A model generated the notes under the pieces. It was not told the DNA's origin and made no database searches. It saw only the letters and a program-made list of their open reading frames with translations. Below are positions 1 through 35,011 of a stretch of DNA of 35,011 nt, one piece after another. The stretch's first letter is position 1. Every line of letters starts with the position of its first letter. Position numbers and translations under genes: made by a program. The DNA comes from an uncultured Chloroflexota bacterium (GTDB lineage: Bacteria; Chloroflexota; Dehalococcoidia; UBA2979): NCBI GenBank assembly GCA_903917615.1, contig CAIXBH010000024.1, positions 1 through 35,011 on the forward strand. The letters are read 5' to 3'.

Positions 1-5172
<5,172 letters not shown>

Positions 5173-5404
5173 AGACGCTCCCCCTCATCGGTCGGCCGCC
5201 GTGCTGCCCCCTCCGGACGGGGTGCAGCCGTTGCAGCAGACGTAGCCACCGGCGTTCCCCGCATCCGGGGAGGGCCGCTCAGGCGTTCGTAACTCTCTTC
5301 GCAACCCCCGGGAAGACCCGGGCACGGCAAAGCCCCCGCGCGACCAAACCGGACGCCGAGGGCGTTACGCCACGCAACCTTGATCTTGAAATGCGACCCA
5401 CGCG
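5173..5404 (-). promoter_or_regulatory. Structured 5' leader of rpoB
   Basis: About 230 nt lie between the predicted transcription start and the rpoB TTG codon, with no convincing ORF. Visible hairpins on the transcript are CCCGGG/CCCGGG with a four-base loop (5307-5322) and TCCCCG/CGGGGA with a four-base loop (5256-5271), followed by CCCC/GGGG pairing near 5205-5222. There is no U-run, so termination is not evident. A role in control of rpoBC expression is inference. Confidence 0.4.
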
Positions 5405-5410
5405 AATGCC

Positions 5411-5439
5411 AGTGTACGCTTGGGCGGGCGGAATCTCAA
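5411..5439 (-). promoter_or_regulatory. rpoB promoter P2 overlapping P1
   Basis: A second minus-strand pair, TTGAGA (5439-5434) and TACACT (5416-5411), also has 17-base spacing. Its -35 element shares one base with the -10 element of P1, so the two promoters are about 28 bases apart and cannot be fully occupied at once. Confidence 0.5.
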
Positions 5440-5467
5440 CCGTATCCCGCGCGCCGGTAGCCGTCAA
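5439..5467 (-). promoter_or_regulatory. rpoB promoter P1 (sigma-70 type)
   Basis: On the minus strand the -35 element TTGACG (5467-5462) and the -10 element TACGGT (5444-5439) are separated by 17 bases. The same pair of hexamers occurs at 33396-33423, which suggests they suit the local housekeeping sigma factor. Confidence 0.6.
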
Positions 5468-5523
5468 CGGCTTTTCCACAGATTCAGTGTACGCCGCCCG
5501 TATCCACCCGGCCCGTGCCCCGC

Positions 5524-6684
5524 CTATGGCGCGGGCGTGGGGGATGCCGCCCGCCGCTGACGAGCCACCTCGGCCGCGGCCGGGTCGTACGGCCGGTTCG
5601 AGGCGGCCTCCCAGACCGGCCAGCCCTCTTTCGGCCGGTCGGTGGTGTCGCGCAGGCCGATGTTCGCGACCAGGTCGAAGGGGGCCGCCGTCGCGAATGA
5701 GAGGTCGCGCAGGGTGAACCAGACCACGAGCGGAGAGGACAGCGCGTCGGCATCGTCCAGCAGCCGCTGGAGGTACCGGCGTTGCTCGGCCGGCGTGGAT
5801 GAGTTCACGCCATCGCGACCGGCGCCCGAGGCGAACCCGGCCGAGACGAAGGCGATGGGCAGCTGGGTCTGCTCTCGAATCTGTGCGTAGTAGTTCGGCG
5901 GGACTTTCCGAGCGACGGGGTAGGCGAAGGAGGGGTACGTAGTGAGCCCGAACAGGTCGATCTTGCCCTCGAAGTCCTTCAGGAGCTGCCAGCGCGCGGT
6001 GTGCGGTGGCAGATCGGGGATCACGCCGAGGAGCTCTTCGAACTGGAAGGAAGGGAACACCGTGGTGTCCGGGGAAGCGGCCTTCACGGCGTCGTAGGCC
6101 TCCCGGTACGCCTTCACGAAGGCCTGATAGCCCTGCGGGTTCCGCTCGAAGGTCGCGTTCACCTCGGTCCCAAGCACGAGGTAGGCGGGGCGGATGTTGC
6201 GGACCGTGTAGACCGCCTCGGCCACGAACGCCTGGCGGAGGGCGTCGTCGCTGAAGTCCTTGCCGGCGTAGTCGCTGGGGAGCTTCTGGAGCCGTTCACG
6301 GGCACTCGGATCGAATGGGTCGAGGGCCACGACGATGCTGAGCCCGCGCTGCCGTGCCCCCTCGCGGATGGAGAGGGTCTGGTCGCGCATCGTGTCGGAG
6401 GGGCGGGCGCCCGGCAGAAAGTCTCCCCAGGACGGCGGGCGTTGGACGAGGATCACCTCGCCGTACTGGGCCGCCATGTCGTAGGTCTGGCGCTGCGCGC
6501 CGTCGGTCAGGGCCCACGGCACGTCCGAGAAACCGAGGCGGAACGCGCGGGCGTCGCCCTGGGCCGGTCGCGCCCGGGGCTGGAACGAGGAGTTCCCGGT
6601 GCCCTCCGCCCGGCACGCCGTCGCGAGGACCGCCATGGCCAGCAGCGTGAGCAGTAGAAGGGGCCGTCGAGTTCCCTGGCGCAT
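5524..6684 (-). CDS. Putative lipoprotein with glycosidase-like (clan GH-A) fold
   Basis: A 386-residue secreted protein. The N-terminus has a basic start, a hydrophobic stretch and a lipobox-like LATAC with Cys24 as the probable lipidated residue, so it should be anchored outside the membrane. The rest reads as a TIM barrel related to GH53-like glycosidases, with strand motifs LVLGTEVNATF (about 171-180), a YQAFVKAYREAYDAVK helix, FPSFQFEELLG, LFGLTTYPSF and PLVVWFTLRD. The usual Asn-Glu of the fourth strand reads Thr-Glu (T173-E174). The position where the nucleophile Glu is expected reads VSAGF (280-284). It may therefore bind carbohydrate rather than cut it. The Pro/Ala/Thr-rich tail is probably disordered. 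It stands alone, upstream of rpoB. The family is inferred from pattern only. Confidence 0.65.
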   Translation of the reverse strand: MRQGTRRPLLLLTLLAMAVLATACRAEGTGNSSFQPRARPAQGDARAFRLGFSDVPWALTDGAQRQTYDMAAQYGEVILVQRPPSWGDFLPGARPSDTMRDQTLSIREGARQRGLSIVVALDPFDPSARERLQKLPSDYAGKDFSDDALRQAFVAEAVYTVRNIRPAYLVLGTEVNATFERNPQGYQAFVKAYREAYDAVKAASPDTTVFPSFQFEELLGVIPDLPPHTARWQLLKDFEGKIDLFGLTTYPSFAYPVARKVPPNYYAQIREQTQLPIAFVSAGFASGAGRDGVNSSTPAEQRRYLQRLLDDADALSSPLVVWFTLRDLSFATAAPFDLVANIGLRDTTDRPKEGWPVWEAASNRPYDPAAAEVARQRRAASPTPAP

Positions 6685-6797
6685 CGCTGCCCATCGTCCG
6701 GCCTGCGATCCGGCGGGTCAAACCTCGACGCGGGTTCCGCCCGATGGGCGGCGTCTGCGTCCCGGGCCAACATGAGTCGAGGACGAGGGAGGTCGAC

Positions 6798-7031
6798 ATG
6801 GCCATGGGACTGGTGTCCGCGAGCGACCTGATGCACGCGCTTTTCGCGGTGACCTCGGATGCCGACGCCCGTGCGATGGTCAGCCGCGCCACGCGCGTGT
6901 CCGGTGTGGCGGACGACCGCCCGCTCGAACTCCGGGAACTGCTGATGATGTGTGACGCGCTCTGCGCCGAAGGCGGGTCGATTCAGCGGGTCGCCGAGGA
7001 GATCGCGATGCGGGCGCTCCGGGAGAGCTAG
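6798..7031 (+). CDS. Small hypothetical protein (77 aa)
   Basis: A short acidic, helical protein beginning MAMGLVSASDLMHALF. The ATG at 6798 follows GAGGGAGG by a few bases, which is a better start than the upstream in-frame GTG-type codons. The sequence is mostly helix-forming (LELRELLMMCDALCAEGG) and has two Cys residues not arranged as a metal site. I do not recognise the family. It is divergent from the lipoprotein gene and ends 15 bases before the stop of the convergent gene at 7047. Confidence 0.6.
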   Translation: MAMGLVSASDLMHALFAVTSDADARAMVSRATRVSGVADDRPLELRELLMMCDALCAEGGSIQRVAEEIAMRALRES

Positions 7032-7046
7032 GCCGAGGCCTGCGGC

Positions 7047-7502
7047 TTACGGCTCTTTGTCCGCGAACACGGTGTCGCGGGCCACGTCGCCCCAGGAGAA
7101 GAGCGCTGCCGCGAAACGGATCGGCGACTCGTGCCGGTTCAACTCGTCGAGGTCGAGGCCCCTCAGGTACCCGGCGATACGGTCGCTCACGCCTTCCTCG
7201 GCGTAGAACTCGACCGGCCGGAAGACGCCGAAGGTGGTGGAACTGAGCGGCTGTCCGCCCGGGACAGCGCAGGCCACGGCGAGCGCCATCTGGTCGATGC
7301 CGTACGGCCGCCGTGTGGCGGCGATGCGCTCGCGACACCACGCGACGATGTTCTCCGCGAGGCCATCGATGTCCGCGGACCTGATCGGCACGTCCCCGAG
7401 CATCCACTCTTGTCGCGAGAGACCCGTACCACGGCGGATCGAGTCCTCGACCCGGGTGCGGAGGGGATCGGGATGGAAGCGCCGCATCAGTGAATCCAGC
7501 AT
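7047..7502 (-). CDS. Hypothetical protein (151 aa)
   Basis: A soluble-looking protein of 151 residues without signal peptide, membrane segment or a motif I recognise. Landmarks are WMLGDVPIRSADIDGLAENIVAWCRERIA (no more than a helical core), VACAVPGGQPLSSTTFGVF and GYLRGLDLDELN. The ATG at 7502 is preceded by the strong ribosome site AAAGGGGGGA. Codon use matches the neighbours. It is convergent with the small gene at 6798 and divergent from the metallopeptidase at 7654. Confidence 0.65.
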   Translation of the reverse strand: MLDSLMRRFHPDPLRTRVEDSIRRGTGLSRQEWMLGDVPIRSADIDGLAENIVAWCRERIAATRRPYGIDQMALAVACAVPGGQPLSSTTFGVFRPVEFYAEEGVSDRIAGYLRGLDLDELNRHESPIRFAAALFSWGDVARDTVFADKEP

Positions 7503-7540
7503 GGCGTCCCCCCTTTCTCTCGCACTCGCGCGCGGCCCCG

Positions 7541-7567
7541 TTCCCCATCAGGGGAAACCCGTACGGG
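7541..7567. repeat. Adjacent hairpin and palindrome in a divergent intergenic region
   Basis: TTCCCC-ATCA-GGGGAA (7541-7556) is followed at once by the perfect palindrome CCCGTACGGG (7558-7567). They sit between two divergent genes (7502 and 7654), where an operator would be expected. No regulator can be named. Confidence 0.4.
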
Positions 7568-7653
7568 AATCATCGGCGGTCATCAGCGATTCGCCAGTGC
7601 TCCCGTGCCCGCTCCGGTACATTCACCGAGCCTTCACCATTCGAGGGACGCCG

Positions 7654-8016
7654 ATGAATCATGACCGCTTTCGCCGCCTCGTCCTTCGCGCACTCGCGGA
7701 CATTCCGGAGCCGTTCGCGACGCATCTCCGGGGCGTGGCCGTCGTGGTCCGGCGTGAGCCGAACGCCGCCGACCGGGTCGAGGCGGGCCTCGAGGGCGAT
7801 GACGAGCTCTTCGGGCTCTACACCGGAACGCCGCTCACCGAGCGGCACGACTACCAGATGGCGCTGCCCGACCGGATTGTGATCTTCCAGGGGCCACACG
7901 AGCGCGAGTTCTCTCACGCTGCGTTGTCACGCCAGATACGGCTCACCGTCATGCACGAAGTGGCTCACCACTTCGGCATTGACGACGCGCGCCTTGAGGC
8001 GCTGGGGCTCGAGTAG
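7654..8016 (+). CDS. Small zinc metallopeptidase-fold protein (HExxH)
   Basis: A 120-residue protein with the zincin signature HEVAHHFGIDD at 101-111 (H101, E102, H105, and D110/D111 as possible third ligand). It matches the short bacterial metallopeptidase family of the zincin_1/DUF1025 type, whose members are about 110-130 residues and whose substrates are unknown. It has no signal peptide, so it is probably cytoplasmic. The ATG at 7654 follows GAGGGA with good spacing. The open frame continues upstream to 7234, but that part only shadows the opposite gene. Confidence 0.85.
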   Translation: MNHDRFRRLVLRALADIPEPFATHLRGVAVVVRREPNAADRVEAGLEGDDELFGLYTGTPLTERHDYQMALPDRIVIFQGPHEREFSHAALSRQIRLTVMHEVAHHFGIDDARLEALGLE

Positions 8017-8041
8017 CTCGAACAGGTCGCCGGACACGGAA

Positions 8042-8063
8042 ACGCCGCCCGGGCGGGCGGCGT
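8042..8063. terminator. GC-rich terminator hairpin between convergent genes
   Basis: Perfect 10-bp stem ACGCCGCCCG/CGGGCGGCGT with a two-base loop, lying between the ends of the metallopeptidase gene and the HU gene. On the minus strand it is followed by TTTCC. It could stop transcripts from both sides. Confidence 0.65.
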
Positions 8064-8073
8064 CTCCAGGAAG

Positions 8074-8127
8074 AACGATCCGGCACCCTCAACTCTTGCG
8101 AGCCTCGGGGCGGCGGGCCGGATCGTT
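8074..8127 (-). repeat. Long inverted repeat at the 3' end of the HU gene
   Basis: Arms AACGATCCGGC (8074-8084) and GCCGGATCGTT (8117-8127) are perfectly complementary over 11 bp with 32 bases between them. One arm includes two bases of the HU stop codon. It would fold on the HU mRNA just before the hairpin at 8042-8063 and could protect the 3' end. Confidence 0.5.
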
Positions 8128-8434
8128 ACTTTGCCTTGACGAGGCGGGGAGCCGGTGCGTCACCGTTGACGACGGCCTTCAGGCCGGCCGCTGCGGAGAA
8201 CTTGGGGGCCTTCGAGGCCTTCACCTTGATCTCAGCGCCGGTCTGCGGGTTGCGGCCGATGCGGGCCTTGCGCTGGGCGCGGCTGAACTTGCCGAGGCCC
8301 GGGTACGCCACGTCGTCGCCGTTGCGGACGTGCGACTGGATCACGTCGCGGAAGCCGTCGAGGACGCGCTCAGTGTCGGCGTTCGTCAGGCCGGCCTGCG
8401 CGGCGACGAGGGCAACGAGTTCTGCTTTGGTCAT
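8126..8434 (-). CDS. HU-family histone-like DNA-binding protein
   Basis: A 102-residue nucleoid protein that binds and bends DNA as a dimer. It has the HU/IHF layout: N-terminal helices (MTKAELVALVAAQAGLTNADTERVLDGF), the G-x-F turn (GLGKFSRAQRKARIGRNPQTG) with the conserved GRNPQTG arm sequence at 60-66, and KASKAPKFSAAAGLK in the C-terminal half. A basic tail of about 13 residues follows the usual end. The ATG at 8434 has GGAGGG at good spacing. It is monocistronic, with its own promoter and terminator. Confidence 0.96.
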   Translation of the reverse strand: MTKAELVALVAAQAGLTNADTERVLDGFRDVIQSHVRNGDDVAYPGLGKFSRAQRKARIGRNPQTGAEIKVKASKAPKFSAAAGLKAVVNGDAPAPRLVKAK

Positions 8435-8495
8435 GTCTGGTTCCCTCCTGGGAAGATCGCCCGCCGCTTGTTCTCTACAAGCGCCTATGCACGTC

Positions 8496-8524
8496 ATCAT
8501 TTGTCTTCAACGTGTCCGTGTCAA
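8496..8524 (-). promoter_or_regulatory. Promoter of the HU gene
   Basis: A consensus -35 TTGACA (8524-8519) and AATGAT (8501-8496) are spaced by 17 bases on the minus strand. The flanking 8525-8590 is unusually AT-rich for this genome and contains TTTTCG...CGAAAA inverted arms upstream of the -35. They may act as an operator or as an UP-like element. Confidence 0.65.
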
Positions 8525-8594
8525 GACCAGTTTTCGAGAAAACCCCGAAAATACTGATGATTATGGTGTGTGTTGGCAGAATCAGCCGAAAATT

Positions 8595-8617
8595 CGCCTG
8601 ATCCGCCGTCTCAGGCG
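8595..8617 (-). terminator. Intrinsic terminator of the glycerate kinase gene
   Basis: Minus-strand stem CGCCTGA/TCAGGCG with an internal CCGCC/GGCGG alternative, followed by AATTTTC. It lies about 40 bases past the glycerate kinase stop. Confidence 0.6.
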
Positions 8618-8654
8618 GCGCAACTCGCGCCACCGTTGAGGATCGCGGCGTCCG

Positions 8655-9809
8655 TTACGGGTGCGAGCTCAACCAGCGCGCGAGAACCGTCGCCGTTGCA
8701 TCGGCGGCCCGTTCCGTGGCGTGCGCGATTGCCTCGTCGATGGATGCGCCGGCTGACGCGAGCGGCTCGGCGTCGGCGATGCCGACCGGCAGGCCATCGA
8801 CACTGCCCGCCACCGCGATGCACGGCGTCTGCATCTCGGCGGCCACCGCCGCGACGTGCGCCACTGCCTTCCCGTAGGCGGTCTGGGCGTCCAGTCCGCC
8901 CTCGCCCGTGATGACGAGATCCGCTGCGGCGATCGCCTCGCGCAGGCCAATCGCGTCCCCGACGAGCGCCGCCCCCGACTCGATGCGTGCCTGCGGCATG
9001 GCCGCGAGCAGCCCGACCGGGAGGCCGCCGCCGGCGCCGCTCCCCGGGCGCTCGGCGACATCGAGCCGCAGGTCCCGGTCGAGGGTGCGCGCCCAGCGTG
9101 TCAGGGCGTACTCGAGCGCGGGGGCTTGCCAGTCCGCGAGACCCTTCTGTGCGCCGTACACCGCGGTTGCGCCCTCGTCGCCCAGGAGGACGTTGCGCAC
9201 GTCGACCGCGATGCTCAGGTCAACAGCCGCGAGGCGCGCAGCGGTGGCCGCCTCAATGCGCGCCAGGCGGGCGAGGTGAATGCCTCCCGGCGGCAGGTCC
9301 GCGCCCGCGAGGTCGAGGAGCCGCACGCCCAGTGCTTGCGCGGCGCCCGCGCCGCCGTCGTTCGTGGCCGTGCCGCCCACGCCGAGGACGATCCGGGTCA
9401 GGCCCGCATCGATCGCGTGGCGAATCTGCTCCCCCACGCCGAAGGTCGAGGCACGGGTGGCATCGCGGTCGCTTGCTGGAAGCAGTGTCAGGCCAGCGGC
9501 GGCGGCAGCCTCGATGACGGCGAGCGGTGGGGCTCCGCTTCGCTCGACGCGCGCGTAGGCCGCCTCCACGGGTGTGCCGAGCGGACCGCGCACGGTGTGC
9601 CGGACGAGCGCGCCGCCGGTGGCGGCCGCCACGATCGCGACTGTGCCGGGGCCTCCATCCGCCATCGGCAGGAGCACTACCTCCGCATCCGGAAGCGCTC
9701 GTCGGACGCCCTCAGCAATCGCGGCGGCGGCCTCGGCGCCGGTCAGCGAGCCTTTGAACTCTTGCGGGCAGACGAGGACGTGCCGAATCCGATCGGGGTC
9801 GGTGGTCAC
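8655..9809 (-). CDS. glxK: Glycerate kinase (GlxK/GarK family)
   Basis: A 384-residue enzyme that phosphorylates glycerate with ATP, linking glyoxylate or serine metabolism to glycolysis. Family motifs are in order: CPQEFKGSLTGAEAAAAI (14-31), PMADGGPGT (usual DGGEGT), GVGGTATNDGGAGAAQALG (about 145-163), the glycine-rich GSGAGGGLPVGLLA, and TGEGGLDAQTAYGK near residue 305. Length fits the family. Translation starts at GTG 9809, which overlaps the stop codon of the upstream membrane peptide (TAGTG), indicating translational coupling. The product position (2- or 3-phosphoglycerate) cannot be told from sequence. Confidence 0.93.
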   Translation of the reverse strand: MTTDPDRIRHVLVCPQEFKGSLTGAEAAAAIAEGVRRALPDAEVVLLPMADGGPGTVAIVAAATGGALVRHTVRGPLGTPVEAAYARVERSGAPPLAVIEAAAAAGLTLLPASDRDATRASTFGVGEQIRHAIDAGLTRIVLGVGGTATNDGGAGAAQALGVRLLDLAGADLPPGGIHLARLARIEAATAARLAAVDLSIAVDVRNVLLGDEGATAVYGAQKGLADWQAPALEYALTRWARTLDRDLRLDVAERPGSGAGGGLPVGLLAAMPQARIESGAALVGDAIGLREAIAAADLVITGEGGLDAQTAYGKAVAHVAAVAAEMQTPCIAVAGSVDGLPVGIADAEPLASAGASIDEAIAHATERAADATATVLARWLSSHP

Positions 9810-9985
9810 TACAGGAACCAGCCGGCGAGGTGGAGCGCGGCGCTGATCAACACGGCGACGACGTAGATCAGCCCGAGCTTGCGGGCCTGTTTGCCGAGCT
9901 GCCGGAACTGGCGCGGGCGAAAGACCATCATGAGGAGGGTCAGCACCATCGACACAAGGATGATGTCCTTCAGCAGCGTCGTCAC
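9809..9985 (-). CDS. Two-helix membrane peptide (58 aa)
   Basis: A small membrane protein with two hydrophobic helices (about 5-22 and 38-55) joined by a basic linker FRPRQFRQLGKQARKLG, so the loop should be cytoplasmic. The GTG at 9985 is chosen because GGAGGG lies six bases before it. A longer reading frame with ATG at 10006 is possible but has no ribosome site. Its stop overlaps the glxK start by one base. I do not recognise the family. It may be a small subunit or unrelated to glycerate metabolism. Confidence 0.65.
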   Translation of the reverse strand: MTTLLKDIILVSMVLTLLMMVFRPRQFRQLGKQARKLGLIYVVAVLISAALHLAGWFL

Positions 9986-10027
9986 AGGGCGCCCTCCGGC
10001 GGACATCGTATCGGCCCGCCCGGAGGC

Positions 10028-10082
10028 TTGACTAGAACAAGCGTTCGCTACTACATTGGACATCCATTTAGAACAGATGTTC
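10028..10082 (+). promoter_or_regulatory. SOS-controlled promoter with two LexA boxes
   Basis: The promoter is TTGACT (10028-10033), an 18-base spacer and TACATT (10052-10057). One LexA box of the Gram-positive type, GAACAAGCGTTC, fills the spacer (10035-10046). A second, GAACAGATGTTC, lies just past the start site (10071-10082), centred 36 bp away. Both match GAAC-N4-GTTC exactly. LexA bound here would block polymerase. The minus-strand membrane peptide gene is 43 bases away and might also be affected. Confidence 0.75.
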
Positions 10083-10097
10083 CTGAGGAGCCCTGTG

Positions 10098-10280
10098 ATG
10101 GCCTCGACCTTCTCCGCACCCGCCACCGCGCCGGACGGCTCCAGCATCGCGGCACCAACGCGCACACGGCGCCGGTTCAGTTACGCCGGCCCTCGCTGTC
10201 CGCAGTGCGCTGGCCCCCTCGTCTTCGGCGAAGGCTGCAGCGTCTGCCCGGTCTGCGGCCACTCCTCCTGCTCGCTCTAA
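10098..10280 (+). CDS. SOS-regulated zinc-ribbon peptide (60 aa), like the C-terminus of B12-dependent ribonucleotide reductase
   Basis: A 60-residue protein whose first 30 residues are Ala/Thr/Pro/Arg-rich and whose second half holds six cysteines: C34-x2-C37, C47-x2-C50-x2-C53 and C58. The spacing CPxC-x4-LVF-x-EGC-x2-C-x2-CGxSxC resembles the cysteine-rich tail of class II (B12-dependent) ribonucleotide reductases. Here it stands alone with no catalytic domain. The start is ATG 10098 (or GTG 10095, in frame), seven bases after GAGGAG. The upstream promoter carries two LexA boxes, so expression should rise after DNA damage. A link to nucleotide supply or repair is inference. Confidence 0.6.
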   Translation: MASTFSAPATAPDGSSIAAPTRTRRRFSYAGPRCPQCAGPLVFGEGCSVCPVCGHSSCSL

Positions 10281-10404
10281 GGGGCACGAGGCTGCGGCGT
10301 CTCGGCTGATTCGGGCGCGGGTTCGATCCCCTTCCCACGCGTTCGTATACTGTGGCCCCCGAACCGGGCGCACGACATATGAACGATGGCGGGAAGGCAC
10401 GCGC

Positions 10405-11229
10405 ATGGTCGCGGAGACGGCACTCGATCTCTCGGCGCTGACGCAGCGCGTCCGGCGGCACATCGTCCGCATGGTCTACGAGGCGAAGTCGGGCCACATC
10501 GGTGGCTCGATGTCCTCGACGGACATCATGGCGGTGCTGTACGGCCGGATCATGCGTCACGACCCGAAGCGCCCCGACTGGGCCGAGCGTGACCGGCTCA
10601 TCATGAGCAAGGGCCACTGCACGCCGGTCCTCTACGCGATGCTCGCCGAGTTCGGCTACTTCTCGACTGACGAGCTGGCGACGTTCCGCCGTAAGGGCTC
10701 CCGTCTGCAGGGGCACTCCGTCCTCGGCAAGCCCGAGGGCGTCGAGAACTCTGCCGGTGCGCTTGGCATGGGGCTCTCGTTTGGGCTCGGCATCCGCCTC
10801 GGTCAGCGCCTCAACGGCATCGACGCGCATGTCTACGTGATCATGGGCGACGGCGAGCAGGACGAGGGCCAGGTGTGGGAGGCCGCGATGGCTGCCGCCC
10901 ACCACGAGGCCGAGGGCCTGGTGGCGATCATCGACCGCAACGGCATCCAGAACGACGACTTCACGAACGCCACGATGCGCACCGAGCCGCTGGACGAGAA
11001 GTACCGCGCCTTCGGCTGGGAAGTCCGCGCCGGCGTCGACGGGCATGACCTCGCCGCCGTCGAGGACGCGCTGCGCTGGGCGCGTGACGTGAAGGGCAAG
11101 CCGGCCTGCGTCATCTTCGACACGGTGAAGGGCAAGGGCGTCTCCTTCATGGAGAACAACCCGAACTTCCACGGCGCACCACCCAGCGACGAGCAGTTCG
11201 TGCTCGCGATGCAGGAGCTCGGCGAATGA
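10405..11229 (+). CDS. Transketolase, N-terminal (thiamine diphosphate-binding) subunit
   Basis: A 274-residue subunit carrying the N-terminal half of transketolase, which moves two-carbon units between sugar phosphates in the pentose phosphate pathway. Motifs are SGHIGGSMSS (29-38, His31), SKGHCTPVLYA (His71), QGHSVLGKPEGVENSAGALG, and the diphosphate motif GDGEQDEGQVWEAAM starting at 148 and closing with DRNGIQND. The downstream subunit overlaps by four bases (ATGA), so the two chains are made together. The GGGAAGG site precedes the ATG. A TATACT -10 candidate at 10346-10351 lacks a clear -35. Split transketolases are common in archaea and several bacterial phyla. The close homologue DXS is a full-length protein, so it is less likely. 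Confidence 0.93.
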   Translation: MVAETALDLSALTQRVRRHIVRMVYEAKSGHIGGSMSSTDIMAVLYGRIMRHDPKRPDWAERDRLIMSKGHCTPVLYAMLAEFGYFSTDELATFRRKGSRLQGHSVLGKPEGVENSAGALGMGLSFGLGIRLGQRLNGIDAHVYVIMGDGEQDEGQVWEAAMAAAHHEAEGLVAIIDRNGIQNDDFTNATMRTEPLDEKYRAFGWEVRAGVDGHDLAAVEDALRWARDVKGKPACVIFDTVKGKGVSFMENNPNFHGAPPSDEQFVLAMQELGE

Positions 11230-12176
11230 CGACCACCGCCCCCGCCAGCGCGGCCACCCGCGAAGCACTCGGCCCGACGCTCGTGCGTCTGCAGCGGGCC
11301 GGCGCCGACATCGTCGTGGTCGATGCCGACCTCGGGAAGTCGACCTCCGCGCGCACGTTCAAGGACGCGTACCCGGACCGCTTCATCACCTTCGGGGTCG
11401 CCGAGCAGAACATGATCTCCGCCGCGGGCGGCCTCGCGACCACCGGTCACGTCGTCGTCGCCTCGACGTTCGCGGTCTTCGCGGAGCACGCGTTCGACCA
11501 GCTGCGCATGTCGGTCGCGCAGCCGCGCCTCAACGTGAAGATCGTCGCGAGCCACGGAGGCGTCTCCGTCGGCGAGGACGGCGCGTCAGCGGAGTCCGTT
11601 GAGGACTACGCGCTCTTCAGCTCGCTCGTGAACTTCACCGTGGGCGTCCCCGCGGACGTCGTCGAGGCGGAGGCGATGATCGAGGCCGCGATGGCGGCCC
11701 CCGGCCCGTGGTACATCCGCACCGGTCGCCCGAAGATCCCGGTCGTCTACACGGAAGGCGCGCGCTTCCAGGTCGGCAAGGCCGATCTCCTCCGCCAGGG
11801 CACGGACGTCACCATCATCGCGTGCGGCCTGATGGTCGGGCGTTCGCTGGCGGCGGCCGAAACGCTCGCCGCGCAGGGCATCAACGCCCGCGTGCTGAAC
11901 TTCTCCACGATCCGTCCGCTCGACACCGCGGCTCTCGAGGCCGCGGCACGCGACACCGGTGCGATCGTGGTCGCGGAGGAACACCTCGTGCACTCCGGTC
12001 TGGGCGCGATGTGCGCGCAGGCCCTGGCGCAGATCGCGCCCGTGCCGATGGAGTTCGTCGGCGTGCAGAACCGCTACGGCGAGTCCGGCACCTGGGACGA
12101 AGTCCTCGAGCTGATGGGCCTGACATCCGGCGGCGTCGTCGAGGCGACGAAGCGCGTGGTCGCCCGCAAGAAGTAA
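11226..12176 (+). CDS. Transketolase, C-terminal (pyrimidine-binding) subunit
   Basis: A 316-residue partner of the preceding gene. It starts at the overlapping ATGA and contains VVDADLGKSTSARTF, the catalytic-glutamate region FGVAEQNMISAAGGLA (Glu in VAEQ), ASHGGVSVGEDGASAESVEDYALF, and a transketolase C-terminal domain from about residue 185 (GTDVTIIACGLMVGRSLAAAETLAAQGINARVLN). Together the two chains cover the three domains of the single-chain enzyme. A GC hairpin follows at 12215-12233. Confidence 0.93.
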   Translation: MTTTAPASAATREALGPTLVRLQRAGADIVVVDADLGKSTSARTFKDAYPDRFITFGVAEQNMISAAGGLATTGHVVVASTFAVFAEHAFDQLRMSVAQPRLNVKIVASHGGVSVGEDGASAESVEDYALFSSLVNFTVGVPADVVEAEAMIEAAMAAPGPWYIRTGRPKIPVVYTEGARFQVGKADLLRQGTDVTIIACGLMVGRSLAAAETLAAQGINARVLNFSTIRPLDTAALEAAARDTGAIVVAEEHLVHSGLGAMCAQALAQIAPVPMEFVGVQNRYGESGTWDEVLELMGLTSGGVVEATKRVVARKK

Positions 12177-12214
12177 CAGCCGCGTCCTCGATGGGCGTGG
12201 CGGCCACTTCCACC

Positions 12215-12233
12215 CCCCTCGCTCGGCGAGGGG
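12215..12233 (+). terminator. Hairpin after the transketolase genes
   Basis: Perfect 8-bp stem CCCCTCGC/GCGAGGGG with a three-base loop, 38 bases past the stop codon. There is no U-run. The flanks (CCACCCCCC and GAGGCGGCAG) resemble the pyrimidine/purine bias of the repeats at 18641 and 23057, so it may be a diverged member of that family. Confidence 0.4.
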
Positions 12234-12285
12234 AGGCGGCAGATTCCGCACGCAGTAGCGGCAACCGGGATCGGGGCGTTCTCGC

Positions 12286-13536
12286 GTGATGCCCCGGTTC
12301 GACGGTCTCTGGCGGCATCGCGACTTCCGGTATCTCTGGGGCGGCGAGACCGTGTCCGTCTTCGGCACGCTCGTCGGTCGCCTCGCCCTCGCGTTCACAG
12401 CCATCCTCACGTTGCACGCATCGGCGCTGGAGGTGTCGCTCCTCGCGGCCTGCGAGATGGCGCCCGGTGTCGTGCTCGGGGTGGCCGCCGGGGTGTGGGT
12501 CGACCGGCTGCCGCGCCGCGCCGTGATGATCGTGGCGGACATCGCGCGCTTCCTGCTCCTGACATCGATCCCGCTCGCGGCGGCGGCGGGCGTCCTGACG
12601 ATCGCGCAGGTGTTCGCCGTCGCCGCACTCCGTGCCTCGTTCGACGCGTTCTTCGCGATCGCCTACCAGGCGTACCTTCCCGGGCTGGTCGGGCCGGAGT
12701 CGGTGATCGAGGGGAACAGCAAGCTGTCGGCGAGCGCCTCGGTTGCGGAGGTCGCGGGCTTCGGGCTGGCGGGGTGGCTCGTGCAGGCCCTTTCGGCGCC
12801 CGGCGCGGTGCTCGTCGATGGGTTGTCGTTTCTGGTGTCCGCGGTCGCGTTGTTGCGCGTCCGGGCCGTCGAGGCACCGGTCGAGGCGGACCCCGATCAC
12901 GTCGGCTTCGTCGCGGAGGCGCGCGCGGGCTTCGCTGTCGTCGCGCGCGACCCGGTGCTGCGGTCGCTCGGAATTGCCGGTGTTGTGTTTCAGCTGTCGC
13001 AGGGCATCTTCGGCGCGATCATCGTGCTGTTCGTGACGCGCGAACTGGATCTGGATCCCGGCGTGCAGGGGATGATCTACGCCATCGGCGGCGCCTCGAG
13101 TCTGGTCGGCGCCCTGTTCGCCGGGCGATCGGCGCGCATGCACTTCGGACGGTCGATGTCGATCGCGGCACTGCTGCGCGGCGTGGGCGCGCTGTCGGCG
13201 GCGCTCGCTGCTGGACCGCTTGCGGCGCGGGTGACGGGGCTTGCAGGGAACCAGTTGCTCACCGATCCCGCGGCGACCTTCTACGACATTCGAGAGACGG
13301 CGGCGCGCCAGACGCTCGTGGCTCCCGCGATCCTCGGACGTGTCTCGGCGACGTTCCACATGGCGAACTTCGGCGCGGGACTGCTCGGCGTCGTAGCTGC
13401 CGGGCTGCTTGCGGATGCCCTCGGTCTGCGCGCGACGATGGTCCTGTCTGCGTTCTGCGGCATTGCCAGTGGCGTCGTGCTGTTCGTGTCGCCGGTCGGG
13501 CGGCTGGCGCAGGTGCATGCCGCGGTGACCGACTAG
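12286..13536 (+). CDS. MFS transporter, 12-helix permease
   Basis: A 416-residue membrane protein of the major facilitator superfamily (MFS_3/enterobactin-exporter-like branch). It starts FDGLWRHRDFRYLWGGETVSVFGTLVGRLAL, a typical opening for this branch. A conserved loop, GVWVDRLPRRAVMIVADIARF, follows helix 2. The C-terminal half repeats hydrophobic helices (GVVFQLSQGIFGAIIVLFV and so on). The substrate is unknown; efflux of drugs or siderophores is typical. The start is GTG 12286 or, one codon later, ATG 12289, with no strong ribosome site for either. The stop codon overlaps that of the convergent HAD gene within CTAG. Confidence 0.85.
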   Translation: MMPRFDGLWRHRDFRYLWGGETVSVFGTLVGRLALAFTAILTLHASALEVSLLAACEMAPGVVLGVAAGVWVDRLPRRAVMIVADIARFLLLTSIPLAAAAGVLTIAQVFAVAALRASFDAFFAIAYQAYLPGLVGPESVIEGNSKLSASASVAEVAGFGLAGWLVQALSAPGAVLVDGLSFLVSAVALLRVRAVEAPVEADPDHVGFVAEARAGFAVVARDPVLRSLGIAGVVFQLSQGIFGAIIVLFVTRELDLDPGVQGMIYAIGGASSLVGALFAGRSARMHFGRSMSIAALLRGVGALSAALAAGPLAARVTGLAGNQLLTDPAATFYDIRETAARQTLVAPAILGRVSATFHMANFGAGLLGVVAAGLLADALGLRATMVLSAFCGIASGVVLFVSPVGRLAQVHAAVTD

Positions 13537-14273
13537 CGCAGGCCGAGTTCCTCGCGAAATGCCTGCAACGACGGCACTTCGAGGTCGGGCGAACGTTCAC
13601 CCTCGTAGTCACGGCCGTCGCGATTGACCCAGGCCGAGCGCCAGCCCGCCGCGTGCGCGCCTGCGACGTCCTGTGACGGCGTGTCGCCGATGTGGATCAC
13701 GCGGTCGGGCGCGACGCCGAACGGCGCGATTGCCCGCGCGAAGATCGCGGGGTCTGGCTTCATGATCCCGACCTCTTCGGACACGACGATGTGCGCGAAC
13801 CACGGCGCGAGGTCGTGCATCTCGATCTTCATCCGCTGATACGACGTGTTGCCGTTCGTCAGGAGCACCATCGGGAAGCGCGCGTGCACGGCCTCGAGCG
13901 TCGCAACCGCGTCCTCGAAGAGGCGCATCAGCGGCGGCCACGATGCCTCGTACCGCTCGAACGCGGCGTCGGCCGCGGCATCGTCGCGGACGGCGTGACG
14001 CGCGAGAATGTCGCGCCAGCCGCGGCGCACGTAGTCGACACTCCACTCGCCGGCACCGGCGGCGCGCCATGCCTCGTCCAGGTAGCGCTGGTAGACGAAG
14101 TCGTGGACGTCACCCGGCTCGCCGAGCGCGGCCAGCGTCGGGTATCGCTCGATGAGGAAGGCGAACGGGTCGCGGAACCCCTCGCGCCACGCGCTGCGGG
14201 AGTCGAGGAGCGTCCCGTCCAGATCAAACGAGACGACCGCGATCGCGCCCGGATCGAAGGGCGACGCAACCAT
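13533..14273 (-). CDS. HAD-family hydrolase (phosphatase)
   Basis: A 246-residue haloacid dehalogenase-like phosphatase. It has motif I DLDGTLLD (D17 nucleophile, D19), a helical cap, motif II LLTNGNTSY, motif III KPDPAIF and motif IV HIGDTPSQDVAGAHAAG. This suggests a subfamily IA small-molecule phosphatase with unknown substrate. It is the last gene of the proB-proA-orf-HAD operon, starting four bases past the preceding stop. Confidence 0.9.
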   Translation of the reverse strand: MVASPFDPGAIAVVSFDLDGTLLDSRSAWREGFRDPFAFLIERYPTLAALGEPGDVHDFVYQRYLDEAWRAAGAGEWSVDYVRRGWRDILARHAVRDDAAADAAFERYEASWPPLMRLFEDAVATLEAVHARFPMVLLTNGNTSYQRMKIEMHDLAPWFAHIVVSEEVGIMKPDPAIFARAIAPFGVAPDRVIHIGDTPSQDVAGAHAAGWRSAWVNRDGRDYEGERSPDLEVPSLQAFREELGLR

Positions 14274-14277
14274 GCGG

Positions 14278-14595
14278 CTAGTTGCCGCTCGCGTCCACTT
14301 CGTCGAAGTCGTCGGTGTCGTCCTCGGAGAACGTCCCGAACTCCTCGCCGCGCCAGACGTTCACGACGAAGTCCTCGCGGTACTCGTCCGCGGTGGACAC
14401 GAGTCGCGCGTCGATCTCGCTGATGAGCTCTTCGATCTCGTCCTCAGGCAACGCAGCGTGCACGACCAGCGTGCCGTACGTCTTCGCGTCCGTGAAGTGC
14501 AGGTCGACGCGGCCGATCGCGGCGGTGTCCGTCTCGATGCGGTACGCCTCGGACTGGGCAGTGCGCGCAATGCGCTCGAAGGAGTAGTCGGCCAC
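14278..14595 (-). CDS. Hypothetical protein in the proline operon (105 aa)
   Basis: An acidic protein of 105 residues that begins with GTG three bases past the proA stop. It has an alpha/beta look: YRIETDTAAIGRVDLHFT, then TYGTLVVHAALPEDEIEELISEIDARLV, and an Asp/Glu-rich tail (FSEDDTDDFDEVDASGN). There is no metal motif or membrane segment. I do not recognise the family. Tight spacing on both sides suggests co-expression with proA and the HAD gene, but not necessarily a role in proline synthesis. Confidence 0.75.
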   Translation of the reverse strand: MADYSFERIARTAQSEAYRIETDTAAIGRVDLHFTDAKTYGTLVVHAALPEDEIEELISEIDARLVSTADEYREDFVVNVWRGEEFGTFSEDDTDDFDEVDASGN

Positions 14596-14598
14596 GAG

Positions 14599-15879
14599 TT
14601 AGCGCACCTGTCCCGTGCCGAGCACGATCCACTTGTATGAGGTCAGTTCTTTGAGGCCCATCGGGCCGCGCGCGTGCATCTTCTGTGTCGAGATGCCCAC
14701 TTCGACGCCGAGGCCAAACTGAGCCCCGTCGTTGAAGTACGTCGAGGCGTTCACGAACACGGCGGCGGCGTCCGCCTCGCGCTGGAAGCGCTGCGCGGCC
14801 GCCCACGAGTCCGTGACGATCGCCTCGGAGTGACCGCTGCCGTGCTCTTCGATGTGCGCGAGCGCGCCGTCGAGGTCGTCGACGATGCGCACGGAGCAGT
14901 CGAGCGAGAGCCACTCGGTGTCGTAGTCCTGCGCCGCGTTCACGGGCACGACCTGTGCCCCACCGCGAACCCCGCTGGCCAGCGGCAGCGCGCGCTCATC
15001 GGCGTGCAGCGTGACGCCCTTCGCGCCAAGCGCCTCCGCCATCATCGGTACGAAGCGGTCGGCGATGGACGCGTGCACGAGGAGCGTGTCCATCGCGTTG
15101 CAGACGGAGGGACGGACGGTCTTCGCGTTGATCACGATGTCGCGCGCCATGGCGAAGTCCGCATCCGCGTCGACGTACGTGTGGCAGACGCCGATGCCGC
15201 CCGCGATGACGGGCATCGTCGCCTCATCGCGGACGCGGCGGATCAGGTCGGCGCCGCCGCGCGGGATCATCAGGTCGATGAAGTCGTCCGCGCGCAGCAT
15301 CGCGCCGACCTCCTCGCGGTCGGTGGACTCGATGAACTGCACGATGCCAGCGGGCAGGCCCGCCCTGGTCGCCTCGCGCTGAATGATCTCGGCGAAGACG
15401 GCGGAGGTGTCGTGCGCGTCGGAGCCCGACCGCAGGACGACGGCGTTGCCCGACTTCAGGCAGACGGCCGCGATGTCCACGGTGACGTTCGGGCGTGATT
15501 CGTAGACCGCGCCGATGACGCCGAGCGGGACGCTGATGCGCCCGATCTGCAAACCGTTCGGGCGCGTGATCATCTCGCTGGTAATGCCCACCGGATCCGG
15601 GAGCGCGGCGACCGCACGCGTGTCGCGAGCGATGGCGGCCACGCGGTCGGCGTTCAGCTCCATGCGGTCGATGAATGAGCCGGTCAGGCCATTCTTGCGG
15701 CCGCGCTCGATCTCGGGGCCGTTCACGGCGAGGATGCGCGCGCTCTCCGCCTCGATCGCGTCGGCGATGCCACGGAGCGCGGCGTTCTTCTGATCCGTGC
15801 TCACCGCCGACATGCGGCGGCTCGCGGCGCGCGCGAGCGCGGCCTTCTCGGTTGCCTCGGAGCGGGTCGTCGTGGCCAT
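14599..15879 (-). CDS. proA: Glutamate-5-semialdehyde dehydrogenase (gamma-glutamyl phosphate reductase)
   Basis: A 426-residue cytoplasmic enzyme that reduces gamma-glutamyl phosphate with NADPH, the second step of proline synthesis. The catalytic cysteine is C260 in TVRPSVCNAMDTLLVH. Other family motifs are VPLGVIGAVYESRPNVT (117-133), SGNAVVLRSGSDA, DLMIPRGGADLI and FVNASTYFNDGAQFGLGVEVGIS near the C-terminus. Length matches the E. coli enzyme (417). It follows proB by 56 bases and should share its transcript. Confidence 0.97.
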   Translation of the reverse strand: MATTTRSEATEKAALARAASRRMSAVSTDQKNAALRGIADAIEAESARILAVNGPEIERGRKNGLTGSFIDRMELNADRVAAIARDTRAVAALPDPVGITSEMITRPNGLQIGRISVPLGVIGAVYESRPNVTVDIAAVCLKSGNAVVLRSGSDAHDTSAVFAEIIQREATRAGLPAGIVQFIESTDREEVGAMLRADDFIDLMIPRGGADLIRRVRDEATMPVIAGGIGVCHTYVDADADFAMARDIVINAKTVRPSVCNAMDTLLVHASIADRFVPMMAEALGAKGVTLHADERALPLASGVRGGAQVVPVNAAQDYDTEWLSLDCSVRIVDDLDGALAHIEEHGSGHSEAIVTDSWAAAQRFQREADAAAVFVNASTYFNDGAQFGLGVEVGISTQKMHARGPMGLKELTSYKWIVLGTGQVR

Positions 15880-15935
15880 GTTCGTCTCTTGTTCCGCGTG
15901 CGGTGCAGGCGCAGCCGCGCGCCCGGGGTTCGAGG

Positions 15936-17117
15936 TTACACGAGCACGAGGTTGTTGCGGTGGATGACCTCTTCGCCGAGCTCGTAGCCGAGGGTCTCGG
16001 CGATCTGGTCCGAGTGCCTGCCGAGAATCCGGGCGACCTCATCGCTCGCGTAGTTCGTCATGCCGCTGGCGAGGCGTCGGCCGTCCGCCGTGACCACGTG
16101 GATCACGTCGCCACGGACGAAGGTGCCCTCGCACGCGGTGACGCCCGCAGGCAGCAGGGAATTGCCGCCGCGCAGCAGCGCCGCCGCCGCTCCGGCGTCG
16201 ACCGTCACCGTCCCCCGGGCCTGCAGGCCGGAGAGCAGGTATCGCCGGCGGCTCTCGAGGCGATCCCCGGCGGGTGCGAAGTGCGTCCCCGCCGGCTCGC
16301 CCGCCGCCGCGCGCAGCACCACGTCGCGCGCGGCGCCGTCCGCGATGACGACGTGCGCGCCCCCCTGCGTTGCGATGCGCGCCGCCTGGATCTTCGTCGC
16401 CATGCCGCCGGTACCCCTCGTGCCGGCGCTGCCGCCGGCCGCCGCAACGATGGCGTCGTCGATGGCAGGCACCTCTTCGATCAGGCGCGCCGCGGGGTCA
16501 CGACCGGGGTCGGCGGTGTACAGCCCGGCGATGTCGGTCAGAAGCAGCAGGAGGTCAGCGTCCACGAGGTTCGCCACCTGTGCGGAGAGGTTGTCGTTGT
16601 CGCCGATCGTCGACTCGCTCAGTTCCTCGATGGACACGACGTCGTTCTCGTTCACGATCGGCACGACGCCGAGATCGACCAGCCCGAGGAGCGTGTTGCG
16701 CGCGTTGAGGTAGCCGAGGCGGTCCGCCAGGTCGTGTCGGGTGAGCAACGCCTGCGCGATGGGCACGTTCTGCTGCTCGAAGAGTTCGTCCCACAACGCC
16801 ATGAGTCGCGACTGTCCGATCGCCGCGAGGACCTGCTTCGACTGGAGGTCGCCCTGGTGTGCGCGCTGCGCCTCCTGCGCGACGGCGCCATGCGACTCGT
16901 GGTGCGCGCGCAGGCGGTGGCGTCCGGCGGCGACCGCGCCGGAGGTCACGACGAGCACCTGCACGCCGCGGCCGATCAACGCCGCGATCTGCTCGACGAT
17001 CGCCGCGACGGCGGAAGGCGTGAGGGAGTCCGTGCCGCCGGTGAGGACGTTCGAACCGATCTTCACCACGATGCGGTGGTGTTCGATGCTCTGCGGCTGG
17101 AGTCGTTGCCCGGTCAT
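15936..17117 (-). CDS. proB: Glutamate 5-kinase with C-terminal PUA domain
   Basis: A 393-residue enzyme that phosphorylates the gamma-carboxyl of glutamate, the committed step of proline synthesis. The amino acid kinase domain covers about residues 14-265: VVKIGSNVLTGG, LVVTSGAVAAGRHRL, NENDVVSIEEL...IGDNDNLSAQVANLVDADLLLLLTD and GTGGMATKIQAARIA. A PUA domain follows at about 295-375 (ARGTVTVDAGAAAALLRGGNSLLP...GDVIHVV). The ATG at 17117 has only a weak ribosome site. It is divergent from the YihY gene (74 bases between starts). Feedback inhibition by proline is usual in the family. Confidence 0.96.
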   Translation of the reverse strand: MTGQRLQPQSIEHHRIVVKIGSNVLTGGTDSLTPSAVAAIVEQIAALIGRGVQVLVVTSGAVAAGRHRLRAHHESHGAVAQEAQRAHQGDLQSKQVLAAIGQSRLMALWDELFEQQNVPIAQALLTRHDLADRLGYLNARNTLLGLVDLGVVPIVNENDVVSIEELSESTIGDNDNLSAQVANLVDADLLLLLTDIAGLYTADPGRDPAARLIEEVPAIDDAIVAAAGGSAGTRGTGGMATKIQAARIATQGGAHVVIADGAARDVVLRAAAGEPAGTHFAPAGDRLESRRRYLLSGLQARGTVTVDAGAAAALLRGGNSLLPAGVTACEGTFVRGDVIHVVTADGRRLASGMTNYASDEVARILGRHSDQIAETLGYELGEEVIHRNNLVLV

Positions 17118-17191
17118 CGATCTCGCCTGACTCCGCGCGTATTCCCGCGGGCGTTTAGGATGGAGGAGCGGGGCGTCAGGGTCGAGGTCGT

Positions 17192-18214
17192 ATGGTCCGG
17201 GCCATCAGGAGGCCGTTTCCGTTGACCGCTACGCCGCCGGAGCGAACCGTGCCCATCTCATGGCGGCTCGCCCTGCGCGTCCTTGCGCGCGCCACCGTGA
17301 ACTTCATCGACGATCGCGGGCCCGAGATGGCCGCCGCGATCTCCTACTACGCGCTCTTCTCGCTCTTCCCGCTGACCCTGCTCGCGGTCTCGATCTTCGG
17401 GCTCGTGCTCCGTGCGCCGGGCGTGCAGGACCAGGTGCTGAATGGGATTATCTCGTTCCTCCCGATCCAGGATCAGAGTATCGCCAAGTCCCTGCGCAGC
17501 GTCGCGGCGCTTGGGCCGACGCTGACCGTCGTCTCCGCTCTCGGCTCGTTCTGGACCGCCGGGGCGCTCTCCAGCGCCGTGCGCTCCGCCATGAACGTGG
17601 TCTTCGAGGTGGAGCGCTTCCGGCCGCTGCTCCGTGACAAGCTCCTCGACTACATCCTGATCCCGATCATCGGCCTGCCGCTGGTCGGCGGCCTGGTGCT
17701 GTCGGCGGCGTGGCGCTTCGCGGAGACGCAGGTAGTGGCGCGGGTCGGCGCGAACGGCGCGCTCGGGCTGCTGTGGGAGCTCGGCGCGCTCGCGATCCCC
17801 TTCGTGCTCTCGTTCACGGCGTTCATGCTCGTCTACAAAGTGCTGCCGAACCGCTACGTCCGCTTCCGCTACCTCTGGCCGGGCGCGCTCCTCGCGACCG
17901 TCGGGTTCGAGGCACTCAAGGGCGGGTTCGCCTTCTACCTCCAGCACTTCGCGAACTACGACGTCGTCTATGGCTCCGTCGGGTCGGTCATCGTCCTGCT
18001 GTTCTGGGTCAACCTGACGGCGAACGTCCTCATCTTCGGGGCGGAGGTCGCCGCCGAGATCCCGCACGTCCTGCACGAGGAGCCCCGTCACGGTGACGCC
18101 CCCGAGGGCAACTGGCGGCAGTCGCTGGGCACGATGCTGCGCGGCCTCGTCCTCGCAGGTGACAACCAGGTCGATGCGCCGTCCGCGCACGCCACGCGCC
18201 CCCGCGAGCGGTGA
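17192..18214 (+). CDS. YihY/BrkB family membrane protein
   Basis: A 340-residue inner-membrane protein with about six transmembrane helices. It shows the family hallmarks: PEMAAAISYYALFSLFPLTLLAVSIFG near residue 45, WTAGALSSAVRSAMNVVFEVE, YKVLPNRYVRFRYLWPGALLATVGFEALKGGFAFYL, and YGSVGSVIVLLFWVNLTANVLIFGAEV. The family was once called ribonuclease BN by mistake and its function is not settled. The N-terminal 20 residues and the tail are disordered. The start at 17192 is preceded by CGAGG. The next gene starts within its stop codon (GTGA). Confidence 0.9.
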   Translation: MVRAIRRPFPLTATPPERTVPISWRLALRVLARATVNFIDDRGPEMAAAISYYALFSLFPLTLLAVSIFGLVLRAPGVQDQVLNGIISFLPIQDQSIAKSLRSVAALGPTLTVVSALGSFWTAGALSSAVRSAMNVVFEVERFRPLLRDKLLDYILIPIIGLPLVGGLVLSAAWRFAETQVVARVGANGALGLLWELGALAIPFVLSFTAFMLVYKVLPNRYVRFRYLWPGALLATVGFEALKGGFAFYLQHFANYDVVYGSVGSVIVLLFWVNLTANVLIFGAEVAAEIPHVLHEEPRHGDAPEGNWRQSLGTMLRGLVLAGDNQVDAPSAHATRPRER

Positions 18215-18624
18215 GCGCCGACATGCCGACTCCCGGAGGGCCTGCCGCCGTCGACGCGTATATCGCTGGATTCCCGGAGGACGTGCAGGCGGTCCTCGAG
18301 CGGGTGCGCGCGACGATCCGCAAGGCTGCGCCGGAGGCCGAGGAGTACATCGGCTACCAGATGCCCGCGTACCGGCTGCACGGGGCGCTGGTCTACTTCG
18401 GGGCGTGGAAGGGCCACTACGCGCTCTACGGGGCCTCGGGCGCCCTGGTGGAGGTGTTCGCCGACCAACTGTCGAAGTACGAGGTGTCGAAGGGAACTAT
18501 CAAGTTCCCGTTCGACCGCCCCGTCCCGGTGCGTCTCATCACGCAGCTGGTGAAGTACCGCGCCGAGGAGAACCGGCAGCGCGCAGCCGCGAAGGCTGCT
18601 GGCAAGCGGGCAGCGAAGAACTAG
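18211..18624 (+). CDS. DUF1801 (YdhG-like) protein
   Basis: A 137-residue protein of the DUF1801 family, whose fold resembles iron chaperones of the frataxin type. It has the family motifs AYIAGFPEDVQAVLERVRATIRKAAPEAEEYIGYQMPAY, GALVYFGAWKGHYALYG and KGTIKFPFDRPVPVRLITQLVKYRAEEN. The tail is Lys/Ala/Arg-rich. Translation starts at GTG 18211 overlapping the upstream TGA, or at ATG 18223. It is coupled to the YihY gene. A molecular function is not established. Confidence 0.88.
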   Translation: MSADMPTPGGPAAVDAYIAGFPEDVQAVLERVRATIRKAAPEAEEYIGYQMPAYRLHGALVYFGAWKGHYALYGASGALVEVFADQLSKYEVSKGTIKFPFDRPVPVRLITQLVKYRAEENRQRAAAKAAGKRAAKN

Positions 18625-18640
18625 CGCGGGTGGAGGCGCG

Positions 18641-18681
18641 CTCCTCCTCGGCGGGGGAGGGCTGGGGTGGGGGTGATCCGG
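18641..18681. repeat. REP-like intergenic repeat, copy A
   Basis: About 41 bases with a pyrimidine-rich left side, a CTCGGCGG centre and a right side GGAGGGCTGGGGTGGGGGTG ending in TCCGG. It matches copy B at 23057-23098 at all but about five positions. It lies between the convergent DUF1801 and ileS genes and can fold into a CCTCC/GGAGG hairpin. Similar GGGTTGGGGTG elements are known between genes in many GC-rich bacteria. Confidence 0.7.
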
Positions 18682-18697
18682 ATCGGGCCGGACTCCC

Positions 18698-21600
18698 CTA
18701 GACCCGACTGAGCGCCAGCACCACCTCGGTCCCATCCACGTCCTCGACCGACCGCGCCTCGCCGGCGGGCTCCGCGACCGCCTCGAAGCTGCTTGCCAGC
18801 GTGTCCTCCGCGATGGAAGCGGCGTGTGTGGCGAGCGCGCTCGCCACCGGTTCGGCCGCCCGGTAGGTCACCCGGATGCGGTCGCCCACATCAAGGCCCG
18901 CCTCGCGACGGAGATCCTGCAGCCGGCGCACGATCTCTCGTGCGAGGCCTTCGGCCTCGAGTTCGGGCGTCACGGTCGTGTCGACGAGCGCGGCGTAGCC
19001 GGACTCCTCCTGCGCCGCCCAGCCGGCGGACGCCTCGACCGTGACGAGGATGTCCGTGGGCGCGAGCGTGAAGCCGCCGACCTCGATCGGGTCGCCGGCG
19101 CGCATGGCGCGGACGATCGCTGCCGCGTCAGCGCCCTGGAGCGCGCCACGCACCTTGCCGACATCGGCCCCGAAACGCGGGCCGAGAACAGGCAGATTCG
19201 GCCGGATGGTGTAGGCGAGGCGATCGCCCGGGTCGGTGATGACCTCGACCGCCTTCACGTTGAGCTCCTCCGCGATCTGATCCGCGAGGCGTGTCAGCGC
19301 GCCGCGCTCCGCTTCGGTGCGCGGCACGAGGACCGCGGACGCCAGCGGCTGCCGCACCTTCGTTTGTGCCTTCGCGCGGGCGGCACGGCCGAGCGACACC
19401 ATGCGCTGCACGAGCGCGATGTCCGAGGACAGCTGCTCGTCGATCGCGGCCTCGTCGACCTCGGGCCACATCGCGAGGTGCACCGAGTCCGCCGTGCCCG
19501 ACACGCGTTCTGCGACGAGGTTGCGGTAGAGCTCCTCAGCGATAAACGGCGTGAACGGCGCCAGCAGCTTCGACACGGTGACGAGACACTCGTACAGCGT
19601 GTGCTGCGCGGCGTTCGAGTCCGCTCCACCCTGGCGGAAGCGCGAGCGGCTGCGGCGGACGTACCAGTTCGACAGCTGCTCGACGAATGCCTCGATCGGG
19701 CGGGCGGCCTCGGACGGCTCGTACGCCTCGAGGGCATCCGTGACGCGGCGCACCGTCTGATGCAGCTCGCTGCGGATCCAGCGGTCGAGCTCGCTGTACG
19801 CGCTCGCATCCGGCTTCGCGCCGCTCGGGTCGAAGCCTGCGCTGTTCGCGTACGTCACGAAGAACGAGTACGTGTTCCACAGCGTCGAGAGGAACCGCCG
19901 CGAGGTCTCCGCGACGAGATCCGTCGAGAAGCGCCGCGAGTTGCCCGGCGGGGACGCGGTGTACATGTACCAGCGGATCGCGTCCGCGCCGTGCGCGTTC
20001 AGCACCGACCACGGGTCGACGACGTTGCCGCGCGACTTCGACATCTTCTGACCCTCGCCGTCGAGGATCAGGCCGAGGCACACGACGTTGCGGTAGGCGA
20101 TCGCCTCCGGCACGTCCTCGGTGTGATTCAGCAGCGTGGCGAGTGCGTGCAACGTGTAGAACCAGCCGCGCGTCTGGTCGACGGCCTCGCAGATGAAGTC
20201 TGCGGGGAAGCGCGACATGAACTCGTTCTGCTCGAACGGGTAATGGAACTGCGCGTACGGCATCGCGCCGGAGTCGAACCACGCATCGGCGACCTCGGGC
20301 GTGCGTCGCATCGTACCGTTGCACTGCGGGCAGTCGAGCTCGACGCGGTCGATGAACGGGCGGTGGGCGTCGACGGTGCCGTCCGCCTTGCGGACGCCGT
20401 CGGCCGTGCCGGCGCGGGCGCGCGCGAACAACTCGTCGTACGCCCCGATCACCTCGGTGTGCTCGCAGAGTTCGCACACCCAGATCGGCAGCGGCGTGCC
20501 CCAGTACCGCTCGCGCGAGACCGCCCAGTCGATGTTGCCCTCGAGCCACTCGCCGAAGCGGCCGTCCTTGATGTGCTCGGGCACCCAGTGGATGCGCTGG
20601 TTGCCGGCGACCATGTCGCGCGCGACGGCGGTCGTGCGGATGTACCACGACGGCTTCGCGTAATAGAGGACGGGCGTGTCGCAGCGCCAGCAGAACGGGT
20701 AGGTGTGGCGGATCGTCTCGCTGCGAAACAGCAGCCCGCGCTCGCGCAGGTCCTGTGTGATCGGCGGGTCGGCGACCTTCGCGAACAGCCCATCGCCCGG
20801 CCCGCCAATGAGCGTGCCGTCGAGGCGCACCGGCTGCAGGAACATCAGCCCCTCGGCGCGGCCCATGCCGTAGTCGTCCTCGCCGAAGGCCGGCGCGACG
20901 TGCAGGATGCCGGTGCCCTCGTCCGTCGTGACGTGGTCCGAGGCGATCACGCGCCGCGCAGGCAGGTCGGCCGCGCTCTTCGGCTTCTGCGTGCGTCCGT
21001 CGACGAACATCAGCGGGTCGATGCCGTCCCACGTCGTCGATTCGTACAGCGGCTCGTAGCGCAGCCCGACGAGCGCGGTGCCGGGAAGCGTCGCGATCAC
21101 CTCGCCGTCCGCGACCGCCGCGGCAACACGCGGCTCGGCGACGACGACGCGCTCCCTGCCGAGGTGCGCGTCCGCGCGCTCCACGAGCGCGTACGTCGCC
21201 TCGGGCAGCACGGCGAGGGCCGTGTTGCCCGAGAGCGTCCACGGCGTCGTCGTCCACGCGAGCAGGCTCGTCGGCACGCCGTCGTCGAGGCGCAACGCAT
21301 CAGAGGCGCCGCTGCTCGCGTTCAGGCGGAAGCGCAGGGTGACGCCCGGGTCAGGCGTGTCCTCCTTGTAGCCGAGCGCGATCTCGTGGCTCGAGAGGCT
21401 CGTCTGGCAGCGCGGGCAGTGCGGCGTCACGCGGAAGTCCCGGAACATCAGGTCGCCCTCGAAGAGCGTCTTGAAGATCCACCAGCACGACTCGACGTAC
21501 TCGGGGTGGTACGTGACGTACGCGTGTTCGGTGTCGATCCAGAAGCCGATACGGTCGGTCATCCGCTCCCATTCGGAGACGTACTTGAAGACGGACTCGC

Positions 21601-21964
21601 GACACTTCTCGTTGAACGCCTCGACGCCGTAGGCCTCGATGTCCGGCTTGCCCGAGAAGCCGAGCGAGCGCTCCACCTCGAGCTCGACCGGCAGGCCGTG
21701 CGTGTCCCAGCCGCCCTTCCGCGGCACGCGGTAGCCGCGCATGGTGCGGTAGCGCGGCACGAGGTCCTTGAACACGCGCGCGAGGACGTGGTGGATGCCC
21801 GGGTTCCCGTTGGCGGTCGGCGGCCCCTCGAAGAACGAGAACACGTTGTCCGCCGGGCGCTCCTCGATCGAGCGCTTGAAGACGTCGTGCTGCTTCCAGA
21901 AGGCGAGGATGCGCTCCTCCTGCTCGGGGAAGGAGACGCGGGAGGTGACGGGGCTGAACGGCAT
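18698..21964 (-). CDS. ileS: Isoleucyl-tRNA synthetase, type 2-like, with a GxHH signature
   Basis: A 1088-residue class I synthetase that charges tRNA-Ile. The ATP-site motif reads GPPTANGNPGIHHV (47-60): G-I-H-H replaces the usual HxGH. The KMSKS loop is exact at 640-644 (GQKMSKSRGN). The CP1 editing domain is present, with WTTTPWTL near 237 and DEGTGILHVAPAFGEDD near 348. Cysteine pairs at C183/C186, C425/C428, C497/C500 and C545/C548 may bind zinc. Sequence style and length resemble type 2 (eukaryote-like) enzymes, often insensitive to mupirocin. The ATG at 21964 is chosen because AGAGGA lies upstream and the family N-terminus fits. Longer starts run into the T-box. Expression is controlled by the T-box leader. 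Confidence 0.96.
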   Translation of the reverse strand: MPFSPVTSRVSFPEQEERILAFWKQHDVFKRSIEERPADNVFSFFEGPPTANGNPGIHHVLARVFKDLVPRYRTMRGYRVPRKGGWDTHGLPVELEVERSLGFSGKPDIEAYGVEAFNEKCRESVFKYVSEWERMTDRIGFWIDTEHAYVTYHPEYVESCWWIFKTLFEGDLMFRDFRVTPHCPRCQTSLSSHEIALGYKEDTPDPGVTLRFRLNASSGASDALRLDDGVPTSLLAWTTTPWTLSGNTALAVLPEATYALVERADAHLGRERVVVAEPRVAAAVADGEVIATLPGTALVGLRYEPLYESTTWDGIDPLMFVDGRTQKPKSAADLPARRVIASDHVTTDEGTGILHVAPAFGEDDYGMGRAEGLMFLQPVRLDGTLIGGPGDGLFAKVADPPITQDLRERGLLFRSETIRHTYPFCWRCDTPVLYYAKPSWYIRTTAVARDMVAGNQRIHWVPEHIKDGRFGEWLEGNIDWAVSRERYWGTPLPIWVCELCEHTEVIGAYDELFARARAGTADGVRKADGTVDAHRPFIDRVELDCPQCNGTMRRTPEVADAWFDSGAMPYAQFHYPFEQNEFMSRFPADFICEAVDQTRGWFYTLHALATLLNHTEDVPEAIAYRNVVCLGLILDGEGQKMSKSRGNVVDPWSVLNAHGADAIRWYMYTASPPGNSRRFSTDLVAETSRRFLSTLWNTYSFFVTYANSAGFDPSGAKPDASAYSELDRWIRSELHQTVRRVTDALEAYEPSEAARPIEAFVEQLSNWYVRRSRSRFRQGGADSNAAQHTLYECLVTVSKLLAPFTPFIAEELYRNLVAERVSGTADSVHLAMWPEVDEAAIDEQLSSDIALVQRMVSLGRAARAKAQTKVRQPLASAVLVPRTEAERGALTRLADQIAEELNVKAVEVITDPGDRLAYTIRPNLPVLGPRFGADVGKVRGALQGADAAAIVRAMRAGDPIEVGGFTLAPTDILVTVEASAGWAAQEESGYAALVDTTVTPELEAEGLAREIVRRLQDLRREAGLDVGDRIRVTYRAAEPVASALATHAASIAEDTLASSFEAVAEPAGEARSVEDVDGTEVVLALSRV

Positions 21965-21996
21965 CGCGGGCATCCTCTGCATACGCGCGGGCAACG

Positions 21997-22380
21997 AAAA
22001 CGCCCGCCTCACACCATGTTGGTGCGGGACGGGCGTCTGCATCACCGTCTGGTGGGCAGGGGCCCGCGGTACCACCCGCGTTGCGCGCCTCCTCGACCGT
22101 GGTCGAAGCGACAGCGCCGCTCGTCGCGCAGCTTCTCCTCTTCGGATGGCACCGCGCTGCCCCTGGTAACGGTGGGCGCTCCGGCCGCGTCTACTGGCCC
22201 CGACGGATCGAGGTGTTCGGGCGGCAGCTCGGGAGGGATCTTCACCCCGCGCCGGCCTCGGGCATCGCCCTCGGCTCGACACGCGCCCGGCTCACACCGT
22301 CCCGGGCTCGCTTGGCGGTCACTCGATGAGTGCCGCGGGGTTACTCGTCTCCGTCGTCGCTACGTATGTGACTTCGGTTG
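21997..22380 (-). promoter_or_regulatory. T-box riboswitch (tRNA-Ile) upstream of ileS
   Basis: The leader senses uncharged tRNA-Ile. The conserved T-box GGGTGGTACCGCG is at 22077-22065. Stem I has the ACCCCGCG/CGCGGGGT helix (22341-22334 with 22251-22244), flanked by the specifier-loop marks AGTA (22345-22342) and GAA (22243-22241). The specifier codon ATC (Ile) is at 22239-22237. An apical GCCCGG/CCGGGC arm lies between. The terminator is ACGCCCG/CGGGCGT (22036-22030 with 22006-22000) followed by TTTT, so control is at transcription. A TAGACT -10 candidate (22392-22387) would start RNA near 22380; its -35 is weak. Confidence 0.92.
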
Positions 22381-22404
22381 GTCGCCAGTCTAGCGGGCGA
22401 CGGA

Positions 22405-22926
22405 CTACTCGTCGTCCGGATCGTCGTCGTCGGCATCCGGGGCGACGAAGCTCTTCGCGATGATCGCGATGCGGTCGGCTTCCTCGTCGCGGACGACGGG
22501 GCGCGCCGGGCCCTCGAGCACCGCCGTGTCGCGGCCCGCCGCGGCGGCGATGCGCGCGACTGCGGCCTCGGCCTCAGCGGCCTCCTGCGCCTCGAGCTTC
22601 GTGCGGACGTCGTTGTAGCAGTTGGAGCAGTACACCGGGCGGTCGCCGCGGGGGACGAACGGCACCTCGGTGGTCTGGCCGCACTGGTGGCAGGAGGCCA
22701 CGTGCAGCTGGCGCGGGGTGCGCCCACCCCACGAGACGTAGACGCCGAAGTGCGGCGACTCCTCGCGGTCCTCGGGGCGCATGAGCTTGCGCTGCTGGCG
22801 GCACGAGGGGCAGCGCACGGGGTCGTGCTGCAGGCCCTTCGTCGCGTAGAACTCCTGCTCGCCCGACGTGAAGATGTACGTCGAGCCGCAGTCGCGGCAG
22901 ATCAGCTCGCGGTCGTTGAAAGCCAT
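22405..22926 (-). CDS. Double zinc-ribbon protein
   Basis: A 173-residue protein with two zinc ribbons. The first uses C10/C13 and C39/C42 around YIFTSGEQEFYATKGL, the signature of the zf-trcl ribbon family. The second uses C79/C82 and C100/C103 around EVPFVPRGDRPVYC, a ribbon also seen at the ends of some Chloroflexota helicases. An Ala/Glu-rich helix (110-135) and an acidic tail (DADDDDPDDE) follow. It probably binds nucleic acid or a protein partner. The ATG at 22926 follows AGGA. ileS lies downstream behind its own T-box, so part of the ileS transcript may come from here. Confidence 0.85.
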   Translation of the reverse strand: MAFNDRELICRDCGSTYIFTSGEQEFYATKGLQHDPVRCPSCRQQRKLMRPEDREESPHFGVYVSWGGRTPRQLHVASCHQCGQTTEVPFVPRGDRPVYCSNCYNDVRTKLEAQEAAEAEAAVARIAAAAGRDTAVLEGPARPVVRDEEADRIAIIAKSFVAPDADDDDPDDE

Positions 22927-22982
22927 GTCTCGTCCTATCCGGCCCCGGTCGAGGTCTCGCCTCGGAGGGCACACGCTGAAGG

Positions 22983-23046
22983 GCGGACGCTCACGCGTCC
23001 GCTCGTCACTGCACCCTTGTAGTGTTGGGGCCCGCTCAGTATAGCA
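22983..23046 (-). promoter_or_regulatory. Extended -10 promoter and leader hairpin of the zinc-ribbon gene
   Basis: Minus-strand TATACT (23043-23038) is preceded by TGC, an extended -10 element; no -35 is evident. In the leader, GCGGACGC-TCAC-GCGTCCGC-type arms (22983-23002) form a perfect 8-bp stem with a four-base loop. No U-run follows. Confidence 0.5.
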
Positions 23047-23056
23047 GGTTCTTCCC

Positions 23057-23098
23057 CTCCCCCTCGGCGGTGGAGGGTTGGGGTGGGGGTGGCTCCGG
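23057..23098. repeat. REP-like intergenic repeat, copy B
   Basis: Second copy of the element at 18641-18681, with the same CTCGGCGG centre and GGAGGGTTGGGGTGGGGGTG right side, ending CTCCGG. It lies between the murJ stop and the zinc-ribbon promoter and may end murJ transcripts. Both copies have the same orientation in the window. Confidence 0.7.
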
Positions 23099-23124
23099 CG
23101 GGCTGTCGAAGCGCCGCGCGCCGA

Positions 23125-24972
23125 CTACCGCAGGCGCTCCATCAGCCCCGCGTACCCGTCGCGGTCGAGGCGATACGAGATCGCGAGGAATGCGGCCCCG
23201 CCGATGCCGCCGGCGATGAGCAGCAGCGCGAGCGCGCCCAGCGTGGTGGTCCCGGTCAGGCCTGCCCAGCCCAGCAGCACCTGCACGAGGATGATGACCT
23301 CCGCCATAACCGCGCTGCCGACGAGCGCGGCGACGACCGTGCGGCGCACGGCCAGCAGGTCGAGGCCCCCGAGCCGGGAGTGCAGGGCGAAGAACAGCAG
23401 GCCGAACTCGATGAGCGCGGCGATCGTCGTCGCGGCGGCGAGGCCGCGCAGCCCGAACGTGCCGATGAACAGTGCGGCCAGCGCGACGTTGATGATCATC
23501 GCCAGCACCGCGGCGGCGACCGGCGTCCGGGTGTCCGAGAGCGCGTAGAAGCCCCGGCTGAGGATCTCGACGCCCGAGTGGGCGAACACGCCGACCGCGT
23601 AGACGACGAGGACGCTCACCACGAGTTCCGTCGAGCGGGCGTCGAACGCGCCGCGCTCGAGGAGCACGCGCACTACGGGCGAGGCGAGCACGATCAGCCC
23701 GATGGACGCCGGAATCGCGAGCAGCAGGATCGTGCGCAGCGCGCGCATGAGCGAGGAACGCAGCCGCACGATCTCGTGCGCGGCCGCGTGCTGTGCGAGC
23801 GACGGGAAGACGGCGGTCGAGATCGCCATGCCGATCACGCCCACGGGCAGCATCATCATGAGGAACGCGTAGTTCACCGCGCTGATCGCCTCATCCGAGA
23901 TGAAGGAGGCGAAGAAGATGACTGCGAGGAAGTTGATCTGCGCCGCCGCGAGCCCGACGACGCGCGGCCCCATCAGCCGCAGCACCTCGCGCACGCCCTG
24001 CGACGCTGCATCGAACGAGGGTGTCCAGCGCATGCCGACGCCGCGCAGTGCCGGTACCTGCACCAGCAGATGCCCGGCGGATCCGATGACCACGCCCCAC
24101 GCGAGCCCATAGACCCCGAACGGCTTCGCGAGCAGCAGTGCGCCCGCCATGATGCTCAGGTTGTAGATCAGCGGGGCGATCGCGGGCGCCATGAAGTGCT
24201 GTCGTGCATTGAGGATGCCGGTGAGCATCCCCGACACGCCGAAGAACAGCGGAGACAGCAGCATCAGCCGCGTGAGGTCGATCGCGAGCTTCGTCAACTC
24301 GGCGCGCTGGCCGGTCGCCTCCCCGAGCCCGGGCGCGAGTTTTGGCACGATCGTGGGGGCGAGGATGTACGCGAGCCCGGCCGCGATCACCGTCGCGATG
24401 CTGATGAGATTCAGGACGCTCGAGGCGAGTTGCCACGAGGCCGCGGACCCGTGCTCCTGGCGGATGCGACTGAACGTCGGGATGAACGCCGAGGACAGGG
24501 TCGCGCCGGCGAGCAACTGGAACACGAGGTCTGGGAGCCGGAAGGCCACCCAGTACGCAGAAAGCTGAGGGTCCGTGCCGAAGGCCTGCGCGATGGCAAC
24601 CGACCGCAGCAGGCCGAGCAGCCGCGACAGGACGAAGCCCACCGCGACCACCGTGGCCGCGCCTGCGAGGACGCCGCTACTCGTCGCATCCCCGCCCCCA
24701 CCGATGAGGTAGCGGCGCATGCGTGTCCCGCGGTCGCGGTGCGTCCCCTCAAGCGGCCGCGGTGCACCCGCGTCGCCGGCTTCGTCCTCCGCCGGGTGCT
24801 TCGGTGGCTCCCATGGACGGCCGGCCGCATCCCACGGCGTGGTGGAAGCTGAGCCGGGGAGCGGGTCGTCCGGGCTGCCCTCGACCGGCGCGCCGGCGTC
24901 GAGGCGGGGCAGCGGGTCCTGGCGCTCGCGTCCGACCGGGCGTGGCCGCCAGTCATCGGGAGGGTTGGTCAT
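23125..24972 (-). CDS. murJ: Lipid II flippase MurJ with long disordered N-terminal extension
   Basis: A protein of about 615 residues. The MurJ core begins near residue 95 with GVLAGAATVVAVGFVLSRLLGLLRSVAIAQAFG and continues with FRLPDLVFQLLAGATLSSAFIPTFSRI, the hallmark of the family, then about 14 membrane helices (IINVALAALFIGTFGLRGLAAATTIA near the end). It moves lipid-linked peptidoglycan precursor across the membrane, which argues that this organism has a murein wall. The first 85 residues are Pro/Asp/Arg/Gly-rich and predicted to be cytoplasmic and disordered. The start is ATG 24972 or GTG 24981; neither has a clear ribosome site. The gene stands alone. Confidence 0.93.
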   Translation of the reverse strand: MTNPPDDWRPRPVGRERQDPLPRLDAGAPVEGSPDDPLPGSASTTPWDAAGRPWEPPKHPAEDEAGDAGAPRPLEGTHRDRGTRMRRYLIGGGGDATSSGVLAGAATVVAVGFVLSRLLGLLRSVAIAQAFGTDPQLSAYWVAFRLPDLVFQLLAGATLSSAFIPTFSRIRQEHGSAASWQLASSVLNLISIATVIAAGLAYILAPTIVPKLAPGLGEATGQRAELTKLAIDLTRLMLLSPLFFGVSGMLTGILNARQHFMAPAIAPLIYNLSIMAGALLLAKPFGVYGLAWGVVIGSAGHLLVQVPALRGVGMRWTPSFDAASQGVREVLRLMGPRVVGLAAAQINFLAVIFFASFISDEAISAVNYAFLMMMLPVGVIGMAISTAVFPSLAQHAAAHEIVRLRSSLMRALRTILLLAIPASIGLIVLASPVVRVLLERGAFDARSTELVVSVLVVYAVGVFAHSGVEILSRGFYALSDTRTPVAAAVLAMIINVALAALFIGTFGLRGLAAATTIAALIEFGLLFFALHSRLGGLDLLAVRRTVVAALVGSAVMAEVIILVQVLLGWAGLTGTTTLGALALLLIAGGIGGAAFLAISYRLDRDGYAGLMERLR

Positions 24973-25003
24973 GGGACCCACGTTCGCATACTTCGATGAT
25001 TCG

Positions 25004-25031
25004 CCGGCCTTGCTGGCCGGTCAAACCGGCC
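25004..25031 (-). promoter_or_regulatory. Mutually exclusive hairpins upstream of murJ
   Basis: Three alternating six-base arms CCGGCC (25004-25009), GGCCGG (25015-25020) and CCGGCC (25026-25031) have five-base loops. The middle arm can pair with either neighbour. The element is just upstream of murJ and divergent from rpsT. A switch-like role is possible but not shown. Confidence 0.4.
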
Positions 25032-25135
25032 CCGAGCCCACGAGGGTGGCCCGAAGGCCCGGGGAGGGTGCCGGCCGCCGCCGGGCGCTCGGGGCGGGTG
25101 ATCGGGGCCCCTCCGTGGTTATGGCGGGTGACGGA

Positions 25136-25165
25136 TAGACGCTTGCCCCCGGCGGCCCGTACGAT
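25136..25165 (+). promoter_or_regulatory. Candidate promoter of rpsT
   Basis: TAGACG (25136-25141) and TACGAT (25160-25165) with an 18-base spacer. The predicted start is about 20 bases before the rpsT ATG, leaving just enough room for the ribosome site AGGAGG. Confidence 0.45.
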
Positions 25166-25192
25166 GTCCGTCCGTCACAGGAGGATCGATCG

Positions 25193-25462
25193 ATGGCCAA
25201 TAACCCACAGTCCCGCAAGCGCGCTCGCCAGACGATTGCGCGCACCGAGCGGAACAAGCCCGTCCGCACGCGCGCCGCGCACACCGTCCGCGCCGCTCGC
25301 GCCGCGATCATGTCGAACGACCCGGGTGCCGGGATGCTCGTCCGCGCCGCCCAGTCGGCGCTCGACCGCGCCGCGCGCCGCAACGTCATTCACCCGAACG
25401 CGGCCGCGCGCCGCAAGGGTCGCCTGGCGGCGCAGCTGAAGGCCCACGCGCTCGCGGCCTAG
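25193..25462 (+). CDS. rpsT: 30S ribosomal protein S20
   Basis: An 89-residue basic protein that binds 16S rRNA early in small-subunit assembly. The family pattern is clear: N-terminal MANNPQSRKRARQTIARTERN, central helices with AARAAIM, and the signature SALDRAARRNVIHPNAAARRKGRLAAQL. Length matches other S20 proteins. The ATG at 25193 follows AGGAGG. It has its own promoter and terminator and is monocistronic. Confidence 0.96.
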   Translation: MANNPQSRKRARQTIARTERNKPVRTRAAHTVRAARAAIMSNDPGAGMLVRAAQSALDRAARRNVIHPNAAARRKGRLAAQLKAHALAA

Positions 25463-25484
25463 CCGCCTCGCTCGCTGAGCACTC

Positions 25485-25516
25485 CACAACCCCCGCGCGA
25501 GCGGGGGTTTGTTGTG
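25485..25516 (+). terminator. Intrinsic terminator of rpsT
   Basis: ACAACCCCCGC-GCGA-GCGGGGGTTTGTTGT: a 7-bp GC stem (25490-25496 with 25501-25507) with a GCGA tetraloop, extended by ACAAC/GTTGT-type pairing, and a T-rich right side. It lies 25 bases past the stop. Confidence 0.9.
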
Positions 25517-25611
25517 TCCGGCGACATCACGATCGTCCGCGCAATGCGCCCGTGCCGCGAGGCTGCGATACTGCCCTCGACACCCCCCGCTGAGCACCCC
25601 GAGGTCACGCG

Positions 25612-26658
25612 ATGCGCGCTGCCATCTACCACTCCCCCGGCTCGATCACCGTCGAGGATCGCCCGACGCCGAAGGCCGGCCCCGGCGAGATCCGCATCCG
25701 CCCCAGCGCCGTCTCCCTCTGCGCTTCGGACGTGCGCGTGTTCAAGGGTGAGAAGTACGCGCTGCCCGGCGTCATCCCCGGCCACGAGATCGCGGGCGTC
25801 GTGGACGAGGTCGGCGAGGGTGTGACCGGCATCACCGAGGGTCAGCGCGTGATGGTGAACCCCATCGTCGCCTGCAACCGCTGCCTGTTCTGTCTCACCG
25901 GCCGCCGCAACCGCTGCTCGGAGCGCACGACGCTCGGCTATGACCTGGACGGCGGCTTCGCGGAGTACATGCTCGTCCCGGAGTCGATCGTCTCGATGGG
26001 GCACGTCATCCCCGTGCCGGACAGCATCCCGCTGTGGCTCGCCTCGATCACCGAGCCGTCCGCCTGCACGCTCGCATCGCTGGAGCTGTGCGGCGTCCGC
26101 GCCGGTACCTCGATGGCGATCATCGGCGCTGGTCCGATGGGCATGCTGCACCTGCTCCTCGGCAAGGCGCTCGGCGCCGGTCCGATCATCGTGATCGAGC
26201 CGTTCGAGGAGCGCCGGATGATCGCGAAGCGCTGGGGCGCGGACCTGGTCCTCGACCCGGAGGCGGACGACGTGAAGGCCGCCGTGCGCGCCGAGACCGG
26301 CGGCCTCGGTGCCGATGCGGTCGTCGTCTCGGTCGGCGTGGCGTCGCTGGTCGGCCCGGCGCTCGACCTCGCCCGCCCGCAGGCGGTCGTGAACCTGTTC
26401 GCGGGCTTCCCGAAGGGTGGCGCCCCCGTCCCGTTCGACCCGAACCTCGTGCACTACTCCGAGGTGCTCCTGACCGGCAGCCAGAACGCGACCACGGATC
26501 AGTACCGTCGCACGCTGCGGCTCCTCGGCCAGACCGCGCACATCGAAGAGGTCATCACCAACCGCTACGGCCTGGAGTCCGCTCCCGAGGCGTACAGCGC
26601 GCGGCTGGCCATGAGCGGCCTGAAGTCGCTCGTCGAGTTCCCGGGCGTCGGCGACTGA
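25612..26658 (+). CDS. Zinc-dependent medium-chain alcohol dehydrogenase
   Basis: A 348-residue NAD(P)-dependent dehydrogenase of the sorbitol/threonine dehydrogenase-like MDR group. Catalytic zinc ligands are C37 (SLCASDVR), H58 and E59 (GHEIAG). The structural zinc cysteines are C88, C91, C94 and C102. The Rossmann motif GAGPMGMLHLLLGKALGA and EPFEERRMIAKRWGAD follow near residue 165. Replacement of the usual second-position residues does not allow substrate prediction. The ATG at 25612 follows CGAGG by seven bases. It stands between the rpsT terminator and the RodZ-like gene. Confidence 0.92.
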   Translation: MRAAIYHSPGSITVEDRPTPKAGPGEIRIRPSAVSLCASDVRVFKGEKYALPGVIPGHEIAGVVDEVGEGVTGITEGQRVMVNPIVACNRCLFCLTGRRNRCSERTTLGYDLDGGFAEYMLVPESIVSMGHVIPVPDSIPLWLASITEPSACTLASLELCGVRAGTSMAIIGAGPMGMLHLLLGKALGAGPIIVIEPFEERRMIAKRWGADLVLDPEADDVKAAVRAETGGLGADAVVVSVGVASLVGPALDLARPQAVVNLFAGFPKGGAPVPFDPNLVHYSEVLLTGSQNATTDQYRRTLRLLGQTAHIEEVITNRYGLESAPEAYSARLAMSGLKSLVEFPGVGD

Positions 26659-26704
26659 ACGCGCCGTCCATCGCCTCGCACGCCGGTTCGCGGGTGACGC
26701 GCCC

Positions 26705-27517
26705 ATGAGGTGGCCCATGCGTGGCGGTTCGACGCGCGCGTCCGCCGAGGTCGCCGCGGCGTCGGACGAGCAGCACGAGCGCGGACGGCGCACCGGAGAG
26801 ATCCTGCGCCAGACGCGCGTCGGCCGCGGGGAGACTCTCGGCGACGTCGAGCGCGACACCAAGATCAACCGCATCTACATCGAGGCGCTCGAGGCCGCGC
26901 GCTTCGAGGCGCTCCCCGCACCCGTTTACGCGCGCGGCTTCATGCGCTCCTACGCGCGCCACCTCGGCCTTGACCCGGAGGAGGCTGCGCTCGCGATCCC
27001 GCGCGACATGCCGCGGCCCGTCGGCCTCGAGCCGTCCGCCGGCCTGCGTCGCACACCGCCGATGTCGCTGCCCACCATTGCGATCACCCGTCCCATCGCG
27101 CTCGGCCTCGCGGCGGTGGCGGTCGTCGTGCTGCTCGCCGTGCTCATCGTGCCGCGGCTCACCGGGCGCTCGTCGAGCGCAACCGCCACCGCGACGCCCA
27201 CGGCCGGTGCGTCCGCGGGTGCCGAGGCGCCGAACGTCGTGGGCCTCACGCGCGAGCAGGCACAGCAGACGCTCCAGCGCGCCGGCCTGACGCCGCTCGT
27301 CTTCGAATCCGCGAATGCGGCGCCCGCCGGGCAGGTCTTCCGTCAGTCGCCGCCCGTGGGGTTCGCCGTGAAGCAGGGCGACGTCGTCACGCTGTTTGTC
27401 TCGCAGGGCCCCGGGACCGCCTCGGGCCCGGCGGGCACGCCAAGTCCGACCGCGACACCGACGCCGACCGCGACCCCCTCGCGCACACCGACGCCCACCG
27501 CGACGCCCGCGCGGTAG
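26705..27517 (+). CDS. RodZ-like HTH membrane protein with PASTA domain
   Basis: A 270-residue single-pass membrane protein. Residues 27-100 form the RodZ-type helix-turn-helix (GEILRQTRVGRGETLGDVERDTKINRIYIEALEAARFEALPAPVYARGFMRSYARHLGLDP). A transmembrane helix follows at about 130-153. The outside part holds one PASTA domain (about 177-238: PNVVGLTREQAQQTLQRAGL...GQVFRQSPPVGFAVKQGDVVTLFVS) and then a Thr-Pro repeat tail. RodZ links the MreB cytoskeleton to the wall, and PASTA domains bind murein fragments. A joint role in cell shape is inference. The start is ATG 26705, with ATG 26717 as alternative. Confidence 0.85.
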   Translation: MRWPMRGGSTRASAEVAAASDEQHERGRRTGEILRQTRVGRGETLGDVERDTKINRIYIEALEAARFEALPAPVYARGFMRSYARHLGLDPEEAALAIPRDMPRPVGLEPSAGLRRTPPMSLPTIAITRPIALGLAAVAVVVLLAVLIVPRLTGRSSSATATATPTAGASAGAEAPNVVGLTREQAQQTLQRAGLTPLVFESANAAPAGQVFRQSPPVGFAVKQGDVVTLFVSQGPGTASGPAGTPSPTATPTPTATPSRTPTPTATPAR

Positions 27518-27536
27518 TCCGAGTCGCGCTCGTGAC

Positions 27537-27926
27537 CTAGTCCGGCAGGCGCGTTGCCTGCCAGAGGATCTCCTGCCACTGGCCGTCGCGGCGCTGCCAC
27601 ACGCTGGTGCAGCGCGAGTAGTGCGAGGACTCGACGCCCTCCGCGTTGCGCTGCGTGAGCTGCACCTTCGCCGTGACGACGCCCATGTCGCCGCTCACGC
27701 GCACGAGCTGATCCTCCGACGCGAACCCGCGATACGACGGCGTGGGGCCGAGGCGCTCGATGAAGCTCGCACGCGAGTCGACGCGCCCGGTGCTGTGGAA
27801 GTACGTGATGTCCTCGGCCATGAGCCGTCCGAGCGCGGCCACGTCGCCCGCGATCGTCGCGTCGAAGCGCGCGCGCTGGGCGTTGGCGAGTTCCTGCTCG
27901 GCTGCGGTCATCGTCTGCGTCGCCAT
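27537..27926 (-). CDS. NTF2-like (SnoaL/DUF4440) protein, copy 1
   Basis: A 129-residue protein with the cone-shaped NTF2-like fold: helix ELANAQRARFDATIAGDVAALGRLMAEDITYFHSTGRVDSRASFIERL, then beta strands ending RDGQWQEILWQATRLPD. This family includes small isomerases, hydrolases and binding proteins, and the active residues cannot be named from here. The ATG at 27926 follows AGAGGAAC. It lies 42 bases after copy 2 and is about half identical to it, so the pair arose by tandem duplication. Confidence 0.87.
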   Translation of the reverse strand: MATQTMTAAEQELANAQRARFDATIAGDVAALGRLMAEDITYFHSTGRVDSRASFIERLGPTPSYRGFASEDQLVRVSGDMGVVTAKVQLTQRNAEGVESSHYSRCTSVWQRRDGQWQEILWQATRLPD

Positions 27927-27968
27927 CTCAAGTTCCTCTCGTGTCACCGGTGGAGTCGCCGCGGAGGC

Positions 27969-28376
27969 CTAGTGGTGCGCACCGTCCTCGGGCAGCCGGA
28001 TCGCCTGCCAGAGCTGCTCCTGCCACTGGCCGTCGTGCTTCGCCCACACGCTCGTCGCGCGGAAGTCGACGTCACGCGTCGCGCCATCAGCTGCGCGCAT
28101 CGTGATCGTCACCACCGCGGTGACGAGGCCCGCGTCGCCGAAGACACGCACGACCTGGTCCGCGCTCTTGAAGCCGGCGTATGGGCGGTTCGCCAGGCGC
28201 TCGAAGTAGCTCGCGCGCGTGTCGGAGGAGCCGGTGCTGTGGAAGTAGATGATGTCCTCGGACATCAACTTCGCGAGCGCGACGAGGTCACCCGCGGCGG
28301 TCGCCTCGAAGCGCGCCTGCTGGGCTGCCGAGAGTTCCTGCTGGGCGGCCGTCATCGGCGTGGTCTGCGTCGTCAT
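27969..28376 (-). CDS. NTF2-like (SnoaL/DUF4440) protein, copy 2
   Basis: A 135-residue paralogue of the next gene, with the same layout: QELSAAQQARFEATAAGDLVALAKLMSEDIIYFHSTGSSDTRASYFERL and a closing KHDGQWQEQLWQAIRLPEDG. Shared residues include EDI-x-YFHSTG, RAS-x-x-ERL and DGQWQE-x-LWQA-x-RLP, which may mark the ligand pocket. The ATG at 28376 follows GGAG. It is first in a two-gene unit divergent from rimO. Confidence 0.87.
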   Translation of the reverse strand: MTTQTTPMTAAQQELSAAQQARFEATAAGDLVALAKLMSEDIIYFHSTGSSDTRASYFERLANRPYAGFKSADQVVRVFGDAGLVTAVVTITMRAADGATRDVDFRATSVWAKHDGQWQEQLWQAIRLPEDGAHH

Positions 28377-28494
28377 GGGCGTCTCCGTCGGGTCGAGGTG
28401 CTTCTCCGGGTGGCTATCGGGCGCACGATAGTCCCGCGCGTCGAGCCCGTGGGGGCTGGTTCCGCGCGTTCGGGCCCTCCCGGAGGCGGGCGGG

Positions 28495-28500
28495 TAGACT
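28495..28500 (+). promoter_or_regulatory. -10 element of rimO placed for a leaderless mRNA
   Basis: TAGACT ends seven bases before the first base of the rimO GTG, so the predicted transcript would start at or within a base of the start codon. There is no ribosome site at normal spacing. The -35 region is not clear. Confidence 0.5.
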
Positions 28501-28506
28501 GATCCG

Positions 28507-29847
28507 GTGAAGTACCACCTCGTCACCCTCGGTTGCGCCAAGAACACCGTCGACTCCATGCGGCTTGAGCAGGCGTTGCGCAGCGGCCGGCACACCGCCG
28601 TCGACGAGCCCTCCGAGGCCGATCTGCTGCTGGTGAACACCTGCGGTTTCATCGACGCGGCGAAGGACGAGTCGGTGGAGGTCGTGCGCGGCCTCGATGC
28701 CACGCGGCGCTCCGACCAGCTGCTCTACGTCGTCGGCTGCATGACCGAGATCGCCGTGGACGAGGTGCGGAAGGCCGTGCCGAACGTCGACGCGACGTTC
28801 GGCGTCGAGCAGTGGGACCAGATCGCCGCGGCGATCGGTCCCGCGGATCCGCGCTACGACATCCCGCTGACGACCATCCCCGTCCTCGGCCAGCCCAGCG
28901 CCTACCTGAAGATCTCCGACGGCTGCGACCGGCCGTGCACGTTCTGCATCATCCCGACCATCAAGGGTGCGATGCATTCCGCGCCGACCAGCCGCCTCGT
29001 CGCCGAGGCGCGCATGTACGCTGCCGCCGGCGCGCGCGAGTTGGTGCTCGTCGCGCAGGACTCGACCGCGTACGCGGAGGACGAAGGCGGCCGCGACGGC
29101 CTCGCCGCGCTGCTCGAGGAACTCTCGGCGGGTGTGCCGGACGTGCCGTGGATCCGGTTGATGTACGCCTACCCGGGCCGCGTCACGCCCCGGCTCGCGG
29201 AGACGATGGCGGCGCTGCCGAACGTGGTGCCGTACCTCGACATGCCGCTCCAGCACGGCTCAGACGCGATGCTGCGGCGCATGAAGCGCCCGACGCTCGC
29301 GAAGTCACGCCAGAGCATCGACGTCATCCGGAAGGCGATGCCGGACGTCACGCTGCGCACCACGTTCATCGTGGGCTTCCCCGGCGAGACCGAGGCCGAG
29401 TTCAAGCAACTCCTGCGCTTCGTGGAGGAGCAGCGCTTCGACCACGTCGGCGCGTTCACCTACTCGCCGCAGGCGGGCACGCCCGCCGCCGAGTACGGCG
29501 ACCAGGTGCCGGAGGACGTGAAGCAGGAGCGTTACGGCCGCCTGATGGAGCTCGCCCAGGGCATCTCGCACGCCTCGAACAAGACGATGATCGGCCGCGA
29601 GGTCGACATCCTCGTCGAGTCGCGCGAGCCGGGCGAGTCCGCGAGCGGCGAGGCGATCGTCGTCGGCCGCACGGTGCGCGACGCGCCCGAGGTGGATGGC
29701 CTCGCGCTCGTCAAGGGCACCTTCCCGATGGGCACGATGGTGCGCGCCCGCGTGGATGGCGCGCTGCCGTATGACCTGCTGTGCACGCCGCTGGCATCCC
29801 CGGCCGTGGCTCCCGCAGCAGCTACGAAGCCCGCCGCGCGCCGCTAA
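28507..29847 (+). CDS. rimO: Ribosomal protein S12 methylthiotransferase RimO
   Basis: A 446-residue radical-SAM enzyme that adds a methylthio group to the conserved Asp of ribosomal protein S12. The N-terminal UPF0004 domain has three cluster cysteines: C10 (LGCAKN), C46 (NTCGF) and C78 (VGCM). The radical-SAM triad is C140-x3-C144-x2-C147 (CDRPCTFC). The TRAM-like C-terminal region closes with GLALVKGTFPMGTMVRARV. The pattern IPTIKGAMHSAP is typical of RimO rather than MiaB. The start is GTG 28507, which places C10 at the usual position; it appears leaderless. The Ala/Pro/Lys-rich tail is disordered. Confidence 0.95.
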   Translation: MKYHLVTLGCAKNTVDSMRLEQALRSGRHTAVDEPSEADLLLVNTCGFIDAAKDESVEVVRGLDATRRSDQLLYVVGCMTEIAVDEVRKAVPNVDATFGVEQWDQIAAAIGPADPRYDIPLTTIPVLGQPSAYLKISDGCDRPCTFCIIPTIKGAMHSAPTSRLVAEARMYAAAGARELVLVAQDSTAYAEDEGGRDGLAALLEELSAGVPDVPWIRLMYAYPGRVTPRLAETMAALPNVVPYLDMPLQHGSDAMLRRMKRPTLAKSRQSIDVIRKAMPDVTLRTTFIVGFPGETEAEFKQLLRFVEEQRFDHVGAFTYSPQAGTPAAEYGDQVPEDVKQERYGRLMELAQGISHASNKTMIGREVDILVESREPGESASGEAIVVGRTVRDAPEVDGLALVKGTFPMGTMVRARVDGALPYDLLCTPLASPAVAPAAATKPAARR

Positions 29848-29943
29848 GGGCGCTTCGCACAGTTCTCGGCAGAAATGCGGGAATTCCCCGACGTCGGTAT
29901 CAAACAAACTCCTGATAGTTAGCGTTCAAGAGACACAAACCCG

Positions 29944-29972
29944 TTGTCAATTGAGACACGACGGGTTATATT
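29944..29972 (+). promoter_or_regulatory. Strong promoter of the low-GC island
   Basis: TTGTCA (29944-29949), 17 bases, TATATT (29967-29972): the best -35/-10 pair in the window. The palindrome TCAATTGA starts within the -35 and inverted arms ACCCGT/ACGGGT flank the spacer, so a repressor site may overlap it. Predicted start 29977-29980. Confidence 0.7.
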
Positions 29973-29978
29973 CTCAAT

Positions 29979-30255
29979 GAACCCGAACCCCGGACGGGTA
30001 TCAGTCGAGGCTCAGTTCGGCACTGAACTCGTCTCCCAGTCAAGAATCGTTTGTGATGGGGATCGCAAGGTTGGCCGAAAGGCCAATGCGCAGTTATTAA
30101 CGCGGATTTTACGTGATTGTGCGCACAATCACTTGCAGGACTCGTCGAGACGTTCGACACTGATTGCAGACGAGAAACGGTGACGGCGCCGGGTCTCAGA
30201 AAGAGCGGCACGGTAGAGGTGTAGGCCTCCGCCGTACCAGGGAAGGAATGTGACG
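29979..30255 (+). other. Structured low-GC leader or non-coding RNA
   Basis: From the rimO stop to 30255 there are 408 bases without a convincing gene. The part downstream of the promoter would be a 277-nt leader of the 44-codon ORF. It contains TTGGCC-GAAA-GGCCAA, a hairpin with a GNRA tetraloop (30071-30086), the 20-bp palindrome at 30113-30132, and a hairpin with arms ACGG/CCGT and GAGG/CCTC just before the ORF (about 30210-30236). Base composition is near 50 percent GC against about 70 percent around it. A 68-codon frame from ATG 29977 exists but uses codons unlike the neighbours (TTA, AGA), so I treat it as unlikely. No known RNA family is recognised. Confidence 0.45.
30113..30132. repeat. 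Perfect 20-bp palindrome
   Basis: GTGATTGTGC joined directly to GCACAATCAC with no loop. It could be an operator for a dimeric regulator. As RNA it would fold only with the central bases opened. Confidence 0.75.
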
Positions 30256-30390
30256 ATGGACCAGCTTCAGAAGGTATACAGCGCGATTCTGGCCGGCGGT
30301 CGCCGGTCGGTCCCGACCCGCGACGAGGTGCTCAAGGACCTCCGCGAGATCGAGCGCAGCCTCGTGGCCACCCGCAACCTGCCCTACTAA
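30256..30390 (+). CDS. Small hypothetical protein (44 aa)
   Basis: A short ORF beginning MDQLQKVYSAILAGGRRSVP and continuing with an amphipathic helix (TRDEVLKDLREIERSLVATRN) before ending LPY. GGGAAGGA lies at good spacing before the ATG. It is flanked by the structured leader and a strong terminator, and unlike the leader its third codon positions are GC-rich as in real genes here. It has no membrane segment or cysteine. I do not recognise it; a small regulatory or partner protein is possible. Confidence 0.6.
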   Translation: MDQLQKVYSAILAGGRRSVPTRDEVLKDLREIERSLVATRNLPY

Positions 30391-30460
30391 GGGCACAGCA
30401 AGTCTGACCGACCGCTCGCAAAGGGTTCCCTCCCCCGACGCGAACCCGGTCTGACCCTCT

Positions 30461-30492
30461 GAAGAAGCCCCCGTCCCCGCGGGGGCTTCTTC
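30461..30492. terminator. Strong hairpin terminator
   Basis: A perfect 13-bp stem GAAGAAGCCCCCG/CGGGGGCTTCTTC with a six-base loop. It lies between the 44-codon ORF and the convergent DUF503 gene. The arms give CTTCTTC on either strand, so it can act in both directions. Confidence 0.85.
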
Positions 30493-30516
30493 GCGTCTCC
30501 GCGAAGTTCGAGGTAG

Positions 30517-30813
30517 CTAGTCGAGTTCGGTCTCGTCGATTGCTACGTCGCGGACGTCGGCGCGCCCCAGCAACTCGGCCTCGATGAAGCGTCGCGCCTC
30601 GTCGGCCATCGAGCGCGCGGTGGCGCGGTCGCCTGAGACGATCGCGACGCCCACCTGTCCCGCCTGCACGCGGTCGAGGAGGCCGACTTCGGCTGCTGAG
30701 ACGTGCAGACGCGCGCGCAGCCGCTCCACGAGCGAGCGCACGACGGCGCGCTTCTCCTTCAGGGACGAGGCGTGTGGGATGTCGAGGGTGACGAGGAGGC
30801 TGATCGTGATCAT
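30517..30813 (-). CDS. DUF503 family protein (YlxP-like)
   Basis: A 98-residue protein of the DUF503/YlxP family. The hallmarks are LLVTLDIPHASSLKEKRAVVRSLVERLRARLHVSAAEVGLLDRVQAGQVGVAIVSGD and the helix TARSMADEARRFIEAE. Family members are often found near infB and rbfA, and YlxP has been linked to ribosome function, but here it follows scpB by 24 bases. The start codon follows GGAGG. The precise role is unknown. Confidence 0.92.
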   Translation of the reverse strand: MITISLLVTLDIPHASSLKEKRAVVRSLVERLRARLHVSAAEVGLLDRVQAGQVGVAIVSGDRATARSMADEARRFIEAELLGRADVRDVAIDETELD

Positions 30814-30837
30814 CGCGATCCGGCCTCCGCTCGGCGC

Positions 30838-31809
30838 CTACTCGGCCGGTGGCTCGGCCGGTGCGTTGGCGGCCTCGCCGCTTGCGGGCGCTTCGGCGGG
30901 CGCTGCTTCGTCGGGGGCCTCCGCGTCCTCGGACGCTTCGGTCGTCACGGTCACCTCGGCGACGATCACCTCGAGCGCTTCCCCGTCGGCGGCCTCGGCG
31001 GCGAGCGCGCTGTCGACGGCCTCCACGAGCGCCTCGACGTCCGCGGCCCGCGCGGCGAGGGCGGCGGTCACCGTCTCAGCATCGAGGCCGAGCTGCTCGC
31101 CGATCTCGGCGACCGGCAGGTCGATCTCGTCCGGGAGCGGCGGCAGCTGGCCCGCGCGTTCGAGTCCGAAGTGCTCGAGGAAGCGCTGCGTCGTCTGGAA
31201 GAGCATGGGGCGGCCGGGCCCGGTGGCATACCCGGCGGGCGCGATCAGGCCGCGCGCGCGCAGCGTGGCGACCGCACCGTCGCTGCTCACGCCGCGGATG
31301 GTGTCGATCTGGCCGCGGGTCACCGGCTGGCGGTAGGCGATGATTGCCAGCGTCTCGAGCGCAGCGGTGGAGAGCTTGCGGCTCGCCTCCAGGCCCAGGA
31401 ACAGCTCGATCTTCGCGGCGGCCTCCGGCGAGCTCACGAGCTGGGCGCCCTCCGGCCCGCGCTGGAGGCGAATGCCGCGGTTGCCGTCGCGCAGCTGCGT
31501 CGCCAGCGTCTCGAGTCCCTGGTGGACGCGTGCGCCGGAGATCTCCAGCGCGCGGGCGAGGTAGGTCTCCTCGATCGGGTGGTCGGAGACGAAGAGCAGC
31601 GCCTCCAGCAGGTGCGGCAGGTTCTCGAGGTCGTCCATCGGGTCTTCGGGCGGGACGTCCACGAGCATCGGCTGCTCGACGATCTCGGGCTCGGGGTCTT
31701 CCTCGACCTCGGGCTCCTCGATGACGGCCTCGACCTCCGGCTCCGCCTCGGCGTCGAAGGGACGCGGCGGCTCGGTGCGCATCGCGGGCTCGGTGCGGTC
31801 CTCGGTCAT
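30838..31809 (-). CDS. scpB: Segregation and condensation protein B
   Basis: A 323-residue protein that joins SMC and ScpA in the chromosome-organising complex. The ScpB core is at about 60-225: LPHLLEALLFVSDHPIEETYLARALEIS, then RGIRLQRGPEGAQLVSSPEAA, RKLSTAALETLAIIAYRQPVTRGQIDTIRGVSSDGAVATLRARGLI and GRPMLFQTTQRFLEHFGL. It is extended by an acidic Glu/Pro N-terminus and an Ala/Glu-rich tail, both longer than usual. ATG 31809 is chosen because GAGG lies seven bases before it; ATG 31815 is in frame. scpA, its usual neighbour, is not next to it here. Confidence 0.95.
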   Translation of the reverse strand: MTEDRTEPAMRTEPPRPFDAEAEPEVEAVIEEPEVEEDPEPEIVEQPMLVDVPPEDPMDDLENLPHLLEALLFVSDHPIEETYLARALEISGARVHQGLETLATQLRDGNRGIRLQRGPEGAQLVSSPEAAAKIELFLGLEASRKLSTAALETLAIIAYRQPVTRGQIDTIRGVSSDGAVATLRARGLIAPAGYATGPGRPMLFQTTQRFLEHFGLERAGQLPPLPDEIDLPVAEIGEQLGLDAETVTAALAARAADVEALVEAVDSALAAEAADGEALEVIVAEVTVTTEASEDAEAPDEAAPAEAPASGEAANAPAEPPAE

Positions 31810-31930
31810 GCTCATCCTCGGTCGCCGTCTTGGGGAGCGGCTCGTCGACGCCGTGATCGTCGCATCGAAGTGCGTCTCGGGCGACCGCCGCCTCGGGGCA
31901 TCGTACGATGCGGCCATCAAGGGCAACACG

Positions 31931-32728
31931 ATGATCGTCGACATCCACACGCACATCTTCCCGCCGCGCTTCATCGAGGAGCGCGCGCGCCTGCTCGCGC
32001 TGGAGCCCGGATTCGCCGCGCTGTACGCGGATCCGCGGGCGCGGATGGCGGACGCGGAGGGGCTGCTGACCTCCATGGACGGCGCCGGCGTGGACGTCTC
32101 GGTGGCCGCGGGCTTCTGGTGGCAGGACCGCGCCCTTGCCGAGGAGCATGCCGCCTACCTCGTTGAGGCCGCCGCCCGCGCCGACGGGCGCATCGTGCCC
32201 TTCGTGCCGCTCCTCGCGCCGGGCGCGCCAGGGGACGCGGTCGGTGTCGGCGAGGTGCGTGAGGTCGACCCGGCGCGCATCGTCGCAGGCGGCCTGCCGC
32301 TCCTCGTGCACTGCTCGGAGGAGGTCGGGCATGCGTACCCCGGGAAGTCCGGCGGGCTGAGTCCGGGCGGGCTCTGGTCGCTCCTGGAGGCCCAGCCGGA
32401 CGCGCGCGTGATCGCGGCCCACTGGGGCGGCGGCTTCCCCTTCTACGCGCTGATGCCCGAGGTGCGCGCCGTCATCGACGCCCGGCGTCTTGTCTTCGAC
32501 ACTGCCGCGTCCGCGTTCCTCTACGGGCACGAGGCCCGCGAGCCCGCCGGCGCGGTACGACGCGGCATCGACCTCGTCGGGCTCGATGCCGTCTGCTGGG
32601 GGTCCGACTTCCCGCTGCGCGAGCAGTCCGTCGACCGCGACGCGATCGAGGCGGCGCTCCAGCCCGGCCGCGAGCGCGATGCCGTCCTTGGTGAGAACGC
32701 CGCGCGATTCCTCGGGCTTTCGTCGTGA
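31931..32728 (+). CDS. Amidohydrolase family protein
   Basis: A 265-residue metal-dependent hydrolase of the amidohydrolase_2 type. It opens with the metal motif MIVDIHTHIFPP (H6, H8), has a strand motif LLVHCSEEVGHAYPGK (His near 127), then VIAAHWGGGFPFYALMPE (His near 159) and the closing metal Asp in AVCWGSDFPLREQ. Relatives are decarboxylases and lactonases. The substrate is unknown. The ATG at 31931 follows AAGGG; the open frame to 31721 is the shadow of scpB. Its stop overlaps the thpR start. Confidence 0.88.
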   Translation: MIVDIHTHIFPPRFIEERARLLALEPGFAALYADPRARMADAEGLLTSMDGAGVDVSVAAGFWWQDRALAEEHAAYLVEAAARADGRIVPFVPLLAPGAPGDAVGVGEVREVDPARIVAGGLPLLVHCSEEVGHAYPGKSGGLSPGGLWSLLEAQPDARVIAAHWGGGFPFYALMPEVRAVIDARRLVFDTAASAFLYGHEAREPAGAVRRGIDLVGLDAVCWGSDFPLREQSVDRDAIEAALQPGRERDAVLGENAARFLGLSS

Positions 32729-33309
32729 GGCTCTTCATCACGCTGGAGGCGCCGGAGGAGTGGCGCGTGGCCGAGGCCGCGCAGCAGATCGCGCTGCTCG
32801 ACTCCGTCGGCGAGGACGCGCAGGACGCGCTGCGCATCGTGAGCGCGGAGTTGATGCACATCACCCTGCGCTTCCTCGGCGAGGTCGACGAGGGCGCGGT
32901 GGACCCGCTACAGGCGGCGCTCGATGCGGTCGCGGTGCCCGAGGTCGCGCTGACGCTGGCGCGCGCCGGGACCTTCGGCGCCCCGTCGCCGACATGGGCG
33001 ATCTACCAGGGAATCGCGGGCGACCTCGAGGTCCTCGCCGGGCTCGTCACGCGCGTCGAGGACGCGGTGCAGCTCGCTGGTCTGCCGCCGCTGTCGCGTG
33101 CGGAGCAGGCGCGGCCGTTCACGCCGCACCTCACGATCGCCCGCGTGCAGCGGAGCGCGCCGAACGCGCTGCGGCGTGAGATCGACGATGCGGTCGCGCA
33201 CCTCGACGCGCCGCCGCCGACACCACACCTCGCACGCGAGATCGCGCTCGTGCGGTCCTACCTCGATGGCCCGAAGCCGCGCTACGAGGTGCTCTCGCGA
33301 CACGGTTGA
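32725..33309 (+). CDS. thpR: RNA 2',3'-cyclic phosphodiesterase (2H family)
   Basis: A 194-residue enzyme of the 2H phosphoesterase family (old name LigT), which opens 2',3'-cyclic phosphates on RNA. Both catalytic motifs are present: H45-x-T47 in MHITLRFLGEV and H135-x-T137 in FTPHLTIARV. The typical opening MRLFITLEAPEE is intact. Translation begins at GTG 32725, overlapping the stop of the amidohydrolase gene (GTGA), so the two are coupled although their functions are not obviously linked. Confidence 0.94.
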   Translation: MRLFITLEAPEEWRVAEAAQQIALLDSVGEDAQDALRIVSAELMHITLRFLGEVDEGAVDPLQAALDAVAVPEVALTLARAGTFGAPSPTWAIYQGIAGDLEVLAGLVTRVEDAVQLAGLPPLSRAEQARPFTPHLTIARVQRSAPNALRREIDDAVAHLDAPPPTPHLAREIALVRSYLDGPKPRYEVLSRHG

Positions 33310-33395
33310 TCCGCAGACCGGCACGCGAATCGTGACGAAGGTCACGTCGAAGTCACGAACGTGCTCAATGCTCATTTGTGCGCGGATGCACAACG

Positions 33396-33423
33396 TTGAC
33401 GCGCTCCGCGGCGGTGCTACGGT
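33396..33423 (+). promoter_or_regulatory. Promoter of the leader peptide / SWIM-like gene unit
   Basis: TTGACG (33396-33401) and TACGGT (33418-33423) with a 16-base spacer, the same hexamers as rpoB P1. The RNA would start near 33430. Confidence 0.6.
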
Positions 33424-33442
33424 GCCGCCAGGAGTGGATCAG

Positions 33443-33559
33443 ATGCGGATGCATCACCCCGGGCTCCTTCCCTCGAACGCACTGAGCGCCGCGGCTTGCC
33501 GCGGCGCTGTTGTTTGTGGGAGGTGCTCGTCATCGGCTCCGCAATCGGACGATCGCTGA
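33443..33559 (+). CDS. Possible leader peptide (38 aa)
   Basis: A 38-codon ORF with AGGAG eight bases before its ATG. It begins MRMHHPGLLPSNALSAAACR and includes three Cys codons (19, 25, 28). The terminator hairpin lies inside it at codons 15-22, and it ends 10 bases before the next start codon. The layout is that of an attenuator leader, where ribosome position on the peptide decides whether the hairpin forms. The triggering amino acid is not evident (two His and a Cys cluster are candidates). Confidence 0.4.
   Translation: MRMHHPGLLPSNALSAAACRGAVVCGRCSSSAPQSDDR
33485..33516 (+). terminator. Terminator or attenuator hairpin
   Basis: A perfect 10-bp stem AGCGCCGCGG-CTTG-CCGCGGCGCT (33485-33508) followed by GTTGTTTG. 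It would end a short RNA of about 85 nt starting near 33430. It lies upstream of the SWIM-like gene and within the leader ORF. Confidence 0.75.
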
Positions 33560-33569
33560 AGGAGACGTT

Positions 33570-33839
33570 GTGTACTCGACGCTGATCGGCAAGATCGACA
33601 AGGCGCACCGCTACGCGGAGGAGCGCGACCGGTTCGAGTTCGACACTTTGGCAGTCACCATCCATGGCGATAACAGCGAGCACCATGTCCGCTTCGACGG
33701 CGGCGGCTGGCGATGCGACTGCGATCTGTTCGCGCAGCAGATGACGCTGCAACCCGGGCACGAGGCGGAGTGCGCGCACACGATGGCGCTGCAGGTGATG
33801 CTTGGGAGCATGCTCCACGAGGCAGAGACGCCCGCGTAG
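33570..33839 (+). CDS. Small SWIM-like zinc-finger protein (89 aa)
   Basis: An 89-residue protein. Its first half (YSTLIGKIDKAHRYAEERDRFEFDTLAVTIHGDNSEHHVRFDGGG) leads into W-R-C-D-C, a 17-residue gap, then E-C-A-H. This C-x-C-x(n)-C-x-H is the SWIM zinc-finger pattern, usually found in larger nucleic-acid-binding proteins. Here it makes up almost the whole protein. GTG 33570 is chosen because AAGGAG lies five bases before it; the ribosome site overlaps the TGA of the leader ORF. A 14-bp hairpin follows the gene. Function is unknown. Confidence 0.7.
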   Translation: MYSTLIGKIDKAHRYAEERDRFEFDTLAVTIHGDNSEHHVRFDGGGWRCDCDLFAQQMTLQPGHEAECAHTMALQVMLGSMLHEAETPA

Positions 33840-33861
33840 CGCAACGTCAGACCGTGCGTTC

Positions 33862-33894
33862 CGAGAGCCCGAGGAGCGCATCCTCGGGCTCTCG
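33862..33894. terminator. Hairpin between SWIM-like gene and membrane protein gene
   Basis: A perfect 14-bp stem CGAGAGCCCGAGGA-GCGCA-TCCTCGGGCTCTCG with a five-base loop, without a U-run. It lies between convergent genes and can act for both. Confidence 0.75.
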
Positions 33895-33915
33895 CGCTGA
33901 GTTCACCCGCCTGCA

Positions 33916-34446
33916 CTACACGTGCGGCCCCAGCAGGTCTGCACCGCCGCCGCCGAAGACGCGGCCAAGCATGCGTCGCGGCGCGCCGAGGCTGAACGCG
34001 CCGAGGATCACCATGGCGAGTGCCGCCACGGCGAACATCACGCCGCTGCCCGCGGCGTTCGCGTTCGCGATCAGCCCCCACACGACCGTGAAGATCCCGC
34101 CGAGCATGAGCCCGACGCGCAGCACATCCGGCGCCGCAGCCGCGACCAGGCCCGCGAGCAGGATCAGCACGCCGATCGCGGTCACGATGGACAGCTCGAT
34201 CCGCGCGTGCGCCTTGTTCGCCACGGTGTAGGCCTTCTGGTCGGCCTGGTAGCGGTTCTGGGTGTCGATCTCCGCCTGCTGCTCGGCGGCGGTCGGCGTC
34301 GCGCTGGGGGCGGAGATTTTCGGGGCGGTGATCGGGTATTCCGGCATCGTCGGGCCCGGGTAGAAGGTGACCACGCCGAAGCCCATCGTCATCACGGTCA
34401 GCAGCGCGAGGGCGAGGATGTACAGGATGCGAGCGGTGGTCTGCAT
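33916..34446 (-). CDS. Membrane protein of unknown function (176 aa)
   Basis: A 176-residue protein with four hydrophobic helices: one near the N-terminus (about 7-28), then a Pro/Ala/Gln-rich outside loop of about 55 residues, and three helices at about 85-104, 109-128 and 133-153. The C-terminus is Gly/Arg-rich (GAPRRMLGRVFGGGGADLLGPHV). The ATG at 34446 follows GGAGG. No family is recognised. It lies 68 bases downstream of fabF on the same strand. Confidence 0.75.
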   Translation of the reverse strand: MQTTARILYILALALLTVMTMGFGVVTFYPGPTMPEYPITAPKISAPSATPTAAEQQAEIDTQNRYQADQKAYTVANKAHARIELSIVTAIGVLILLAGLVAAAAPDVLRVGLMLGGIFTVVWGLIANANAAGSGVMFAVAALAMVILGAFSLGAPRRMLGRVFGGGGADLLGPHV

Positions 34447-34514
34447 GGTGCCTCCACCCCTGCCAACGTCTGGGAGGAGCGATTCGTTCCCGGGGTCGGT
34501 TTCAGGCTGGGCGG

Positions 34515-35011
34515 CTACGGCTCGTAGCGGCGAAGCACGAGCACGGCGTTCTGCCCGCCGAAGCCAAACGAGTCTTTCACGACCGTGCGTACGTCGGCGT
34601 GACGGCTCGTGAGCGCCACGTAGTCGAGGTCGCAGCCGTCGCCCGGGTTCTCGAGGTTCAACGTCGGCAGGATCATGCCGGTGCGGATCGCCTGGATCGC
34701 CGCGATCGTCTCCACCCCGCCCGATCCGCCGAGGAGGTGGCCGATCTGGGACTTCGGCGCCGAGATCGGGATCTGGTAGGCGCGCTCGCCGAAGACGGAC
34801 TTCACCGCGTCGGTCTCCGAGACGTCGCCGACGTCGGTGGCGGTGGCGTGTGCCGAGATGTAGTCGACCTCTTCTGGTGCGATGCCGGCGTCGCGCAGGG
34901 CGGCACGCATCGCGCGGGCAGCGCCGGCGCCGTGGTCGGCTGGCGCCACGAGGTACGCGGCGTCCGCGCCGGCGCCGTAGCCGATGACCTCGACGAGCGG
35001 CGTCGCGCCGC
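34515..35011 (-). CDS. fabF: Beta-ketoacyl-ACP synthase II (C-terminal part, cut by the window edge)
   Basis: The last 165 residues of a condensing enzyme of fatty acid synthesis; the N-terminal half with the active-site Cys lies beyond 35011. Both catalytic histidines are present: in YISAHATATDVGDVSETDAV and in APKSQIGHLLGGSGGVE. The C-terminal glycine-rich motif DSFGFGGQNAVLVLRRYEP ends the protein. The sequence stays in frame to the window edge. The symbol fabF is preferred over fabB from these motifs. Confidence 0.93.
   Translation of the reverse strand, partial: GATPLVEVIGYGAGADAAYLVAPADHGAGAARAMRAALRDAGIAPEEVDYISAHATATDVGDVSETDAVKSVFGERAYQIPISAPKSQIGHLLGGSGGVETIAAIQAIRTGMILPTLNLENPGDGCDLDYVALTSRHADVRTVVKDSFGFGGQNAVLVLRRYEP

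Follow-up and report, generated by a model that had tools for sequence, protein, structure and literature searches.

A candidate LexA-controlled microprotein family in Dehalococcoidia resembling the free tail of class II ribonucleotide reductase

Studies of Stackebrandtia nassauensis NrdJd have shown that the six cysteines of its C-terminal cysteine-rich domain (CRD) carry electrons and that the domain binds zinc, and four of the cysteines were assigned to zinc and the other two to a redox pair (PMC5704485). Electron transfer between subunits is possible in this enzyme, the one CRD-bearing class II reductase that has been characterised closely; thioredoxins and glutaredoxins failed as reductants, leaving the native donor unidentified (PMC5704485). 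When the CRD and a CRD-less NrdJ were expressed separately, no activity was obtained with TCEP, although the separate CRD was an aggregated 233-residue fragment and not the zinc core (PMC5704485). This assay is the only published test of a separate CRD that we found. In Pseudomonas aeruginosa, the dithiol exchange is carried out by a separate polypeptide, NrdJb, which serves the class II reductase in trans (PMC4520616). A lead connecting LexA with NrdJ in the P. aeruginosa literature came down to indirect effects only. Our limited search of open-access text returned no description of a LexA-controlled class II reductase or of a free CRD. The SOS-linked class I reductase of Escherichia coli (nrdAB) places dNTP supply under damage control, and SulA and YneA are small, LexA-repressed effectors that are induced in the SOS response. 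The locus described here differs from these systems in that the reductase is of class II and the tail is a free protein, and we claim no sequence relation to them.

The locus lies in a 35,011-nt stretch of DNA (the window) and encodes the peptide MASTFSAPATAPDGSSIAAPTRTRRRFSYAGPRCPQCAGPLVFGEGCSVCPVCGHSSCSL. Like the CRD of S. nassauensis NrdJd, the peptide has six cysteines, spaced in almost the same way and proposed to divide likewise into zinc ligands and redox pair (PMC5704485), and its profile match to the reductase C-terminus runs from end to end. Unlike that CRD, it is encoded as a stand-alone protein behind a LexA-type promoter of its own, and eight copies of the family are deficient in the redox pair. 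It shares with NrdJb, from the split class II reductase of P. aeruginosa, the character of a separately encoded zinc-finger tail (PMC4520616, PMC9669993). However, NrdJb also contains an IscU-like domain, belongs to the nrdJab operon and cannot be dispensed with in vivo (PMC4520616, PMC9669993), whereas the peptide consists of the zinc finger only, is encoded elsewhere under LexA-type boxes, and occurs where most NrdJs retain their tail.

The first-pass annotation had reported two exact GAAC-N4-GTTC boxes at a TTGACT/TACATT promoter, one in the spacer and one downstream, followed by a first gene of 60 residues with six cysteines. Both boxes were found as described, and translation confirmed the ORF (Table 1). 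No other exact box occurs in the window, and 15 bases separate the end of box 2 from the ATG. The flanking genes are metabolic, with a minus-strand glycerate kinase on the upstream side and a split transketolase on the downstream side, and this neighbourhood is kept in the genus and in several other genera of the order. A mobile-element origin was rejected given this conserved neighbourhood, the lack of a plasmid match and the weakness of the matches to phage records, two of which are annotated as reductases. A small divergent membrane-protein ORF (MSAGGRPVTTLLKDIILVSMVLTLL..., 9809-10003, minus strand) starts near the boxes, and several genera have a homolog of it upstream of the peptide gene; therefore the operators might act on this ORF too.

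Table 1. Positions of the promoter elements and the peptide gene in the window
Feature	Position	Strand	Basis
-35-like hexamer TTGACT	10028..10033	+	read from sequence
LexA-type box 1, GAACAAGCGTTC, within promoter spacer	10035..10046	+	exact match; position conserved in relatives
-10-like hexamer TACATT, 18-base spacer	10052..10057	+	sequence
LexA-type box 2, GAACAGATGTTC, 3' of the -10	10071..10082	+	exact match
Shine-Dalgarno-like purine run TGAGGAG	10084..10090	+	read from sequence; inferred
Free CRD microprotein, 60 aa; core = residues 31-60	10098..10280	+	translation, homologs, codon constraint, NF006417 match

Among the peptide loci of the order with at least 260 bp of upstream sequence, 26 of 27 promoters carried an exact box. 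The flanking background contained one exact box in 70.5 kb (0.0035 expected per 250 bp), a rate that rules out chance occurrence. Box pairs 20-45 bases apart were present at 21/27 peptide loci of the order, and TTGAC abutted the first box at 22/29. Of the free-CRD loci beyond the order, the 33 that were looked at first and the 4/4 loci of family f34 (f1, g15 and similar labels are anonymous handles for families and genera) all had at least one box with no more than one mismatch; usually there were two, 20-50 bases apart and often reading GCACN4GTTC or GAACN4GTGC. The first-pass annotation had named boxes missing from relatives as a refutation, and the result went clearly the other way: LexA-type boxes were found upstream of the peptide in 12 families of the class, on all free-CRD copies with enough upstream DNA and usually in pairs.

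The peptide operator matches the lexA and recA boxes of the same lineage. An exact box preceded recA in 15/15 order genomes checked; recA itself was not found in the window's own assembly, which is incomplete. Upstream of lexA, a site with at most one mismatch was present in 26/30 cases, mostly reading GAACATATGTGC, GAACATATGTAC or similar, which supports the one-mismatch variants as operators. The clade has a LexA with both a DNA-binding and a peptidase domain: it matches PF01726, extends 207 aa from the domain start and has C-terminal GTSMIDALINDGD and ETTLKK motifs, as read from the sequence. An ImuB-like and a DinB-like gene of the window's genome also have exact boxes upstream. Control of the peptide by the LexA/SOS system is well supported by these comparisons; LexA would bind the peptide boxes, and DNA damage would induce the gene. 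Two further exact boxes were observed in the same genome. One, GAACGTGCGTTC (L078:1501-1512), has a GNAT acetyltransferase ORF on one side and a divergent acidic ORF on the other, both possibly further SOS genes, and the other (L081:1501-1512) is upstream of an ORF that by eye resembles a tyrosine recombinase.

Over the 29-codon core of the peptide, six genomes of the genus exhibited 148 synonymous and 19 non-synonymous codon differences, and the differences between congeners fell 19/0/153 on the three codon positions. These codon patterns show a real translated gene under constraint, and together with the class-wide conservation they rule out a non-coding ORF. Most genomes of the order had a peptide homolog (33/44, a count that takes in G019, whose sole match is a reductase tail). 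Free CRD copies were found in 12 families of the class, with short free ORFs in 11 families beyond the window's order. Their length ranged from about 31 to 96 residues, and since the shortest, MKRHRCPDCGGPLVYGEGCACCPVCGFTACG, has only 31 residues, the zinc core is probably the functional unit, with a variable N-terminal arm. In a 400-genome sample of the phylum, with a capped number of candidates scored per genome, no free copy from outside the class exceeded the threshold. Close homologs were on public contigs titled Dehalococcoidia, Dehalococcoides or Chloroflexi MAGs, and some of these titles point to a freshwater habitat. Short ORFs with a very similar six-cysteine motif (e.g., CPDCGGPLVPGGGCPVCAVCGWSECS) were also observed on viral contigs (L328:1854-2078, L331 at about 2000-2130, and L330:1-90, which is cut by the contig end). 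They are not accompanied by a LexA-type box and are possibly phage free CRDs.

The cysteine spacing of the peptide is C-x2-C-x9-C-x2-C-x2-C-x4-C. The short NrdJ of the same genome, whose tail CPDCGQQLQYAERCLSCRFCGYSKC is complete with six cysteines, has an identical spacing, bearing out the earlier remark that the cysteines are spaced as in a class II reductase tail. Homology was confirmed by a curated-family search, by profile-profile comparison and by the matches to phage reductases. Among 18,950 NCBIfam models, the best for the peptide was NF006417, B12-dependent ribonucleotide reductase (E 6.8e-7), aligned over positions 727-759 of 759 (the last 33), and the same model ranked first for two other free-CRD homologs. 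No Pfam family exceeded its cut-off for the peptide. The lower-ranked peptide matches in the order were mostly NrdJ C-termini.

Genomes of the order contain two types of NrdJ, short and long. The tail consensus of the short type, CPDCGxQLxYxExCLxCRxCGYxKC, matched the free-peptide profile with an E value of 6e-16 (hhalign), compared with 6e-4 for the long type (e.g., CxECGQLMMVRNGTCLKCMNCGATSGCS). The long tail is therefore disfavoured as the origin of the peptide relative to the tail of the short, boxed NrdJ. That the free peptide is a detached copy of a class II NrdJ tail is well supported by these sequence comparisons.

The short NrdJ was linked to the peptide by regulation as well as by sequence. 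In the window's genome (G000), two exact boxes lie upstream of it (contig C231:4343-4431, L031), and it appears to be a class II reductase of the SOS regulon. Among 27 short NrdJ genes of the order, 18 had an exact box, six a one-mismatch box and three none, and the box was about 40-60 bases upstream of the start codon. The long NrdJ had no consistently placed box. In several genomes of family f16, a GCACAGACGTTC site lies close to the start of the equivalent NrdJ; f16 apart, the matching NrdJ had no box in most families outside the window's order. The peptide is on contig C24 of the same assembly, so the two genes do not share an operon.

The six-cysteine peptide and the short NrdJ co-occurred by genome (29/30 vs 2/14, Fisher p = 5e-8) and by genus (12/12 vs 0/5), on a phylogenetically clumped distribution that includes several incomplete genomes and with p values that ignore phylogeny. 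Clear LexA matches (E < 1e-9) were found in 40/44 genomes, the remaining weak matches being longer, different proteins. Since 7 of the 10 genomes with neither the peptide nor the short NrdJ still have a clear LexA match, SOS capacity alone fails to explain the pattern, and the idea that the peptide merely tracks LexA was judged insufficient. Most NrdJs here keep their own CRD; G035 is an exception. The short NrdJ of G035 and that of G037 are both truncated just past the first CxxC, and the other reading frames close by hold no CRD; a free CRD is present alongside the truncated enzyme in G035 and was not found in G037. A separate observation concerns the f34 NrdJ genes L302, L303 and L304, which contain an insert of about 360 residues at model position 282 that is absent from G146; its position suggests an intein.

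We tentatively favour, at somewhat short of an even chance, a mechanism in which a LexA-controlled free CRD docks in trans on NrdJ and delivers electrons to it. The gene product would be a free-standing C-terminal zinc CRD of the B12-dependent class II ribonucleotide reductase, and LexA would repress the gene from two operators, the first within the promoter spacer and the second a short way downstream. Upon DNA damage, RecA would trigger the self-cleavage of LexA and the peptide would be produced, in the window's order together with the short NrdJ paralogue that bears its own box. The peptide is predicted to wrap one zinc with C34, C37, C50 and C53 and to expose C47 and C58 as a dithiol. It would then dock at the entrance to the NrdJ active site, in the manner of the native tail or of the separate subunit NrdJb, and re-reduce the active-site disulfide, giving higher turnover and more dNTP for repair. 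The sequence itself establishes the boxes and how widely they are kept, the homology, the constraint on codons and the association with the short NrdJ; LexA binding, induction, docking, electron transfer and the direction of the effect are what we infer. Beyond the losses of redox cysteines, four points speak against this mechanism: the separate NrdJd CRD failed to give activity (PMC5704485), most NrdJs here have a CRD already, the matching NrdJ mostly has no box beyond the window's order, and the co-occurrence is clumped on the phylogeny.

The conservation of the cysteines bears directly on this mechanism. The four predicted zinc cysteines were kept in 69/69 free copies. The six-cysteine pattern, C-x2-C-x9-C-x2-C-x2-C-x4/5-C, was complete in 61/69, as was the predicted redox pair; the eight remaining copies had lost one or both cysteines of that pair and no others. 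This confinement of the losses supports the zinc/redox assignment made in S. nassauensis for the free peptides as well. In genus g15 (G038, G039), the redox pair was lost and the short NrdJ was not found, whereas in family f34 all four copies lacked one or both redox cysteines although the NrdJ keeps a complete six-cysteine tail. The notion that redox-pair loss always follows loss of the short NrdJ thus holds in g15 and fails in f34. The losses, including all of f34 with its intact NrdJ tail, argue that electron transfer is not the universal function. What all copies share is probably docking, to which most lineages would add dithiol transfer, and the redox-dead copies of these two lineages suggest that docking or regulation may outweigh electron transfer.

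The free CRD may instead dock on NrdJ in a competing or regulatory role, in which it displaces the native tail or alters the oligomeric state, so that the reductase is inhibited or retuned and the thiol pair is secondary. We give this a lesser but real chance. The strict retention of the zinc cysteines, next to a redox pair lost in eight copies that still have LexA-type boxes, speaks for such a role, and CRDs are known to mediate NrdJ oligomer formation (PMC5704485). Five residues (G39, P40, E45, G46 and P51) are invariant in the free form and not in NrdJ tails, suggesting a specific interface. However, most copies have conserved the redox pair, and the short NrdJ of the order is itself boxed; co-induction of an enzyme with its inhibitor would be less natural.

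In the AlphaFold2 model, the core residues 31-60 were ordered (pLDDT about 87) with three short strands, and the arm was of low confidence. It is unlikely that the peptide, as a zinc ribbon descended from the NrdJ tail, now serves another SOS target (e.g., DNA, RNA polymerase or the replisome), although the basic stretch RRLRR before the zinc core in the window's order would suit this, as would the weak fold matches, which are to ribosomal, RNA polymerase and PriA zinc ribbons. The fold search with the peptide model gave no match reaching E 0.001, the basic arm is missing in many homologs, and co-occurrence with the short NrdJ points to the reductase. The small, cysteine-rich and stress-controlled nature of the peptide would also suit a generic thiol or zinc buffer under genotoxic stress that has no specific partner, but its near-invariant non-cysteine residues, its reductase-specific motif and its co-occurrence with NrdJ make this highly improbable. 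Two options were first offered for the peptide, action on the reductase or an unrelated zinc protein. The former is favoured by its co-occurrence and its shared regulation with one NrdJ paralogue, and the existence of redox-dead copies weighs on the other side.

Returning to action on NrdJ, we regard it as evenly balanced whether this is a class-wide family of SOS microproteins acting on class II ribonucleotide reductase in trans, as a dedicated electron carrier in the place of the native reductant of CRD-bearing NrdJ enzymes or as a detachable tail through which damage signals set the activity of the reductase. A free, damage-controlled CRD would be a concrete candidate for a trans partner of the CRD-bearing NrdJ, and the redox-dead lineages would provide a natural experiment in which docking is separable from electron transfer. 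If the proposal is true, a B12-dependent reductase joins the SOS regulon, and these bacteria would have an undescribed way of boosting or tuning the supply of DNA precursors after damage.
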